DNA from: an uncultured Clostridia bacterium
GTDB lineage: Bacteria; Bacillota; Clostridia; Christensenellales; Borkfalkiaceae
DNA: 64,000 nt
Reading direction: 5' to 3'
NCBI GenBank assembly: GCA_947627765.1
Contig: CANQXA010000005.1
Span: 1-64,000, forward strand
Program-made: the position numbers and the translations under genes
The notes under the pieces: model-generated
Told to the model about the DNA's origin: nothing
The model's database searches: none
What the model saw: only the letters and a program-made list of their open reading frames with translations
Shown: piece after piece, positions 1-64,000 of the stretch
How the letters are laid out: each line of letters opens with the position of its first letter
Numbering within the stretch: position 1 is the stretch's first letter

Positions 1-15
1 AGGTCCGGCTCGGAT

Positions 16-53
16 CCCAAGCCCGCCCCGCATTTTTGCGGGGCGGGCTTGGG
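16..53. terminator. GC-rich terminator-like hairpin
   Basis: A perfect 16-bp stem (16-31 with 38-53) closes a loop of A and T. No run of T follows on either strand, so it is either an incomplete intrinsic terminator of a gene left of the window or a structured intergenic repeat. Confidence 0.5.
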
Positions 54-58
54 TTATG

Positions 59-80
59 AAAACGGGGCACCCATGTCCGA
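59..80 (+). repeat. Dispersed CCATGTCCGA motif, copy 1
   Basis: This 22-bp unit has the form AAAACGGGG-N3-CCATGYCCGA. It recurs at 163-184 with two differences, on the minus strand at 19106-19127 with three, and in weaker form at 29384-29402 (minus) and 54931-54950 (plus). All five copies are intergenic. Confidence 0.55.
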
Positions 81-162
81 AGGTAAAGAAAAAAGGGAAA
101 ACTTTGCGCACGGTTGGGGGGGGGAGACGGTAGATTTTAAGGCATGAAGAGGTTTTAGAACA

Positions 163-184
163 AAAACGGGGCATCCATGCCCGA
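163..184 (+). repeat. Dispersed CCATGTCCGA motif, copy 2
   Basis: Second copy of the 22-bp unit, 104 bp after the first and in the same orientation. It reads CCATGCCCGA in its right half. Confidence 0.55.
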
Positions 185-522
185 GGGAAGGCGTACAAAA
201 AGCCGCACCGCGCCGCAAGAGGGCGAAGAAACGGAAGAGAGGGGAGCGCCGCTTCCCTGCGGCGGCGAAAAATTTTTCGAAGATCGTCGGGCGTCCGCGA
301 AATTTTCGCGGGCGCCTTTTCCATACTATCTATACGGCGGCGCCCCGTTTGCTCCCGATTTTCCGTCCGCGGAAGGAGCGAGATCGGTCTCCCGGGCCGT
401 TGCTTCGGCGAAATGGTAATTTTTGACATTAAATAATCTTGAAACATAATAATATATTACGATGAATTTAAGTCAAAAACGGGGGGGGGTGAGAATTTTT
501 GAGATTTTCTATGCAATTTTCC

Positions 523-551
523 TTGACCTAATTGATGAAAGTTATTATAAT
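523..551 (+). promoter_or_regulatory. Promoter of the giant lipoprotein gene
   Basis: TTGACC (523-528) and a perfect TATAAT (546-551) are separated by 17 bp. Transcription would start near 558, giving a leader of about 100 nt. The leader contains small GC hairpins, for example GGCGG/CCGCC around 617-632. I do not recognise a riboswitch in it. Confidence 0.7.
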
Positions 552-659
552 ATCGGTACATATGTCTCGCGGCGCATTGCGCCCGTGGGACCGACTTACG
601 CATTCTGCTTACCCGTCGGCGGGGCATTCCGCCGCAAAATACTTCTTTGGAGGTTTGGA

Positions 660-3600
660 ATGAAAAAGAAGCTCTGGCTTGCACTCATGTTGGTTTTGAC
701 CGTCGGATTATTCGCGTCGGTCGGCTTCGGCTGCTCGTTTACCTACCATGAGGACACCTACACCGTGACGTTCATGAACGGCACGGAAGTGTATTCGACG
801 CAGAAGGCGCTCTACGGGGACGCCGTGGTCTTCCCCGAAACGCCGCCCGAAAAGGAAGCGGACGACAATTTCACATACTCCTTCCGCGGATGGAATCTTA
901 CGGGGCATGAGGCGGACTCCCTCGTCACCGAGTACGTCGTCACCGATCCCGTCACGTTCTACGCCGTATTCACCGCGGAGGACGTAGAGACGGACGACGG
1001 GCGGATCCTCGTCACCTTCCGCGACGGGCTCACGGGCGACCTCGTCAGCAGTCAGCGCGTCTATCCCGGGGAGGACGCCGCCGCGCCCGAGATCCCCGAG
1101 CACGAGCATTATTTCTTCTTCGATTATAGCTCGGAGTTCACCAACATCACGGCGCGCACCGAGATCATTCTGCTCTTCCATAAGCTCAGCTATCCCGTCT
1201 ATCTGCATTTCCTCGATAAGGTACAGCTCAACGAAGTGGAATACGAGGAGGAGATCGAGCTTCCCGCTTCGGTCAACCAGCTCGAAGGCATCTCCTCGCC
1301 CTTTACGTTCGACGGGAATTGGTTCTACGATCCCGCCTTCACCCAACCCTTCGAGAAGGGGACGGAGATGTCCGACGTGGACGTCCACCTCTACGCGCGC
1401 ATCGGCATCCGTCTGACGGGTGCGAGCATCGGCGCGGGCGACCTCATCTACGGCGGCGACGACGATTTTGTCTACGTCACCGGGCTCGGGCATCCCGAGG
1501 GCTTGGAGTACTCCTACGAGTGGCAGGGGAGCTTGGGCGGCAAACAGCTTCCCGCGGGCACGGAAGCTCAGTACCGCCTCCGCGACGCCGGCGCCTATGA
1601 ATTGCAGGTGAACGTCACCGCGACGTACGAGTATACGGACAGCGAGGGCAAACAGCAGTCGCTCTCCACGTCGCAGATGGTCTACCGCGATACCGCGCAC
1701 ACGCCCAAGGAGCCGCTCATCACCGTCGATAAGGCGACCTTGACCGCGCGGTTCACCATCGACCCCGCCTCCGTGACGATGGTCTACGGCGACGGGCTTC
1801 CCGCGCTCACCGCCGTTTATGAGGGCTTCCAATACGACGACGGCGAAGACCTCATCGCCCTTTCCTATATTTATAAGAATACGACGCTCGGGAAGACGTT
1901 TACCGAAAAACTTCCCCGCGGAAGCTACGAGATCACCGCGGCGATCGAAGAACTCGCCAACTACGATTTCGGACCCCAAGATTCCAATCTCTTCTACGGC
2001 GCGGGCGGGCAGAACGGCTATCTCGGTTGCACCATCCTTCCCAAGCCCTTAGACGTCTCGTTCGAAGTGGACGACTATACCTATGGCACGGGATTTTCCA
2101 ACCACTACCACATCGATTTCGCGGAGAGCAGCGCGTCGGGCGTCCTTGCGGGCGCCGGCGGTTCTCCCTTCGCTTACGGCGAGACCGCGAGCGTACTCGG
2201 CGATCCGCTCTTCGACGTAGACGGCACACGGTACCACGAGGAGACCATCCCCGTCGGCTCCCACGGCGTCTCGCTGGTCGGCTTCGACGGCGACAACCAA
2301 AACTATGAGCTCCACGACGCGGAGGACGGGCATTTCCTCGTCGCCAAGCGGACGATGTCCGTGAAGATCGTAGCCACAGGCTGCGTCTACGGCAACGCGC
2401 CCACCTATTCCTTCGAGCTCGTGGACGTCATCGAAGAGGACCTTGAAAAGTTCTCCGTTTCCGCTTATTCCTTCACGAAGAGCGGCGTTTACTTCAATGC
2501 GGCCCGCCGCTTTACGGCAGGCGACTACGTTGTCACCGCCGAGAAGTCTGCGATCAAGGACAGCGACAACTTCAAGAACTACGACTTGAAGGAGGTCGTC
2601 TCCGCGGAGTTCACCGTCGAAAAGGCGCCCCTTACGATCTCCGCAAGCCTTACCGAGACCGAGCTCACCTACGGCACCCTTCCCGCGCCCAAGCGGGTAT
2701 TTCAGGGGTTGATCCCCGAGGATACCGCGTCGGACGGTTCTCCCGTCTCGGGCGTCATGAGTGCGACGGGCTCGTTCGTCTATTCGGACGGCGACCGGTC
2801 CCTCGGCAGTACCATGCCCCGCAATGTGGGCAGTTTCACCGTCTCGCTGACGGGTTACGCGGCGGCGAACTATGAGATCACCTACGGGGAGCCCGTCTCC
2901 TTCAAGATCAACCCCAAGGCGCTCAAACTCACCGTTCACCTCGCTTCCTATGAGCTCACCTACGGCGCAAAGCCCGCGGCGCTTTCCGCTCTTTCGGAGA
3001 CGCCCCAAGGCGCAACGTTCCGCGGCGGCATCCTCTATGAGGGGCTGATCGCAAGCGATACGGTCGGCTCGGTGTTCGGAAGTAACGTCCCTTCGATCGC
3101 CTACTTCTTCGGCGGCGAGCGGGCGTCGGAGTTCCACGCCTCCGAAACGCCCTATACGGCGGGCGTCAACTACGATAGCTCCGCCGCGCCCAACTATGCG
3201 ATCGAGATCGTCACCAAGACCTTCACCGTCAAGCCCCGCACTCTCTACATCGGGCTCTCCCTTCAAAGCCTCAGGGATGGCGTCTATTACTACGGCGATA
3301 CGGTAAGGCCCGTCTTCTCCTATCAAAAAGAGGGATACGACGGATTTTACGGCTCGGAGCAGAGTACTTACACCGCGGGCGCCTACCTTACGCTCGACGG
3401 CGAAAACTCCTCGGGTCAGTTCGCCGCGAAGACGTACACCCTCGGGATCGTGCTCCCGAATGCGGGCGAGGGGACGTGGTTCGAAAAGGATTATGATGTC
3501 ACCTATTGGTACGAGAGCGAACTGAAAACGCTCGAGATCGCGCCCAAGCCCATCACGTTCGACGTGACCGCTTCCGACGTCGTCTACGGCAACCGGCCCG

Positions 3601-6600
3601 CACCCGCTTACGGATCGCCCGAATTTGCCTACGGCGAGACGTTCGAATCCGTCTTCGGCGCGATCAATTACATCTATGCCCGCGAGGACAATGAGCCCGT
3701 AGAGGGGTACCATGTCGGGAAGTATACCGTCACGCTCGAGCTCAAAGCGGCGAATTATGCGATCACGGTGAACGGCGGGAAGTTCCAAGTCACCCCGAAA
3801 GATCTCACCGTCGCCGCCCAAGTGGACGGTTTGAAAAACGGGAATTCCGTCTACGGCGATACGCTCACGCCCGCCCTTTCCTATGAAGGATTTATCGGCG
3901 GCGAAGAGGCGGAATTGACCAAAGGCGCGAAGATCGTCTACCGCAAGGGCGAAGCCGATTTTACCGAACAGCTCACCGTCGGCACGTATACCGTCGCCGT
4001 GACGGGGCTCGAAGGCCTTACCGACTACGCCGTTTCCTATACTTATAACGGCGCTTCCTCGCTCTCCTTCACGGTCGAAAAGAAACCGCTCACCGTCACC
4101 GTTTCCATCGAAGAGAAGTTCACCTACGGCGATCCGATCGCGCCCAACGAGGCGGCGTTCGATGGATTTGTCTATGAAGACAGTTTCAAGTCCGTCTTCG
4201 GCGGCACGATCGATTACAGCTATGCCCGCGAGGACGAAAAGCCCGTAGAGGGGTACCATGTCGGGGATTATCGCCTCACCGCCGCGCTCAACGAGGCGGA
4301 AAACTACGAGGTGACGATCAACTACGGCAGTTCGTCCGCACGCTATTGCGCGTTCCAAGTTGCGAAGAAATCGCTCACTGTCACCGTCACCGTCAATGAA
4401 GAAGCAGAGGAAACTCTTGCCTACGGCGAAGCCTATACGCCCGCTGTGACCTTCGAGGGATTCATCGATGGCGAAGAGACGAAATTGACCGCGGAGAAGG
4501 CGTTCACGTTCAATGGCAATTCGTCCTATGCAAAGCTCGGCGTCGGCGAGTACACCGTTAAAGTGACAAATCTCGGCGACCTCTCCGACTACGAAGTCAC
4601 CTATCAAAACGCGACGCTCCATATCGAAAAGAAGCAGATCGCCGTCACCGTCACGCAGGGCGATCTCGTCTACGGCAACAAGCCCGCGCCCACCCATAGC
4701 GATCCCGAACTCGCTTACGAAGAGACATTCGAAACCGTCTTCGGCGCGCCTTCCTACATCTATGCCCGCACGGACGGAGAGGACTTCGAGGGGTACCATG
4801 TCGGGGAGTATACCGTCACACTCAAGCTCGAAGCGGCGAACTATGCCGTAACGGTGACCTCCGACGACTTCAAAGTTACACAGAAAGGTCTCGCCGTCAC
4901 CCTTCATGTCAACGGCGAAGCCTCCGCCGCGCTCACCTATGGCGACGAGTACAAGTTCACCGCTTCCTTCGATGGCTTTGTGATCGGCGAGAGCGCGCCC
5001 GAAGCGGGCAAGTATACCTTCCTCGTTGACAAGAGTTCTTCCTATGAAAAGCTCGGCTACAAGGATGGGAGCTACGAGCTCACCGTGCAGGGGCTTGAAG
5101 AGCTCCTTCCCGATTACGCGCTCACCTATACGAATGCGACCTTCACGGTAGCCAAGAAAGCGCTCATCGTGACGGCGCCCGATGCGCAGAACGGCACCTA
5201 TGGCAACTCCTTCTCGTGGAACGGGGTCACCGTTTCGGAGGGCGTGTATGGCGACGCAATCTCCGTCTCCTATACGATCAGCTCCGATCATGAAGATTCC
5301 ATTTCCGCGCTCAAAGACATCAAGCAGGCGGGCAGTTATACGGTCACATATGCGGTTTCCGCGACGAGAGACGGAAAGGACGTCCTCGCCAACTACGCTT
5401 TGACCTCTTCGGGATCCTTCTCGATCACGATCGCAAAGGCGACTGTCACCGCGCCGACGAAAATTGAGAGCAAGACGTATAACGGAGAGAATCAAACCGC
5501 CGATGTTTCGGTTCCGAGCGCTTCTCATTATACCGTGAAGGAAAATAAAGGCGGAACGAACGCCGGCGATTACGATGTCGTCCTTGCGCTCACCGATGCG
5601 AGAAACTATCGTTGGGCGGATAGGAGCGGAGACGACGAATCCGCCGAATACAAGCTCGCCTTCACGATTACGAAGCTCATCCTTACGGTGAGCGAGACGG
5701 CCACCAAGACCATCGGCTCCGGTTGGTCATCTTCTACCCTCACGCTGTCCGATCCGAAGTTTGAGTTGGTCGGTACGTTGAAGCTGAAAGATCCTAAGCT
5801 CGAAGGCGCAACGACCAGATCCTACTCGCTCAATGGGACGGATCTTAGCGGCGATTTTGAATGGACGGAACCTTATAAAGTGACCTTAAACGGGGAGGAC
5901 GTGACCGCAAATATCACACTTTCCTATGCGATCACCATTACGATCACCAATTATAAACTCGACGTTACGGTAGGAGGCAATTCCTTCACCTATGACGGAA
6001 CATCGCACTCCGTTACGTTCACCGTCAAAGACAGCGACGATTCCGTTGGGTTTACCGTTGAAATCTTTAAGGGCGGGAAATCCGTTGGAAATTCCTTCAC
6101 AAACGTCGCAGACGGCGGGAATTACACCTATACCATTACCCCGACCGATTCCGCCAAGTACGACAAGATGGAGGGCCTTTCCTTCACCCTCACGATCGCG
6201 AAGGCGAAGCTCACGGTGACCAATCCCAAAGACGTCAGCGCAACGTATAACGGCGAAAATCACTTTGCTAAGGTTACCGAAGTGAAGGGCGTAAACGGTA
6301 GCCCGATCGGCGAATTCACCGTCACATATAGCAAGAACGGAACGGAAAGCTACGGCGAGGCATTTGAGCTCATCAATGTTGCCGACAGCGGGAAGGTCTA
6401 CTACAAAGTCTCTGCGGGCGACAACTACGAAGAAGCGAACGGCTCCTACACCGTCACGATCGCGAAGGCGACTGTCACCGTGCCGGAAATCGCAAGCAAG
6501 ACGTATAACGGTGAGAATCAAACTGCCGCGGTTCCGGGCGATTCGCTCTATCAGGTTACGAAAAATGAAGGCGGCACCGACGCCGGGAAGTACAGCGTCA

Positions 6601-9600
6601 CCCTCACGCTTAAGGATTCCGCCAACTATCGTTGGGCGGATAAGAGCGGCGACCAAGAATCTGCCCCGCTCACGCTGACCTTCGAGATCACGAAAGGCAC
6701 CAACGCATTTACTGAAACACAAGCTGACAACAAAGAACTCACCTACAACGGCAGTGCGCAAACCGTCGCGTTCAATGCGACTTCCAAGTTCGGCACGCCG
6801 CAAATTACGTCGTATACTTTCGACGGCGGCGGATCGCAGAACGGCGCGCCCACCTATCAGAATGCGGGCACTTATGTCGTGACGTACACCGTACCTGCGG
6901 ACGGCGGCAACTACGATGCAATCAGCGCAACTTTCACCGTCACGATCGCGAAGGCTGTGCTCACGGTGAAAGAAAAGAGCGGTGTTAACAAGATCTACGA
7001 CGGTAAATCGCACACGGGGGATGAATACGTCGAAATCGGTAAAATTCAAGGCACCGATGAATTGACCTTCAACTATACCGTCGAGGGCGGAAAGACCATT
7101 CAGAATGCGGATTCGTACACGATCACCGTTTCGACGGCGAATCCCAACTACACGTTCGAAGGCTCCACGGATTCCTACCCCTTCACGATCGAGAAGGCTA
7201 CGCTTACGGTGAAATGGACGGTCACGGGCAAGACGTATGACGGCACAACGTATACAGAGGGGAATTTGGTCACCGTCACGGGCGTTTGCAAAGGCGAAAA
7301 GGACGTTTATAGCTTCAACGTAACATATCCGAAGACGGTTTCGAATGAAACAATCCACAACGCGGGCACTTACACTCTCACCCTCACGCTTACGGATACG
7401 ACCAACTATACGTTTGGAAGCTCTATGCTTCAGAATACCTTCGTAATTTCCAAAGCACAGCTCGCGAAGCCCACGGCGGATACGCAGTCGTTCACCTATC
7501 AAAAGGACTCGGCGCACGCGTTCGTCATCAAAGGGTTCGCGGAAGAGACGATGACCATGTCCGGGAGCGATCTCTCTCAAACGAATGCGGGCAATTATTC
7601 AGTCACCGTTTCGATTGAGGATAAGACCAACTACGAGTGGATTGGCGGCGCGCAAGAAGATGTCACCTTTGATTGGTCGATCGCCAAGGCTGAGGTCGCT
7701 GCGCCGAGTGCCCCTGCAAGCAAACAATATAACGGCACACTGCAAAAATCGGGTCTGACGGACGGCGATCATTATACCGTATCCGAAGATGGCGGCACCG
7801 ACGCCGGGACATACGATGTCACCCTCACGCTTAAGGATTCCGCCAACTATCGTTGGGCGGATAAGAGCGGCGATCAAGAATCTGCCCCGCTCACGTTGAC
7901 CTTCAAGATCACGAAAGGCACCAACGCATTTACCAAAGAACAAGCTGACAACGACGCACTCACCTACAACGGCGGTGCGCAAAATGTCGAGTTCAATGCG
8001 ACTTCTACGTTTGGCACGCCGCAAATTACGTCGTATACCTTCAACGGCGGTGCATCGCAGGACGGCGCGCCTACCTATCAGAATGCGGGCACTTATGTCG
8101 TGACGTACACCGTACCTGCGGACGGCGGCAACTACGATGCAATCAGCGCAACTTTCACCGTCACGATCGCGAAGGCTGTGCTCACGGTGACGAAGCCCGA
8201 GGACGTCAACGAACCGTATAACGGCGAAAATCACTTTGCCGGCGTCCCGGAGGATAATATTAAAGGGCTTTACAGTGGTGATTCTGCAACCGTCACATAT
8301 CGCAAGGGCGAGAACGGTGATTATTCCGACACGCTTACAATCAAGAATGTTTCCGACGGCGGGACGGTCTACTACAAAGTCTCTGCGGGCGACAACTACG
8401 AAGAAGCGACCGGCTCCTACACCGTCACGATCACGAAGGCTCCGCTCAAAGTGGAAGAAGCGGGCGGCGTTGACAAGACCTACGACGGTGAATCGCATGG
8501 ACCTGAAACCTATGTCAATGTGACGGGTCAGGTTGGGTCGGACGATCTTCAACTCAGCTATACCGTCAAGGACGGGAAGACCATTCAGAATGCGGGTTCG
8601 TATAAGATCACCGTTTCGACGGCGAATCCCAACTACACGTTCGAGGGCTCCAAGAATTACTATGAATTCACGATCGCGAAGGCTGTGCTCAATGTGAGCG
8701 AAAAGAGCGGCAAAAAGGTCTACGACGGTAATCCGCACACGGGGGATAAATACGTCGAATTCGATGGAATTCAAGGCACCGATAAATTGACCTTCAACTA
8801 TACCGTTGAGGACGAAAAGGGCGGAAAGACCATTCAGGATGTGGGTGAGTACAAGATTATTGTTTCACTGAAGGCTGATAACGAAGCAAATAAAAACTAT
8901 GAGTTCGTGACGAATTCCTGCACTATCATAATCGAGAAGGGTCAGGCAACGATCGATACTTCGGCTCTCAAATTTGACGGTTTCACATCGACCGGCGATA
9001 ACGCTTACAGTGCGGAATATCGCGGCACGGCGTATACCGTGGATTGGAGTGAAGCTACTGCGAATTTCGGAACGGTGACAGTAACCAACGTAGAGCTTAA
9101 AAATGCCAATACTTATACTGTAACGCTCTCCGTTGCCGGAACGGACAACTATGACGGTGCCGAAATCACTTATACTATTACGATCACGCCGAAAGAGCTC
9201 ATGGTGGAATGGACGGTCACGGGCAAGACGTATGACCCCAACGCAACTTATACAGAGGGGAATTTGGTCACCGTCAAGGGCGTTTGCGGAGACGATAAGG
9301 ACGTTTATAGCTTCAACGTAACATATCCGGAGACGGTTTCGAATGAAACGATCCACAACGCGGGCACTTACACTCTCACCCTCAAACTTAACAATACGAC
9401 CAATTATGTGTTTGCAGAAGACGCCGAGCTTACGAATACCTTCGTAATCGCGAAGGCACAGCTCACGAAGCCCACGGCGGATACGCGGACGTTCACCTAC
9501 AACGAGAACGCGCAGACGTACACCCTCGGCGGCTTCGATGATACGACGATGAAGACCGAAGGCGCCGCGCTCACGCAGACCAATGCAGGCGACTACAAGT

Positions 9601-12600
9601 TTACCGTTGTACTCTCGGATAAGACCAACTACGAGTGGAAAGAAGGCGGCCAGGAAGATCTCACCTTCACTTGGTCGATCGCGAAGGCGAAATTAGAAGG
9701 ATTGCCTGAAGGCGTTGAAGTGCCCAAGGTTGCTGATCAAGTGAATTGGTACGGCAAGACGCTCAAGGATATTAAGCTCGGCGAGAATTGGTATTGGAAA
9801 AAGCCCGATAGCGAACTTACGTGGAATAACGGCAAAGAGTTCTCTTACGATGTCGTCTACAATACCGATCGCCGAAATTACGAAGATTATTCTGATCCCA
9901 CCACTACTATCGTCACGTTCACGACCGTGCGGACGAAGCTCAGCCTCACGATCCCCAAGAATATCCTCGAAGGCGGCTTAGAAATGGATTATCCCGACTT
10001 CGTGGATAATAAACAAAATGCAATTTACGAAGCATTCAAGGATAACTATACTCTTACCGGTAAAAATCGCAGTGACGGCATCAATGCCGAAGAAATGGAT
10101 TATCTCTACCATTTGTGGAAGGGCGGTCCGTTCTCTCTCAACACGCCTTTCGCAGACGGCAAGATCTACGGCGGCACCTATCTGCTGTTGTATCGTTTCT
10201 CGCTCGATGGGGATAACCCTTACTACGAGTGGGAAGACACGGGCTTTGAGGAACTCGATATTGCCCTCATGCTCAAAATCAAGTCCGTGGAATATGACGG
10301 AAAGCTCTATACCATTGAGGACGCCCTGCATGAAGCGACGAGCGGGACGATCACGGTGAAGTACAACACGGCATTTGCGTATCCCGAAGTCCGCGAGGAG
10401 TTCGGCGTTTACAGCGATGATAGCTATTATACTCTAAGAGCGGGCGTGACGCTTTTGTTGCCGTATGGTGCAGACGATACGAAAGGGAACTTCTATCTTG
10501 AGACGCATGATAATCCTACTCTTAACAGCAATTATAAGCCTGTGAAATACTTGACACTTGCTATTCCGAGCGGAATTAATGTCTCCAACCTCGGGATTAT
10601 CACGGTTGGCGCGGTGACGGGTGCAAATAATACCACCACGGCTCCCGTTGGCGGCATTTCGGCGGGATATAGCGAAATTCAGTTGGACGGCACGCTCGAT
10701 TCGAGCGGCACGCTCAATGTCTATGGCAATATCGTGGGCGCGGGCATGATCAACGCGACTGCGGGCACGGTGCGTGAACGTTTTGAAATCTACGATTGGC
10801 CGGGCGGCCGGGCTGCGGCAGGGCGATTTGTAGGGAATAATACAGTCAACGCAACTAAGTTTGTGGGCGGTTATACGGAATCGAATCCGAATGAGTTCCC
10901 CTTCGAACAATATCGGTTGCAGGCAATTAACGGCCCCATATTGAATGTTTCCTACGGAGCAAACTATTTGGGCAATGTGCGTATTTACACGGGTGAAGTC
11001 GCAACAAGTGTAGGAACGCTTCCTCCGAGACTTTCGATTATTGACATGACGATTGTTACAAAGACCGGAGATTCAAACGACGGGCTATTTAGATTGAAAG
11101 AGGGTAGCACCTTTAGCAAGCAAGTGGTCGGCGGTCGCGAACAAATCACGATCAAGGGCGGAACGGACGTAGGCGTTGCCTCAATTCATATGGTTATCGG
11201 TCATGTAGAAGCAGTAGTAATCAAAGGTGACCTAGAGGTCAACATGGATTCCTCAATGGTAAAATTCCCGATTTCGTCTTGCATCGATCTCAAGTTTGAC
11301 GGCGGTACTACTTCTTTGCCTTATGGATATGAGTTGATGGGGAGCGCAGGCACAAACGGGACCGGCGCGACGGTGAAATTGATCAACGGCGCGAATGTGA
11401 AAATGACGAATACTGCCGACGGCATAATTGGCTACGAAGGTAGTGAAATCACGGTTGGGGCCAACAGCACATTGACTGTTGAGGGCACTTTCGGTTCGGC
11501 CGTGAAGGGCGAAGATGGAGCGCGGATCATTGTAGATACGGGCGCAACTCTTTCCGCAAGCGGTTATATCGGCGGGGACGGAGGTGTGACGATTAGTGGC
11601 CTTGATTGCGTTTGCTCCTTTACGGGCAATCCGTTGCCGATAGAATTTACCCTCGTCAATCATGACAATACGGTATCAGCCGCCGCCGGTACTTGGTATT
11701 ATGAGAAAGATCGGTGGGTGACGACTTCTACGGCAAAGACGTTTAACTATACCATCCAATATCACAACGAGGGCGGTGCGGATTTGCCTAACGATCAGCG
11801 CTCGGCAAGGTATTATGACGTGGCGGAATATACCGTGGAAAGACTTGATAAGGTTCCCGCGGCGCGTGAGTTCTACCGTTTCACGGGTTGGTATATGGAT
11901 TCTAAGTGCGAAAAGCCGTTTGAATCGTGGAAGGCGACGCCTAATGCGACGCTCGATGTCTATGCAGGGTGGGAGAAGATCACTTATATCATTGAATACC
12001 ACGTCGCTGGTGCGGGTTCCGATCCACAAGGTATGCCTACAGAAACAACTTGGTATGACGGGAAAGATAATATTTCTTTGAATCCGCTGACTTCCAACAA
12101 CGACAGCGGAAACCCGTTGACGTTCGGCGGTTGGTATTTCGATTCGGGCTATACGCAATCGGTAACAATCGACGGGAATGTCTTGATCGATGAGGAAGCG
12201 ATCCGCTCGCACGCTTACGAAAACCGCTTTGGCGAATATGTGATTGACGTATATGCGTACTTCTCCGATCTGAATCAAGACTATGAAATCACCTATGATC
12301 TTGCGCTTGGAGAATCGGGGTATGACATTTCGTTTACGGCGCCGACAGGTCTTAAGATCAAGATTGGAGGTACCTTGACCGCAGAGATGCTTCCGACCGA
12401 TTCGGCATTGACCCAATACGATACCAATCCCACACAGCAATATTACTTTGACGGGTGGCTCGTCAATGGAAAGAAGGTTGAGGCCGGAACAGAAATCTTG
12501 GGCAGTGACATCGTGGATGGCAAGCTGACCCTTACGGCAAATTGGGTAAAAAAGGTGAAATTGAATGTAACGCTTACAGCACAAGGTACGGCGGGCTCAG

Positions 12601-12884
12601 CGGGCTTCTTTGGTATTGGAGCCAGTGCTGGATCGCCTAAAACCGCCAAGTGTACTGTCAAAATCGACGGTAATCAAGTCGGCGTTCCCGAAGTGACCTG
12701 CTCGGGAGCTGAAAAGGGTGATACATCGCGTCCCGCGCCTGTCACTGACTCGGAAACTTATTATCTCAAACCCGGGCAGTCGTACGAGATAACAGTATCT
12801 AGGGGAGAAGGGACATTATCCGACACTGCGAGCGGTACGGCGGAAGCGGGTAAGGACATCAACGTTACTGTCACCAACATCTAA
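660..12884 (+). CDS. Giant surface lipoprotein with many MBG-type Ig-like repeats
   Basis: A 4074-residue exported protein. I chose the ATG at 660 over earlier in-frame starts because GGAGG lies just upstream and the protein then begins with a lipoprotein signal peptide (MKKK, hydrophobic core, GFGC lipobox, Cys at about residue 27). An InlB-like repeat near the N-terminus is followed by a long array of MBG (mostly bacterial Ig-like) domains. Early repeats carry a 'YGD/YGN' signature and later ones a 'YNG/YDG' signature, each of about 75-90 residues and often opening with 'AKA.LTV'. Residues around 3300-3680 look like a glycine- and asparagine-rich beta-helix, and the last 400 contain InlB B-repeat-like units ('FTGWY'). 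There is no sortase motif or C-terminal TM, so anchoring is by the N-terminal lipid. Likely a long adhesin or stalk; the ligand is unknown. Long internal near-identical DNA blocks indicate recent repeat amplification. Confidence 0.85.
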   Translation: MKKKLWLALMLVLTVGLFASVGFGCSFTYHEDTYTVTFMNGTEVYSTQKALYGDAVVFPETPPEKEADDNFTYSFRGWNLTGHEADSLVTEYVVTDPVTFYAVFTAEDVETDDGRILVTFRDGLTGDLVSSQRVYPGEDAAAPEIPEHEHYFFFDYSSEFTNITARTEIILLFHKLSYPVYLHFLDKVQLNEVEYEEEIELPASVNQLEGISSPFTFDGNWFYDPAFTQPFEKGTEMSDVDVHLYARIGIRLTGASIGAGDLIYGGDDDFVYVTGLGHPEGLEYSYEWQGSLGGKQLPAGTEAQYRLRDAGAYELQVNVTATYEYTDSEGKQQSLSTSQMVYRDTAHTPKEPLITVDKATLTARFTIDPASVTMVYGDGLPALTAVYEGFQYDDGEDLIALSYIYKNTTLGKTFTEKLPRGSYEITAAIEELANYDFGPQDSNLFYGAGGQNGYLGCTILPKPLDVSFEVDDYTYGTGFSNHYHIDFAESSASGVLAGAGGSPFAYGETASVLGDPLFDVDGTRYHEETIPVGSHGVSLVGFDGDNQNYELHDAEDGHFLVAKRTMSVKIVATGCVYGNAPTYSFELVDVIEEDLEKFSVSAYSFTKSGVYFNAARRFTAGDYVVTAEKSAIKDSDNFKNYDLKEVVSAEFTVEKAPLTISASLTETELTYGTLPAPKRVFQGLIPEDTASDGSPVSGVMSATGSFVYSDGDRSLGSTMPRNVGSFTVSLTGYAAANYEITYGEPVSFKINPKALKLTVHLASYELTYGAKPAALSALSETPQGATFRGGILYEGLIASDTVGSVFGSNVPSIAYFFGGERASEFHASETPYTAGVNYDSSAAPNYAIEIVTKTFTVKPRTLYIGLSLQSLRDGVYYYGDTVRPVFSYQKEGYDGFYGSEQSTYTAGAYLTLDGENSSGQFAAKTYTLGIVLPNAGEGTWFEKDYDVTYWYESELKTLEIAPKPITFDVTASDVVYGNRPAPAYGSPEFAYGETFESVFGAINYIYAREDNEPVEGYHVGKYTVTLELKAANYAITVNGGKFQVTPKDLTVAAQVDGLKNGNSVYGDTLTPALSYEGFIGGEEAELTKGAKIVYRKGEADFTEQLTVGTYTVAVTGLEGLTDYAVSYTYNGASSLSFTVEKKPLTVTVSIEEKFTYGDPIAPNEAAFDGFVYEDSFKSVFGGTIDYSYAREDEKPVEGYHVGDYRLTAALNEAENYEVTINYGSSSARYCAFQVAKKSLTVTVTVNEEAEETLAYGEAYTPAVTFEGFIDGEETKLTAEKAFTFNGNSSYAKLGVGEYTVKVTNLGDLSDYEVTYQNATLHIEKKQIAVTVTQGDLVYGNKPAPTHSDPELAYEETFETVFGAPSYIYARTDGEDFEGYHVGEYTVTLKLEAANYAVTVTSDDFKVTQKGLAVTLHVNGEASAALTYGDEYKFTASFDGFVIGESAPEAGKYTFLVDKSSSYEKLGYKDGSYELTVQGLEELLPDYALTYTNATFTVAKKALIVTAPDAQNGTYGNSFSWNGVTVSEGVYGDAISVSYTISSDHEDSISALKDIKQAGSYTVTYAVSATRDGKDVLANYALTSSGSFSITIAKATVTAPTKIESKTYNGENQTADVSVPSASHYTVKENKGGTNAGDYDVVLALTDARNYRWADRSGDDESAEYKLAFTITKLILTVSETATKTIGSGWSSSTLTLSDPKFELVGTLKLKDPKLEGATTRSYSLNGTDLSGDFEWTEPYKVTLNGEDVTANITLSYAITITITNYKLDVTVGGNSFTYDGTSHSVTFTVKDSDDSVGFTVEIFKGGKSVGNSFTNVADGGNYTYTITPTDSAKYDKMEGLSFTLTIAKAKLTVTNPKDVSATYNGENHFAKVTEVKGVNGSPIGEFTVTYSKNGTESYGEAFELINVADSGKVYYKVSAGDNYEEANGSYTVTIAKATVTVPEIASKTYNGENQTAAVPGDSLYQVTKNEGGTDAGKYSVTLTLKDSANYRWADKSGDQESAPLTLTFEITKGTNAFTETQADNKELTYNGSAQTVAFNATSKFGTPQITSYTFDGGGSQNGAPTYQNAGTYVVTYTVPADGGNYDAISATFTVTIAKAVLTVKEKSGVNKIYDGKSHTGDEYVEIGKIQGTDELTFNYTVEGGKTIQNADSYTITVSTANPNYTFEGSTDSYPFTIEKATLTVKWTVTGKTYDGTTYTEGNLVTVTGVCKGEKDVYSFNVTYPKTVSNETIHNAGTYTLTLTLTDTTNYTFGSSMLQNTFVISKAQLAKPTADTQSFTYQKDSAHAFVIKGFAEETMTMSGSDLSQTNAGNYSVTVSIEDKTNYEWIGGAQEDVTFDWSIAKAEVAAPSAPASKQYNGTLQKSGLTDGDHYTVSEDGGTDAGTYDVTLTLKDSANYRWADKSGDQESAPLTLTFKITKGTNAFTKEQADNDALTYNGGAQNVEFNATSTFGTPQITSYTFNGGASQDGAPTYQNAGTYVVTYTVPADGGNYDAISATFTVTIAKAVLTVTKPEDVNEPYNGENHFAGVPEDNIKGLYSGDSATVTYRKGENGDYSDTLTIKNVSDGGTVYYKVSAGDNYEEATGSYTVTITKAPLKVEEAGGVDKTYDGESHGPETYVNVTGQVGSDDLQLSYTVKDGKTIQNAGSYKITVSTANPNYTFEGSKNYYEFTIAKAVLNVSEKSGKKVYDGNPHTGDKYVEFDGIQGTDKLTFNYTVEDEKGGKTIQDVGEYKIIVSLKADNEANKNYEFVTNSCTIIIEKGQATIDTSALKFDGFTSTGDNAYSAEYRGTAYTVDWSEATANFGTVTVTNVELKNANTYTVTLSVAGTDNYDGAEITYTITITPKELMVEWTVTGKTYDPNATYTEGNLVTVKGVCGDDKDVYSFNVTYPETVSNETIHNAGTYTLTLKLNNTTNYVFAEDAELTNTFVIAKAQLTKPTADTRTFTYNENAQTYTLGGFDDTTMKTEGAALTQTNAGDYKFTVVLSDKTNYEWKEGGQEDLTFTWSIAKAKLEGLPEGVEVPKVADQVNWYGKTLKDIKLGENWYWKKPDSELTWNNGKEFSYDVVYNTDRRNYEDYSDPTTTIVTFTTVRTKLSLTIPKNILEGGLEMDYPDFVDNKQNAIYEAFKDNYTLTGKNRSDGINAEEMDYLYHLWKGGPFSLNTPFADGKIYGGTYLLLYRFSLDGDNPYYEWEDTGFEELDIALMLKIKSVEYDGKLYTIEDALHEATSGTITVKYNTAFAYPEVREEFGVYSDDSYYTLRAGVTLLLPYGADDTKGNFYLETHDNPTLNSNYKPVKYLTLAIPSGINVSNLGIITVGAVTGANNTTTAPVGGISAGYSEIQLDGTLDSSGTLNVYGNIVGAGMINATAGTVRERFEIYDWPGGRAAAGRFVGNNTVNATKFVGGYTESNPNEFPFEQYRLQAINGPILNVSYGANYLGNVRIYTGEVATSVGTLPPRLSIIDMTIVTKTGDSNDGLFRLKEGSTFSKQVVGGREQITIKGGTDVGVASIHMVIGHVEAVVIKGDLEVNMDSSMVKFPISSCIDLKFDGGTTSLPYGYELMGSAGTNGTGATVKLINGANVKMTNTADGIIGYEGSEITVGANSTLTVEGTFGSAVKGEDGARIIVDTGATLSASGYIGGDGGVTISGLDCVCSFTGNPLPIEFTLVNHDNTVSAAAGTWYYEKDRWVTTSTAKTFNYTIQYHNEGGADLPNDQRSARYYDVAEYTVERLDKVPAAREFYRFTGWYMDSKCEKPFESWKATPNATLDVYAGWEKITYIIEYHVAGAGSDPQGMPTETTWYDGKDNISLNPLTSNNDSGNPLTFGGWYFDSGYTQSVTIDGNVLIDEEAIRSHAYENRFGEYVIDVYAYFSDLNQDYEITYDLALGESGYDISFTAPTGLKIKIGGTLTAEMLPTDSALTQYDTNPTQQYYFDGWLVNGKKVEAGTEILGSDIVDGKLTLTANWVKKVKLNVTLTAQGTAGSAGFFGIGASAGSPKTAKCTVKIDGNQVGVPEVTCSGAEKGDTSRPAPVTDSETYYLKPGQSYEITVSRGEGTLSDTASGTAEAGKDINVTVTNI
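6580..8190 (+). repeat. 390-bp internal duplication within the giant gene
   Basis: Positions 6580-6969 align without gaps to 7801-8190, an offset of 1221 bp, with only scattered differences. Each copy covers the end of one Ig-like repeat and all of the next. A second pair, about 7198-7400 and 9206-9410, is also close. Such blocks allow homologous expansion and contraction of the array. Confidence 0.8.
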
Positions 12885-12896
12885 ACCCTAACCCCC

Positions 12897-12934
12897 ATCT
12901 ACCCCCTCCCCTGCGGGCAGGGGAGGGGGTAGAT
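12897..12934. terminator. Long C/G-rich inverted repeat after the giant gene
   Basis: A perfect 18-bp inverted repeat (12897-12914 with 12917-12934), purine-rich on one arm. No T-tract follows, so it may be a REP-like intergenic element as much as a terminator. Confidence 0.55.
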
Positions 12935-12943
12935 AGGCGGAAG

Positions 12944-12981
12944 CGTAAAGTCTAAACCGTAAAGTCTAAACCGTAAAGTCT
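12944..12981. repeat. 14-bp tandem direct repeat
   Basis: CGTAAAGTCTAAAC is present twice in tandem, plus a third partial copy CGTAAAGTCT. It sits between the inverted repeat and the ABC gene cluster, where it could act as a regulatory or slippage-prone site. Confidence 0.6.
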
Positions 12982-13028
12982 TATCGGTAAACGTCGTAAC
13001 GGTCACAAACGAAAAAAAGGAGAAGAAT

Positions 13029-13067
13029 ATGACATACTTATCAGATAGAAGGAGGAAGGTCTTGTGA
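13029..13067 (+). CDS. Possible 12-codon leader peptide coupled to the ABC ATPase gene
   Basis: An ATG at 13029 sits three bases after AAGGAGAAG and opens a 12-codon frame (MTYLSDRRRKVL). Its TGA (13065-13067) overlaps the GTG start of the ABC ATPase in a GTGA arrangement. This would couple the two translations. The frame is short enough to be chance. Confidence 0.35.
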   Translation: MTYLSDRRRKVL

Positions 13068-13807
13068 AAGGTCCCGAAGAAGTGCTGAGGATCCGCGGGC
13101 TCTATAAAAAGTACGCGAAAAACGCCGATTGGGCGGTGAAAAATGTCTCGTTCAACTGCTATGCGGGCGAGATCGTGGGTCTGTTGGGTCATAACGGCGC
13201 AGGTAAGAGCACGACGCTGAAATGTCTCGAAGGGATGTTGCCCTATGAACGGGGCGAGATCTCCATTTGCGGGTACGACATCAAGCGTCAGCCGATGGAC
13301 GCCAAACGCAACATGGGGTTCGTGACGGACAACCACGCCGTCTTTTTGAAGATGACGGGGATCCAATACGTTACGTTCATGGCGGACGTCTACAAGGTGC
13401 CCGAAGATCTCAGGGTCCGCCGCCTTGCGCAACTCGAGAGCGTGTTTCAGCTCGGGGACGCGATCAACAATTTGGTCTCCTCGTATTCGCACGGGATGCG
13501 GCAGAAGGTCTGTATGATGGGCTCGCTCATTCATCACCCGAAGCTGTGGATCCTCGACGAGCCGATGACGGGTCTCGACCCGCGGACGATGCGCGCGGTG
13601 CAGGACTTCATGCGGAAATACGCGTCGATGGGGAACAGCATCATTTTCTCATCGCACGCGCTCAACACGGTCGCGCACCTGTGCGACCGTGTGGTGCTGA
13701 TCCGCAAGGGGAAGCAGATCAACGACATCAACGTGAAACACATCATTGCGATGAACCCGAATTTCGATTTCGAGGAGTATTTCCTGAGCCATGAAGGACA
13801 AGATTGA
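13064..13807 (+). CDS. ABC transporter ATP-binding protein
   Basis: A 247-residue ABC ATPase, full length for the family. The GTG start at 13064 is set by GGAGGAAGG six bases upstream. Walker A is GHNGAGKST, the signature region is YSHGMRQK (SHGMR in place of LSGGQ, common in ABC-2 exporters), and Walker B is LWILDEP followed by the D-loop. It belongs to the ABC-2 exporter type (CcmA/NatA-like). It overlaps the downstream permease gene by 17 nt, and that gene in turn overlaps an exported protein gene, so the three form one transcriptional unit. The substrate is unknown; the surface protein may be cargo or partner. Confidence 0.9.
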   Translation: MKGPEEVLRIRGLYKKYAKNADWAVKNVSFNCYAGEIVGLLGHNGAGKSTTLKCLEGMLPYERGEISICGYDIKRQPMDAKRNMGFVTDNHAVFLKMTGIQYVTFMADVYKVPEDLRVRRLAQLESVFQLGDAINNLVSSYSHGMRQKVCMMGSLIHHPKLWILDEPMTGLDPRTMRAVQDFMRKYASMGNSIIFSSHALNTVAHLCDRVVLIRKGKQINDINVKHIIAMNPNFDFEEYFLSHEGQD

Positions 13808-15515
13808 TTTTTCTCTGGTAAAGACGCTGCTCGGGAAACAGCGGGATGAGCGGCGGTCGGCGTACCGGAAGGGGAATTTCGACGCCGTCGGCTTCTTTTT
13901 GCGGCTGATTCTCGTCGCGCTCTTTGTGGCGGTGTTTGTGATCTTCTTCGGAAGATTCATGAGCATCTACTTTTCCATCCGCACGCGGGGACTTTTGAAC
14001 GTGAGGGACCGTCTCTATGAGGCGCTGACGGTCTCCTATATGGTGATCGTGATCTCGCTGACGGTCGGAGGGGTCGGCTCGATGATCCGCGAACTCTTCC
14101 TCGCCGACGACATCAAGCTGTTTTCGGCGATGCCGGTGGGGCCGCGGTCTCTCTTCGTGGCGAAGCTCATCTCCATCTACCGCAAACAGCTCCTGCTCTC
14201 CATCGTGACGGTGCTCGCGGTGAACATTACGGTCTATTTGAACGTTCCCGCAGAGGCGATGGGCTACCTGATGCCCAAGGGTCCGTGGTTTTATTGGGGC
14301 ATGACGGTCCTCTTCTGTTTCGTACTGCCGATGGTCTCCATCGCGATCGCCTCCCTTCTCGCCCTGCCCTACTATGCGATCCGCCAATTTTTACAGAACC
14401 GTTACGCGCTGATGTTTATCATCGTGACGGCGCTCACCGCGCTCGCGTTTTACGCCTATGCCGTCGTACTCGGGGCGGTGAAGGAGATGTTGCTCGGCGA
14501 CGATCTCAAATACTTCTTCAATGAGAGCGTGATGCACGGGATCGGGGTCGCCGTCTACTATCTTGTCCCGGGCAAGTGGCTGGCGCGCTTCCTTTTGAAC
14601 CGCGGAATGTTGGAGAACGGGCTCCTGATGCTCGCCGTGCTGATCGTCTGCGCGGTCATTGCGCTTCTCATCATCCGTTCCATCATGGTGCGTGCGCTCC
14701 AAGCGCGGATCTCGGGCGGCGCGCATTTCATGTACCCCAAGCGTTACATCGGCGATCCGCGCCCGCAGTTCGGCGCCCTGATCCGCAAGGAATTCGTGCA
14801 GATCTTCCGCACGCCCTCCTATATGTTCTCCTACTTCTCCATCGCGGTCATTATGCCGCTCATGGTGTACTTCTGTATGGAAGTGGCGTCGTCGCTGGTC
14901 ACCAAGCTGATCGGCTACAATTTCAACCTCGAGCTCGCGCTCTTTTTGACCCTGCTCTTCTCGGCGCTGACCAACGTCTTCTGCTCGACGAACATCAGCC
15001 GCGAGGGACCGATGTTCTACTCGGTGAAGGCGCTCCCCGTGAGTTACCGTCAGGTGATCTCCTCGAAGATCGTCTTCTGCCTGTTCGTCTCGCTCGCCTC
15101 CGAATTCATCACCGCCGTCGTGCTCTTCGGCGCGGGATACGTTCCCGTTTCCGCGGCGGCGTTCGTCTTCCTCATCGGCGTGGTATTCAGTTTCGCGCAG
15201 ATCTGTTTCGCCACCCGTTACGACTTCAACCACGCCCGTTTCTCGACCGAAGACGACGGCGAGATCAAGGAATCGGGCAGTACGGTGAGTACGATCATCG
15301 TGCTCGGGATGCTTCTCGCCTTTTTGATCGGGGGCTCGGTGCTTCTCATCAAGCTGCTCTACACCCTCCGTTCGGCGGGCGCTTCCTCGGCGGGTTATCT
15401 GACCTATGCGATCGTCGGCGGCATTACGCTGGTCGCGACGGCGCTTTCCTGTTTCTATCTCGTGTTCCGCCTTCGTAGGAAATACTACGAATTCAGCGGG
15501 GGAGGTCTGATGTGA
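13791..15515 (+). CDS. ABC-2 type permease, large putative exporter subunit
   Basis: A 574-residue membrane protein starting inside the end of the ATPase gene. Hydrophobic segments lie near residues 32-55, 78-100, 118-150, 160-200, 205-230, 270-300, 345-400 and 435-560, so it has at least ten membrane spans. The central hydrophilic segment contains the 'IRKEF' motif often seen before the second half of ABC-2 permeases, which suggests a two-half architecture. It forms the membrane channel for the ATPase encoded just upstream. The stop codon overlaps the GTG of the next gene. Confidence 0.8.
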   Translation: MKDKIDFSLVKTLLGKQRDERRSAYRKGNFDAVGFFLRLILVALFVAVFVIFFGRFMSIYFSIRTRGLLNVRDRLYEALTVSYMVIVISLTVGGVGSMIRELFLADDIKLFSAMPVGPRSLFVAKLISIYRKQLLLSIVTVLAVNITVYLNVPAEAMGYLMPKGPWFYWGMTVLFCFVLPMVSIAIASLLALPYYAIRQFLQNRYALMFIIVTALTALAFYAYAVVLGAVKEMLLGDDLKYFFNESVMHGIGVAVYYLVPGKWLARFLLNRGMLENGLLMLAVLIVCAVIALLIIRSIMVRALQARISGGAHFMYPKRYIGDPRPQFGALIRKEFVQIFRTPSYMFSYFSIAVIMPLMVYFCMEVASSLVTKLIGYNFNLELALFLTLLFSALTNVFCSTNISREGPMFYSVKALPVSYRQVISSKIVFCLFVSLASEFITAVVLFGAGYVPVSAAAFVFLIGVVFSFAQICFATRYDFNHARFSTEDDGEIKESGSTVSTIIVLGMLLAFLIGGSVLLIKLLYTLRSAGASSAGYLTYAIVGGITLVATALSCFYLVFRLRRKYYEFSGGGLM

Positions 15516-18500
15516 GAAAAAATGTGATTGCTTTGATGCTCGTCCTTCCGCTTCTCTTTGTCTTTATCGTCTTCTCTTGGGTCAACGTGGCGAGCCTCGG
15601 GGTCAAGATCTCCGCAAGCGGCATTGCCATTCTGAATAAACCCGCGGGCAACACGTTCGTCATCGACCTTGCCAAGGAGGACGAATACGCGCTCGACGTG
15701 CAGATCACGCCCAACAACGCGACGAACAAGGAGTACGACGTCACCTACGAGCCCGTCGAGGGCGCGGAGTTCGCCGACGTGTGGGTCGATACCGAAACGG
15801 GTGTGATCAACGCGGCTTCCCGCGGCATGGCGCGCATCGTCGTCAAGAGCCGCGACGGCGGCTTTCTCGACAGCGTCAACGTCCTCGTCGATTCCACAAA
15901 ACCCTACGATTTCGACTTCGGGCTCTTCGCCTACGACGTCGATACCCACACCGCGGCGGGGGAGAACGTCGCCGCGTGGAGCGAAGAGGAGGAGATGTAC
16001 AGCGGCCGCGTGCCCATCGGCCGTTACGCCTATTCGACGCAACTCATCCCCACGGGCTTTACCAGCCCCCTCCTCCGCCCCTCCGAGGGCAACGAAAACC
16101 GCATCATCTTCGATGAAGGCACGGGCACCGTCCTCTTCCCCTTCGAGGGAAGGGTGGAGTTCGACGTCGTCATCGAAAACGGCGTCATCAAGAACGGCGT
16201 GATCGGCGATCTCGTCAAACACGTCCGCCTCGACTGCTTCTGGGATCCCGATTCCCTCCTGCTCGTCAACGCGAGCGAGCAGACGAACCAGACCGTCCAC
16301 ATCGCCTACATCGACGAAGACGAAGAGGAACAGGAGCAAGCGTCCACCTTCCTCTATATCCAGACGGGCGGCAGCGTCCCCGTTGTGACGCCGCAAGGCA
16401 CGCTCGCGGCGCTCGATCCCACGTTCGGCGAAAACGGTTTGCTCGCCATGGGGACGGGAAGCTATCTCGCGCGGATCCTCTTCCGCGAGGGCGCGCATGA
16501 GACCAATCCCGTCGTCACCGTCACCGCAGACGGCGTCCGCCGCAGGGTGGAATTCGAGTTCTCCGCATACAGTTTCTCACTGCGCACCGACGCAACGGGA
16601 TTCATCACCGAGGACGAGGACGGCAACGAGCTCGAAGTCCCCGAGGCGACCCTTCTCTTCGAAAAGCCCACCGCGTTCTACACCTATTCCCCGATGCTCT
16701 CGAACGGCATCGAGTACATTTGGGACGTGACGACGGCGACGGGCGCGCCCATGATCCTCGAAAACGAGGACGACATCGTCTACCGGCACCATGTCGATGA
16801 GACGACGGGCGCGGAGAACACCGCGGTGTGCGAAGTCACCTCCAATATGGACCGCGTCACCTTCGTCCTCCGCGTGCAGGCCGCCCACAGGATGGCGGAC
16901 GGCACCCTCAAACCCTACACCTCCATCATGCCCGCGCGCGTGCTGGTCACCGTCGTACGGCAGGTCACGCGGGTGACCATAAACCACGAGACCTTCTCCT
17001 CCGCCGAGACGGGCAGTCTTGCGCGCCGCGCGACCCTCGCGGGCAGACGGTACGAGGGGACCTCGATGGAGATCGTCACCAACTCCTTCCGTCCCAATCT
17101 CGACAGGACGGGAACCGCCGCGGGCGATGAGACCCCGGGCTACACCGTCACCGCGTACGACGTTGTCAACTCCTTCGGGCAGGCGAGCGTGAGTTACGTC
17201 AAATTCCGTATCACCGCCGCGACTGACGAACAGGGCAACGTAGTCGATCCCGACGACATCGCCACCGTGGACGAGGACTACGGCACGGTCACGCCGAAGC
17301 GCTATGCCGCGGGGACCGTCACGCTCAGCGTCCGCTGGACGGGCGGCGCGGACTTCGGCGAAGAGGGCGCCGTCGAGGCGAAGCTCGTCTTCGACATCGT
17401 GGGATACGCCGTGCAGGTGCGCACGAGCAGACAGCTCTTTGCCGCGACGGAGGCGGACAGCGCCGTCGTGCTCGCGTCCGACGTCATGCTCGGCACCGAA
17501 GACGACGGGATCACCCCCCTTCCCGAGGGCGACAGGCGGAGCATCCTCGAGAACAACCGTCTCAAATCCACCTATAACATCGAATGGTATAAGAACCGCG
17601 GCATGGAAGAGCGGGCGTATGTCAACTATGTGCTCGGCATCACCAACAACTTCTACGGCAACGGCTACACCGTCAACGCCGAATATTTCACCAATGTGAA
17701 GGATGGCTCGGGCGTACCCACCTTCTTCCGCGGCCCGCTCTACTTCGTCCGCTTTGCGGAGTCCGCTTCGGTCGCCGCGCAGGACAACATCGCGTTCCTC
17801 GTCAAGGAGTCGGACGTCACCGTCTACAACACCGTCCTGCTCGGATGCAACGATAAGTCGCTCGAAAACGAGAGCGGGGAATACGACCTCACCAAGCTCA
17901 ACAACGTGGGCACGACCCTTGAGATCAACGCCAACAACGTGCGTATTCTGAACTGCCGCGTGCGCAACGGCAGAAACGTCGTGCGCGTGTACGGCGGCAA
18001 TTCCGACCCGTCCTCCCAGAGGTGGGGCTATATGCGCGAGACCCTCGGCAACCGCGGCTCGGTAGACAACGAGCGGATCGTCGTCACGGTGGACGGCTGT
18101 GTGATCTCGCAGGGCAGGGAGTTCCTCCTGAAAGTGGGCTCCAACCGCGCCCTCCGCGCAAGCAGCGCCCTCTCCCGCTTGGATCCGACCGCGCAAGCCG
18201 ATTCCGCCAACTGCGTGGAGCCCAACCTGCTCGACCGCTCCAACAATCCCTATCCCAACCCTTCAAGCGCCCATCCCGACGCCAACGAACAGCTCTTGCA
18301 GGACGAGTACTTCTATTCGATGTACGTCATGACGGACATCACCTTGAAGGACAGCGTGCTCGAGACGAGCGGCCTCTTCACGGTGGGGATGGAGTCCAAC
18401 TTCGCGGGTATGGCGCTCTATCGGGATTCCCAACTCGGCAGTGAGTTGGATATCCAAGGCATCAGCGGCTGGGAGGGCACGGGCGGCACTTCCTATCCCG

Positions 18501-19030
18501 CGATCCTCCGCCTCGTGGGGGACGTCCGCCTCTACGATTGGAAGGACCTCAATCTCGTGGACAGCAGTACCTTGATCTCCGTCGACATCAACAGCGGCAA
18601 CAGCAATCTCGCCTGGCTCCAACTCAACATCAGGGATATGATCCGCTTCGTCTGCACCCACAGTACCGATTACAACGACCTCATCACCGACGAGGCGGGC
18701 AACATCTACGACTTTGCGAACGCCGGGGGCGAGCCCTATGTGCACGGCGGGATCGCGTTCTACGGCGGCGGCAAGAACTATTCGCTTCTCGATACCTCGC
18801 GGCTCAACGGGAATCTGCAATTCGCCCATCCCTATTTCATCAATATCGACATTCTGACGAACGGCGAAGACGACGACACCGCACTGCAAGGCTACGCCCT
18901 TCCGCTCGCCGCGGGCACGCAGGATTTCCGCTTCTATATGTACGGCGCGGGCAGTGAAAACAGCTACCAAAAACAGCTCCAAGACATGAGCTCCAAGTAC
19001 GAAGGCGTCACGCCGCTCTCCCCGTTCTGA
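15512..19030 (+). CDS. Exported 1172-residue surface protein with Ig-like and beta-helix regions
   Basis: The GTG at 15512, after GGAGGT, overlaps the upstream stop by four bases. A short basic start is followed by one strong hydrophobic segment (about residues 5-25), a signal anchor or uncleaved signal. Residues 30-130 resemble a Big_2-type Ig-like domain ('LDVQITPNNATNKEY', 'GVINAASRGMARIVV'), and more beta-rich repeats follow to about residue 700. Residues 760-900 and onward have the short-strand pattern of a right-handed parallel beta-helix ('NNVRILNCRVRNGRN'). There are no catalytic motifs and no C-terminal anchor. Coupling to the ABC pair suggests the transporter and this protein act together at the envelope. 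I do not recognise the family. Confidence 0.75.
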   Translation: MRKNVIALMLVLPLLFVFIVFSWVNVASLGVKISASGIAILNKPAGNTFVIDLAKEDEYALDVQITPNNATNKEYDVTYEPVEGAEFADVWVDTETGVINAASRGMARIVVKSRDGGFLDSVNVLVDSTKPYDFDFGLFAYDVDTHTAAGENVAAWSEEEEMYSGRVPIGRYAYSTQLIPTGFTSPLLRPSEGNENRIIFDEGTGTVLFPFEGRVEFDVVIENGVIKNGVIGDLVKHVRLDCFWDPDSLLLVNASEQTNQTVHIAYIDEDEEEQEQASTFLYIQTGGSVPVVTPQGTLAALDPTFGENGLLAMGTGSYLARILFREGAHETNPVVTVTADGVRRRVEFEFSAYSFSLRTDATGFITEDEDGNELEVPEATLLFEKPTAFYTYSPMLSNGIEYIWDVTTATGAPMILENEDDIVYRHHVDETTGAENTAVCEVTSNMDRVTFVLRVQAAHRMADGTLKPYTSIMPARVLVTVVRQVTRVTINHETFSSAETGSLARRATLAGRRYEGTSMEIVTNSFRPNLDRTGTAAGDETPGYTVTAYDVVNSFGQASVSYVKFRITAATDEQGNVVDPDDIATVDEDYGTVTPKRYAAGTVTLSVRWTGGADFGEEGAVEAKLVFDIVGYAVQVRTSRQLFAATEADSAVVLASDVMLGTEDDGITPLPEGDRRSILENNRLKSTYNIEWYKNRGMEERAYVNYVLGITNNFYGNGYTVNAEYFTNVKDGSGVPTFFRGPLYFVRFAESASVAAQDNIAFLVKESDVTVYNTVLLGCNDKSLENESGEYDLTKLNNVGTTLEINANNVRILNCRVRNGRNVVRVYGGNSDPSSQRWGYMRETLGNRGSVDNERIVVTVDGCVISQGREFLLKVGSNRALRASSALSRLDPTAQADSANCVEPNLLDRSNNPYPNPSSAHPDANEQLLQDEYFYSMYVMTDITLKDSVLETSGLFTVGMESNFAGMALYRDSQLGSELDIQGISGWEGTGGTSYPAILRLVGDVRLYDWKDLNLVDSSTLISVDINSGNSNLAWLQLNIRDMIRFVCTHSTDYNDLITDEAGNIYDFANAGGEPYVHGGIAFYGGGKNYSLLDTSRLNGNLQFAHPYFINIDILTNGEDDDTALQGYALPLAAGTQDFRFYMYGAGSENSYQKQLQDMSSKYEGVTPLSPF

Positions 19031-19050
19031 TCGCTTTGACCGCTCTTTCG

Positions 19051-19090
19051 GGCGGCGCCGCGCGGACCCGCGCGGCGCCGCCTTTCTATT
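19051..19090 (+). terminator. Intrinsic terminator of the ABC/surface-protein operon
   Basis: A perfect 14-bp GC stem (19051-19064 with 19069-19082), a 4-nt loop, then TTTCTATTTTT. Confidence 0.9.
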
Positions 19091-19105
19091 TTTGCACCGC
19101 TTCTT

Positions 19106-19127
19106 TCGGACATGGTACCCCCGTTTT
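19106..19127 (-). repeat. Dispersed CCATGTCCGA motif, copy 3
   Basis: The minus strand reads AAAACGGGG-GTA-CCATGTCCGA, matching the copies at 59-80 and 163-184. It lies between the terminator and the ArsR-gene promoter. Confidence 0.55.
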
Positions 19128-19178
19128 TTGCGAAAAGAGCAAAACCGTGCGGCGAAGAAAAAATGGACGGGGGAGCGC

Positions 19179-19207
19179 TTGACTTTTCCCGTCCGCCGTG
19201 ATATGAT
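19179..19207 (+). promoter_or_regulatory. Promoter and possible operator of the ArsR-type gene
   Basis: TTGACT (19179-19184) and TATGAT (19202-19207) are 17 bp apart. An inverted repeat GGACGGG (19165-19171) / CCCGTCC (19188-19194) straddles the -35 box, a plausible autorepression site for the encoded winged-helix protein. Confidence 0.75.
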
Positions 19208-19237
19208 TTTGGCAGGACCGAAGAGGAGGGAAGGGCG

Positions 19238-19495
19238 ATGAGAGACGTTTGGGGTGCGCTTGCCGATAAGACGAGGCGGGAGATCCTCGATCTCTTGCGG
19301 GCGCGGCCGTATACGGCGGGGGAGATCGCCGACCAATTTTCGCTCTCGCGGGCGACCGTCTCCCACCACCTCGCCTACCTTAGAGAGACCAAGCTGGTCG
19401 TCGCCGCCCGCCGCGCGCAGACCGTGCTCTACTCCCTCGACGACCGCGCGCTCAGGCGTCTTTGGGCGGGGCTCGGCGAATTTCTCGGCGTCTGA
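19238..19495 (+). CDS. ArsR-family winged-helix transcriptional regulator
   Basis: An 85-residue protein, essentially a bare winged helix. The start 'W..LADKTRREILDLLR' and the recognition helix region 'LSRATVSHHLAYLRE' are characteristic of ArsR/SmtB repressors. Length is at the low end for the family. The alpha-3 metal site (CVC) is missing and there is only one His pair (HH in the recognition helix), so metal sensing is unlikely; it may respond to another signal or act by autoregulation. AGGAGGGAAGG precedes the ATG. A clear promoter lies upstream and a terminator downstream, so it is monocistronic. Confidence 0.85.
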   Translation: MRDVWGALADKTRREILDLLRARPYTAGEIADQFSLSRATVSHHLAYLRETKLVVAARRAQTVLYSLDDRALRRLWAGLGEFLGV

Positions 19496-19546
19496 CCGTC
19501 TCCCCAAACCCTTTTTACGGGCTGTATTTTTCCGCGATTTCCTTTT

Positions 19547-19581
19547 CCCTGCCTTGATTCGGCAGGGTTTTTGTATTTTTT
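19547..19581 (+). terminator. Terminator after the ArsR-type gene
   Basis: A CCCTGCC/GGCAGGG stem (19547-19553 with 19561-19567) is followed by TTTTTGTATTTTTT. Confidence 0.8.
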
Positions 19582-19626
19582 GCAAAAAATATTTATAAAA
19601 AATCCCCGCAAAATGCAAAAATGTGA

Positions 19627-19632
19627 TATGAT
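19627..19632 (+). promoter_or_regulatory. -10 element of the HelD gene
   Basis: TATGAT at 19627-19632, 40 bp before the start codon. No good -35 is seen at 17 bp; the upstream region is very A/T-rich. Confidence 0.5.
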
Positions 19633-19671
19633 TAAGGATAGCGAGGGGGATCCTCGGAAAGGGGCAAAGCG

Positions 19672-22041
19672 ATGGGCGAACGAACGGATCTGTTGAATCC
19701 GAAGAAGCGCGCGGACAAGGAGTGGTATCTCTCCCTTCTCGATGCGGACGGGCAGTTCGCATACGAGGAGGAGCACCTCAAAGCGGTGCTTGCGGCGCTG
19801 AAAACGTTCTATATCAACCGCTACAAGCGGCGGATCGCGGCGGCGCGGGAGGAGGTCGCCCGTCTCCGCGCGCGCGAAAATTATTCCGCCGAGGACCTTC
19901 GCCTTTTGCTCATCAAGAACGCCGAGATCGCGGAGGAATCGGCAAAGCTCGGCGGCTTCCGCTGTTTTTTCTCCGAGCCCTATTTCGCCCGCATGGACGT
20001 CGTAGACGACAAAGAGGGCTACAACAGCTATTATATCGGCAAAAAGGGGGACGTCAACCTCGAGATCGTCGATTGGCGCGCCCCGCTCGCCGTCCGCTAC
20101 TATCAGAAGAGCCGCGTCTCCTTCTCCATCAACGAATACGATTACCGCACCGTTTTGCGCCGCGCCCTGTCCGTCAAGAACGGTAAACTGCTCGACTTCA
20201 AGAACGAATATCTTTCGGTGCGGGACGTGCTCACCCCCGAGGAGATCGCGGGGCGGGACGAGGAGATCCTCTTCGATCCCTATCTTCGCTCCATCATCCG
20301 AAGCCGCAAGGACGATGTGCGCATCCGCGACATCATCCGCACCATACAGGAACAGCAGTTCGAGATCATCACCCGCCCCGAGCGGGAGAGTTTTGTCTTA
20401 CAGGGCTGTGCGGGAAGCGGGAAGACCATGATCCTCCTCCACCGTCTCAGCTATCTCATGTACAACAACGAGGCGTTGCGCCCGCGGGACGTGCTCGTCA
20501 TCACGCCCTCCGATTCCTTCAACGCCTTCATCGACGAGCTCTCGCAGGTCCTCGAGCTTCAAAAAGTGATGACGACCACGATGCGGAGCTACTTCTTCCG
20601 CGTGCTCGAACGGGAGGGGATCGACCTCGTCTCCCGTCTGACGGGGGCGCGCGAGTCGGAGGACTATCTCGCCTATCTCTATTCGGAGAAATTCGTGCGG
20701 GACGTCAAACGGCAGGTGGAGAAGATCTACCGCGGCGTCTTCGGGCTCTTTGCGGGAGAGGAGTGCAGGGAGGTTTCCGCCCGCGTCCTCGCCGCCTGCA
20801 AAGCCCGCCAAGCCTCCTTTACGAAGGTGAAAAATGCCTCGACACGGGTACGGCGCGCCGTCCTCGGCGAGATGAAGGAGAACAAGGAGGGCGGGTTTTA
20901 CTTCACCAAGCCCTTCCGCGCGCTCATGGGAGCGTTCGTGCAGGCGGAGGACTTCCTCACCTTCGTGCTCGAAGAGAAGCCGCGCACGCCCGACTATTTC
21001 TTCCGCCAATTCACCGAGTTTTACCGTTGCGCCGCGCAGATCTCCGCGTCGGGCGAAAAGATCTTTGCCGCCGCGCGGGAGGACCTTGCTTCGCTTGCGG
21101 AGACGGTAGACCGCGAGATCGCCGACCTCAGACGGTATAAGATCAGACGGGGCGACGCCGAGATCTACACCTATGCCGAGCGCATCGCCCGCCGCGAACA
21201 GCTCAAAGAGGAGGCGGAGCGCGTCTCTTCGGAGATCGCCGCGATGGGGGAGGGGATGGACCTCTTCCGCGAATTTTTCGCCGTCGTCCGCCTCACGGGG
21301 TACTGCGCCGAGCTCGGCAAGTGCCATACTCCTGTGGACGTCGCGCGGTGGCTCTACCGCGAAACGGTCAAGAAATACAAGAAAAAATTCGGCATGAAGG
21401 GGATCTATCCCTCCGACGGCTATGCCCTCTGCCGCGTCCTCTCCGAGGCGGGACGTCAGCTCGCTCCCCGCTACGGGCTCGTCTTCGTGGACGAGGGACA
21501 GGACGTCTCGGGCGGCGAGTACGAACTTCTCGCCCGCATCCATAAGGACGCCGCGTTCAACGTCTTCGGGGACCTCAAACAGAACATCACGCCCTTCCGC
21601 GGGGTCGCAAATTGGGACGCGCTCGGCTTCCCCGTCTACACCCTCAGCCAAAATTACAGGAACACCAACGAGATCGTGGAATACGTCTCGCGGGAGGTGG
21701 AGACCGAAATGCTCCCCATCGGGCTCCACGGCGAACCCGTGCGAAAGATCCGCCCGCGGCAGGTGACGGCGTTCTTCCGCGAAAAGCACGGGCTCAAAGC
21801 GGTCATCGCGCGGGAAGAGTACCTTCCGCTCTTCGATAAGCGCGGATATAAACTGCTCTCCTCGGACGGAAAATTGTCAAAATCTAAGATAAATGTGATG
21901 AGCGTCTATGAGAGCAAAGGCTTGGAATTTTCCTCCGTCGCAGTGTACGATATGGGTATGTCCGAGAACGAGCGCTACATCGCCGAGACGCGGGCGCTTG
22001 CAGAACTTGCGATCATCGAAGATCCGTCCTCCGCTGTTTGA
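19672..22041 (+). CDS. helD: HelD-like UvrD-family helicase (RNA polymerase recycling factor)
   Basis: A 789-residue superfamily-1 ATPase. The N-terminus is a long charged helical region (residues 20-110), followed by 'YIGKKGDVNLEIVDWRAPLA', the conserved block of HelD proteins. Walker A is GCAGSGKT (near residue 244), Walker B is VFVDEGQD and motif IV is 'LSQNYRNTNEI'. The C-terminal motif reads 'SKGLEFSSVAVYD' and then 'AETRALAELAII'. In the Firmicutes HelD binds core RNA polymerase and removes stalled complexes. It differs from UvrD/PcrA by the coiled-coil arm and shorter 1B/2B regions. The size matches B. subtilis-type HelD (about 770). It is followed after 52 bp by an ABC operon with its own ribosome site. 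Confidence 0.88.
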   Translation: MGERTDLLNPKKRADKEWYLSLLDADGQFAYEEEHLKAVLAALKTFYINRYKRRIAAAREEVARLRARENYSAEDLRLLLIKNAEIAEESAKLGGFRCFFSEPYFARMDVVDDKEGYNSYYIGKKGDVNLEIVDWRAPLAVRYYQKSRVSFSINEYDYRTVLRRALSVKNGKLLDFKNEYLSVRDVLTPEEIAGRDEEILFDPYLRSIIRSRKDDVRIRDIIRTIQEQQFEIITRPERESFVLQGCAGSGKTMILLHRLSYLMYNNEALRPRDVLVITPSDSFNAFIDELSQVLELQKVMTTTMRSYFFRVLEREGIDLVSRLTGARESEDYLAYLYSEKFVRDVKRQVEKIYRGVFGLFAGEECREVSARVLAACKARQASFTKVKNASTRVRRAVLGEMKENKEGGFYFTKPFRALMGAFVQAEDFLTFVLEEKPRTPDYFFRQFTEFYRCAAQISASGEKIFAAAREDLASLAETVDREIADLRRYKIRRGDAEIYTYAERIARREQLKEEAERVSSEIAAMGEGMDLFREFFAVVRLTGYCAELGKCHTPVDVARWLYRETVKKYKKKFGMKGIYPSDGYALCRVLSEAGRQLAPRYGLVFVDEGQDVSGGEYELLARIHKDAAFNVFGDLKQNITPFRGVANWDALGFPVYTLSQNYRNTNEIVEYVSREVETEMLPIGLHGEPVRKIRPRQVTAFFREKHGLKAVIAREEYLPLFDKRGYKLLSSDGKLSKSKINVMSVYESKGLEFSSVAVYDMGMSENERYIAETRALAELAIIEDPSSAV

Positions 22042-22093
22042 AAAGCGCATACGGGTGGTATCATAAGGGAAACGACCCAAAAGGAGCCGAAAA

Positions 22094-22879
22094 ATGGATC
22101 ACATCTTGGATGAGATCGTGCGGGCGGAGGGGCTCAGAAAGACCTTTTCCCTCTCCCGCAAACAACAGCGCGCCGAGCGGAGCGGGCAGAAGAGGAAGAC
22201 AGCCGTAGACGGGCTGTCCTTTTCGGCATACCGCGGCGAGATCTACGGGCTGCTCGGTCCCAACGGCGCGGGCAAGACGACCGCGCTCAGAATGCTTTCC
22301 ACCCTCATCCGCCCCGACGCGGGCAACGCCTATGTCGCGGGGCATTCCATCCTCACCGAGCCGCAGAAGGTGCGGGACAGCGTCGGATTTCTCACGAGCG
22401 ACTTAAAACTCGAGGGATTTTTTACGCCCGCCTATCTCTTCGATTTCTTCGGCGGGTTGCACGGGGTGGAAAAGCGCGTCCTTGCCGCCCGCAAGGAGGA
22501 GCTCTTCGCCCGCTTCGGCATCGACCGTTTCGCCGACGTGCGCGTGCGCGACCTCTCGACGGGGATGAAGCAAAAGGTCTCCCTCGTCATCTCCATCGTC
22601 CACGATCCCGACGTGATCATTTTCGACGAACCGACCAACGGGCTCGACGTGTTGACGGCGAAGGTCGTCACCGATTTTCTCGCCGAGCTCAAGGGCATGG
22701 GTAAGAGCATTTTGCTCTCCACGCATATTTTCTCCCTCGCCGAAAGGCTCTGCGACCGCGTGGGGATCCTCATCGACGGGAAGATCGCGGAGGACGGTCT
22801 GCTCTCCGAAGTGGCGGGAGGGGATCTCGAATCGCACTTCTTCGCGCTGTACCGCGCCATGAAGGGGGACATCGTATGA
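22094..22879 (+). CDS. NatA-like ABC transporter ATPase
   Basis: A 261-residue ABC ATPase. Walker A is GPNGAGKTT, the signature is DLSTGMKQK and Walker B is VIIFDEP ahead of 'TNGLDVLTAK'. AAGGAGCC precedes the ATG. The gene overlaps the next by ATGA, so the pair encodes a NatA/NatB-type ABC-2 exporter (the family includes Na+ efflux systems, but drug and other exporters share this pattern). A basic insertion after residue 20 ('SRKQQRAERSGQKRK') is unusual for NatA and may contact RNA, lipid or the permease. Confidence 0.88.
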   Translation: MDHILDEIVRAEGLRKTFSLSRKQQRAERSGQKRKTAVDGLSFSAYRGEIYGLLGPNGAGKTTALRMLSTLIRPDAGNAYVAGHSILTEPQKVRDSVGFLTSDLKLEGFFTPAYLFDFFGGLHGVEKRVLAARKEELFARFGIDRFADVRVRDLSTGMKQKVSLVISIVHDPDVIIFDEPTNGLDVLTAKVVTDFLAELKGMGKSILLSTHIFSLAERLCDRVGILIDGKIAEDGLLSEVAGGDLESHFFALYRAMKGDIV

Positions 22880-23976
22880 AACTTGCCGTCCTCATCAAAA
22901 AGGAATTTTACCGCTTTTTCCGCGACCCGCGTCTGATCCTTACCCTTCTTCTTCCGGGGCTCGTGATCTTTTTGCTGTACACCGTCCTCGGGGAGACGAT
23001 GGGGGAGCGCGAAGCGCCGCGGTACGCCTACCGCGTCTACATGGAAGGGAGCCCGCAGACGGCGGAGCTCATCGGCGATGCGGCGGAAGCGGGGGGAAGC
23101 ACCGTCGAATGGATCGAAGCGGCGGACGAAGACGCCGCGCGGGAGGCGGTGAAGCAGGGCGAAGCCTCCGCGTTTCTTATCTTTTCGGAGGATTTCGGCG
23201 ACGGCGGCACGGTCACGGTCGTCTACGACGCCCTTTCGGAGGAGAGCAGCGCCTTTTATACGCTCGCCGTCTCCGTGCTCGAAGCGTACGGAATGCGCTT
23301 CGGCATTTTGCCCGAAAATCTCGCCGAGGCAAGGGAGATCGGCAGACAAGTCTCGCAGGGGATCCTCCCGATGCTGATCGTCTGCTTCATCTTCTCGGCG
23401 GCAATGTCGGTCACCCTCGAATCGGTGGCTGGGGAGAAGGAACGGGGGACGCTCGCGACCGTGCTCGTCACCTCCGTACGGCGGCGTGACGTCGCGCTCG
23501 GCAAGGTGATCCCTTTAAGCGCCATCTCCATGCTCGGCGCCTTCTCGAGCTTTCTCGGCGTCGCGCTGTCCCTTCCGAGGATGGTGGGACTTCCGGGGAT
23601 CTTCGGCGGGTACGGTGCGCTGAGCTACATTCTGCTCCTCGCGCTGATCCTCAGCATCGTGCCCCTCGTCACATCGCTGATCGCCGTCCTCTCCGCGTTC
23701 TCGCGCTCGGTGAAGGAGGCTTCGGCGTATGCGGGCGTGTGCATGGTCCTCACCGTGGTGCTCGCCGTCGTCGCCTCCTTCCTGCCCGCTATCGGGAATT
23801 GGGCGTTTGCGGTCCCCGTGCTGGGGACGGTCGTCGCCATGCAGGGCATTCTCGGGGGCGGGGCGTTCGTCTGGCAGTCGCTCGTGAGCGTCGCCGCCAA
23901 CCTCGCACTGTCCGCCCTCTTCGTCTTTGCGCTTGCGAAGATGCTTTCGAGCGAGCGGATCATGTTCGGAAAATAA
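22876..23976 (+). CDS. NatB-like ABC-2 permease
   Basis: A 366-residue membrane protein translationally coupled to the ATPase by a 4-nt overlap. The N-terminal 'LIKKEFYRFFRDPRLILTLLLP' region leads into TM1 (about 18-40). A large extracytoplasmic loop follows (40-165), then five further hydrophobic segments (about 170-190, 220-240, 255-280, 295-320, 335-355). 'ESVAGEKERGTLATVLVTS' is the conserved coupling element of NatB/ABC2_membrane_3 permeases. It pairs with the upstream ATPase; the transported substrate cannot be read from sequence. Confidence 0.85.
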   Translation: MKLAVLIKKEFYRFFRDPRLILTLLLPGLVIFLLYTVLGETMGEREAPRYAYRVYMEGSPQTAELIGDAAEAGGSTVEWIEAADEDAAREAVKQGEASAFLIFSEDFGDGGTVTVVYDALSEESSAFYTLAVSVLEAYGMRFGILPENLAEAREIGRQVSQGILPMLIVCFIFSAAMSVTLESVAGEKERGTLATVLVTSVRRRDVALGKVIPLSAISMLGAFSSFLGVALSLPRMVGLPGIFGGYGALSYILLLALILSIVPLVTSLIAVLSAFSRSVKEASAYAGVCMVLTVVLAVVASFLPAIGNWAFAVPVLGTVVAMQGILGGGAFVWQSLVSVAANLALSALFVFALAKMLSSERIMFGK

Positions 23977-23990
23977 GGATCAAAAAGAGA

Positions 23991-24031
23991 GCGTCCCCGC
24001 CCCGAGGCAAGCTCGGGGCGGGGACGCTTTT
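23991..24031. terminator. Bidirectional terminator between the NatAB-like operon and the rubrerythrin gene
   Basis: A perfect 16-bp stem (23991-24006 with 24012-24027). TTTT follows on the plus strand and TCTCTTTTTG on the minus strand, so it can serve both convergent genes. Confidence 0.9.
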
Positions 24032-24049
24032 CAATGTTCAAAGCGCCGC

Positions 24050-24592
24050 TCAGTAATTTTCCTTTTTGACCTCGAAGTACGCCTGCGGATGCTTGCAGAC
24101 GGGGCAGATCTCGGGCGCCTTGGTCCCGACGACGATGTGCCCGCAGTTGCGGCATTCCCATACCTGTACGCCGCTCTTTTCGAAGACTTGCTTGGTCTCG
24201 AGGTTGTGCAGGAGGGCGCGGTAACGTTCCTCATGCGCCTTTTCGATGGCGGCGACGCCGCGGAATTGGGCGGCGAGTTCGGTGAAGCCCTCCGCTTCGG
24301 CGTCCTGCGCCATCCGTTCGTACATATCCGTCCACTCGGCGTTTTCGCCTTCGGCGGCAGCGAGAAGATTTTCTTCCAACGTTCCGATGCCGCCGAGCGC
24401 CTTGAACCAGAGCTTGGCGTGTTCCTTTTCGTTGTCCGCCGTCTTCAAAAAGAGCTCCGCGATCTGCTCGTAGCCCGCCTTCTTCGCGACGGACGCGAAA
24501 TAGGTGTACTTATTGCGCGCCTGGCTTTCGCCCGCAAACGCTTCCCAAAGGTTTTGTTCGGTCTTTGTGCCCGCATAGGGATTCTTGTCCAT
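24050..24592 (-). CDS. Rubrerythrin
   Basis: A 180-residue oxidative-stress protein that reduces hydrogen peroxide using a non-haem di-iron site and a rubredoxin domain. I took the ATG at 24592 over an upstream frame extension because GGAGAGG sits just before it and a good promoter lies further up. The N-terminal ferritin-like four-helix domain carries the iron ligands in '[11 protein letters not shown]', 'DNEKEHAK' and '[10 protein letters not shown]'. The C-terminal rubredoxin-like domain has CRNCGH and CPVCKH. It is complete and typical in length. It supports an anaerobic lifestyle and is monocistronic. Confidence 0.96.
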
Positions 24593-24639
24593 GGTTTCCT
24601 CTCCGTATTTTGGATTTCGCGGATCTCCCGCGCAAAAAA

Positions 24640-24668
24640 ATTTTATCATAGTGCGCGGAAAATGTCAA
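24640..24668 (-). promoter_or_regulatory. Rubrerythrin promoter
   Basis: On the minus strand TTGACA (24663-24668) and TAAAAT (24640-24645) are separated by 17 bp. A TATGAT immediately upstream of the -10 overlaps the spacer. Confidence 0.8.
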
Positions 24669-24766
24669 GCGCGCGGGAAATTTTTCCGCCCCTTTTTCCC
24701 TCCTTCCCCCTTTTTCGCCTCCGTTCCCCCAAAATCAACGGAAAACCGCAAAATGAGGGAAATTGC

Positions 24767-24796
24767 TTGCCAAGCGGGTACCACCTGTGGTATAAT
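24767..24796 (+). promoter_or_regulatory. Topoisomerase operon promoter with palindrome in the spacer
   Basis: TTGCCA (24767-24772) and TATAAT (24791-24796) have an 18-bp spacer. The 14-bp palindrome TACCAC-CT-GTGGTA (24779-24792) fills the spacer and touches the -10, so it may be an operator. In this family supercoiling-responsive control would also be expected. Confidence 0.75.
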
Positions 24797-24828
24797 GTAG
24801 TTTGCAATTTGTCACAAACGAGGTAGCT

Positions 24829-26895
24829 ATGAGCAGCAATCACTACGACGCAAGCGATATTACGATCCTCGAAGGATTGGACGCCGTGCGCCTTCGCCCG
24901 GGGATGTACATCGGTTCGACGGGCCCCAAAGGGCTCCACCATATCCTGTGGGAGATCGTCGACAACGCCATCGACGAGGCCGCCAACGGCTTTGCGGATA
25001 AGATCGAAGTCCGCATCTATAAGGACGGAAGCGTCTCCGTCGAGGACAACGGGCGGGGCGTACCCACCGATATTCACCCCAAGACGCACGTCTCGGGCGT
25101 TCAGGTCGTCTTTACCCAGCTTCACGCGGGCGGGAAGTTCGACGAGCACAACTATTCCTTCTCGGGCGGTCTCCACGGCGTGGGCGCCTCCGTCACCAAC
25201 GCGCTCTCCAAATGGCTGAAAGTGCGCGTCTGGCGCAACGGCACCACCTACGAGATGCAGTTCCATTCCTATTACGACAGCGCCAAGAAAAAGTACGAAT
25301 CGGGCGTTCCCGCGGGCCCGCTCACGGATACCCGCGAAAAGACGAAAAAGCACGGCACGTTTGTCCATTTCATGCCCGATGATTCCGTTTTCTCTACGGT
25401 GGACTTCCAGCTCGACACCGTCTCCCACCGTCTCAACGAGCTCGCCTTCCTCAACAAGGGGCTGACCATCACCCTCACCGACGAGCGCATCACCCGCAAC
25501 GAATTCAAAGCGGAAGGGGAGGGGGAATCGGAGACGGCGGAACAGCTCGATCTTCTCGGCGCTTCGGAGCCCTATTCCGTCACCTATTGTTACGAGGGCG
25601 GGATCTCCGATTTCGTCTCCTATCTCAACGACGGCAAGACCAAGCTCTACCCCAAGCCCATCTACTACAAGGGCGAAAAGGACGGGATCCTCGTGGAATT
25701 CTCCATCCAGCACACGTCGGAATTCACCGAGAATCTCTTTTCCTTCGTCAACAACATTCCCACGCCCGAGGGCGGCTATCACGAGATGGGCTTCCGCGGC
25801 GGTATCACGCGAATGCTCAACGACTACGCGCGGGACAACAAGCTCATCAAGGATAAGGACGCCAATTTCCTCGGCGACGATTTCCGCGAGGGGCTTACGG
25901 CGGTCCTCTCCGTCAAGATGAAGAACGTCCAGTTCGAGGGTCAGACCAAGACCAAGCTCGGCAACCCCGAAGCGCGCGCTCCCGTAGACAGTGTGGTCGT
26001 CGAGGGGCTTCGCTCCATCGCCGCAATGCCCGCGTTCAAGAAGGCGTTTGAGGAGATGGTCAAGAAGGCGCAGAGCGCGGCGCGCGTCCGCATCGCGGCG
26101 CGGCAGGCAAAGGATACCGCCCGCGCCAAGAACAGTCTCGATAACCTCATGCTCGTGGGCAAGCTCGCCGCCTGTTCGGGCAAGAAACCCGAGCTCAACG
26201 AACTGTTCATCGTCGAGGGGGATTCGGCGGGCGGCACCGCAAAACAGGCGCGCATCCGCCAATTCCAATCCATTCTTCCCCTGCGCGGCAAGCCGCTCAA
26301 CGTGGAGAAGAAGCGGCTCGACCAAGTCCTCGCCAACGAGGAGCTCCGCACGCTGATCTCCGCCTTGGGCGCGGGGATCGGCAACGAATTCAACCCGGAC
26401 AAGCTCAATTATCATAAGGTCATCATCCTTTCGGATGCCGACCAAGACGGCTTCCACATCCGCTGTATCCTCCTCACCTTCTTTTTCCGCTATATGCGCC
26501 CGCTCGTTTCGGCGGGGCACGTCTACATCGGAATGCCGCCCCTCTATAAAGTTTATAAGCAGAACGGCAGCGTCGAGGAGTACGCCTACGACGACAACGA
26601 GTTGCAGGAGAAGATCGACAAAGTGGGCCGCGGCTATCTCATCCAGCGCTATAAGGGCTTGGGCGAGATGAGCGCCGAACAGCTTTGGGAGACGACGATG
26701 GACCCCGCAAGGCGGAACCTCACGCAGGTCACGCTGGAAGACGCGGTCGCCGCAGAGAATATGATCACCATGCTGATGGGCGACAAGGTGGAGGGCCGGA
26801 AAGAGTTCCTCAACCGCAACGCCAATTTCAATAAGACGGATTCCTTTATGGATCGGGTCAAGCTGAAGAAGGAGGACGGCAATGAGGAAGAATGA
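24829..26895 (+). CDS. Type IIA DNA topoisomerase subunit B (ParE/GyrB family)
   Basis: A 688-residue ATPase subunit. The ATG at 24829 follows GAGGT at the right distance. The GHKL ATP-binding fold shows '[10 protein letters not shown]' (catalytic Glu and Asn), 'VEDNGRGVP' and 'GLHGVGASV'. The Toprim domain shows [11 protein letters not shown], '[12 protein letters not shown]' and the acidic '[10 protein letters not shown]' with three Asp. The C-terminus has 'YKGLGEM' and 'MDPARR'. It forms an operon with the A subunit, overlapping by 14 nt. No recF or dnaA is adjacent, unlike most gyrB loci, and 'DADQDG' and other blocks fit a second B-A pair. I therefore favour topoisomerase IV (ParE), but GyrB cannot be excluded. 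Confidence 0.9.
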
Positions 26896-29320
26896 GAAAG
26901 CGATCGAACCCAAAGGGCAGCTGTTTGTCACCCCGCTCGAAGAGGTCCTTCCCCAGTCCATGCTCCCGTATGCGGAATTCGTCATCATGGACCGCGCCCT
27001 TCCCCGCGTGGAGGACGGATTGAAGCCCGTCCAGAGAAGAATTCTCTATACCATGTACGAGATGGGGCTGATGCCCGACAAGCCGCACAAGAAGTCGGCG
27101 CGTATCGTCGGCGACTGCATGGGCAAGTACCATCCCCACGGCGACAGTTCGGTCTACGACGCCATGGTCCGTATGGCGCAGGACTTCAACATGGGCAGGA
27201 CGCTCGTCAACGGGCACGGGAATTTCGGCTCGGTGGACGGCGACCCCGCCGCCGCCATGCGTTACACCGAGGCGCGGCTCGAACCGCTCGCATTGGAGCT
27301 CCTGCGCGACCTCGATAAGAACACCGTACCCTTCGCGCTCAACTTCGACGACTCGCTGAAAGAGCCCGAAATGCTCCCGGGGAGATTCCCCAACCTGCTC
27401 GTCAACGGCGCCTCGGGGATCGCGGTCGGGCTCGCGACCAATATCCCGCCCCACAACCTCGTGGAGACGATCAACGGCGTCATCGCCTACATCAACAAGC
27501 CCTCCCTCAAACTCGAGGAGCTCATGAAGCATATTCCCGCGCCCGACTTCCCGACGGGGGGATACATCGTACCCAACGAGCTCGAAGAGGCGTACCGCAC
27601 GGGCAAGGGCAAGATCGCCATCCGCGCCAAACTCCGCGTCGAAGAGGGGGACGGCGACAAGAAGCTCATCGTCATCACCGAACTTCCCTATCAGGTCAAC
27701 AAGGCGGCGCTCCTCCGTAAGATCGCCGAGCTCCGCGAAGAGAAGCGGGAAGAGCTCGCCGCGGTGACGCGCGTCAGCGACGAATCGGACCGCGTGGGGA
27801 TGCGCGCCGTCATCGAAGTCAAGGGAGAGGTGGATATCGACCGTCTCCTCAAATTCCTCTATAAGTACACCGACCTCGAAGTCACCTTCGGCATCAACAT
27901 GGTGGCGATCGCGGGCGGCAAGCCCATGCTGATGGGGCTTTTGGATATCGTCCGCTACTACGCCGAATACCAGAGGGAGGTCGTCCTCCGCAGGACCAAG
28001 TTCGACCTCGCGCAGGCGAAGGAACGCTGTCATATCCTCGAAGGGCTCATCATCGCGGTACGCAACATCGACGAGGTCATCCGCATCATCAAGACGGCGG
28101 ACTCCACGCCCGACGCCCGTGAAAAACTGCGCGCCCGCTTCGAACTCTCCGAACGTCAGGCGCAGGCGATCCTCGATCTCCGCCTCGCCCGCCTCACCAA
28201 GCTCGAAGTCTTCAAGCTCGAAGAGGAGCTCCGCCAGCTCAAAGAGCTCATCGAAAAGCTCACCGCCATTGTGGGCAGTAAACAGTTGCAGTTCGACGTC
28301 GTCAAGCAGGAACTCATGGAACTGCGCAAGAAGTACGCCGCTCCCCGCCGCTCCGTCCTCATCGGATCGAGCGAGGAGCCCGAGGTGGAGCGGAACGACA
28401 TCCGCGCGCCCGGCGTCCCCGGCTATCTCTTCCTCACCGCCGACCACCGCGTCAAGTGCGTCTCCGAGAAGAATTTCGCGCAGTCCAATAAGAAGATCAT
28501 GCCCTCTTCGCGCAAGGGCGGCGTCGCCGTCAAGAGCCTCGAAATGGTCTCCGACGAAGTCGCCATCCTCTTCTCCAACCGCGGCAACTGCTTCCGTCTG
28601 CGCGGCAATCTCGTGATGAAGAAGTTCTCCGAGAGCGGGTTCCGTCTCTCCGAACTCTTCGAAGACGCCGAGAGCGGGGAATATCCCGTCGCCTTCCTCA
28701 GGGCGGGCACGGAGACCGAGAACGTCCTCCTCTTCACGCGCAAAGGCATGATCAAAAAGACGGCGTGGAGCGAATATACGAGCGTCGCCAAGACGATCTT
28801 TCAGGGCGTCCGCCTCAACGACGGCGACGAGCTCATCGAAGTACAGCCCGATCTCGAAGAGGAGGGGACGACCATCGTCTTCGTCACCAAGGGCGGGATG
28901 TGCCTCAACGCCAAAAAGGACGATATCCCGCTCCAAGGCAGGGTCGCGGGCGGCGTAAAGGGAATGAATGTCGCCGACGGGGACGACGTTTTGTTCGTCT
29001 CCCAGATCGACGGGGAGGGCGAGATCGCGCTCGCCGTGGAGGGCGGCAGGTTCAAACGCGTCATCGCGGCGCAGATCGACCCGCTCCCGCGCTATCGGAA
29101 GGGCGTAAAACTCGCCTCTTTGAAGGAGGAGAAGGTGATCTTTGCGGACTATGTGACGGTGCCGTATATGCTTGCGGTGAGCACCGACGAGGGTACCATG
29201 ACCGAGATCAGTACCGAAGATATCCCGATCGACGCGACGGGCACGCGCGGCAGACCCCTCCGCGGCGTGACGTGGAAGGCGACGGAAGTCTTCCCGATGA
29301 AGTACCGCAAGGCGGATTGA
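26882..29320 (+). CDS. Type IIA DNA topoisomerase subunit A (ParC/GyrA family)
   Basis: An 812-residue DNA-cleaving subunit. The ATG lies nine bases after AAGGAGG, inside the end of the B gene. The winged-helix domain has '[18 protein letters not shown]' and '[18 protein letters not shown]' (the quinolone-resistance region). The catalytic Tyr is in 'AAMRYTEAR'. A coiled-coil tower follows, with a beta-pinwheel from about residue 500. Where GyrA has its QRRGG[KR]G box this protein reads '[11 protein letters not shown]', a degenerate box. This favours a relaxing/decatenating topoisomerase IV over a negatively supercoiling gyrase. With the B subunit it makes an A2B2 enzyme. Confidence 0.9.
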
Positions 29321-29383
29321 GGGAAACGGCGGCGGAAAAACGCTTGATTTTTTCCGTCCACCGTCTGAAATGACGCCCATCTT

Positions 29384-29402
29384 GCGGACATGGTATGCCC
29401 GA
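29384..29402 (-). repeat. Dispersed CCATGTCCGA motif, copy 4
   Basis: The minus strand reads TCGGGCATACCATGTCCGC, downstream of the topoisomerase operon. It resembles the other intergenic copies but has only part of the left arm. Confidence 0.45.
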
Positions 29403-29462
29403 AAGACATCGGTCTATAAATTCGGCTTCGATTCGACAACGAAAAATCAATGAAAACAAAAT

Positions 29463-29502
29463 ACCGCGGCGGGAAATTCTCGAATTTCCCGCCGCGGTTT
29501 TA
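29463..29502. terminator. Bidirectional terminator between topoisomerase operon and tetR
   Basis: A 16-bp perfect stem (29463-29478 with 29483-29498) with a CTCG loop. TTTTATAG follows on the plus strand and ATTTTGTTTT on the minus strand. Confidence 0.9.
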
Positions 29503-29509
29503 TAGTTAG

Positions 29510-30124
29510 TCAAGTGGTTTTTGCGGGGAAACGGTAATTCGGCGCCTTCATCGAGGGGCGCACGCAAATGGAGATGACTTCGCAAATGAAGAGAATATCG
29601 TCCTCGCACCCGCGCTTCACCCATTCCATCGTAATGGCGGTGACGCCGCTGATGAAGTAGCGGGACATATATTCCACGATCCGCTTATCCGTCACGCCGT
29701 TTTTTGCATAGATCGGCACAAAGACGTTCTCGATAAGTTGTTTATCAGCTTCGCCAATCGGAAAGGCATTGGAATTGTTGTAGACTTCGTACAGCCGCCT
29801 GTTCTTTTTGATGAACGTCAAATACGGCACGAGGTATTGCGGCGTAATAAAAATGAGTTCGTCCGCCGACATTTTGGAGAAGTCCGCCGCACCGAAGGAG
29901 CCGCCGAAGGACGCGAAAAATTCCGAGACGGCGCGCTCCTGCGTTTCCTTCAAAAGGTCGTACAAATTATCATAGTGCGCATAGAAGGTGGAGCGGTTGA
30001 CGCCCGCCTTTTCGCATATATCCATAATGGAAATATCATTAAATTCCTTTTGTTCGAGTAACAGGACGAGCGCATCGTCCATTTTCACGGCTGTGTTGTG
30101 GAATTTCGCTTGGGATTTGTTCAT
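29510..30124 (-). CDS. TetR/AcrR-family transcriptional regulator
   Basis: A 204-residue repressor-type protein. The ATG at 30124 follows AAAGGAG. The N-terminal HTH reads 'FNDISIMDICEKAGVNRSTFYAHYDNLYDLL', a textbook TetR DNA-binding domain (residues 28-58). The rest is the helical ligand/dimer domain, with 'EFFASFGG' and 'FISGVTAITMEWVKRG' (TetR_C_33-like). A paired motif near its promoter (30210-30235) is repeated upstream of the ABC operon at 31538, so I infer it controls that exporter and itself. The effector is unknown, perhaps an exported toxic compound. Confidence 0.92.
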   Translation of the reverse strand: MNKSQAKFHNTAVKMDDALVLLLEQKEFNDISIMDICEKAGVNRSTFYAHYDNLYDLLKETQERAVSEFFASFGGSFGAADFSKMSADELIFITPQYLVPYLTFIKKNRRLYEVYNNSNAFPIGEADKQLIENVFVPIYAKNGVTDKRIVEYMSRYFISGVTAITMEWVKRGCEDDILFICEVISICVRPSMKAPNYRFPAKTT

Positions 30125-30142
30125 AGTCCGCTCCTTTCATCG

Positions 30143-30171
30143 ATGATACCACAATTTTTCGCAAAACGCAA
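30143..30171 (-). promoter_or_regulatory. tetR promoter
   Basis: On the minus strand TTGCGT (30166-30171) and TATCAT (30143-30148) are separated by 17 bp. Confidence 0.65.
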
Positions 30172-30209
30172 ATATAAATTCGGATTTTGCCGTTTTCAGC
30201 CCGAAAAAT

Positions 30210-30235
30210 TTTTCAGAAAACAACACTTTTCTGGA
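30210..30235. promoter_or_regulatory. Candidate TetR operator, site A
   Basis: Two TTTTCNG boxes start 17 bp apart (30210 and 30227) and share an ACAC element before the second. The first box extends into a palindrome, TTTTCAGAAAA. The same layout occurs at 31448-31473. It lies about 40 bp upstream of the tetR -35 box. Confidence 0.55.
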
Positions 30236-30265
30236 TTTTACAAAAATCCATGGAGAAGGGTCAGC

Positions 30266-30718
30266 CTATTCATCGTATAGGTTGATGATCCGAAGACCTT
30301 TGCGCTTGGCATAGCGCATTGCGGTTTTTGCTCCGCTACGGTAAGCCCTTTCGTCTACATAGCAAATAAGGGCGTCGGAGGCGTCTATCATCTTCCTGTT
30401 GCTCAAAGTGATCCGTTGCTTAAAGTGCGCTTCTTCGATATCATAGAAAACGGTGTTTACGTCGGAATAGGGCGCGCGATCCCATTCGTTGCTTTTCTGA
30501 ATGGTATGCAGGCTGGTTAGAACGACTTCGATTTGCAATCCGGGATATTCTTCCCGCAGTTTACGGCAGGACTGCAGGGCGAGCTTGTCAAATTCGCCGT
30601 GCGTTCCCATTGTAAACGATAAACAGCCGTTTTCTATCTCGGCTTTGATTGCCTCGATCAACCTCCGCGGTAGGGTATTAGAAAATATCTGTCTGTGTCC
30701 GATAAATGCGGTTTTCAT
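30266..30718 (-). CDS. SLOG-family (DUF1273/YpsA-like) protein
   Basis: A 150-residue protein. The ATG at 30718 is preferred over a GTG three bases upstream because AGGAGA then has normal spacing. 'TAFIGHR', 'TMGTHGEFDKLAL' and the late 'DASDALICYVDE' with 'GAKTAMRYAKRKGLRIINL' are the nucleotide-binding signatures of the SLOG/DUF1273 superfamily (relatives of LOG and DprA), which bind nucleotides or nucleotide-derived signals. It is divergent from two small HTH genes across a region with three related palindromes, so expression is likely under an HTH regulator. Its cellular role is unknown. Confidence 0.8.
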   Translation of the reverse strand: MKTAFIGHRQIFSNTLPRRLIEAIKAEIENGCLSFTMGTHGEFDKLALQSCRKLREEYPGLQIEVVLTSLHTIQKSNEWDRAPYSDVNTVFYDIEEAHFKQRITLSNRKMIDASDALICYVDERAYRSGAKTAMRYAKRKGLRIINLYDE

Positions 30719-30730
30719 CACGCCTCTCCT

Positions 30731-30855
30731 ATATGTAGGTACACCTACATATCATTATAGAACAAACGCGGAAGATAAGCAAATGTTATGCAGGTATACC
30801 TTCGTATTTTGTCGAGGGGGATGGCTTAAACTGTTATGTAGGCAGAACTACATAA
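30731..30855. promoter_or_regulatory. Three related palindromic operators in a divergent promoter region
   Basis: Site 1 (30731-30752) has 10-bp arms ATATGTAGGT/ACCTACATAT around AC. Site 2 (30787-30808) is TTATGCAGGT/ACCTTCGTAT around AT. Site 3 (30834-30855) has arms TTATGTAG/CTACATAA around six bases and ends where the ribosome site of the next gene begins. All three have the same geometry, so one dimeric regulator should bind them, controlling both the SLOG gene and the HTH genes. Confidence 0.75.
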
Positions 30856-30866
30856 GGAGAGCCATT

Positions 30867-31109
30867 TTGACTGTAAGCGAAGCTGTTGCAAAACGAATCA
30901 ATAGATTACTGATCGAGAAGGGTATGACGCAATATCGCTTGGAACAAAATTCGGGCATCCAGCACGGCAGTATGCAGTGCATTATGAACGGTCGGAATAA
31001 GACGGTAACGCTCAGTACGGTCATCATGATCGCCCGCGGTTTCGATATGACGCTCTTGGAATTTCTGGACAATCCGGTGTTTACTTCGGAAGATTTGGAA
31101 GTCGAATAA
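30867..31109 (+). CDS. Small XRE/Cro-type helix-turn-helix protein
   Basis: An 80-residue DNA-binding protein. No ATG fits; a TTG at 30867 lies six bases after AAGGAGA and gives a start just ahead of 'VSEAVAKRINRLLIEKGMT'. The HTH is 'MTQYRLEQNSGIQHGSMQCIMNG', followed by 'KTVTLSTVIMIARGFDMTLLEFLD', the normal XRE layout. It is probably the regulator of the palindromes upstream, and site 3 overlaps its own translation initiation region. A paralogous HTH gene follows after 19 bp. Confidence 0.8.
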   Translation: MTVSEAVAKRINRLLIEKGMTQYRLEQNSGIQHGSMQCIMNGRNKTVTLSTVIMIARGFDMTLLEFLDNPVFTSEDLEVE

Positions 31110-31128
31110 ATAGATAATTCACGACAGC

Positions 31129-31368
31129 ATGAAAACCAACGAGGCGATCTTGAAGCGTATCGAGGAGATATGCAAAGAAAAAGGGAAAAACGTCTGCAAG
31201 GCGTGCTTAAACGGCGGCAAATCGCCATCCGCCCTCTACGACCTGATGAAAGGAAGGACAAAATGTCCCAAAGTTACGACGATCAGGAGCTTTTGCGAGG
31301 GAGCGGGGATCACTTTATCTGAATTTTTTGACAGAGATTATTTCAACAATTTAGATGACGATGATTAA
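31129..31368 (+). CDS. Second small XRE-type helix-turn-helix protein
   Basis: A 79-residue protein with the same plan as its neighbour: an N-terminal helix ('EAILKRIEEICKEKGKN'), an HTH ('KACLNGGKSPSALYDLMKG') and a closing 'KVTTIRSFCEGAGITLSEFFD'. It has a very acidic tail (LDDDD). No good ribosome site precedes the ATG, so it may depend on translation of the gene before it. The two proteins may form homo- or heterodimers on the upstream palindromes. Confidence 0.78.
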   Translation: MKTNEAILKRIEEICKEKGKNVCKACLNGGKSPSALYDLMKGRTKCPKVTTIRSFCEGAGITLSEFFDRDYFNNLDDDD

Positions 31369-31394
31369 GCCGAGAGAAGCTCTCGGCTTTTTTG
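31369..31394 (+). terminator. Terminator after the HTH gene pair
   Basis: GCCGAGAG (31369-31376) pairs with CTCTCGGC (31380-31387) and is followed by TTTTTTTG. Confidence 0.9.
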
Positions 31395-31447
31395 TTGCGA
31401 TTAAATTGTTGTCAAAAACGCAATTTGTCTTGTTTTGCCCAAAAAAC

Positions 31448-31511
31448 TTTTCTGAAACCGACACTTTTCGGAATTTATGTTGGGGTCTTTCTCTCTCGGA
31501 AGTCTTATAAT
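31448..31511 (+). promoter_or_regulatory. ABC operon promoter with candidate TetR operator, site B
   Basis: TATAAT at 31506-31511 is a strong -10; no good -35 is found at 17 bp, which suggests activator dependence or a weak promoter. At 31448-31473 two TTTTCNGAA boxes start 17 bp apart, separated by CACAC-like sequence, matching the site near tetR. Confidence 0.6.
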
Positions 31512-31537
31512 GGAAGTATCAAAGCGAGGAAGGGGTT

Positions 31538-32440
31538 ATGAACGCAATCGAAATACATGATCTTACAAAGAGTTTTCGCGGGATGTACGCGCTCGACGGC
31601 CTAACCATGTCCGTACCCGAGGGTTCAATTTACGGTTTCATCGGCGAAAACGGAAGCGGCAAATCAACGACCGAAAAGTGTATCTGCGGACATCTCGTTC
31701 CCGATCGGGGCAAGATCTTGCTCTTCGGAAGACCTTATACCGACGCGGGCGTCCGCGCCAAAGTGGGTGCGCTTATTGAAAATGCGGGGTGCTTTCCCTC
31801 GTCGAGCGTGTACGCGAACCTTATGATGCAGGCGATCAACTTGGGGCTGAAAGACAGAAGCGGCGAAATCGCACGGGTACTTAAAATCGTCCGCATGGAG
31901 GACAATGCGAAACTCACCTTCAAGAAGTGTTCGCTCGGCATGAAACAGCGCATCGGCATTGCCATGGCGCTCCTCGGCGATCCCGCGCTTCTCATTCTCG
32001 ACGAACCTATCAACGGACTTGACACCGACGGTATGCGCATCATGCGGGAAATTCTCGTGGACATCACGAAAAATTACGGCTGTACCGTCCTCATTTCCTC
32101 GCATATTCTCGGCGAACTTGAAAAAATTGCAACGCACTACGGGATTATCCGTCAGGGTAAAATGGTCAAAGAGATCAAAGCCTCTGAAATGGACAGCCGC
32201 TCGCAGGTGTACGTCTCCTTAAAAACGGGGGACGATAAAGCCGCGGCGGACCTCTTGCGGCGAGGCGGGTGTAACGTCAAATTCGAGGAAGGCGAGCTTC
32301 GCGTCTATGACATCGCGGACATGGGTGCCCTCTCCGCTGTCCTCTTGCAGAACGGCTTCGCACCGAGCGAACTCAAAAAGCACAAGATCGGTCTCGAAGA
32401 ATACTATGTTTCCCTCATGAGCGGGAAGGAGGCTGTGTAA
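31538..32440 (+). CDS. ABC transporter ATPase (BcrA-like), first module
   Basis: A 300-residue ABC ATPase. Walker A is GENGSGKST, the signature region is 'CSLGMKQRIGIAMALLG' and Walker B is 'LLILDEP'. The 'SHILGELEKIATHYGIIRQGKMVKEI' block and the C-terminal 80-residue domain are typical of BcrA/lantibiotic-immunity type exporters. GAGGAAGGGG precedes the ATG. It is the first of four genes with almost no gaps and is a close paralog of the ATPase at 33273. Likely role: export of or immunity to a peptide or other toxic compound, under TetR control. Confidence 0.9.
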   Translation: MNAIEIHDLTKSFRGMYALDGLTMSVPEGSIYGFIGENGSGKSTTEKCICGHLVPDRGKILLFGRPYTDAGVRAKVGALIENAGCFPSSSVYANLMMQAINLGLKDRSGEIARVLKIVRMEDNAKLTFKKCSLGMKQRIGIAMALLGDPALLILDEPINGLDTDGMRIMREILVDITKNYGCTVLISSHILGELEKIATHYGIIRQGKMVKEIKASEMDSRSQVYVSLKTGDDKAAADLLRRGGCNVKFEEGELRVYDIADMGALSAVLLQNGFAPSELKKHKIGLEEYYVSLMSGKEAV

Positions 32441-32441
32441 C

Positions 32442-33260
32442 ATGGAAAATACGAGAACATTTGGGTTCGAGAAGCCGAGCTTTTTCGAAAGATTGAATGG
32501 TATGCTCGGCGTGGACTTCTACCGCCTGTTCCACACGCCGCTCTTCTATATCTTCATCGCGATCGCGGCGATCATTCCCGCGCTTGTCTCGATGGGGGCG
32601 ATGGGCGAGGGCGAAACGGCAGGAATGTTTTTGAACGCTTGGCAGATCATCGCCGCGGACAGTCCGCTGTATACCGTTCACGACATAGGCGAGTACGCCA
32701 ACATGAACATGGTCTTTATCTTCGGCGGCATTATGGTCTCGATTTTTATCGGGCACGACTATCGGAGCGGGTACGTCAAACAACTCTTCACCACCCACGC
32801 CAAGAAAGAGGACTATATGATAAGTAAGACGCTCGTTTCCGCGTTCTCAATGGTGTGTATGTGCGGAACGTATCTTATCGGCGGGACGATTTCGGGAGTG
32901 GCCACGGGACTTCCGTTTACGGTGGGCGCAGGTTCGCTCCTCTGCGCCATTTTGGGGAAAGTGATCATGAGCCTTGGCTGGGCGAGCCTGTACACCTTTA
33001 TCAATATCATCTTCCGCAGGAAATTCGGCATTTCCATTGCCCTGTGCTTCGTTTTGGGAACGGGGATCCCCGTCATTGGCGCGGCGGCGCTTCTCGGAAA
33101 CACGGCGGCTCTCAATATCTTTCTATACGGTTCCTCGGTGCAGGCTTGCCTTTCGGCAAACCTTTTATCCGTCCTCGTGTGCCTTGCTTGCTCGGTGATT
33201 TGGGCAATCATCTATAACGTTCTCGGCTCGGTGATCTTATATCATCGGGACGTGTATTGA
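32442..33260 (+). CDS. ABC-2 permease, first module
   Basis: A 272-residue membrane protein beginning one base after the ATPase stop. A cytoplasmic N-terminus ('FFERLNGMLGVDFYRLFHTPLFY') is followed by about six TM segments (near residues 35-60, 85-105, 125-150, 160-185, 195-220, 240-265). 'IFIGHDYRSGYVKQLFTTHAKKEDYMISK' is the coupling element seen in lantibiotic-immunity type permeases. It works with the preceding ATPase. The same design recurs at 34175. Confidence 0.85.
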   Translation: MENTRTFGFEKPSFFERLNGMLGVDFYRLFHTPLFYIFIAIAAIIPALVSMGAMGEGETAGMFLNAWQIIAADSPLYTVHDIGEYANMNMVFIFGGIMVSIFIGHDYRSGYVKQLFTTHAKKEDYMISKTLVSAFSMVCMCGTYLIGGTISGVATGLPFTVGAGSLLCAILGKVIMSLGWASLYTFINIIFRRKFGISIALCFVLGTGIPVIGAAALLGNTAALNIFLYGSSVQACLSANLLSVLVCLACSVIWAIIYNVLGSVILYHRDVY

Positions 33261-33272
33261 GGAGATGCAACG

Positions 33273-34178
33273 ATGGGTAACGCGATCGAAATCAGAAACT
33301 TGACCAAGTCCTTTGGAAAGAAGCAGGCATTAAACGGGCTGACCATGTCCGTGCCTGAGGGCTCGATTTACGGTTTTATCGGCGAAAACGGAAGCGGAAA
33401 ATCGACGACGGAAAAGCTCATTTGCGGGCTCATTCAGCCGAGCGGCGGCGAGATCAAACTGTGGGGGAAAGACTATCGGGACCCCGAAATGCGCTCGAAA
33501 ATCGGCGTTCTGATCGAAGCCCCCGGGTGCTTTCCAAATTTCACCGTTTGGAACAATATGAAACTGCAAGCCGCCAACTTGGGGCTGAAAAATGAAGACG
33601 AGGAGATCCGTCGCGCTCTGCATCTTGTACGAATGGACGGCGCGGCTTCTAATAAATTTAAGAACTGCTCGCTCGGCATGAAACAACGCATCGGCATCGC
33701 GTTCGCGCTCTTGGGGGGTCCCAAACTGCTTGTTCTCGATGAGCCTATAAACGGGCTGGACGCCGACGGGATGCGCATCATGCGGGAAATTCTGACCGAC
33801 CTCTCCCGCCGCGGCACGACAATTCTCATATCCTCGCATATCTTGGGCGAGCTTGAAAAAATTGCCACCCATTACGGCATTATCCGAGGCGGAAAGATGC
33901 TTCGTGAAATGACGGCAGAACAGCTCAACGCCGACTGTCCGACCTATGTCGCCCTCAAAACGGACGAAATCGAAAAGACGCGGGACATCTTACAGCGGGC
34001 GTTCGGACGGGCGGATATGGACGAGCAGACGGGCGAGATCCGCGTCCATGGGGCGCCCGCGGAGGCTATCGCAAGGTACCTTTATGCCCGGCACGGCATC
34101 GCCGTCAGCGAGATCCGCACGGCAAAAATCAGCCTCGAAGAATACTATATCAATCTCATGCAGGAGGGAAGAAAATGA
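33273..34178 (+). CDS. ABC transporter ATPase (BcrA-like), second module
   Basis: A 301-residue paralog of the 31538 protein. Walker A is GENGSGKST, the signature region is 'CSLGMKQRIGIAFALLG' and Walker B is 'LLVLDEP'. Large blocks are identical between the two, for example 'MSVPEGSIYGFIGENGSGKS'. GGAG precedes the ATG and the end overlaps the next permease by four bases. It arose by duplication of an ATPase-permease module; the pair could make one heteromeric transporter or two with different substrates. Confidence 0.9.
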   Translation: MGNAIEIRNLTKSFGKKQALNGLTMSVPEGSIYGFIGENGSGKSTTEKLICGLIQPSGGEIKLWGKDYRDPEMRSKIGVLIEAPGCFPNFTVWNNMKLQAANLGLKNEDEEIRRALHLVRMDGAASNKFKNCSLGMKQRIGIAFALLGGPKLLVLDEPINGLDADGMRIMREILTDLSRRGTTILISSHILGELEKIATHYGIIRGGKMLREMTAEQLNADCPTYVALKTDEIEKTRDILQRAFGRADMDEQTGEIRVHGAPAEAIARYLYARHGIAVSEIRTAKISLEEYYINLMQEGRK

Positions 34179-34978
34179 ACGAAACCATGAAAAAGGGCGG
34201 CTTCAAAGACCGCCTCAAAACCATGCTCAACGTGGACTTCCGCAGAATGTTTTGGGCGCCCACGGTCTATATTATGCTCGCCGTCTCCCTCGCGCTTCCC
34301 GTTTTGATTTTGGTGATGACCTCATTCGTGGGGGGTATGTCCGCAACCGACCCTCAGACAGGACTTCCGACGACGGTAGAAGCCTTCACCAACGTCTGGC
34401 AGGCGATCGGCTCGGCGGGCGGAAATGCGATGCGCATGGATCTCACGAGTATGTGCAACATCAACCTCTTGTACTTCCTCGTGGCGATCTTCGTCTGCCT
34501 ATTCGTCGGCGAAGATTTTCGGAGCGGATACGTCAAGAACCTGTTCGCGGTGCGCGCGAAGAAGCTCGATTACGTCCTCTCCAAAACCATCGTGCTGTTT
34601 GTAGCGGCTATCGGAATGTTCATTTTCTACTTTGTCGGCGCGATGATCGGCGGCGGGATCGCGGGGCTTTCCTTTGATGTCGCGGCGGTGGGCGCAAGCG
34701 TGGGCGGAATCGTCGCTTGCATGGTCAGCAAGATCTTCTTCGCGCTCGTCTTTGTGTCGATCGCCTTGACGCTTAGCTCGGTCGGAAAACAGCGGCTGTG
34801 GCTCTCGATCCTCGGCTCTCTCGCGGCGGGAATGCTCTTATTTACGATGATCCCCATGATGACGCCGCTCAATGCGGGCGCGTTCAACGTCATTCTCTGC
34901 GTCGCGGGCGGATCCCTTTTCGCCGCAGGGCTCGGAGCGGTCTCGAATGTGATACTTAACAAGACGAGCTTGGTGTAA
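34175..34978 (+). CDS. ABC-2 permease, second module
   Basis: A 267-residue membrane protein, coupled to the preceding ATPase by an ATGA overlap. It has the same plan as the first permease ('MLNVDFRRMFWAPTVYIML' at the N-terminus, 'LFVGEDFRSGYVKNLFAVRAKK' as coupling element) and about six TM segments. Sequence has diverged more than in the ATPases, so substrate specificity probably lies here. Confidence 0.85.
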   Translation: MNETMKKGGFKDRLKTMLNVDFRRMFWAPTVYIMLAVSLALPVLILVMTSFVGGMSATDPQTGLPTTVEAFTNVWQAIGSAGGNAMRMDLTSMCNINLLYFLVAIFVCLFVGEDFRSGYVKNLFAVRAKKLDYVLSKTIVLFVAAIGMFIFYFVGAMIGGGIAGLSFDVAAVGASVGGIVACMVSKIFFALVFVSIALTLSSVGKQRLWLSILGSLAAGMLLFTMIPMMTPLNAGAFNVILCVAGGSLFAAGLGAVSNVILNKTSLV

Positions 34979-35547
34979 GGAGTATAGGAGAACGCTCTCG
35001 CCGTGAGATCTCTCAGCGTTCTCCCTGTGCCAAAACCCGCGGCGCGCCCTCGTCGCCGTCCGAGATCATTTTGCGCTTTTTTGCGAAAAGCTTTGTTTCG
35101 CCCTCTGCGGCTCCTCTTCCCGAAAAATCTTGCGAGGCAATCTTTCTCGGGAGCCCTCGTTTTTTCTTGGTTCGGGGCTACAAGAGGTCACGGGCAAATT
35201 TCATCGCAGTACAGCGAGACGGACTTCCAAACGGAAGTCCGTCTCGCTGGTTGAGGTGACGGGACTTGCGCCTTTGGCGCGCGCCCTCGTCGCCGTCCGA
35301 GATTATTTTGCGCTTTTCTTTGAAAAGCTGATTTTATCTCGACGGCTCCTCTTCCCATAAAAATACTACGTCTTTTTATGGGAGCCCAAAATGTCCACAG
35401 GACTGATGCAGTTTGCGGCAGACTTGGTTGTTGTCTGACGATTCGCCCGCAAACCGCTCGCTCCCGCTCGCTCCTTAGGGCGTTTAACTTGTTCATTGTT
35501 CCGCAAGGAGTTTCCCTATTCCATTATCAGTAGCTATTTTAGTGTAC
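34979..35547. repeat. Repeat-rich intergenic region at the left edge of the island
   Basis: No gene is supported in this gap. It starts with a hairpin (GGAGAACGCT 34987-34996 with AGCGTTCTCC 35015-35024), a likely operon end. A direct repeat of about 77 bp follows (35044-35120 and 35281-35356, opening GCGCCCTCGTCGCCGTCCGA). Between the copies is a perfect 17-bp hairpin with an AAAC loop (35212-35228 with 35233-35249). Short open frames here are by-products of the repeats. The layout suggests a small non-autonomous element or an integration scar. Confidence 0.6.
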
Positions 35548-35603
35548 AATGTTGACAGGTTTTTTCAAAAAATGTTGACAGGTTCTTTCAAAAGTAGTAT
35601 AAT
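35548..35603 (+). promoter_or_regulatory. Island promoter within a 23-bp tandem repeat
   Basis: A 23-bp unit (opening AATGTTGACAGGTT, ending TTTCAAAA) is repeated in tandem at 35548-35570 and 35571-35593 with one mismatch. Each copy contains TTGACA. The second (35575-35580) is 17 bp from TATAAT (35598-35603). The upstream copy may be an operator half or a duplicated -35. Confidence 0.8.
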
Positions 35604-35718
35604 TCCATATAGTAGTGCTATTTATGATAAAACGGCTTATAAGTTAAAATGTTTCTTTTCAAGAAACCAAAATCAAAAACAATACGATATAATAAAGGTA
35701 AATTAGGAGGCAAAAGAA

Positions 35719-36318
35719 ATGCAACAACAAAAATTCATCACATCACATTGGCAACGTGTACGGAGAGCTAAGGAACGGATCCCAAGCCTTCCTGAGAAGA
35801 TTTCGATTATCGACAGGGAGGCTTATGTGGAATTTTTTCTTCTCGAAGATGTAGCACGGTTGTACGAGTATCGGTTAGAGCAAGAAAAACGAAAGGTGGT
35901 GACAACGTCTGCCGGTCAACGGGCAAAACTCGCAAACATCGAAAAATTCACCGCGGTCATAAACTTGTTCAATTCCGCCATTGAAATTGCTTGGGGACAC
36001 ATTACTTCCGGAAACTATTCTGCGGTATGGAAAGCGATTCCGGAGCATGCGTTGATGGTGGCGGCAGGCAGCGTGAAAAATCTTCCAACGCTCCGCAAGA
36101 TCGCCGTAGATCTTCTAAAAGAACTTATGGACGAAGCCGTCGTCGCAACGGGAGCAAATATCGGGTTTGAAGAGGATCAGGTCCAACTTGACGCGCATGA
36201 CGCCAACGTCCGTAGCGTAAAGGGTCTACCTGCGCCGGAGGAGATCGCTGCGCTCATTAAGGCGGTAGAAGTTGCTATCCCGGATAAACAAAAGGCTCCT
36301 CGAACGAAAATCAATTAA
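35719..36318 (+). CDS. Helical protein of unknown function, first gene of the ESCRT-like island
   Basis: A 199-residue soluble protein; AGGAGG lies before the ATG. No family is recognised. It is predicted mostly helical. The N-terminal 65 residues are basic and amphipathic ('WQRVRRAKERI', 'LYEYRLEQEKRK'). A middle region (70-140) has more hydrophobic helices ('AVINLFNSAIEIAWGHI', 'TLRKIAVDLLKELMDEAVV'), and the tail is a short amphipathic helix ('PAPEEIAALIKAVEVAI') plus a basic end. It heads a row of thirteen same-strand genes and is probably a structural or adaptor partner of the Snf7-like protein that follows after 34 bp. Confidence 0.7.
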   Translation: MQQQKFITSHWQRVRRAKERIPSLPEKISIIDREAYVEFFLLEDVARLYEYRLEQEKRKVVTTSAGQRAKLANIEKFTAVINLFNSAIEIAWGHITSGNYSAVWKAIPEHALMVAAGSVKNLPTLRKIAVDLLKELMDEAVVATGANIGFEEDQVQLDAHDANVRSVKGLPAPEEIAALIKAVEVAIPDKQKAPRTKIN

Positions 36319-36352
36319 ACACGAAAATCAAATAAAAAGGAGAAAATAAAAA

Positions 36353-36961
36353 ATGGCAAAAAAATCCAACGATGAAAAAATTATCGCAGCGATGGATGCG
36401 CTTGATACAGGCGTTCGCACATTGGAAAAGTATGGCGCAAGATATGACGAACACATTGATCGCGCCGCACTCCGTGGGGATGATGCGAGAGCGAAACAGC
36501 TCATTAAACAAAAGCACAGAGTGTATTCGCTCGCAGAACAGCTTGTGACATTGAAGAGTAATATTGAGCTTGGTGCTTGTACGTCGCAAGCCATCTCGCA
36601 ACTCGGCGCGATCCCCGCGGCGATCGCCGGTTGCAAAGGACTTCTCGCGGAAACGCCCAACTTTGCGAAACTCGGAAAAAGTATCAAATCGATCTTCAAG
36701 GATATGAATAAGTCCGAGGCGGAAATCGCAAAGTTAAACGCGATCCTGGAACCCGAACCGGCTCAGACGGTGGCGAGCCGTTTGGACGGCACGGTCGTTT
36801 CCGAAGAGGAGAACAGCGATTGGTTCAAGGCCGAGTATGCGGCAATGGTCGAGCGCGTGAAGCACAAGATCGCGCCTGAATCCGTAGCGAAACCAGAGAT
36901 CGATGAAGCAACGGGCGACATTGACTACGAAGGCATTATCGAAGACGAGAAGAAAAAATAA
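36353..36961 (+). CDS. Snf7/ESCRT-III-like coiled-coil protein
   Basis: A 202-residue helical protein; AAGGAG precedes the ATG. Residues 10-75 form a long charged hairpin ('ALDTGVRTLEKYGARYDEHI', 'RGDDARAKQLIKQKHRVYSL'), matching the ESCRT-III core pattern of a basic helical pair with the 'GD..RA..L...K' turn. A small/apolar helix (85-110) and a helix like Snf7 helix 4 follow ('LGKSIKSIFKDMNKSEAEIA'). The last 60 residues are acidic and end in 'DIDYEGIIEDE', where eukaryotic ESCRT-III proteins carry the motif bound by MIT domains. The next gene encodes a Vps4-like AAA ATPase with an MIT-like N-terminus, which strengthens the call. PspA/Vipp1 are the known bacterial ESCRT-III relatives; this protein is not obviously one of them. 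The homology is inferred from pattern and context, not proven. Confidence 0.6.
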   Translation: MAKKSNDEKIIAAMDALDTGVRTLEKYGARYDEHIDRAALRGDDARAKQLIKQKHRVYSLAEQLVTLKSNIELGACTSQAISQLGAIPAAIAGCKGLLAETPNFAKLGKSIKSIFKDMNKSEAEIAKLNAILEPEPAQTVASRLDGTVVSEEENSDWFKAEYAAMVERVKHKIAPESVAKPEIDEATGDIDYEGIIEDEKKK

Positions 36962-36963
36962 TC

Positions 36964-38169
36964 ATGTCAGAAGCAAGTATGATGGGGGTTTTCAATTCCA
37001 AGATCTCCTCTTTCAACGAGGCGGTCAGAGCGCAGGATACCGAGGCAATTTCTGAGATCGGAGCGGAATTGCTCCGCATCGGTCTTGATGAGTGCGCAAA
37101 GCCTAACGTGGGGGCAGGTCTCAAGGAAACCTACCGTAAGCAGTGCCTAACGGTTGTATCTTATCTTGCGAAACTCGCACGGACAGTCGCCGCGCCCGCT
37201 TCTGCGGGGGCGGCGACTGACGGAGCAGATCCGTATTATGCGCCACAACAATGGTTTTCGGACGAAGTGCCAAACCTTGGATTCAAGGATATCATTGGGG
37301 CGCAAGAGGTGAAGAACGCCTTTATGGTGGACATCGTTGCTCCGCTACGTTCCGAATTTCGCGAAATATATCGCAAATTTCGGGGTGAACAACTCGGCGC
37401 ACAAATCCTTCTTTACGGCCCTCCAGGAACGGGTAAAACGCACATCGTCAAGTGCCTTGCCGGCGCTCTCAATTGCAAAATTGCTGTCGTGCAGACGAGT
37501 GAAGTGCTTGCAAGTATTGTTGGCGTTGCGGAGAAAAACATTCGCGATATTTTCGCGCAAGCAGCCGAACTCAGCCGTTGTATCATTTTCTTTGACGAGA
37601 TCGATAGCATTTGCGCTGATCGCGATTCTGAAGATAGCCGCCATACAAAGTCAATTTTGACGACACTTCTAACCTGTATGGATGGGTTTATGAAAACGAA
37701 GCGCGAGGGGCAACTCCGCATCATTGTTGCGGCGACAAATCTTCCGTGGAAACTCGATCCTGCGTTGAAGCGCGGCGGCAGATTTGAGACGCAAATTTAT
37801 GTTCCGCTACCGGATGAGGAGGCGGTTAAAAAGTTTGTCTCGTTGCATCTTGAAAAGGTACCTCACGACCAGAATGTCACTGCGGATGTTGTGGCGGCAA
37901 AACTTAAGGGGTATTCCGGAGCAGACATCAAGGCTGTCATGAAGCAGATTGCCAATCGTCCGCTTAGGCGAGAGGTCGAAAACGTTCTTTCCAAGGAGAT
38001 AGGACGCCCTCTCGGCGAGCGCATCACGATGAATGACTGCAATGAAGTCATCGAAAAATATATTAATGGTGTGACGCCGGAGATGTTGCTTCACTTTGAG
38101 GCATACACCCGCGGCATTTCCTATGAAGCTCTTCTTGAACTTATTAAGAAACGGAAATTAAATCAATGA
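36964..38169 (+). CDS. Vps4-like AAA ATPase with MIT-like N-terminal domain
   Basis: A 401-residue classical AAA ATPase. Residues 1-75 form three helices of MIT type ('FNEAVRAQDTEAISEIGAEL', 'KETYRKQCLTVVSYLAKLAR'). A linker follows, then the 'FKDIIGAQEVKNAFMVDIVAPL' entry seen in Vps4/katanin-type proteins. Walker A is GPPGTGKT (152-159), Walker B is IIFFDEID (207-214), sensor 1 is Asn259, and basic residues 269-273 are in arginine-finger position. The pore-loop aromatic of Vps4 is replaced ('LASIVG'), and the Vps4 beta-domain insert is absent. The C-terminal helix is present. It starts two bases after the Snf7-like gene and overlaps the protease gene by ATGA. Probable role: remodelling filaments of the Snf7-like protein. 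Confidence 0.8.
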   Translation: MSEASMMGVFNSKISSFNEAVRAQDTEAISEIGAELLRIGLDECAKPNVGAGLKETYRKQCLTVVSYLAKLARTVAAPASAGAATDGADPYYAPQQWFSDEVPNLGFKDIIGAQEVKNAFMVDIVAPLRSEFREIYRKFRGEQLGAQILLYGPPGTGKTHIVKCLAGALNCKIAVVQTSEVLASIVGVAEKNIRDIFAQAAELSRCIIFFDEIDSICADRDSEDSRHTKSILTTLLTCMDGFMKTKREGQLRIIVAATNLPWKLDPALKRGGRFETQIYVPLPDEEAVKKFVSLHLEKVPHDQNVTADVVAAKLKGYSGADIKAVMKQIANRPLRREVENVLSKEIGRPLGERITMNDCNEVIEKYINGVTPEMLLHFEAYTRGISYEALLELIKKRKLNQ

Positions 38170-39212
38170 TATTGAAGAAGAATCAAATTTCTGCGTTGTT
38201 TTGTAATGCCAGGGAGTGCGTACGCTTGGGACAAGCGCGTGTGGCACGTTCGTATGTTTTACAGTTGCTTGATGGCGCACTCGAAAGTTACGGTAATGCA
38301 TCCACAATACTCAAAAAAGCGAAGTTGGCGGCCTTTATGGATCATTGGATCGCTGTTTCTCGTGAACTATATGCAAGGGGGATTACAGACTTTGTACTCG
38401 AAAGTTTCGGCCTTCCTGTAAAAAAGTCAAATCCTCACCTGAAAACGCCGCCCGTATCTGTCCCGAAGCCGGCGCCGCCGAGTATTGCTCCCGCCTCGGA
38501 GTCTCCGCGGGCGCAAATGCCGTCCGCGGAAATTCCGCGTGATGACGATATCGATTATTCGGGTCTCATTGAAGAGACGAAAAACACGCAAGGCTTATGT
38601 GCGGAGGTGTTTGAGAAGAACAAATTCTCGGTTGCGGAAATTTACGTGACCGGCAATGGGAAACTCGCAAGTGGTACGGGATTCATCATTTCGGGGAAAG
38701 GGTATCTTCTTACCAACGATCACGTTGTTTACGACAAAACAAATGAGGTCTACTATCCCAAAATTTCCATGAAACTTTATAGCGGGCAGAAGCGATATCG
38801 GCTTGAAGTGCTATTCTCCGACCGAAAAACTGACATCGCGCTTTGTAGATTCGATCCTGAAGAAGTCGGCAAATTTGCGAGTATTAAGAGCATTGCCGAT
38901 TATTCGTCGTTACAACAGGGAGCGGATTGTATTTTAATAGGAAACGGATTTGGTATGGGGCTTGCGCCATTTTCCGGTGAAGTCCGATATACAAAAGACA
39001 GCGACGGCAATTTGGTTCATACTGCGCCTTCTAACCCGGGTGATTCGGGTGCGCCTGTATTTAACCGGCAGGGTGAGTGCATCGGAGTCAATAAATCCAA
39101 GACGGTAAAGATCAATGCGGAAACCGCCGATGGGATTGCAAATGCCACCCCGATGGATACCGTCAAGGAACTTCTCGACAAATGGTGCAAGTGTAACGAT
39201 ATCGAATTATAA
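38166..39212 (+). CDS. Trypsin-like serine protease with MIT-like N-terminal domain
   Basis: A 348-residue protein. Residues 1-75 form an MIT-like helical bundle ('NARECVRLGQARVARSYVLQ'). Residues 85-125 are a proline-rich linker, and residues 128-138 ('DIDYSGLIEET') nearly repeat the tail of the Snf7-like protein. The chymotrypsin/HtrA-like fold follows with a complete triad: His186 (TNDHVV), Asp223 (KTDIALC) and Ser294 (NPGDSGAP). There is no PDZ domain, signal peptide or TM, so unlike most HtrA proteins it should act in the cytoplasm. Translational coupling to the AAA gene suggests the protease docks on the ESCRT-like assembly and is an effector. Confidence 0.85.
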   Translation: MILKKNQISALFCNARECVRLGQARVARSYVLQLLDGALESYGNASTILKKAKLAAFMDHWIAVSRELYARGITDFVLESFGLPVKKSNPHLKTPPVSVPKPAPPSIAPASESPRAQMPSAEIPRDDDIDYSGLIEETKNTQGLCAEVFEKNKFSVAEIYVTGNGKLASGTGFIISGKGYLLTNDHVVYDKTNEVYYPKISMKLYSGQKRYRLEVLFSDRKTDIALCRFDPEEVGKFASIKSIADYSSLQQGADCILIGNGFGMGLAPFSGEVRYTKDSDGNLVHTAPSNPGDSGAPVFNRQGECIGVNKSKTVKINAETADGIANATPMDTVKELLDKWCKCNDIEL

Positions 39213-39249
39213 TAAAGGATAATGAACCCACAGAGAGGAAAAACCACAA

Positions 39250-39957
39250 ATGAAGAAGAAAGCACTGTTTAACATTTTGACATTCAGCACTTTACAATAT
39301 GATTCCAAAAAGAGTCCGCTTTTTGTATACGTTGACCGTATGCGTGATGTTTTGTCCTGTTGCGGTGAAGATGAAGAGATCCCGCTTTTGGGCGATACGC
39401 TCAGCGTTCTCAAAACTCAAGACCGCTTTGACCGATTCATCAAAGAGACAGGCATAGAAAAACTTCGCGACTGGTTGATAAATCTGTTCGCACAGTGCCA
39501 GATATATGCCGGCCGCCGCAGTCTCATGATGTGTTTGAATGATGTGCAAAAAATCAACAGAGGCGAGAAGATCTTTAGCTGTATCATGATCCCGCTTGTG
39601 CTTATTTTGATCATGGCGGCACTTGTGTTTACCGTGCTCGGTTCGGTAGGCGTCTTAAAACAAAAACTTGCAGAAACGATATCTACTGTGATCGGTGCGG
39701 CGGACTTCATTCTCGCAGGTCTGTTCTTTATCTACGAACAGATTTCCGATCACAACAAGAAAAAGAGTTTTCAGCTTGAAGAGGCGACGAGAGCAAAAGA
39801 TGAAGCAACCGTATTAGAGGCGACGGAAAAGACGATCGTGAAGATCAATATTTCCAAGGATGACCATTCAACTCATATTACACAAGGACCCAACAACGAC
39901 AGGAGCATTCAAGTCGGAATCAGTGATGGGCCAATCACGCAAAACAATCAATATTGA
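39250..39957 (+). CDS. Two-TM protein with C-terminal N/Q/G-rich beta motif
   Basis: A 235-residue membrane protein; AGAGG lies before the ATG. Residues 1-105 are soluble and helical. Two TM segments follow (about 111-134 and 143-164) with a short loop, then a charged helix ('KKKSFQLEEATRAKDEATVL'). The C-terminal 32 residues, starting 'DDHSTHITQGPNN' and ending 'GPITQNNQY', are rich in N, Q, G, H and alternating hydrophobics and contain IQVG. They align with the first 42 residues of the next protein, so I infer homotypic beta or amyloid-like pairing, as in bacterial amyloid signalling or RHIM-type motifs. Both termini should be cytoplasmic. Function otherwise unknown. Confidence 0.7.
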   Translation: MKKKALFNILTFSTLQYDSKKSPLFVYVDRMRDVLSCCGEDEEIPLLGDTLSVLKTQDRFDRFIKETGIEKLRDWLINLFAQCQIYAGRRSLMMCLNDVQKINRGEKIFSCIMIPLVLILIMAALVFTVLGSVGVLKQKLAETISTVIGAADFILAGLFFIYEQISDHNKKKSFQLEEATRAKDEATVLEATEKTIVKINISKDDHSTHITQGPNNDRSIQVGISDGPITQNNQY

Positions 39958-39983
39958 TCTTTTACTCGCAGAGGAGATAATAA

Positions 39984-42638
39984 ATGGACGCCAACACGAG
40001 CAATACACATATCGATAATCATTCCACAACGATAAGCCAAGGCGATAATTACGGCGGGATTGCCGTGGCGATCAACCATGGCGAGATCAAACAGACGACC
40101 AATGTTCAATTAATTTACATTGACCGTAGCGGGAAGCCAGGGGATTTTAAGGAATTTCTCAGGCAAAACAATAGTAAATTGTCTGAAGAAGACCTGGATA
40201 AGATCATAAACAAAGTATTTCCGTACGTTAAAAACTGTCCCGATCAGCGGATGTCGTATAATGAAATCGCTAAGATCGACGAAATTGACTCCATTCTTAA
40301 CAAATCTTTAGAACCCATTAAGGAAACTGCGAAAAAAACACAAGAGTATACGGAAAAAATAATTTCTATGTTAATCGGTTTCTCCGACCGAAAACCGATT
40401 GGTGAAGACGCGAAAGGCAAAACTACGCCTTCGGCGGATCTAAATGCTTCCGAGGAATCATGGGAACAAATGCTTGGCGTGGCACAGAGCCTAAAGCGGT
40501 TTAAGAAATATAAGGTGAAGGTCGAGAAACATGAAGAGCGGGCGAGGAGTGGGAAACGGGCAAGAAGATGTGCCGCAAGAGATTATTTCGAGTTGGGAAT
40601 GTGCTATGCGGTGGGCAAAAAAGATTATACAGAAGCGGTAAAATGGTATTCTCGTGCGGCGGAATTGGGTTATGTGGATGCTTATTCATTGCTTGGAACT
40701 TGCTATTTTTGGGGTTCGGGAGTGGAAAAAAATGAGGCTGAAGCGGTAAAATGGTACTCTAAAGCGGCGCAGAAAGGAGATGCATCAGCGCAAAACGGCC
40801 TTGCCGTTTGTTATTTCGAAGGACGCGGTGTTACAGAAAATGAAGCAGAAGCAATTAAATTGTGGAGAAAATCTGCCGACCATGGAAATACGCTCGCATT
40901 TTATAACCTTGGCGAATGTTACGAGGAAGGCTCTGGATTGCCTCAGAGTGACAAGAAGGCGGTAAAATATTATAAGGTCGCCGCAAAACAGGGCGTTACC
41001 TCTGCGCAATATGTTCTTGGAAAAGCATATGAATCCGGGCGTGGTGTTGAGGAAAGTCGAAATAAAGCAGCGAAATGGTATCGAAAAGCCGCAGAACATG
41101 GAGATGTAAAAGCCCAAGAAGCATTAAAGAAATGGGGGGAAGCCCTCCCTGAAAAAATCGGCGGCGAAGAAACAGGCTCCGGTATTTTCGCAATTCTACC
41201 GAATAAAATTGTTTGGTGGATTTTGACAGCACTTGTATGCGTCAGCTCCATAGGCGTTACCGTTTTATATTGGAACGGATATTCGTTTTTAGAGTTTGAT
41301 AGCATATGGGGTTGGGTCTTCACGGTTTTATTCTCAATAGCTTGCCTTGCCTTTATCCTATATCGGCTAATCACATCAAATGGTACATGGAGCAGTAGAA
41401 TAAGGTCACCAGGCATAAACATAATAACAGACCTCGTTATGTATGGTGTGCTTTTGGAGGGGGCTTCTGGCGTTTGCTATGGTATCAAGGATCATATTGT
41501 TTGGTTGTTCGCAATAAGTATGGTTGGCGTTGGGGTCGTCTGCTTCATGTATACTATGTATGTTGACTCTGAGTTGAAGACGAGGCCACTATATTTTATC
41601 GCCAACCTTGTAGCGATGAGTTTGTTTGCCGTGTGCTTGTTGGGGGGAGCTATTGCTTTTGGTCGGTATCGAATATATGGGGATGTGTTGACCGTAGGGC
41701 AACATCATTATATGATCAATAAAGATGGAACATTGACGTTTCTAATGGAAGATCATAACGAGGAAGCTATCATTATTCCAAGCGAATGCAATGGGAAGAC
41801 TGTCACTGGAATAGAATCAACGGGAGAGGGATGCCCCGATCTAAGACATATTACCATTGCATCAAGCGTGATATCGATCGGAGAGGGGGCGTTCTCGGGT
41901 TGTAGTTCACTTGGGAGCGTAACATTTGAAGGGGACAGCCAATTAACTTCGATTGGGGAGGAAGCATTCTCGAGTTGCTATTCGCTTACAAGTATAACGA
42001 TTCCCAAAGGCGTGACTTTGATTGGGAAGGATGCGTTTAATTGGTGCTATAAACTTGTGGAGGTTTGGAATTATTCCGATCTTCCGATTACAAAAGGAAC
42101 CTCCAATTACGGCAATGTAGCAAACTACGCAAAGCGAGTATACATGACCGATGAAACAAGTAAGCAGATGACGACAGACGACGGATATATCTTTTATGAA
42201 GACGGAAAAGAGATTTATCTTCTCGGCTATAATGGACATGAAACGACGCTTGTCTTTCCCGATCTAAGCCCGAGCGGAAAGCCTTATAAGATTTATGATC
42301 ATGCGTTTTGGGAAAACGATTCATTAAGATCTATTAAGATTCCCGAGACCGTGGCTACGATAGGGAGTTGCGCTTTCGTAGGCTGTGGTTCCCTTAAAAG
42401 CGTGACATTTGAGGACAACGGAAAATTGACCTCGATTGAATATATGGTGTTCTATAGATGTAGCTCGCTTAAAAGCATTGTGATCCCTCAGGGCGTGACC
42501 TCCATCGGCAGTGATGTGTTTTTCGGTTGCAGTTCACTTACAATTTACTGCGAGACGGCGGAAAAACCTGGCGGATGGGACGAGGATTGGAATCCCAACG
42601 GCCGTCCCGTAATATGGGGATACAAAGGGCAATCTTAA
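39984..42638 (+). CDS. Receptor-like protein: beta motif, Sel1 repeats, five TM segments, BspA-type LRRs
   Basis: An 884-residue protein; GAGGAG precedes the ATG. Residues 11-42 carry the N/Q/G/H-rich beta motif shared with the preceding protein. Residues 50-195 are helical. Residues 195-385 are five Sel1-like repeats ('A..WY.KAA..G...A...LG..Y'). Five TM segments follow (about 406-428, 442-462, 480-500, 505-526, 536-560). Residues 570-860 are BspA-type LRRs ('SIGEGAFSGCSSLGSVTFEG', 'IPKGVTLIGKDAF'). Five TMs put the Sel1 repeats in the cytoplasm and the LRRs outside, the layout of a receptor. I infer ligand or envelope-damage sensing outside and recruitment through the beta motif inside. Confidence 0.85.
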   Translation: MDANTSNTHIDNHSTTISQGDNYGGIAVAINHGEIKQTTNVQLIYIDRSGKPGDFKEFLRQNNSKLSEEDLDKIINKVFPYVKNCPDQRMSYNEIAKIDEIDSILNKSLEPIKETAKKTQEYTEKIISMLIGFSDRKPIGEDAKGKTTPSADLNASEESWEQMLGVAQSLKRFKKYKVKVEKHEERARSGKRARRCAARDYFELGMCYAVGKKDYTEAVKWYSRAAELGYVDAYSLLGTCYFWGSGVEKNEAEAVKWYSKAAQKGDASAQNGLAVCYFEGRGVTENEAEAIKLWRKSADHGNTLAFYNLGECYEEGSGLPQSDKKAVKYYKVAAKQGVTSAQYVLGKAYESGRGVEESRNKAAKWYRKAAEHGDVKAQEALKKWGEALPEKIGGEETGSGIFAILPNKIVWWILTALVCVSSIGVTVLYWNGYSFLEFDSIWGWVFTVLFSIACLAFILYRLITSNGTWSSRIRSPGINIITDLVMYGVLLEGASGVCYGIKDHIVWLFAISMVGVGVVCFMYTMYVDSELKTRPLYFIANLVAMSLFAVCLLGGAIAFGRYRIYGDVLTVGQHHYMINKDGTLTFLMEDHNEEAIIIPSECNGKTVTGIESTGEGCPDLRHITIASSVISIGEGAFSGCSSLGSVTFEGDSQLTSIGEEAFSSCYSLTSITIPKGVTLIGKDAFNWCYKLVEVWNYSDLPITKGTSNYGNVANYAKRVYMTDETSKQMTTDDGYIFYEDGKEIYLLGYNGHETTLVFPDLSPSGKPYKIYDHAFWENDSLRSIKIPETVATIGSCAFVGCGSLKSVTFEDNGKLTSIEYMVFYRCSSLKSIVIPQGVTSIGSDVFFGCSSLTIYCETAEKPGGWDEDWNPNGRPVIWGYKGQS

Positions 42639-42663
42639 TGTACAAGCAAAAAGGAGAGATGAT

Positions 42664-44172
42664 ATGGAATTCAAGGATCTATTTCGTGAGAAATACAGGG
42701 CGGCGCTTCTTGCCGCGAGGGCGGGAAACAAACAGGGCGTGATCGACGGTCTTCGGGATCTCTATTTGATTTTTGCAGAACAATACCGCAAGGGAAACGG
42801 AGATCCTATCGTTATCAAAGCAAAGCTCAAACGTTGGCAGGATATCTTCGGTGGGTATATCGAGATCGTGCGGACGCACGGACTTTCCGATTTGCGTATC
42901 AGAAAGTTCTTTGGCCTTTCCGATGATGCGTCCCTACCGACTTTTGGGGATCTTATTGGTGGCGCGAAAGTTCCTACCGACCCCAAGGAAAGTGAAATTG
43001 ACATTATTGGTATTTTTCCTTCCGAGACGGGCGAACCTGCGTCTGCTCCCGCGATGGAAGTTCCCGCACGAGAAGACACGGGGCCCGAGGAAAAGACCCC
43101 GGGCAGATCGGTCGGCGACCCATCCGAAGATAAGGGAGAGGAGACCGGCAGTGAACTATCTGGCGAACCGTTGCCTTATGAAGGCGGCGAAACGGTGGCC
43201 AAACCCGCATATGAGCCTGACGCTCTGGAAAATTTTATCGGACAGCAACATATCGTGAAAGTCCTTCTCAAGGAAATTGCCATCGCAAAAGCGGAGGGAA
43301 AACGGCATCTCGATAATATTTTACTTTTTGGCAATCCGGGGCTTGGCAAGTCCACGCTCATGCGGCTCATTGCAAAGTCGCTCGGCGTACGTTTTGAATG
43401 GATGGACTGCTCGCAGTATCGAAACAGCCAACAGTCTTTGAAAGCGCTGCAGAATTTCCTCATGCGGGTCGCACGTGAGAACGAACCCGTCGTAATTGCT
43501 TTTGATGAAGTACATATGTTGACAGATGAATTGCAGTCGAGTCTTCTCACTTTGCTTGAAAGCAGAGTTTATGTCTCTCCGCCGGATATTAACGGGAACG
43601 TGAAGCGCATCCCCATTGAAGAATTTACATTTATCGCCGCGACAACGGATGACGATAAGGTACTCAATACGATAAAGGATCGTTGCTTGCGTTTGAAATT
43701 CCAGATGGTGGACTACACGGCGGAGGAGTTATCGCAAATTTACAGAACAAAGATTGCCGCAAAGGGACTCACGATTACGGAAGAGGCAATCGCCACCTGC
43801 ATTCCGCGTAGCCGTGGTTCCATTCGCTACGTTAATTCTTTTGTGGAAGGGCTCAGCCGCGAACTTTACGACGATAACGGCCGTCGCGTCTCTACCCATA
43901 TCGATCTTGCCGTTGCACAGCGGTTCTTTGAAGAGCGGGGGATTGATCCCATCGGCTTGGAAAAAAAGGACCTTGAAATTTTGCGCGTGATCGGCGAGGA
44001 GGCGGGCGGCGTGATTGGTGCGGAAACGCTCTCCGCCCGCGTTGGTCTCGACCCAAAGAAGTATCTTTCTGAATATGAACCCTATCTCGTGAAAATCAAA
44101 TTTGTATCCATTACGGGCCGTGGCCGCTCGCTCACGGAGCAGGCGATACAATACCTTAAAAAGGCGGAATGA
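42664..44172 (+). CDS. RuvB-like AAA+ ATPase with MIT-like N-terminal domain
   Basis: A 502-residue protein; AAGGAGAG precedes the ATG. Residues 1-80 are an MIT-like bundle ('FREKYRAALLAARAGNKQGV', 'IKAKLKRWQDIFGGYIEIVR'). Residues 111-121 ('EIDIIGIFPSE') resemble the acidic motif of the Snf7-like protein and the protease. A disordered acidic linker (122-180) leads to a RuvB-type module: Walker A GNPGLGKST (223-231), Walker B VIAFDEVH (277-284), sensor 1 in 'IAATTDD', arginine finger near 340. The winged-helix end reads 'DLEILRVIGEEAGGVIGAETLSARVGL' and 'YEPYLVKIKF', as in RuvB. RuvB itself drives Holliday-junction branch migration; the N-terminal extension and neighbours suggest a repurposed motor. 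Confidence 0.85.
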   Translation: MEFKDLFREKYRAALLAARAGNKQGVIDGLRDLYLIFAEQYRKGNGDPIVIKAKLKRWQDIFGGYIEIVRTHGLSDLRIRKFFGLSDDASLPTFGDLIGGAKVPTDPKESEIDIIGIFPSETGEPASAPAMEVPAREDTGPEEKTPGRSVGDPSEDKGEETGSELSGEPLPYEGGETVAKPAYEPDALENFIGQQHIVKVLLKEIAIAKAEGKRHLDNILLFGNPGLGKSTLMRLIAKSLGVRFEWMDCSQYRNSQQSLKALQNFLMRVARENEPVVIAFDEVHMLTDELQSSLLTLLESRVYVSPPDINGNVKRIPIEEFTFIAATTDDDKVLNTIKDRCLRLKFQMVDYTAEELSQIYRTKIAAKGLTITEEAIATCIPRSRGSIRYVNSFVEGLSRELYDDNGRRVSTHIDLAVAQRFFEERGIDPIGLEKKDLEILRVIGEEAGGVIGAETLSARVGLDPKKYLSEYEPYLVKIKFVSITGRGRSLTEQAIQYLKKAE

Positions 44173-44187
44173 AGGTATATGAAAACA

Positions 44188-44216
44188 GCCCTTTGGCGTA
44201 TGCCGAAGGGCGTTTT
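44188..44216 (+). terminator. Terminator after the RuvB-like gene
   Basis: A 10-bp stem with one G-T pair (44188-44197 with 44202-44211), a GTAT loop, then GTTTTGTG. It splits the island into at least two transcripts. Confidence 0.75.
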
Positions 44217-44251
44217 GTGTGTAATAAAGAACAACATTTCGCTTGCAATAA

Positions 44252-44280
44252 TTGACGAATTATAAATGTTATGATAATTT
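44252..44280 (+). promoter_or_regulatory. Promoter of the macro-like/HTH gene
   Basis: TTGACG (44252-44257) and TAATTT (44275-44280), 17 bp apart. A TATGAT at 44270-44275 overlaps the -10. Confidence 0.6.
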
Positions 44281-44302
44281 TTAACGGGAGGCAAACAAAA
44301 TA

Positions 44303-45169
44303 ATGAAAATTACATTGCGAAACAGAAGGAACTTATCTCAGCCAAATCGAATCCTGCGTTTTGGGGATTCCATGAAGGCTGGAGAATATGGTTTTTCACA
44401 TCATGGGGATATCCTCGTCGGAACCTCGGATCCCGAAGCAAACGAATATGAAAATACGCTTAAATGCGGTCTATCGGGTGCACTTGAGCAAGCGTATAAC
44501 GGCGGGGAGAAGGCTGTATCCATCGATGTCGGATCCTTTGCGTCGCAGAACGAGCCGTGCGATTACTATGCGAACGCCATTCTTGATGCATTGTGCGAAT
44601 GGCGGCAAACGGAGGGTGATCCCAAACTTGATGTCTGTCTCGAATGCGATTTGCGTAACAGAGACGGGATCTTGGCGCGTGTCGAGGAAGCATTGATAAA
44701 TCCTGTCATTGTCAAGGAGTTAGTGTTGCAGTTGAGCGGGTTTTCCTTCGCGAAAGTCGATAGGTATTTACAAGAGCATCCCGCAGAAATGCCCTTCCGC
44801 GAACGGATCAATGATATCGTGAAAACCCGATACAACGACAAGGCCTCTCTCGTATACAAAAGAGCGGGCGTTTCGAGATCAGTATACTCGAAGGTGACGA
44901 GCCCTTCTCATGTCGACTATCTGCCCTCGAAACCCACCGTTGCGGCACTTGTCATTGGCTTGAGATCCAGGCTGGAAGAAGCGCAAGATCTTTTCCATTC
45001 CGCCGGATATCATTTGGGCGCGGTTGAATTGCTAGACCGCATAGTCACGTTTTTTCTTAGGGAGGAGATCTATGATATCCACGAAGTCAATAGCTGTCTC
45101 TACGCCTACGGGCTTCCGCTTCTCGGAGAACATATGCGGGCGGTAAGTGTTTCTCTGGACCAGGGTTGA
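44303..45169 (+). CDS. Macro-like domain protein with C-terminal HTH-type domain
   Basis: A 288-residue protein; GGGAGG precedes the ATG. Residues 55-105 ('CGLSGALEQAYNGGEKAVSI' then 'YYANAILDALCEW') follow the second half of a macro domain (ADP-ribose binding), but the glycine-rich phosphate loops and the early N-D pair are not visible, so ligand binding is doubtful. Residues 170-275 ('LVYKRAGVSRSVYSKV', 'KPTVAALVIGLRSRLEEAQDLFHSAGYHL', 'IYDIHEVNSCLYAYGLPLLG') match an XRE-like domain usually fused to macro domains in Firmicutes. It has its own promoter, so it may regulate the system or sense an ADP-ribose-type signal. Confidence 0.6.
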   Translation: MKITLRNRRNLSQPNRILRFGDSMKAGEYGFSHHGDILVGTSDPEANEYENTLKCGLSGALEQAYNGGEKAVSIDVGSFASQNEPCDYYANAILDALCEWRQTEGDPKLDVCLECDLRNRDGILARVEEALINPVIVKELVLQLSGFSFAKVDRYLQEHPAEMPFRERINDIVKTRYNDKASLVYKRAGVSRSVYSKVTSPSHVDYLPSKPTVAALVIGLRSRLEEAQDLFHSAGYHLGAVELLDRIVTFFLREEIYDIHEVNSCLYAYGLPLLGEHMRAVSVSLDQG

Positions 45170-45190
45170 TTTGGATCGGTAAGATTTATG

Positions 45191-45230
45191 GGTGTCTTGG
45201 CAAATGTTGATTGCCAAGACACCTTTTTTA
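45191..45230 (+). terminator. Terminator after the macro-like gene
   Basis: A 13-bp perfect stem (45191-45203 with 45211-45223) and TTTTTTT. A TATAAT at 45244-45249 just beyond is the probable -10 for the clpP-like gene, with no clear -35. Confidence 0.9.
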
Positions 45231-45267
45231 TTTAGCAGTAAGATATAATTGATACGAGGAGGAGAAA

Positions 45268-45867
45268 ATGACGGAAACGAAGGAAGAATTTTCGTGGCAA
45301 TACAGCCTAAAGCGGAATACCATCAACATCTTCGAGCCGATCACGGCAGAGACGGCGGAGCGCGTTATCAGCCAGCTCCAATATCTTGACGACAAATTCC
45401 GCACAGATGAAGTGCCGATGGAAGAGCGCATCATCACCATTCAGATCGATAGCCCCGGAGGGAGCGTCTCGGACGGGCTTGCTATCTATGATACAATGAA
45501 CTACATCGACGCAAAGATTGCGACGGTGGGGTTGGGGATGTGTGCGAGTATGGCGGCATTCCTGCTCTCATCGGGGACACGGGGGATGCGCAGGGCTACG
45601 GAGCACTGCGAGATCCTTATCCATCAGCCCCTCGGCGGGGCAAGCGGACAAGCATCGGATATCATCATCGCCGCCAATCATATCGAACGCATCCGAACAA
45701 GGCTCAACAAAATCATGGCCGAGAATACGGATCAACCCGCTCGGAAAATTCAGAAGGATACCGACCGCGACACCATCATGAGCGCCGCCGACGCAAAGGC
45801 ATACGGACTCATCGACCATGTGATTCCGAGCGGGAACAAAGCAAAAGGGGGAAATAGTCATGTTTGA
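45268..45867 (+). CDS. ClpP-family serine protease
   Basis: A 199-residue ClpP; GAGGAGGAG precedes the ATG. The catalytic triad is intact: Ser94 (GMCASMAA), His119 (ILIHQPLGG) and Asp168 (DTDRDTIMSA), with spacing equal to E. coli ClpP. The oligomerisation Gln/Gly segment 'GGASGQASDI' is present. The N-terminus is longer and more acidic than housekeeping ClpP and has an inserted loop ('DDKFRTDEVPMEER'), so it may not pair with the usual ClpX or ClpC. No full Clp unfoldase is encoded here; the AAA proteins of the island, or the degenerate AAA protein that overlaps it by 8 nt, are candidate partners. Confidence 0.92.
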   Translation: MTETKEEFSWQYSLKRNTINIFEPITAETAERVISQLQYLDDKFRTDEVPMEERIITIQIDSPGGSVSDGLAIYDTMNYIDAKIATVGLGMCASMAAFLLSSGTRGMRRATEHCEILIHQPLGGASGQASDIIIAANHIERIRTRLNKIMAENTDQPARKIQKDTDRDTIMSAADAKAYGLIDHVIPSGNKAKGGNSHV

Positions 45868-47479
45868 CCATCTGACCGAAATCATGCTCAAAAACTACTT
45901 TATCGCGGAAAACACTGTCGGGCGGTTCTATGACGATAAGCGTCCGCTCTTTTTCACCTATGCCAAAATCTTCCTTTTGCCGCAGGAAGAGGCAGAGCGG
46001 CTCTTTGCGCTGTCGCAGGCGCAAGAGGTCTTGCGGGTTCAGAGCGAGCACGAATATCACCAGTATCTCCGCATGAAACAATACCTCGCCATGAATGCGC
46101 GTTCGGCTGCCGCAGATACCGAAATCGATGAAATCATCTACCTGAAGGGAACCGCTTTCACGCTGGCACTTAATTTTCAACTCATGGTCAACGCAAAGGA
46201 TGTGCGCTCGGTGGCCTGTGAAAATCTAACGATTGCTGCAGAGGATGGGCTTGTCCTTGCGCTCAATACGCTCGGCATCTTGCAATCGGAGGGAATTGTC
46301 TTTCATAAGGACGAGGGGAACGGATGCAAGAAAATTCTCAGCGCGGCGGAATGGAACTGCGAAGAGGGCTTGCTCGCGGCGCTTCATTACGATCCGGAAA
46401 ATCGGGGAAAATATCTTGAATGCCTGCAAGGTTGCCTTGTCCGCATCGGACACGCCGAAGTGTTCGAAAGAGCATTGGAGAAGTACGGCTCCTATACGAA
46501 GGGGGAGCATGGGGAGTATCGGCTCCTTGAAAAAGCGTTTCGGCAGGGGATCATCAAGCGGGACGTTTACAACAAGTCCTATGCGCGTCTCGTCTATTCG
46601 GAGATCCTCGGCGAGCATGACAAGGAAACGCTCCTTCTTACGCCGAACAAGGAATTGTTTGCTGAAGCGAGTTCGTTGCCTCTCAAACTCAGACATGGTA
46701 CGGCTGAATTCCATGCAAAGGCGCTTGACGGAGTCCGCCCCGACCACCCTGAAGAGAGTAGCAAGGTCCTTTGTGCGCTCGGAAATATCGATTTGAGGGG
46801 CATGGCAACATACCGTCCGCTCTGCTTCGTATCGGATAGCAAGTTTATGCTTGACTATTATGCTACATTACTTCCCCGATGCTTTGAGACGTCTCATGTG
46901 GAGCGGATCGAAATTGGCGACCTCGTGGATTACGACTTTGAACCCACAAAGAACAATATTTTTGTGCGTGGTTGCGATGAGGACGCATTTAACCTGTATC
47001 TGCTTACATTTCGCGGGGAAATCACCGAAAGGGCATTTGATATGGCAAAGAATTTCTTACAGAGTAGCAAGCGCGGGAAATATCGACTGAACCATCCGAG
47101 TGTGGCGCTCGATCTTTCTTCCGTGCTCCCCGTCTGCTTCTGCGACAGAGAGAACGCCAAGAAGCTGAAACCTTATTGCGACATGGTCCGAATCGCAGAG
47201 CTTACAGCGAAGGAAAAGCGGATTTTTACGGAAAGAACCGTGCAGGGCAAAGGGAACCTCTATGGCGTGAAAGAGCTTAAGATACAGGAAGGACTTTTCG
47301 AGAAACTTTCCATTTACGACATGGATGAGATCGATAGGGCAATCGACTCTGCTGTGCGCGAGCATCGGACAGAAAAACTTCTTCTTACGGAATCGCTATT
47401 GTGTTCCTTTATCGGTAGTGTTGGGTCAAAGAAAAAGGCATATGGTTTCGGAGGGAGTATTCATGACGACCACGAGTGA
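45860..47479 (+). CDS. Protein with helical repeats and a degenerate AAA+ C-terminal region
   Basis: A 539-residue protein; GGGGGAA precedes the ATG. Residues 1-240 are helical, with a Sel1-like stretch ('LALNTLGILQSEGIVFHKDEG', 'ILSAAEWNCEEGLLAALHYD'). Residues 315-500 have the layout of an AAA+ domain without a Walker A: a segment in Walker-B position ('SVALDLSSVLPVCFCD'), then 'CDMVRIAELTAKEKRIFTERTV', as after sensor 1 in Lon/ClpB-type ATPases, then a lid-like helical region. It should not hydrolyse ATP. Overlap with clpP and with the VirD4-like gene suggests an adaptor between protease and motor. I do not recognise a named family. Confidence 0.55.
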   Translation: MFDHLTEIMLKNYFIAENTVGRFYDDKRPLFFTYAKIFLLPQEEAERLFALSQAQEVLRVQSEHEYHQYLRMKQYLAMNARSAAADTEIDEIIYLKGTAFTLALNFQLMVNAKDVRSVACENLTIAAEDGLVLALNTLGILQSEGIVFHKDEGNGCKKILSAAEWNCEEGLLAALHYDPENRGKYLECLQGCLVRIGHAEVFERALEKYGSYTKGEHGEYRLLEKAFRQGIIKRDVYNKSYARLVYSEILGEHDKETLLLTPNKELFAEASSLPLKLRHGTAEFHAKALDGVRPDHPEESSKVLCALGNIDLRGMATYRPLCFVSDSKFMLDYYATLLPRCFETSHVERIEIGDLVDYDFEPTKNNIFVRGCDEDAFNLYLLTFRGEITERAFDMAKNFLQSSKRGKYRLNHPSVALDLSSVLPVCFCDRENAKKLKPYCDMVRIAELTAKEKRIFTERTVQGKGNLYGVKELKIQEGLFEKLSIYDMDEIDRAIDSAVREHRTEKLLLTESLLCSFIGSVGSKKKAYGFGGSIHDDHE

Positions 47480-49175
47480 ACTTTTGGATGGGTACGAAAA
47501 TACCCGATATTATCACTACAACGAACTCGGTGAATCGTTTTCCAACAGCTTTTGGTATGACGAACTTCCCGAACATGAAGTAACGGGCGTACTGAAAGTA
47601 TGCCGTTCTGTGGGAGGACGGCTTCTTCAAACCTATTCGGAGAAGGAGAATCATGTCGGCGTGATTGCGGCAACGCGGCTTGGCAAAACAACTTCTTATG
47701 TTATTCCGACCGTGCTATCTTTTGCGCGGGTGAGGAACAAGAAGAGCATGATCATCTCCGATCCCAAGGGGGAGATTTACCGCCACACCGCCTCAACGCT
47801 CCGCGCGGAGGGCTATGAGATCCTCGTCCTCAATTTCCGTGACTATAAACATTCCGAGTGTTGGAATCCGTTGACGCCGATCTATCGGAAATACCATTCG
47901 ATTTTCAACATCTACAACGAGATCGAGCTTGTGGATACGGAAAACGGTCCTCGCAATCGGCTCCATGGGAAAATATATGAAAGCCAAGCCGAGCTGGATG
48001 AGGAGATCGAACAATGGGAAAGTCTCATGATGGAGGAGGTGGGCAACGATATCGACGACCTCGCTACCATGATCGCACCCACAAAGAAGACCAACGATCC
48101 GTATTGGGAAGACTGCGGTCGCGAGCTTTTGAAGGCGTATCTTTGGGCGATGTTAGAGGACAGCCGCCCTGAGCTTTTGGGCGATTCGGGAAGAACGCAA
48201 ATTACGGAAGAGACCTATTCTTTTGCAACGATCATTACGCTCATGGGAACGCTGAATAAGTCCGAGCATGATTTTGATGGAGGATATTTCACCAACCGCC
48301 CCAAGACATCCCGCGCCTATCAAATTGAAAAGGCGACGATTCCCGAACACGCCCAAACCACCCGCCAATGTATCACAAGCGTATTCGGCTCGCAGATGTC
48401 TATCTTCCGCGAATGCGCGATGCGCCTCGCCACCAGCTGTAACTCTTTCGACATGAATATCCTCACGGGGGACAAGCCCGTCGCGCTCTTCATCGACTAC
48501 CGCGATGAGCTAAAAGTGCATTTTAAGGTCATCAGTCTGTTCATTCAGGACGCCTACCGACTCCTTATTGATCACGCAAACAATCAGCCGGACGGGAAGC
48601 GAAAAATCCCTTTTTATTTCATCCTCGATGAGTTCGGCAATTTTCCGCCCATGAAAGACTTCGAAACAACGATTTCCGCTTGCGCGGGACGCAATATCTT
48701 CTTCATTCTTATCATCCAGTCTTATGCACAGCTCAACAGCGTGTATGGGGACGCCGTCGCTTCCATCATACGGGACAACCTCAATATGCATATATTTTTC
48801 GGCTCAAATAACCCTCAGACGCTTGAAGAGTTTTCGCGGGAGTGTGGGCAGTATACGCGGATCGCTCCCTCATCGGTTCTGAATGGGAAGGGGACAGAGT
48901 TGGACTACTATCAGTTTGAGACGATCCAACTGATCCCCAAGAGCAAGCTTGCCTACTTCTCGCCCGGTGAGTGCATCGTAACGGAAGCAAATTGCGGGTA
49001 TGTGCTTTTCTCCAAGCTGGAGCGCTACTATCTCTGCAAGGAATTCACCGATATGCCGCTTTCCGATGAGAAACAGTATGTCGGGAGAGCGAATCCGTTC
49101 GATAAAAAATATACTTTCCGTTTCAGTCTAAAGGATTTCGTGCAAAGACGACTCAGAGAAATTTACGATTATTAA
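47463..49175 (+). CDS. VirD4/TraG-like (T4CP-type) ATPase
   Basis: A 570-residue protein. I use the ATG at 47463 (GGAGGGAG upstream, 17-nt overlap with the previous gene) instead of an earlier frame start. Walker A is unusual, 'AATRLGKTTSYVIP' (Lys75, Thr76 kept; the leading Gly is Ala). 'MIISDPKGEIYRHTA' and 'FYFILDEFGNFPPMKDFE' with 'FFILIIQSYAQLNSVYG' are typical of conjugative coupling proteins (TraG/VirD4). There is no N-terminal TM, unlike most coupling proteins, and no relaxase or type IV secretion genes are nearby, so conjugation is unlikely. It may move DNA or protein substrates into the system, or be a captured motor. Confidence 0.85.
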   Translation: MTTTSELLDGYENTRYYHYNELGESFSNSFWYDELPEHEVTGVLKVCRSVGGRLLQTYSEKENHVGVIAATRLGKTTSYVIPTVLSFARVRNKKSMIISDPKGEIYRHTASTLRAEGYEILVLNFRDYKHSECWNPLTPIYRKYHSIFNIYNEIELVDTENGPRNRLHGKIYESQAELDEEIEQWESLMMEEVGNDIDDLATMIAPTKKTNDPYWEDCGRELLKAYLWAMLEDSRPELLGDSGRTQITEETYSFATIITLMGTLNKSEHDFDGGYFTNRPKTSRAYQIEKATIPEHAQTTRQCITSVFGSQMSIFRECAMRLATSCNSFDMNILTGDKPVALFIDYRDELKVHFKVISLFIQDAYRLLIDHANNQPDGKRKIPFYFILDEFGNFPPMKDFETTISACAGRNIFFILIIQSYAQLNSVYGDAVASIIRDNLNMHIFFGSNNPQTLEEFSRECGQYTRIAPSSVLNGKGTELDYYQFETIQLIPKSKLAYFSPGECIVTEANCGYVLFSKLERYYLCKEFTDMPLSDEKQYVGRANPFDKKYTFRFSLKDFVQRRLREIYDY

Positions 49176-49185
49176 GGAGCGAAGC

Positions 49186-50562
49186 ATGACAAACGATCAA
49201 GAAATACTCGGCTACATCAAGACGCAGCAAGAAGTGGCGATTCCGGAGCTTCAGAAGAAATTTTCCGCAGACTATTTTGACATCGTAAAACTCATCCGCA
49301 AACTTATTGCGGAAGGCGTGCTTCGTTTGGATTCTGGCGTCCAATATTCCGTCATAAAAAAGAGCGGGGAAGACGATATGAAGCGTGACGTTGATGACGA
49401 GGAAAAGTTCAATGAGGATGATATCATGGCAAAACGGCGTGCCGATCTTGAGATGCGCAGGCGGGCAATCCTTAGACGGATAGTAGATATGGATGACGAT
49501 GATGACGATGATGACGACAGTGATGACGAGGCAGAAGAGGAATCGCCCGACGATTCCGAGGATGAAGAGGGGGATTCGGACGATGAAACTCCGCCCGAAG
49601 TATATGCCATATCTCAAGCGTTGGACGATGGTGTGTCCGTTGTCGAATCGGATGGGGAACATTATCTCATCCCCGAAGGGCTTGAAATCTGCGGAAGGGC
49701 ACTTCGTCTTAAGATTTTGGTCCGCGATGATGGAGTCTATCTATCGGACGATGCATTCGCTCTTCTTTCCCTCAATAAGCGCGCGTCATTAGACGATGAG
49801 GGGATCGATGAAAGAATCGGTTTTATCGTAGATCGCTATGGTATCGGAGTTGTCGGGGACGAACTTCGGATTAAGATCGTATCCCCGGAGAATACGATCA
49901 TGTGTATGATGCAACTTTTTGCCGCGATGGAGCGAATCGTCACGATTGATGAAGATGACATCGCCACTTGCATTGAATATGACAAGGAAGATCGCAGAAT
50001 TTGGGATGCCGCGAAAGAACTTTTGACTGCCGATCCCGATATGGATCGCGGCGAACTGTTTCTGCTTATGCGTGAGCGTTATCAAAGCGTGAAAGACGGT
50101 GAAAACATTGACGACATCATCATCTATGCGCGGGCCGTGAAAGAGTTTGCGAGGATGTCGGATGATGACTATGCGAAAAGCCGCGAGATTCTCCTTGAAA
50201 TGGGGGAAAAGCAAGAAGGTGGCGAAACCAACAAGACAGCGAAGGGAAAACCTGTTTCTGTAATTACGGACGGGGCGGCAGAGCCTACCGCCAAGAAAAC
50301 CGCCTCGAATGCTTCAAACAAAGACTTAAAAGAGTATCCGGATGACCCGCTCTGCATTAAGGCTTTGGCGATCGTGATCCAAGAAGGTGAGGCATCTATT
50401 TCCCTCGTGCAGCGGAGGTGCTGCGTTGGATACGACCATGCGGGGAAAATCATCGAATGGATGGAAAGTATGGGATACATCTCTCCGTTTGATGGGGCGA
50501 AGGGACGCAGGATATTCATAACGAAGAAGCAGTTCATCGAGAAATATGGACCGCTTGATTGA
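49186..50562 (+). CDS. Winged-helix protein with acidic linker and C-terminal FtsK-gamma domain
   Basis: A 458-residue protein; GGAG precedes the ATG, ten bases after the VirD4-like gene. Residues 1-57 are a winged helix. Residues 102-136 are extremely acidic, including nine Asp in a row. Residues 140-250 resemble DUF1828-type sequence ('GVYLSDDAFALLSL', 'FIVDRYGIGVVGDELRI'), and a helical part follows. Residues 386-447 ('DDPLCIKALAIVIQEGEASI', 'LVQRRCCVGYDHAGKIIEWM') are an FtsK-gamma winged helix, the part of FtsK that reads KOPS DNA signals. Split FtsK: motor in the preceding gene, DNA-reading domain here. I infer that the two proteins act as one DNA-guided pump. Confidence 0.75.
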   Translation: MTNDQEILGYIKTQQEVAIPELQKKFSADYFDIVKLIRKLIAEGVLRLDSGVQYSVIKKSGEDDMKRDVDDEEKFNEDDIMAKRRADLEMRRRAILRRIVDMDDDDDDDDDSDDEAEEESPDDSEDEEGDSDDETPPEVYAISQALDDGVSVVESDGEHYLIPEGLEICGRALRLKILVRDDGVYLSDDAFALLSLNKRASLDDEGIDERIGFIVDRYGIGVVGDELRIKIVSPENTIMCMMQLFAAMERIVTIDEDDIATCIEYDKEDRRIWDAAKELLTADPDMDRGELFLLMRERYQSVKDGENIDDIIIYARAVKEFARMSDDDYAKSREILLEMGEKQEGGETNKTAKGKPVSVITDGAAEPTAKKTASNASNKDLKEYPDDPLCIKALAIVIQEGEASISLVQRRCCVGYDHAGKIIEWMESMGYISPFDGAKGRRIFITKKQFIEKYGPLD

Positions 50563-50576
50563 TAAGGAGGCGCTGT

Positions 50577-50879
50577 ATGGAAACCATTATCGACGTGTTG
50601 CTTGATGCGAACAACCGTGAGCCCGTTCGTCTTGAGGATGAATATGGTCACGATATCCTTTTCAAGCAGGTGGCGGTCATTCCGTGCAACGGGAAACTCT
50701 ATTGCATTTTGAAGCCGATTACGCAAATTGACGGGGTTGCCGACGATGAAGCGATGGTTTTTTATGTGAAAGAACCCGCCCAAGGACCGCCATACCTCAA
50801 ATTCGAAACCGATGAGCTTGCAGCGATCGATGTGTTCGAGCGGTATTACGATTTGCTGGAAGAGCAGAAAAAGAAATAG
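50577..50879 (+). CDS. DUF1292-like small protein
   Basis: A 100-residue protein. The ATG at 50577 follows AAGGAGG; an earlier in-frame start has no ribosome site. 'VRLEDEYGHDILFKQVAVIP' and 'GKLYCILKPITQ' match the DUF1292 pattern (acidic, beta-rich, common in Firmicutes, function unknown), ending in a helical, Lys-rich tail. It is the last gene of the tightly spaced island block. Confidence 0.7.
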   Translation: METIIDVLLDANNREPVRLEDEYGHDILFKQVAVIPCNGKLYCILKPITQIDGVADDEAMVFYVKEPAQGPPYLKFETDELAAIDVFERYYDLLEEQKKK

Positions 50880-50893
50880 CGGTTGACAGTGCG

Positions 50894-51550
50894 ATGAAGA
50901 CATTATTGCATATCCCGCACACCTCTTTGGCGGTCCCGCCTGTCTTTTATGAGGGGCTTCTGATTCCCCGCACCGATTTTTTCCGCTACAACCGGGAGAT
51001 GGCGGATATCGGCGTGGAAGAGCTCTTTTGCAGCGTGGAGGGGGAACGTGTCATCGCGCCCTATTCGCGGCTCTTTTGCGATGTGGAGAGATACCGTGAC
51101 GACGAGAAAGAGCCAATGGCGAAATACGGGGAGGGTGCGGTGTATACTCATCTGTACGATGGCACTCGCTTTCATGTCCACGATGAGGCATACCGCAATG
51201 CCGTTCTAAAATATTACGATGCCTACCACGCAAAGTTCAACGAGACGCTCTTGCGGCTTTTGGAAAAAGATCAGAGCCTTCTGATCCTCGATTGCCATAG
51301 CTTCTCCGATAAGATGGCGGTGCACTTTTACACTCCGCCTTTTCCCGATGTCTGCATCGGGATAGAGAACAATTATTACGATGAAACGATCACCGAGAAA
51401 ATCCTCTCCGCCATCCGCAAGAAGGGGTACAGTTATGCAATCAATTATCCATACTGCGGCAGTATCGTCCCGATGGCGGCGGCATCACTCTCGGCGGAGA
51501 AAAAGATCGTATCGGTTATGATTGAAGTCAATAAAAGAATTTATCTGTGA
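50894..51550 (+). CDS. N-formylglutamate amidohydrolase family protein
   Basis: A 218-residue FGase-family hydrolase, which in known members removes formate from N-formylglutamate at a zinc site. The motifs 'LLHIPHTS', 'APYSRLFCDVERY' and 'LILDCHSFSD' are all present, with the metal-binding His/Asp/Glu. The family fold is related to zinc carboxypeptidases and includes proteins acting on other amides, so the substrate here is not certain. No histidine-degradation genes lie nearby. It starts 14 bp after the DUF1292 gene without a clear ribosome site. Confidence 0.82.
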   Translation: MKTLLHIPHTSLAVPPVFYEGLLIPRTDFFRYNREMADIGVEELFCSVEGERVIAPYSRLFCDVERYRDDEKEPMAKYGEGAVYTHLYDGTRFHVHDEAYRNAVLKYYDAYHAKFNETLLRLLEKDQSLLILDCHSFSDKMAVHFYTPPFPDVCIGIENNYYDETITEKILSAIRKKGYSYAINYPYCGSIVPMAAASLSAEKKIVSVMIEVNKRIYL

Positions 51551-51576
51551 GATTTCCATTCGGCATCGATGCCGTC

Positions 51577-51606
51577 TTGCTATCGCAGGCAGCTTCATGC
51601 TATAAT
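51577..51606 (+). promoter_or_regulatory. Promoter of the SGNH hydrolase operon
   Basis: TTGCTA (51577-51582) and TATAAT (51601-51606) with an 18-bp spacer and an ATGC extension before the -10. The 14-bp palindrome CGGCATCGATGCCG (51561-51574) lies just upstream, an end hairpin of the previous gene or an operator. Confidence 0.75.
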
Positions 51607-51673
51607 GATTAAGAAGGGCAATTCTAAAATAAAGACAAGAAATTGATTCGAAAAGATTGCACGAGGTAAAAAT

Positions 51674-52354
51674 ATGAAAATGTTCAAACCCAAAATATCC
51701 ATCTTGGGGGATTCTATCTCCACCTATGAAGGCTATCAGCCTTATGGATATTCCATCTATTATCGGGACGACAGGCTTTACGACAACGAACTTGAAAACG
51801 TAAATGATACATGGTGGATGCAGGTGATTGATGCGATAGGCGGTGAGCTTGACGTCAACGCTTCCATTTCGGGGAGTACGGTTGCGGGAAGGTTTTTCCC
51901 TTCCGCTTGCAGTGATGAACGTTGTTCGGCGCTCGGCACAACTGACGCGCCAGATTTGATCTTGGTCTATATGGGGACCAATGATCGGGGTTTCTCGGTG
52001 CCGGTCGGGATGGAAAGGGCTACGGATATGAACAGCTTTTACGGGGCATATCGTCAGATGCTTAAAAAGATCAAGAAAAATTATCCTTCCGCAAAGATCG
52101 TCTGCGCGACTTTGCCGATGGGGCGGTTGAATGCGGAGAATCGGGCAGAATACGATAGGTTTATGCGAGAAGATTCAGGCTACGATGAGGCAATCGTAAA
52201 AGCTGTTGCCGCCGAGGGGTGTATTTTGGCGGATATTGCGGCATTTGGCGAACGCTACGAAACGTTGGACTACTGCCATCCCACACGGGAGGGACATAAA
52301 ATGCTCGCCGCTCTTTGGCTCCGCGCATTAAATTTATCCGGAGGGAATATATGA
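51674..52354 (+). CDS. SGNH/GDSL-family hydrolase
   Basis: A 226-residue cytoplasmic esterase-type enzyme; GAGG precedes the ATG. Block I is 'ILGDSIS' (catalytic Ser), block III is 'YMGTNDRG' (oxyanion Asn), and block V is 'DYCHPTREGH' (Asp and His). No signal peptide is seen. The family cleaves acyl or acetyl esters on sugars or lipids; the substrate is not predictable. Its end overlaps the GNAT gene start by four bases. Confidence 0.88.
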   Translation: MKMFKPKISILGDSISTYEGYQPYGYSIYYRDDRLYDNELENVNDTWWMQVIDAIGGELDVNASISGSTVAGRFFPSACSDERCSALGTTDAPDLILVYMGTNDRGFSVPVGMERATDMNSFYGAYRQMLKKIKKNYPSAKIVCATLPMGRLNAENRAEYDRFMREDSGYDEAIVKAVAAEGCILADIAAFGERYETLDYCHPTREGHKMLAALWLRALNLSGGNI

Positions 52355-53259
52355 CAAAAGGAAAAATTGCAGAGAAATTGCGTATCTGTATTGAAAATGC
52401 ATTCGGATGTTGCTTAGAAGAAGTCGGTGAAGATGAGTGCGAAGATGGGGAAATGTTCTTTTTGGATGGATATTTCCATATTGTCTTGCGCGATGGAAGC
52501 TTGTGCAAAACGACTTACACGGTTCAAGATTTTACGACGATCCGCTTTCGGCGGCAAGAGGACTTTATCGAACCGTATGTCGTTATTTATATGAAGAATG
52601 GCGACAGGCTATATTACTATAATTTTGAGTGGGCGGATTATTATAAAACCGCCTGGATGCTTATCCGTGTGGGGAAGCCGGCGATCAACGACGATGCTCT
52701 CATTGAATTTTTCGAAATGCAGAGGAATACTCAGAAGCAAGTGCGAACCCTCACCATCCCCCAAGGCATAGATGTGGTTGAATACGAGGAAGCCCATGCG
52801 GAGCGAGTTAAGGATCTGCTCGTTGAACTTCAAACACATCTTGCGTCCTTGGACGATAGGGGTGTCATCGTCCTGAAAGAAAACTATCGCGAGGACTATT
52901 TCGCGTATCTCATGGGCGAGATCGAGAAACACGAAGGAAAGATGCTTTTGGCGCGAGGGGCAGAGGGTGTAGTTGGTCTTGTCGTTTGCAAAATCTTTCA
53001 GGGCGGCGGAGAACAGGACATTACCACCTCCTGCCCGAAGATTGGTTTCATCAGTGATTTGGTCGTGACCGAGAAGGAACGCGGGAAGGGGATAGGAGAC
53101 GCACTTCTCGCCGTTGCCGAGAAATACTTTGCGGATCGGGGATGCGCCTACACGCAACTCGAAGTGTTTGCACCCAATACGAACGCAAGACGGCTCTATG
53201 AAAAATTCGGATTTGAGACGAACTGTCTCTATCTATCCAAAAGGACGGAAACGGTATGA
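52351..53259 (+). CDS. GNAT acetyltransferase with N-terminal extra domain
   Basis: A 302-residue protein. The ATG at 52351 (GGAGGG upstream, ATGA overlap) is preferred to an earlier in-frame ATG inside the previous gene. Residues 1-130 are a mixed alpha/beta domain that I do not recognise ('GYFHIVLRDGSLCKTTYTVQ'). Residues 145-300 are a GNAT fold: acetyl-CoA loop 'VVTEKERGKGIGDALL' and 'FAPNTNARRLYEKFGFE'. Coupling to the SGNH hydrolase and phosphoesterase suggests a small modification cassette. Confidence 0.85.
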   Translation: MTKGKIAEKLRICIENAFGCCLEEVGEDECEDGEMFFLDGYFHIVLRDGSLCKTTYTVQDFTTIRFRRQEDFIEPYVVIYMKNGDRLYYYNFEWADYYKTAWMLIRVGKPAINDDALIEFFEMQRNTQKQVRTLTIPQGIDVVEYEEAHAERVKDLLVELQTHLASLDDRGVIVLKENYREDYFAYLMGEIEKHEGKMLLARGAEGVVGLVVCKIFQGGGEQDITTSCPKIGFISDLVVTEKERGKGIGDALLAVAEKYFADRGCAYTQLEVFAPNTNARRLYEKFGFETNCLYLSKRTETV

Positions 53260-53969
53260 TCTATATCACGGGTGATACACATGGACAGCACGATTTTGTG
53301 AAGCTACTGTATTTCGCAGATGCGCATCCAGAGCTTACGAAGAAGGACTATGTCATCATCGCCGGGGATTTCGGTGGCGTATGGAGCGAGCGGGGTTTGG
53401 AGACGACGCTCTCCATGTATGCCCGTTTGCCGTTTACTACGCTGTTCGTGGACGGCAATCATGAGAACTTTGACATGCTCAATGCCTATCCTGTGGAAAT
53501 CTGGAACGGAGGGAAGGTGCATAAAATCAGCCCGGACATCATTCACCTGATGCGCGGGCAGGTATTTGAGATCGAGGGGAAAACCTTTTTCACATTCGGA
53601 GGCGCGACCAGCATCGACAAGTATTTGCGCATAGAGGGGATAAGCTGGTGGGCCCAGGAATTACCCACCTATGAAGAACTCGACGAGGGCATTGCCAATC
53701 TTAAGCGGTATAACAATACGGTGGATTATATCGTCACACATTCCTGCGATGAAAAGGCACTCTGGTATCCGCCGCTTCGCGAGCGGGGCGTCAAAAAGGA
53801 GACATTCCCCGAAAACCGTATGCTGTCGCTTTTTGAAGATACAGTCCGCTACGGGCATTGGTATTTTGGACACTATCACATGGATGGCGACTTAACGGAA
53901 AACAAAACCGTGTTATATCAAAGGATTATTAAGTTGAATGAAACAGGAGGGCCCATCGTTCTTTTGTAA
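53256..53969 (+). CDS. Calcineurin-like metallophosphoesterase
   Basis: A 237-residue phosphoesterase, coupled to the GNAT gene by an ATGA overlap. The metal-binding motifs are complete: 'GDTHG', 'IAGDFGGV', 'VDGNHENFD', 'THS' and 'FGHYHMD'. No signal peptide. Members cleave phosphoesters such as nucleotides or nucleic acid ends; the substrate here is unknown. It is the last gene before a long non-coding stretch. Confidence 0.9.
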   Translation: MIYITGDTHGQHDFVKLLYFADAHPELTKKDYVIIAGDFGGVWSERGLETTLSMYARLPFTTLFVDGNHENFDMLNAYPVEIWNGGKVHKISPDIIHLMRGQVFEIEGKTFFTFGGATSIDKYLRIEGISWWAQELPTYEELDEGIANLKRYNNTVDYIVTHSCDEKALWYPPLRERGVKKETFPENRMLSLFEDTVRYGHWYFGHYHMDGDLTENKTVLYQRIIKLNETGGPIVLL

Positions 53970-54480
53970 GCACCAACCAAATTATTATAAAAATTTTTCA
54001 CAGGTTTATAAAAATCCGTATGAATAAAGCTTATTAAGTTTTTAAATTTTGAAATAGAAGCAGGCGAATATAAAACCGTCTGTATATGGCGATACGGACG
54101 GCGGACGAACAGGAACGCGAAGTCCTCTTTGACAGGATCGCAGACGAAAAGTCACGGCGGGACAAGGAAGCGTCAAAGTGGCTGACGAACGAAAACCGCG
54201 AACTATAGTGCAGGGATACTACGTTGACACGGTGAAGAAGAACACCACCACAATCAAAGAGTATATTGCAAATCAACTGGAACAGGACAAAGAAGCAGAC
54301 CAAATATGCATCTTTGACCCGAGGGAGCCGTTCACGGATAGCAAGTAACAAATGCGTGACTGGCAGTCAACTATGCGAGTGAGCGTTTTTATGTGACTTG
54401 CGGGCAGTAGAGGAATGCGGCGCGAGCCCCGTAGGGGGCGAAGGAGTTCTGCACAAGTGCCGCCTTGGATCCAAACAGAT
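53970..54480. other. Non-coding stretch with gene remnants
   Basis: An A/T-rich spacer follows the phosphoesterase gene, then two abutting short frames (54086-54348), then a GC-richer segment (54400-54470) without a recognisable gene. No terminator with a clear T-run is seen after 53969. Confidence 0.5.
54086..54348 (+). pseudogene. Two short abutting frames, probable remnants of a larger gene
   Basis: Frame 1 (54086-54208, ATG, 40 codons) is charged and helical ('DEQEREVLFDRIADEKSRRD'). Frame 2 (54208-54348, GTG, 46 codons) overlaps its TAG ('EYIANQLEQDKEADQICIFD'). Neither has a ribosome site. They lie in different frames and read as real, gene-like sequence, so I take them as debris of one decayed or frameshifted gene, possibly from a mobile element. 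Confidence 0.35.
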
Positions 54481-54892
54481 TGTTCATAAAATAAACGGTC
54501 TAACGTTTCATGTCTTGCCATAACAATCGTTTTACAAAGTAAACAGTATAAAACATTCAGCGTTTCACGGCACAACCGATTTACAAAGTAAACGGATTGA
54601 TCTGATCTTACGTTCCGCGACGTAAACAATTCACAAAGTAAACAGTATAAAACATCTTGCGCTTTGTCGTACAACGATTCGAAAGGAAACATTCGCGATC
54701 CCTTATGCGGTGCGGGATGAACGTTTCACAAAATAAACGGCGTGGCATAAATAAACTTCGCAATATGAACGATTCACAAAATAAACGGCGTGGACCCCCC
54801 AACACTTTTCGCAATATGAACAATTTATAAAGTGAATAAATTGGATTATCCTCTTGGGCATGGTTGCGCCGAACTATACACAAAGTGAACAA
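54481..54892. repeat. Nine-unit degenerate repeat array with palindromic core
   Basis: A 16-bp core, best form TTTACAAAGTAAACGG, recurs at 54483, 54531, 54580, 54630, 54678, 54725, 54773, 54824 and 54877, spaced 47-53 bp. The best copies contain the dyad TTTAC-AAA-GTAAA. Sequence between cores is variable but often contains TTTCGCAATATGAAC-like segments before the next core. Cores are too diverged for CRISPR. Iteron-like binding sites, or an old element's end array, fit better. Confidence 0.7.
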
Positions 54893-54930
54893 ATAGGATT
54901 GTTCCCGTGTTTTGCCGCATTCGGCAATGA

Positions 54931-54950
54931 TCGATGCATACCATGTCCGA
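54931..54950 (+). repeat. Dispersed CCATGTCCGA motif, copy 5
   Basis: TCGATGCATACCATGTCCGA lies 41 bp upstream of the MATE-gene -35 box. Like copy 3 it sits just ahead of a promoter. Confidence 0.45.
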
Positions 54951-54991
54951 GGGTGATGAAAAAAGTGCGGGGGTTGCGGGCGGATTTTTGC

Positions 54992-55020
54992 TTGACAAAC
55001 CGTCTCCGTTCTGCTAAAAT
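54992..55020 (+). promoter_or_regulatory. MATE gene promoter
   Basis: A perfect TTGACA (54992-54997) and TAAAAT (55015-55020), 17 bp apart. The start codon is about 120 nt downstream of the expected transcription start, leaving room for a regulatory leader. Confidence 0.85.
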
Positions 55021-55039
55021 AACAGGGTCGGGCAGCAGA

Positions 55040-55077
55040 AAGTGCGTAGAATTTCGACAGTTCTATGCACTTTTTTT
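55040..55077 (+). terminator. Attenuator-like terminator in the MATE leader
   Basis: A 12-bp stem (55040-55051 with 55061-55072, one G-T pair), a 9-nt loop and then TTTTTTT, all between the promoter and the start codon. Unless prevented, it would stop transcription before the gene. A second possible stem (CCG..CAAAG with CTTTCGG, about 55112-55138) would cover the ribosome site. I do not recognise a known riboswitch. Confidence 0.65.
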
Positions 55078-55146
55078 CTGTCCTTCGCAGTGTTCACGCG
55101 CTCTTGGCTCCGACAAAGACGGCAAAATTTTCTTTCGGAGGTCTTT

Positions 55147-56550
55147 ATGGAGAAGCGAGAACAAGCAGAATTTTTGGGGACCGCGAAGATCCCCAAACTC
55201 ATGCTGAAATTTTGCGTTCCGTGCATTCTTTCCCTGCTCGTGAGCGCGTTGTACAACATTGTTGACCAAATATTCGTCGGAAACAGCGAGCTCTCCACGC
55301 TCGGGAACGCCGCGACGGGCGTCGTATTTCCCATCTTTATTATCGCACAGGCGTTCGCTTGGTGGATCGGCGACGGGTCGGCGGCATACATGAATCTTCA
55401 CCAAGGCTGCGGGGATACGGAAAACGTACATCGATGCGTGGGTACGGGCATGGTGGTCACGTTTGCGGTCAGTGTGACCTTACTCGCCCTGTTTTATCCC
55501 CTTAAAACGCCGCTTCTGACCCTCTTCGGCGCGTCGGAAAACAGCATCGGATACGCGATCGAATACTTCAACATCATCCTCGGATTTTTCCCCGTGTATA
55601 TGCTGATGAACATGATCAACGCCGTGATCCGTGCAGACGGCAGTCCGAATTGGTCGATGTTCTCCATGCTCACGGGGGCAATCGTCAATATCGTTCTCGA
55701 CCCCGTATTCATCTTTGCGTGTCATTGGGGCATGGCGGGCGCGGCGTGGGCGACCGTGATCGGGCAAGCCGTCTCCCTTTCGATCAGCGTCGGCTATTTG
55801 TTCCGCACGAAGACGTTCCGCCTGAAACGCAAGAGCTTTCTCCCGTCCTTCAAGACGTTCGGGGAAGCCGTCAAGCTCGGTCTCTCCTCGTTTATCACGC
55901 AGATGACGATCGTCATCATCGCCCTCGTATGCAATATCATGCTCGCAAAATACGGCTCGATGTCCCGCTACGGGGCGGATATCCCGATCGCCGTGATCGG
56001 GATCGAGAGCAAGGTGTTTACAGTCGTGATCAACATCGTCGTGGGGATCGTCCTCGGCTGTCAGCCCATTATCGGCTACAACGTGGGGGCGGGCAAGAGT
56101 GACCGTGTTCGGAGACTTTACCGCTACATCCTCTTTTGCACGCTTGCGGTTGGGATCGGTTCGACTTTACTCTTCGAACTTGCGCCGAACGCCGTCGTGG
56201 GGCTGTTCGGCAAGCCCACCAACATTCAAAATCCCGACGATTATTGGGATTTTGCGCAAAAGACCTTCCGCATCTTCCTTGCGCTCGTCACGTTTACCTG
56301 CACGATCAAGATGTCGTCGATCTTCTTTCAGGCGGTCGGGAAGCCCGTGTTCGCCGTGCTGACCTCCCTCATTCGCGATATCGTATGTTTTGTGCCCTGC
56401 ATCTGCATTCTGCCGCTCTTTTGGGGGATCGACGGCATTCTGATCTCCGCGCCGATCGCCGATCTCGCCGCGATGACGGTAACGGCGGCGCTGACCATCG
56501 TATACTTTAAGAAGGCGAAAAAGAACGCCATGCCGCAAATGGGGGACTGA
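55147..56550 (+). CDS. MATE-family multidrug/cation antiporter
   Basis: A 467-residue membrane transporter with about 12 TM segments, normal for the family. The ATG at 55147 follows CGGAGG; an earlier frame start lies inside the attenuator hairpin. Family features are 'PCILSLLVSALYNIVDQIFVG' near the N-terminus, 'GTGMVVTFAVS' at the start of TM3, and the second-half 'GIESKVFTVVINIVVGIVLGCQPIIGYNVGAGK'. MATE proteins of this subgroup (DinF/NorM-like) export organic cations using Na+ or H+ gradients. An attenuated leader suggests induction by its substrate or by translation stress. Confidence 0.93.
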   Translation: MEKREQAEFLGTAKIPKLMLKFCVPCILSLLVSALYNIVDQIFVGNSELSTLGNAATGVVFPIFIIAQAFAWWIGDGSAAYMNLHQGCGDTENVHRCVGTGMVVTFAVSVTLLALFYPLKTPLLTLFGASENSIGYAIEYFNIILGFFPVYMLMNMINAVIRADGSPNWSMFSMLTGAIVNIVLDPVFIFACHWGMAGAAWATVIGQAVSLSISVGYLFRTKTFRLKRKSFLPSFKTFGEAVKLGLSSFITQMTIVIIALVCNIMLAKYGSMSRYGADIPIAVIGIESKVFTVVINIVVGIVLGCQPIIGYNVGAGKSDRVRRLYRYILFCTLAVGIGSTLLFELAPNAVVGLFGKPTNIQNPDDYWDFAQKTFRIFLALVTFTCTIKMSSIFFQAVGKPVFAVLTSLIRDIVCFVPCICILPLFWGIDGILISAPIADLAAMTVTAALTIVYFKKAKKNAMPQMGD

Positions 56551-56651
56551 CAACGTCCGCGGGCGGGAAGTAATTCTCTGCCCAATGGGGTGACGATCGC
56601 CCGAGAGGGGACCTGTTTGCGCCCCAAAACTTTTACGGATCCAAACCGAAG

Positions 56652-56673
56652 CGCCCTCCCGAATGGGAGGGCG
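56652..56673. terminator. Hairpin between the MATE gene and the convergent gene cluster
   Basis: CGCCCTCCC (56652-56660) pairs with GGGAGGGCG (56665-56673) around GAAT. There is no T-run. It may end either the plus-strand MATE transcript or the minus-strand transcript. Confidence 0.55.
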
Positions 56674-56747
56674 TCGTCATGCTTCGATGTCGTCATATTT
56701 CGAATGAGAAGCTCGATCGCGCGGCGATTTGCCGCTTGCCTTTGCGC

Positions 56748-56846
56748 TCACGCCTGTACATAGAAATCATAGAGCGCGCGCAGGAAGCAATCGGCGATCT
56801 TGCCCCATTTTCGGCTTCTCCCGCCCTTTCGGGTGTGTTGTTTCAT
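56748..56846 (-). CDS. Possible 32-residue basic small protein
   Basis: On the minus strand an ATG at 56846 follows AGGAGA with 6-nt spacing and opens a 32-codon frame: a basic N-terminus (KQHTRKGGRSRKWGK), then a short hydrophobic helix (IADCFLRALYDFYVQA). It starts 66 bp after the M60-like gene and could share its transcript. The good ribosome site is the main support. Confidence 0.4.
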   Translation of the reverse strand: MKQHTRKGGRSRKWGKIADCFLRALYDFYVQA

Positions 56847-56912
56847 TCGGTTTCTCCTGTTGCGGGAACGCCCCGCATACGTACGCTGTTTCCCCGTATA
56901 GGGGTGGAAAAA

Positions 56913-59900
56913 TCAACTCTTGCGCTTCTTCTTCGTGCAGGCGACGGCAATGCCGATGCAGACGCAGACCGCCGCGACGCCCGCTACGCCCACGCCGATC
57001 CACAGCCCGACGCCGCTCTTCCCGCCGAGCGCGGGGATCTCTTCCTGTTCTTTCAAGATCTCGCCGCAACGATGGCAGCGCAGACCTTCGGTGAGCCCGC
57101 TCTCCGTCTTGGTGGGATCTTTCCCGGGCATGACCTCTTCCTCGTGGCCGAGATCGTCGATCAGCTCACAGCCCTCGACGGCTTCGCAACGGGAGCACTT
57201 TTTGCCCGCGGTATGCCCGACTTTGGTGCAGGTAGGGGCTTCGGCGGCGATCTCGACGGAGAAGTCGTGATCGAGGGGTTCGAGGCGCGTTACGCCCTCT
57301 CCCAGCGCGCCGCAACGCGTGCAGACGTCGCCCGCCGCGTGACCCGCTTCCGTGCAGGTGGGGGAGACTCCGGGCTGATACTTCATATCATGTCCGACGG
57401 GAGCCGTAGACGTGACGCCTTCGGTATGGCCGCAGACGGTGCACATCAATCCTGCGGTACTGCCGTGGGCGAGACAGGTCGCGGGGACGGCTTCGACCTT
57501 TTCGTAGGTATGCCCCAAGGCCTCTGCGCCTCCCTCGGCCTCGTTGCCTTCGACTACTTCGCTTACCGTGACGGCAGAAAAGCCGTTCGCGTAGAGGCCG
57601 TCCTCGATGTCGTCTTCCTCGTCTTGCTCGGCCATCGCTTGAACGACCATATCTTCGTCGACGGAGAAGTCAAAGAAGAAGGTCTCGGCGTCCGTGCAGG
57701 TGGGGTCCGTATGCGTGTCGCATTCGAACTCGAAGACGACTTCCGTCGTGTGGTTGCACACTTCCCAAGTGTCCCAATCGGCGATCCCTTGGCAAATGAG
57801 ATAGAAGGTCACCTTTGCGATGCCTTTTACGACGACTTCCTCCTGCGTATAGTAGCTTTCCCCGTTCTCGTCGATCATTTCCGTCTTTTCGATGACTTCG
57901 ACCCTGCGGAACTCGACGGTATAGCCCTTGCCGTTCCCCTTGGCGGGATCCAGCATATAGGAGTGGCCGATCGCGGGCATCGCCACTTTTCCGCCGTCGT
58001 CGGGGCAGTCTATATTGCAAATTTTGCAATAATGTCTGCATTCGATGCCGGGCTTCGTGCAGGTCGGATAGCCGTCCAGCGGCGGCAATTCATAGGTGAA
58101 AGAGTGCCCGAGCGCGGGGATGACGAGGTCGCCGTCTTTGAGCAGGGTCATACCTGTCTTTTCGTCGAAGTTACAGCGGCAGGTCGAGCAGGTCTTGTAG
58201 GCGATGGTGCCCGTATTTTCGCAGGAGGGCTCGACTTGCGTGTGGACGTGCGCGAACGAGTGCGACGTGTGCAGGGTGAGCGTATGCCCCGCCATGTTCC
58301 CGTCGAGGACCAATTCGGTGACGTATTTGCCCGTGTTCTCGTCCCGATAGACATAGGGCAGTTCGCAGGTCAGCCGATCGGCGGCGGTCGTGGTCGCCGT
58401 CGCGGCGCGGGTCTTGACCTCTTCGACCGTTTCGGGGAGCTTAATGGTCGCAAGGCCTGTGCAGTTGTCGAACATCCGGTAGAGGCTTGCGTTGCCGTCC
58501 AGCTCGAAGTTGCCGAGGTCTACGGTCTCCAAGCTCGTGCAATTCCCGAACATCTTGCTGAAACTGAGCACGTTCTCGGTCTTGAACGCGGAGACGTCGA
58601 GATGTTCGAGCGATCCGCAGCCGTAGAACATACTCGTGACGCCGCGGATGTAGGTCGTATCGAAGTTCTCGAAGACGAGCTCCGTGAGCTTTTCACAGCC
58701 CGCGAACAGCGATCCGCACTCGGCGGGCGCCAAGATCTTGCCGGGGTACACAAAGGCGATCCGATTTTTGTCGCGGTAGAGGCGGATATAGGTATCGATG
58801 CGCACATAGGTATCCGTATAGTCGGACGGCGCATTTTGCAGGAACTTGATGCTCGTGAGCGTCTTGTAGTCCTTGACGAACGTCTTCCATTCGCGGGTGA
58901 AACTGCGCTCCACCGCGGTGTTGCCATAGTCCTCTTCGCCGCGGTCGTTTTTCATGGCGGGATATTCCGCCGCCGCGACGGGCGTGCCGTACTGTACGTT
59001 GATAAAGCTGATGTTGAAGGGATTTTCGTCGAGCGTGGTGACGACCACCTCGTGCACTCCCGTCACGAGCTCCCCGCTGAGGAAGACCTGTTTGTTGAAG
59101 AGGGGCTTGTCGCGCAGGTCGATCTCGCCGCGGTACGCTTGATCTATCGTGACGGACGCCTTCCCGTACGAGGGATCGGTATCGGCGTACAGCTCGAAGC
59201 CGCTTCCGAGGAACTTGAACGTGAACGTCGCGTCCTTCGCGGTTGCGGTGAGTTTGCCGTTCGCGGAGTTCTCTTCGAAGTTGGTACTGCCCGTCTTGTA
59301 GTTGGAGGGTTTGACCGTCTGGTTGAGCTTGGACTCGGTCCCCGCGTAGATCTCTTTGAGGACGGTGTGCCCGCCGTTGTTGTCGGTAACGACGAACTTG
59401 AAGTAGCGGACGTCCATGCGCTGGAAGCTGATCCTCTGGCGGGCGGCGTTGACGTTGGAGCTTGCGCCATTGAAAAGTTCCCGCCAGCCGTCGGGCTTTT
59501 CGTCCGTTGCCGCAGACTTGTACTCGTCCGACGTGCAGGCGTAGAGGCTGAACTTCACCAGCTTATCGTTGCCGTTGGTGCGGCGGACGAATTCGAAGTA
59601 GTTGAAGGTTTGGTCTTTGAGCGTATCGATCACAAAGACATGGGGGAGGGAAGCCTTATATCCGTTGTACTTGGAGTGAAAGATCGTGCCCTCGTTGCCG
59701 TCCACCAAGTTCTTGCCGTCGCTCCCTTTTTCGCTTTCGGGCTCGACAAGCACCTGCCAGCCGCTGTTGGAGGTCTGATAATCGATCGTGGTATTTTTGA
59801 TACTGTCTACGAAGCGCGGCTGCCAACCCTCGAATTTGTCGATTATGGGCAGTTCGCTGTCCTTCACGCCCGCGCTGAGAATATCCTCGGCGGGAAGCGC

Positions 59901-62654
59901 GACGATCTCGTCCTCGGGCGCGCCGGGCATATGGACGCCCACGGTGATGTGTCCCTTTCCGCCCCAGTTGACGAGGTAACAGTCGATGTACACCGTCTCC
60001 TTCGCCTTCAAATTCGCGTCCACTTTGCCGTACTGTTTGAAGTTCGTGGTGTCGTGCGTGACGTTGATCGTCCCCAAAGATTCGCCGCCCAATTCGCTCT
60101 TATAGAATTTGGCTACGGCGTAGTCGTCGGCTTTGATGTAGAAGCGGTAATCGCCGCCTTTGGGGGCGCGGTATTTGAGCTTTAAGTGGAGATACTCCAT
60201 GTTATCATGGGTGAACTCCACGCCCGCGGCGGGCGACGTGAGGGTGTAATCGAAAGGCTTATCCTTGATAGCCTCCTGCGCCGCGGCGACGGTGGGCGAT
60301 TGCCCCTTCCAATCCGCTTTGGGTCCGAGATCCCAAACTTCCGCGTACATCCCCCTGTACACGAGGCGCATATTGACGTTGAGGGTCACCCGTCTGCCGC
60401 CCTCCGTCTTCACGATGATGTCGAAACTGTCGTATTCGGTGACGGCAATGGGCGGCGTGTAGGTCACTTTTTTGGTGTCGGGATCATAGTCGATCTGCCC
60501 GTTCCGCACCCCCGTGACCGCGAGGATCTCCACCTTCTTGGGCGAGGAGATGTTGTTGCCGCCGAGGTCGAAGACGGTTTTGGATTTGCCGTCCACATCG
60601 TATTTGCGCGCCGTTTCGTGCCCGTCGATGCCGTTCGCCCAGCGGTACGCCACGGGGACGAAGATGGGAAGACTGCGCAAAAACGCAAGCTGTCCTTCGG
60701 TAAACATATTGTCTTCGATGTTGGCGAAGTAGTTCTCGTTGACCCAATCGAGGATGTTGACGCGGTCCACGATGCCGATGCGGTAGACAAAGTCTGCGCG
60801 CTTATTCGGGCAGTAGGCGGAATTCATCTTATAGGTATAGAACATATCCACGAACTTTTCGGGTCCGAAACTGTGCAGGAGCGTCGCGTACATGGAGAGT
60901 TGGTCGAAGTGCGCGCCGCCGCCCTCATTGATCTCGCCGTAGTCTTCGATGGTGTGCGTCTCGCCCGTCGCCTTATCTTTGTATACGCGGGTGATCTTTT
61001 GGGAGCGCTCCACCGCCGTGAACGGATGGACGTACTCCCCGTGCTCCACGCCGATCACGCGGCTGTCCATATTGCACAGCATACTGTAGATCAGCAAGAT
61101 GAGCGTGTTGTTCCAGACCTCGCCGTCGCCGTCGCAGAATCCCCAGTTGACGCCGTGCGTCTTGGCTTGGACGTGCCCGAGCTCGTGGAAGGTCCCCCAA
61201 TTCCCCTTGGTGGTGAGCGTCTCGTAGTTCATACAGACGGGGAACCAATAGGCGGGCTGTGCGCAGAAGTTGGAATTGAGCGCCACCGCTTCGCCCGCGG
61301 GCACGTGCAGATCATAGCACATCGTCATGTTGTAGTTGTAGTCCCTGCCGTTCAGCGAAATGTCGATCGCAAACACGCTGTGCCAGAAATACGCCAACTT
61401 TTCGATGTCGTCGCAATTTTTCATATCCTCGGCGGGGCCGATGAGCTGTCCGTTTTCCACGTCCAGCGTCGCGATCAGCCCGGGCGCCTCGCGGAGCTGT
61501 CTGTCGAATTCCTCGACCGTCGTCACCCCGAGCACGAAGTGGGGCGTGAGCACCGCACCCGTGATCTCCATGTCCACCGAGTCCGACGTCGGTTTGACGT
61601 ACAGCGGCCCGCCGTACATACTGCCGATCTTGACGACCGTCTCCTCGCCCGTGCCGACGATATTGAAGGTCGTACCCATGCAGGGGACCTTTTGGTTCTG
61701 CCATACCCATTGACCGTGGAGACCGTAACTAAACCGGTCGAAGTCGGGCTTGGTATGGGTCTCTTCGGCGTGCTTCGCCTCGTTTACGATCTTTTCGTCC
61801 CAATAGGCGAGGTAGTCTTCCATCTTGCCGAAGCCCTTGCCCTCGGCGTTGTAACCCAAATAGCCGAGCGTATCCTGATGATGGGTGTAGAGGGTGACCG
61901 TCTCGCCCGCTTTCAGACCCTTGATCTTCACCGTGGCGACTTCCCCGGGCACGAGGTAGAGCCCCGTCGTGATGGGGGAACGGTAGATGGGATCGGTGAC
62001 GATCCGCATTTGCACGGCTTTCGCTTCATCGGGGATCTTGCCGTAGATGTAATCCGCGGCGGGATGCTTTTTGAGCTCGTCGTTTTTGATGATCTCGCTG
62101 ACGTGCGTATTGAAGTAATACGCCTGCCTTAGGAGCATATACTTGGTGAATTCCGAAAAATACAGCTGTTTTGTGACGTTGCCGTTTTCGTCCTTGGGCG
62201 AGCGGTCGAGCCCCTTCATCGGGTACATGGGGTGGTCCTTATTGCCCGCCTCGAGCTTTTTGTCGCTCGCGAAATCGATCTTCGCAAGGCTGTGCATGAT
62301 CTCCCCCGTCTGGAGGTTCCGCATCTCGTATTCGTTGGGAAGTACGTCGGCGGGCTTGCGGGCGATGTCGTCGCGCAAGATCTGCATGACGGGCTGGCGG
62401 ACGGTCACGCGTCTGCCGCGGATGTCGTCAAGACTGTTCAACGACAGCCCTTCGTCGATGTCTTCGGGCCGCACGACGCCTTCCGTCTGTTCGGGTTCGC
62501 TCTGCGCGGCGAGGGGTTCGGTCTGCTCCGAAGAGACCGTAGCCGCCGCCGACGCCGTAATGTCCGTACGGCGAAGGATCGGAGTGAATTCTCCGAAGCA
62601 AAGCGCAAGGGCGAGCAAGAGACAGAGTGAGTTTTTAACGAGGTGTTTTTTCAT
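56913..62654 (-). CDS. M60-like surface metallopeptidase with carbohydrate-binding and repeat domains
   Basis: A 1913-residue exported, wall- or membrane-anchored protein. A signal peptide occupies about residues 1-36. The gluzincin domain has His490-Glu-Leu-Gly-His494 and a third ligand Glu512 (17 residues later), as in the M60/enhancin family that cleaves mucin-type glycoproteins. Residues about 800-915 look like a PA14-type domain and about 990-1130 like an F5/8C (CBM32) domain. A DUF285-type region follows ('MFYGCGSLEHLDVSAF', 'MFGNCTSLETVDLGNF', near 1380-1450), then several Cys-rich repeats ('CTKVGHTAGKKCSRCEAVEG'). The C-terminus has one TM and KKKRKS. No LPxTG. Likely a host-mucin-facing enzyme. 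Confidence 0.88.
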   Translation of the reverse strand: MKKHLVKNSLCLLLALALCFGEFTPILRRTDITASAAATVSSEQTEPLAAQSEPEQTEGVVRPEDIDEGLSLNSLDDIRGRRVTVRQPVMQILRDDIARKPADVLPNEYEMRNLQTGEIMHSLAKIDFASDKKLEAGNKDHPMYPMKGLDRSPKDENGNVTKQLYFSEFTKYMLLRQAYYFNTHVSEIIKNDELKKHPAADYIYGKIPDEAKAVQMRIVTDPIYRSPITTGLYLVPGEVATVKIKGLKAGETVTLYTHHQDTLGYLGYNAEGKGFGKMEDYLAYWDEKIVNEAKHAEETHTKPDFDRFSYGLHGQWVWQNQKVPCMGTTFNIVGTGEETVVKIGSMYGGPLYVKPTSDSVDMEITGAVLTPHFVLGVTTVEEFDRQLREAPGLIATLDVENGQLIGPAEDMKNCDDIEKLAYFWHSVFAIDISLNGRDYNYNMTMCYDLHVPAGEAVALNSNFCAQPAYWFPVCMNYETLTTKGNWGTFHELGHVQAKTHGVNWGFCDGDGEVWNNTLILLIYSMLCNMDSRVIGVEHGEYVHPFTAVERSQKITRVYKDKATGETHTIEDYGEINEGGGAHFDQLSMYATLLHSFGPEKFVDMFYTYKMNSAYCPNKRADFVYRIGIVDRVNILDWVNENYFANIEDNMFTEGQLAFLRSLPIFVPVAYRWANGIDGHETARKYDVDGKSKTVFDLGGNNISSPKKVEILAVTGVRNGQIDYDPDTKKVTYTPPIAVTEYDSFDIIVKTEGGRRVTLNVNMRLVYRGMYAEVWDLGPKADWKGQSPTVAAAQEAIKDKPFDYTLTSPAAGVEFTHDNMEYLHLKLKYRAPKGGDYRFYIKADDYAVAKFYKSELGGESLGTINVTHDTTNFKQYGKVDANLKAKETVYIDCYLVNWGGKGHITVGVHMPGAPEDEIVALPAEDILSAGVKDSELPIIDKFEGWQPRFVDSIKNTTIDYQTSNSGWQVLVEPESEKGSDGKNLVDGNEGTIFHSKYNGYKASLPHVFVIDTLKDQTFNYFEFVRRTNGNDKLVKFSLYACTSDEYKSAATDEKPDGWRELFNGASSNVNAARQRISFQRMDVRYFKFVVTDNNGGHTVLKEIYAGTESKLNQTVKPSNYKTGSTNFEENSANGKLTATAKDATFTFKFLGSGFELYADTDPSYGKASVTIDQAYRGEIDLRDKPLFNKQVFLSGELVTGVHEVVVTTLDENPFNISFINVQYGTPVAAAEYPAMKNDRGEEDYGNTAVERSFTREWKTFVKDYKTLTSIKFLQNAPSDYTDTYVRIDTYIRLYRDKNRIAFVYPGKILAPAECGSLFAGCEKLTELVFENFDTTYIRGVTSMFYGCGSLEHLDVSAFKTENVLSFSKMFGNCTSLETVDLGNFELDGNASLYRMFDNCTGLATIKLPETVEEVKTRAATATTTAADRLTCELPYVYRDENTGKYVTELVLDGNMAGHTLTLHTSHSFAHVHTQVEPSCENTGTIAYKTCSTCRCNFDEKTGMTLLKDGDLVIPALGHSFTYELPPLDGYPTCTKPGIECRHYCKICNIDCPDDGGKVAMPAIGHSYMLDPAKGNGKGYTVEFRRVEVIEKTEMIDENGESYYTQEEVVVKGIAKVTFYLICQGIADWDTWEVCNHTTEVVFEFECDTHTDPTCTDAETFFFDFSVDEDMVVQAMAEQDEEDDIEDGLYANGFSAVTVSEVVEGNEAEGGAEALGHTYEKVEAVPATCLAHGSTAGLMCTVCGHTEGVTSTAPVGHDMKYQPGVSPTCTEAGHAAGDVCTRCGALGEGVTRLEPLDHDFSVEIAAEAPTCTKVGHTAGKKCSRCEAVEGCELIDDLGHEEEVMPGKDPTKTESGLTEGLRCHRCGEILKEQEEIPALGGKSGVGLWIGVGVAGVAAVCVCIGIAVACTKKKRKS

Positions 62655-62753
62655 ACAATTTTTCTGCCGTTTTCAGCTTATTCGAGCGGCTTATTTCATG
62701 TTTTGCCGCCGCGGGATAAAGCCGGCTCCTCCACCGAGATTTGAGTTGTATCT

Positions 62754-62782
62754 ATCCTATCATAATTGCTTAGACAAGTCAA
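62754..62782 (-). promoter_or_regulatory. Promoter of the M60-like gene
   Basis: On the minus strand TTGACT (62777-62782) and TAGGAT (62754-62759) are 17 bp apart, about 100 nt ahead of the start codon. The ribosome site itself is weak. Confidence 0.65.
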
Positions 62783-62895
62783 CGAGGAACGGCGAAATTT
62801 TTTGCCCTTTTTACGGATTTTTTCCGCAAAGCGCCGTTTCATCCATCCCCCCGGAAGTCCTGCGGCTTGTCCCGAAAACGGGACGTCTTCCATGC

Positions 62896-62901
62896 TATAC
62901 T
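62896..62901 (+). promoter_or_regulatory. Extended -10 of the DnaE-like gene
   Basis: TGCTATACT gives an extended -10 (TATACT at 62896-62901). No matching -35 box is seen at normal distance. The start codon follows after 18 bp, so the leader would be very short. Confidence 0.4.
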
Positions 62902-62919
62902 GCCGTTGTGAGGTGCGAG

Positions 62920-63660
62920 ATGAAAGAGATCATAGAACGGTTCGATTCGGGCATGAAAGAACGTGCGCGGCTTGAATCCGAATGGGACATTTTGCAAGAG
63001 ACGGGAAACGCCCCGCGCATCGAGGCGGCGGTTGAAGAGATTACGGCGGCAAGACAAAAGGGCTATTTCTCTCTTGCGGGCGAGAGCAAGGGAAGGTATC
63101 TTTTATCGGCGTGCGATTTCATCGTCGGAGGAGCCGCAAACTGCTCCTATCTTCTCTACCAAGCGGGCGCGACGAGGGTGGACGCACTCAAATATCATCT
63201 CCCTTTCGAGCGGTTTGTCAATCCTCTCCTGCGCGGCGTGGCGGAAATCCCTTTGGTCGCAAGACCGCAAAAGTCTGCCGTGTCGCAAGAGGCCGATCTG
63301 ATTGCCCTGTTGACAAAAAAAGGTTTTGGGGAAGAAATACGGACGCCGTGCGAACGGACGGACGGCGTGATGAAGGAAGTCTTACAAGAGACGAACGGCC
63401 GGCTTCTCTTTCAGGAACAGTTGATCGAACTTTTGCATGAAGTCGGCGGATATTCTTACGCCGAGGCGGATATGGTACGCCAAAGCCTTGCCAAGAGACA
63501 TCTTCAATATGGCGGGAAGCTCCTTGAGGAGCAGTTCGTGGGGCGTGCAAAAGAGCGCGGATATACACAAGGCAACGCGCAGGAGATCTTTCAAGAAATG
63601 GTGCAATGCGGCATAAAACTTGTGCCGAAGTGCGCGCTTCTCGGAGAGTTGTTGAACTGA
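62920..63660 (+). CDS. Truncated DnaE-like protein lacking polymerase catalytic residues
   Basis: A 246-residue protein; GAGG precedes the ATG at 62920. Residues 65-100 ('SACDFIVGGAANCSYLLYQA', 'VDALKYHLPFERFVNP') match the DNA polymerase III alpha segment normally followed by the catalytic PD[FI]D[VI]DF. Here that motif is missing ('LLRGVAEIPLVARP'). Residues 150-200 ('LLFQEQLIELLHEVGGYSYA', 'EADMVRQSLAKRH') match the DnaE finger segment 'YQEQVM...GYSLGEAD..RR'. The later 'AGYGFNKSHA' motif is also absent. PHP and beta-binding parts are not present. It cannot be an active polymerase; a regulatory or structural replisome-derived role is possible. Confidence 0.75.
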   Translation: MKEIIERFDSGMKERARLESEWDILQETGNAPRIEAAVEEITAARQKGYFSLAGESKGRYLLSACDFIVGGAANCSYLLYQAGATRVDALKYHLPFERFVNPLLRGVAEIPLVARPQKSAVSQEADLIALLTKKGFGEEIRTPCERTDGVMKEVLQETNGRLLFQEQLIELLHEVGGYSYAEADMVRQSLAKRHLQYGGKLLEEQFVGRAKERGYTQGNAQEIFQEMVQCGIKLVPKCALLGELLN

Positions 63661-63679
63661 AAAAATGGGAGAAAAGGCA

Positions 63680-64000
63680 ATGAATTTGAACGATGAATTT
63701 CGCTCCGCAAAAATGATTTACACGGAAAATACCGATACCATGTCCGAGGTAGCGGCGCAATTTTTGAACCAGGACAAAAAATGTCTTTGTTTTTTGCGGG
63801 CGACGCCAAGCGCGATCTTTATGCAAAAACTCTTATGTGCGCTTGCGGGCGTCGCGTATGAAAACACGCAGGACGGAACCGCGGGTGAGACGGAATGGGC
63901 GCGGCTCGTTATCGCGGCGAATCGGCTCGCCTCGGGCGACCTGCAAATCGACAGCGGCGCCGTGAGCGACGGGGAGATCTCGGCAAAATGCAAGAGATTC
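63680..64000 (+). CDS. DnaB-helicase-like protein without Walker A (partial, runs off window)
   Basis: The first 107 codons of a gene that continues past the window. The ATG at 63680 follows GGAGAAAAGG and lies 20 bp after the DnaE-like gene. 'VAAQFLNQDKKCLCFLRATP', 'IFMQKLLCALAGV', 'TEWARLVIAANRLASGDLQI' and 'ISAKCKRF' align with the DnaB C-terminal domain from just after its Walker A to the 'R.KCRRL' helix. The Walker A itself (GxxxxGKT) is not there: the protein starts where that loop should be. So it lacks ATPase ability unless supplied in trans. Confidence 0.65.
   Translation, partial: MNLNDEFRSAKMIYTENTDTMSEVAAQFLNQDKKCLCFLRATPSAIFMQKLLCALAGVAYENTQDGTAGETEWARLVIAANRLASGDLQIDSGAVSDGEISAKCKRF

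What the first reader, a model, noticed from the sequence alone, without database searches (positions are those of the whole stretch)
35719..44172. Candidate bacterial ESCRT-like system: Snf7-like protein, Vps4-like AAA with MIT-like domain, MIT-like protease, LRR receptor and RuvB-like motor
Seven consecutive same-strand genes encode a Snf7/ESCRT-III-like helical protein directly followed by a classical AAA ATPase with an MIT-like N-terminus, the core pair of eukaryotic ESCRT machinery. The same set holds a trypsin-like protease and a RuvB-like ATPase that carry similar N-terminal bundles, and an LRR/TM/Sel1 protein. I know of no described bacterial system with this composition. I infer a membrane-remodelling or membrane-damage response with proteolytic effectors.
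Basis: partly seen in the sequence, partly recalled or inferred. Interest (0 to 1): 0.93.

Follow-up and report, generated by a model that had tools for sequence, protein, structure and literature searches.

The report
Bacterial ESCRT-like operon with swappable receptors
A mobile gene cluster in gut bacteria appears to pair an ESCRT-III-like protein with a Vps4-like motor, a protease and exchangeable membrane receptors, a combination that a published survey places only in archaea and eukaryotes and that may act in bacterial immunity or cell death.

Summary
The seven-gene operon is real and recurs. Its core, g1–Snf7-like–AAA–trypsin–(cargo)–RuvB-like, was found in 18 further loci plus 3 fetched later, with small losses, and always sporadically. 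The Snf7-like protein models as an ESCRT-III hairpin: 41 of the 50 listed PDB matches are ESCRT-III superfamily, but E-values are weak and model confidence is low. The AAA N-domain models confidently as a three-helix bundle; the only listed matches with both TM-scores ≥0.70 are Vps4 MIT domains. Protease and RuvB-like N-domains are homologous to each other. The Snf7-like tail, the protease linker and some RuvB-like linkers share a short motif that is rare in neighbouring proteins. [quoted passage not shown] Best reading: a mobile bacterial ESCRT-III/Vps4-like platform coupled to interchangeable receptor–membrane-effector pairs, probably a conflict or cell-death system. Function is untested.

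The parts
35719..36318 (+). g1: 199-aa helical protein directly before the Snf7-like gene; possible second filament subunit (not shown)
   Evidence: no Snf7 among the families listed for its relatives (25 of 38 shown) and no ESCRT-III in PDB sequences with the divergent members
36353..36961 (+). g2: ESCRT-III (Snf7)-like protein, 202 aa
   Evidence: Pfam Snf7 in 14 of 19 members; AlphaFold helices 6-40, 44-95, 105-132, 156-173, 192-201; Foldseek 41 of 50 listed hits ESCRT-III superfamily
36920..36940 (+). tail motif IDYEGII at the C-terminal end of g2 (MIM-like position)
36964..38169 (+). g3: classical AAA ATPase, Vps4-like; Walker A/B and RGGR conserved
36964..37209 (+). three-helix MIT-like N-domain of g3
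   Evidence: AlphaFold pLDDT 89.5, pTM 0.76; Vps4 MIT with both TM-scores 0.70-0.80 in 4 entries
38166..39212 (+). g4: trypsin/HtrA-type protease with N-terminal helical domain; catalytic H, D, S invariant in 18 members
38166..38435 (+). N-terminal helical domain of g4, homologous to that of g7
38550..38570 (+). motif IDYSGLI in the linker of g4
39250..39957 (+). g5: protein with two hydrophobic (TM) segments, member of a recurring 2TM family
   Evidence: hydropathy window and HMM
39847..39942 (+). C-terminal pairing motif of g5 (contains IQVG)
39984..42638 (+). g6: receptor-like protein, Sel1 repeats + BspA-type LRRs with hydrophobic segments between (exchangeable cargo)
40002..40094 (+). N-terminal pairing motif of g6, matching the tail of g5
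42664..44172 (+). g7: RuvB-like AAA+ ATPase with C-terminal winged helix
42664..42939 (+). N-terminal helical domain of g7
42997..43017 (+). motif IDIIGIF in the linker of g7

Best explanation
A horizontally mobile bacterial ESCRT-III/Vps4-like platform coupled to interchangeable receptor-membrane-effector pairs; most likely a conflict (immunity or regulated cell death) system. Proposed working: (1) the receptor (g6: LRR/Sel1, elsewhere TIR-like or GTPase-like) senses a threat or damage [inferred]. (2) Its N-terminal motif docks on, or templates, the matching C-terminal motif of the 2TM protein g5 and clusters it in the membrane [matching shown; docking and templating inferred]. (3) The ESCRT-III-like g2, perhaps with g1, polymerises at that membrane [fold supported; polymer inferred]. 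(4) The MIT-like N-domain of the AAA g3 binds the conserved g2 tail and remodels the polymer, as Vps4 does [MIT-like fold and conserved tail shown; binding inferred]. (5) The protease g4, and in part the RuvB-like g7, carry the same motif and a shared helical domain, so they are recruited to, or released from, the same assembly [sharing shown; recruitment inferred]. (6) The outcome is death or dormancy of an infected cell, with the ESCRT core executing or restraining it [inferred].
For: Conserved core order: (7 loci, L004 cut before the RuvB-like gene). One search examined 19 fetched loci; L035 (a DnaX-like false hit) was dropped. Eight of the other 18 had built the HMMs and match by construction; of the ten that had not (L025-L034), AAA was found in 10, protease in 9 (not L033), RuvB-like in 8 (L028 ends at a contig end; absent from the 13-kb contig of L031), g1 in 8 (in L033 as a 116-aa ORF). 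Three later loci keep the order. Sporadic, own genome counted each time: 3 of 151 genomes of the family, 13 of 396 in the order (G092 is the false hit), 1 of 391 in the class, 2 of 348 in the phylum (the other weak), 4 of 74 and 6 of 41 in two other families (partly the same genomes; one weak). ESCRT-III fold. MIT-like AAA N-domain. N-x-P-W-x-L-D invariant in 19 of 19 AAA, shared by recalled yeast Vps4 and not by recalled p97 and FtsH. Shared motif: g2 tail 13 of 19, protease linker 14 of 18, RuvB-like linker 7 of 16, AAA 0 of 19, g1 0 of 21, one hit in 176 other proteins. Receptor/2TM pairing: 10 of 12 pairs beat shuffles at p <= 0.0125, permutation p 2e-5; a further clear pair in L047 by eye. 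In L005, L026 and L029 the 2TM domain is fused to an LRR protein. Cargo: LRR_5 in 7 of 20 cargo proteins scanned, Hsp70, DUF6273, and below the cut-offs TIR_2 (two) and DO-GTPase2. A related integrase lies 0.3-1.1 kb upstream of g1 in 5 of 19 loci searched.
Against: No experiment, and no PADLOC hit in 10 cargo/neighbour proteins. 8 of 20 cargo proteins match no Pfam family at E 0.01. The g2 model is weak (pLDDT 66, pTM 0.45) and its best Foldseek E is 0.013. Pfam Snf7 stays below its cut-off for the window protein and misses 5 of 19 members; weak Snf7 hits at E <= 1 also occur in 9 of 14 control genomes. The 19-row profile finds no ESCRT-III among PDB sequences at E <= 10, its best hit being a TPR protein, E 0.001; in the 9-row profile CHMP2A was seventh of ten at E 0.12. 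MIT is not found by sequence; the structural MIT matches begin at rank 7 with E 1.7, behind other small helical proteins such as bS20. The AAA scores CDC48 and FtsH above CdvC, and in the shown members lacks the pore-loop aromatic and the Vps4 beta domain. No known amyloid-motif family was matched. Two of 12 pairs fail (L008, L006b). In the three later loci the motif is in 1 of 3 g2 tails and 2 of 3 protease linkers, and the pattern also hits a TM segment of two cargo proteins in L046.
Confidence: 0.5

Rival explanations
1. A membrane-repair or envelope-stress module, working like PSP or ESCRT repair: the receptor senses envelope damage, the filament and AAA seal it, and the protease removes damaged proteins.
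For: ESCRT-III-like fold; MIT-like AAA; HtrA-type protease scores; membrane proteins in the cargo.
Against: Sporadic and mobile rather than conserved; cargo differs between loci and includes TIR-like and double-GTPase-like parts, both below cut-off; locus-specific receptor/2TM pairing looks like specific signalling.
Confidence: 0.25
2. Not ESCRT: a coiled-coil scaffold with an AAA unfoldase and a trypsin-like protease forming a protein-destruction machine, resembling the AAA plus protease pairing of IetAS.
For: AAA hits IetA models (E 1.9e-38 PADLOC; NF042959 1.7e-33); active-site residues of the protease are invariant; ESCRT-III sequence signal is weak.
Against: IetA matches cover mainly the AAA domain that classical AAA share; CDC48, FtsH and CdvC score higher in NCBIfam; the ESCRT-III enrichment in Foldseek is strong (41 of 50 listed); one locus (L033) has no protease.
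Confidence: 0.15
3. A maintenance or transfer function of the mobile element that carries it, for example in conjugation.
For: TraG/VirD4-like genes near the operon in the window (by eye), L002 (homologue) and L033 (Pfam); integrases upstream in 5 of 19 loci; lower GC island.
Against: Conjugation genes were noticed in these three loci only (not searched systematically); the TraG/ClpP block lies on different sides in window and L002; g2 was not found in phage or plasmid collections nor g2 and AAA in viral contigs.
Confidence: 0.07

Closest known systems
Archaeal/eukaryotic ESCRT-III + Vps4 (Cdv, CHMP/Snf7, Vps4)
   Same: ESCRT-III-like protein encoded directly before an AAA with an MIT-like three-helix N-domain; conserved tail; NxPWxLD signature; further partner proteins with a shared helical domain
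   Different: Bacterial; no ESCRT-I/II recognised in the operon; pore-loop aromatic and beta domain absent in the members shown; tail motif is not the classical MIM1 (recalled); protease and RuvB-like ATPase in the operon; exchangeable receptors. [quoted passage not shown]
PspA/Vipp1 (bacterial ESCRT-III superfamily)
   Same: Same superfamily fold; PspA at ranks 12, 13 and 21, Vipp1 from rank 18
   Different: Ranks 1-11 are CHMP, IST1 and Asgard ESCRT-III; no PspA_IM30 Pfam hit; partners differ from PSP operons (PMC11237479, passages)
Bacterial amyloid signalling (BASS) receptor/effector pairs
   Same: C-terminus of a membrane protein matches the N-terminus of a receptor encoded next door; motif differs between loci (arrangement as described in PMC12261475 and PMC8086366, passages)
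   Different: Receptors are LRR/Sel1/TIR-like/GTPase-like proteins, not NLR ATPases; the partner is a 2TM protein, not Bell; no BASS profile could be run; amyloid not shown
NTP-dependent conflict systems with trypsin, GTPase and 2TM SLATT parts (PMC7159879, passages)
   Same: Modular core with variable receptors/effectors; trypsin-like proteases; a double-GTPase-like cargo in L032 (E 5.3e-6, just below cut-off)
   Different: No occurrence of ESCRT or RuvB in that main text; the core here is not MoxR-vWA, STAND or GTPase
IetAS
   Same: AAA ATPase plus serine protease
   Different: Here the protease is trypsin-like, not subtilisin-like (IetS class recalled), with ESCRT-III-like and RuvB-like partners

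Membership tests
ESCRT (ESCRT-III + Vps4) system | ESCRT-III-type helical hairpin protein | tested here: met
   By fold: AlphaFold + Foldseek, 41 of 50 listed hits, best E 0.013, model pLDDT 66. By sequence weak: Pfam Snf7 14 of 19 members, below cut-off for the window protein; PDB profile search with 19 rows negative
ESCRT (ESCRT-III + Vps4) system | AAA with N-terminal MIT domain | tested here: met
   By fold only: pLDDT 89.5; 4 of 50 listed hits have both TM-scores >= 0.70, all Vps4 MIT, though with E 1.7 or more and six other entries ranked first. By sequence not met
ESCRT (ESCRT-III + Vps4) system | Vps4 subfamily of AAA | tested here: inconclusive
   NxPWxLD invariant and shared with recalled yeast Vps4; yeast Vps4 166.9 bits vs p97 D2 166.8; CDC48 and FtsH models outrank CdvC; no tree made
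ESCRT (ESCRT-III + Vps4) system | Vps4 beta domain and aromatic pore loop 1 | tested here: not met
   Absent in the four members shown against recalled references
ESCRT (ESCRT-III + Vps4) system | MIT-binding (MIM) tail on the ESCRT-III protein | tested here: inconclusive
   Conserved C-terminal motif and modelled helix; binding not testable here
ESCRT (ESCRT-III + Vps4) system | Membrane-bound polymer disassembled by the AAA | not testable with these tools
   needs biochemistry
PspA/Vipp1 | PspA_IM30 sequence family | tested here: not met
   not among the families matched by 19 members at E 0.1
BASS / amyloid signalling pair | Matching motif in effector C-terminus and receptor N-terminus of neighbouring genes | tested here: met
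   10 of 12 pairs, permutation p 2e-5
BASS / amyloid signalling pair | Known RHIM/HET-s family | tested here: not met
   no such Pfam hit in g5 or g6 at E 1; BASS profiles not available
BASS / amyloid signalling pair | Amyloid formation and templating | not testable with these tools
   needs peptides
IetAS | IetS subtilisin-like protease partner | tested here: not met
   partner is Trypsin_2; IetS class recalled
Known anti-phage system (PADLOC 2.0.0) | Hits to a complete known system | tested here: not met
   only hits of ATPase and protease domains in the operon; none in 10 cargo/neighbour proteins

The most novel reading that the evidence does not exclude
A bacterial counterpart of necroptosis and its ESCRT control: receptors with locus-specific amyloid-like motifs trigger a two-TM membrane effector, while an ESCRT-III/Vps4-type filament machine with a tail-recruited protease and a RuvB-like motor on the same operon executes or restrains the damage. 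ESCRT would then have served immunity in bacteria, outside the archaeal-eukaryotic line.
Probability: 0.3. Interest if true: 0.96.

Novelty: categorically new. Interest (0 to 1): 0.87.

Why it matters
[quoted passage not shown] A bacterial pair would change the account of where the ESCRT-III/Vps4 partnership arose or travelled, or show that it arose twice. If the cargo is immune, one bacterial operon would join two themes known in animals: amyloid-like receptor signalling to a membrane effector, and ESCRT removing pores from membranes in regulated cell death (PMC9622947, start of abstract in the listing). The gene set is small enough to move and test.

Tried and rejected
Phage or plasmid origin: no relative of AAA or g2 in viral contigs, none of g2 in plasmids or phages; the AAA finds only FtsH-like and other AAA in plasmids, all under 60% identity. 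MIT by sequence: PDB profiles of the three N-domains found no MIT. Homology of the AAA N-domain to the other two: weak. G092/L035 as a member: rejected, it reads as DNA polymerase III gamma/tau (by eye). G1003 and G390 (E 4.3e-4 and 6.5e-4): weak, not followed. DNA duplication as the cause of the tail/head match: only L007 shows a strong DNA match. The motif expression was written after seeing the sequences, so its rates describe and do not test. In the pairing test the head starts of L007, L032, L003b, L006b and L027b were set by eye (L027b at a codon that is not ATG/GTG/TTG), and the head of L030 was taken as 140 residues, the others as 70. Papers searched for earlier descriptions; none listed describes this gene set, but most subscription journals are missing and the tool says that no bioRxiv preprints are held (some appear through PubMed Central).
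Full report
Observation. Pfam finds Snf7 (E 5.7e-5, 23.3 bits against a cut-off of 27.3, residues 8-72), AAA, Trypsin_2, Sel1 + LRR_5 and RuvB_N + RuvB_C. GC is 0.44-0.53 between 30 and 56 kb, against 0.575-0.627 from 14 to 30 kb and 0.54-0.59 after 56 kb; the first 14 kb also dips to 0.50. The genome has 1.46 Mb in 46 contigs.

Conservation. One scan of GTDB contigs gave 7 loci, and tblastn showed g1, g2, AAA and protease in all 7 and the RuvB-like gene in 6, in the same order (L004 ends first). Searches of whole genomes gave further loci. With the window I hold 19 loci for the alignments. HMMs were run on 19 fetched loci; L035 was dropped as a false hit. Eight of the rest (L002-L008, L011) had built the HMMs. 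Of the ten others, AAA was found in 10, protease in 9, RuvB-like in 8 and g1 in 8. L033 has no protease, L031 no RuvB-like gene in its 13-kb contig, and L028 ends at a contig end; in L032 and L034 g1 is recognised by position only, and in L033 by a 116-aa ORF. Identity of g2 to the window is 18, 22, 23, 25 and 36% in the five most distant loci. Three more loci fetched later from two other families of the order keep g1, g2, AAA, protease; L047 has the RuvB-like gene, L048 the start of it at a contig end, and L046 ends at a contig end. L048 is a near relative of L027.

Distribution, own genome counted each time, at E <= 0.001: 3 of 151 genomes of the family, 13 of 396 of the order (G092 false by eye), 1 of 391 of the class, 2 of 348 of the phylum (one weak), and 4 of 74 and 6 of 41 in two families of the order, partly the same genomes again (one weak). 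L007 is in a MAG called Anaeroplasmataceae. A related tyrosine integrase lies 0.3-1.1 kb upstream of g1 in L007, L025 (two ORFs), L026, L028 and L032, 5 of 19 loci searched, and not in the window (Pfam Phage_integrase for L007 and L026); L047 has one by eye. Nothing was found in viral contigs (AAA, g2), phages or plasmids (g2). I read this as an accessory, mobile gene set.

The ESCRT-III-like protein. Pfam Snf7 matches 14 of 19 members one by one (best 1.8e-6). It is the only Snf7 match at E <= 1 in this genome, but weak matches also occur in 9 of 14 control genomes, none over the cut-off. AlphaFold (19 rows) gives helices 6-40, 44-95, 105-132, 156-173 and 192-201, mean pLDDT 66, pTM 0.45, residues 1-80 at 74-88. 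Foldseek against the PDB: ranks 1-28 are all ESCRT-III superfamily (CHMP2A-CHMP3 first, E 0.013), and 41 of the 50 listed (of 160 at E <= 10) are (my count). TM-scores by query length are low (0.20-0.39 for these) and no hit passes 0.001. A profile from 9 rows had CHMP2A at E 0.12 over residues 6-129, seventh of ten; the 19-row profile had no ESCRT-III at E <= 10 and a TPR protein first at E 0.001. I take the fold as supported, not proven.

The AAA. Its first 82 residues model as three helices (3-22, 26-45, 51-76) with pLDDT 89.5 and pTM 0.76. Foldseek E-values are 0.74 or more, and the first MIT stands at rank 7 behind a histidine kinase, ribosomal bS20 and others; but among the 50 listed (of 137) the only entries with both TM-scores >= 0.70 are Vps4 MIT domains (4u7y, 2v6y, 2k3w, 1wr0). 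The ATPase has conserved Walker A, DEID and RGGR and an invariant N-x-P-W-x-L-D, which recalled yeast Vps4 shares and recalled p97 and FtsH do not. Against: CDC48 (3.6e-52) and FtsH (3.5e-48) models score above CdvC (1.6e-43); in the members shown pore loop 1 has no aromatic residue and the beta domain is absent.

Shared parts. The N-domains of protease and RuvB-like protein are homologous (98.6%, E 8.8e-16). A motif [VI][DE][YFILV]x[GA][IL][IVF] sits in the g2 C-tail in 13 of 19, in the protease linker in 14 of 18, in the RuvB-like linker in 7 of 16, in no AAA (19) and no g1 (21), and once in 176 other proteins (62,315 residues), there in a 2TM cargo protein. The pattern was chosen after seeing the sequences. 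In the three later loci it is in 1 of 3 g2 tails and 2 of 3 protease linkers, and it also hits a TM segment in two cargo proteins of L046. The simplest reading is a common docking motif; the MIT-like domain of the AAA is the natural candidate partner, which is inference.

Cargo and pairing. Between protease and RuvB-like gene, or after it, lie exchangeable genes. Of 20 cargo proteins scanned, 7 match LRR_5 and 8 match nothing at E 0.01; TIR_2 in L025 (7.7e-4) and L027 (2.7e-4) and DO-GTPase2 in L032 (5.3e-6) are below their cut-offs; Hsp70 in L007 and DUF6273 in L031 are above. By tblastn the window's g5 and the N-terminal part of g6 are found only in L006, although other loci have cores as similar. 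A family of 2TM proteins recurs (crude hydropathy). In 12 two-gene pairs I aligned the last 60 residues of the 2TM protein to the N-terminus of its downstream partner: 10 of 12 beat shuffled heads (p <= 0.0125), the own head ranks first in 7 and in the top three in 10 of 12, and permuting partners gives p 2e-5, also without L006 and L025. L008 and L006b fail. Three of the 12 (L003b, L006b, L027b) were added after the first nine. In L005, L026 and L029 a 2TM domain of this family is fused to an LRR protein. Only L007 shows a strong DNA-level match. L047, seen later, shows a clear pair by eye. This is the arrangement described for amyloid signalling motifs: C-terminus of effectors, N-terminus of receptors, neighbouring genes (PMC12261475 and PMC8086366, passages). 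The cores IQVG (window tail), IQIG (L006 tail, L002 head) recall the RHIM tetrad; that comparison is recalled and no family model matched.

Comparison with print. [quoted passage not shown] PMC11237479 (passages) reports Vps4-like transfers to bacteria in which snf7 is displaced by a TPR-6TM gene, and PspA with a double-AAA protein. PMC8281802 (passages) leaves open whether bacterial PspA/Vipp1 have a Vps4-like ATPase. PMC7159879 and PMC8195603 (term counts and passages) hold no ESCRT or RuvB in the main text. Searches listed no paper on this gene set; the library lacks most subscription journals.

Verdict. 'Works like an ESCRT-III/Vps4 machine' is supported at the level of fold, order and conserved tail; strict membership is open because AAA subfamily and MIM are inconclusive and two Vps4 features are absent. 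The conflict-system role rests on cargo types, mobility and paired motifs, and is inference.

Noticed in passing
window 44303-45169; L002 17746-18618; by eye also L011 6598-7206, L026 18212-18910, L029 16650-17351: A protein with a C-terminal helix-turn-helix-like part lies downstream of the operon in several loci (window/L002 34% identical; others by eye); perhaps an added regulator.
   Followed up: partly
window 45268-49175 and L002 3142-7046: A ClpP-type protease, a 539-aa protein and a TraG/VirD4-like ATPase lie downstream of the operon in the window but upstream in L002; a ClpP-like gene also follows in L029 (by eye).
   Followed up: partly
L032 5317-5973: A NusG/LoaP-like gene (by eye) sits between an integrase and g1, possibly an antiterminator for the long operon.
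   Followed up: no
L029 24-1592: A SPFH/Band 7 protein with double zinc ribbon upstream of the operon; SPFH proteins are linked to ESCRT in PMC11188069 (passage).
   Followed up: no
L007 18066-19865 and L031 3830-5641: Hsp70/actin-like ATPases near the operon (Pfam for L007; L031 by eye, no Pfam hit at E 0.001).
   Followed up: no
L025 1518-2679, L029 5452-6618, L002 8831-9990: g1 is present in two tandem copies (L025, L029; L002 by tblastn), as if the subunit had duplicated.
   Followed up: partly
window 30001-56000: GC content drops to 0.44-0.53 against 0.575-0.627 just before it and 0.54-0.59 after it, as in an acquired island.
   Followed up: no
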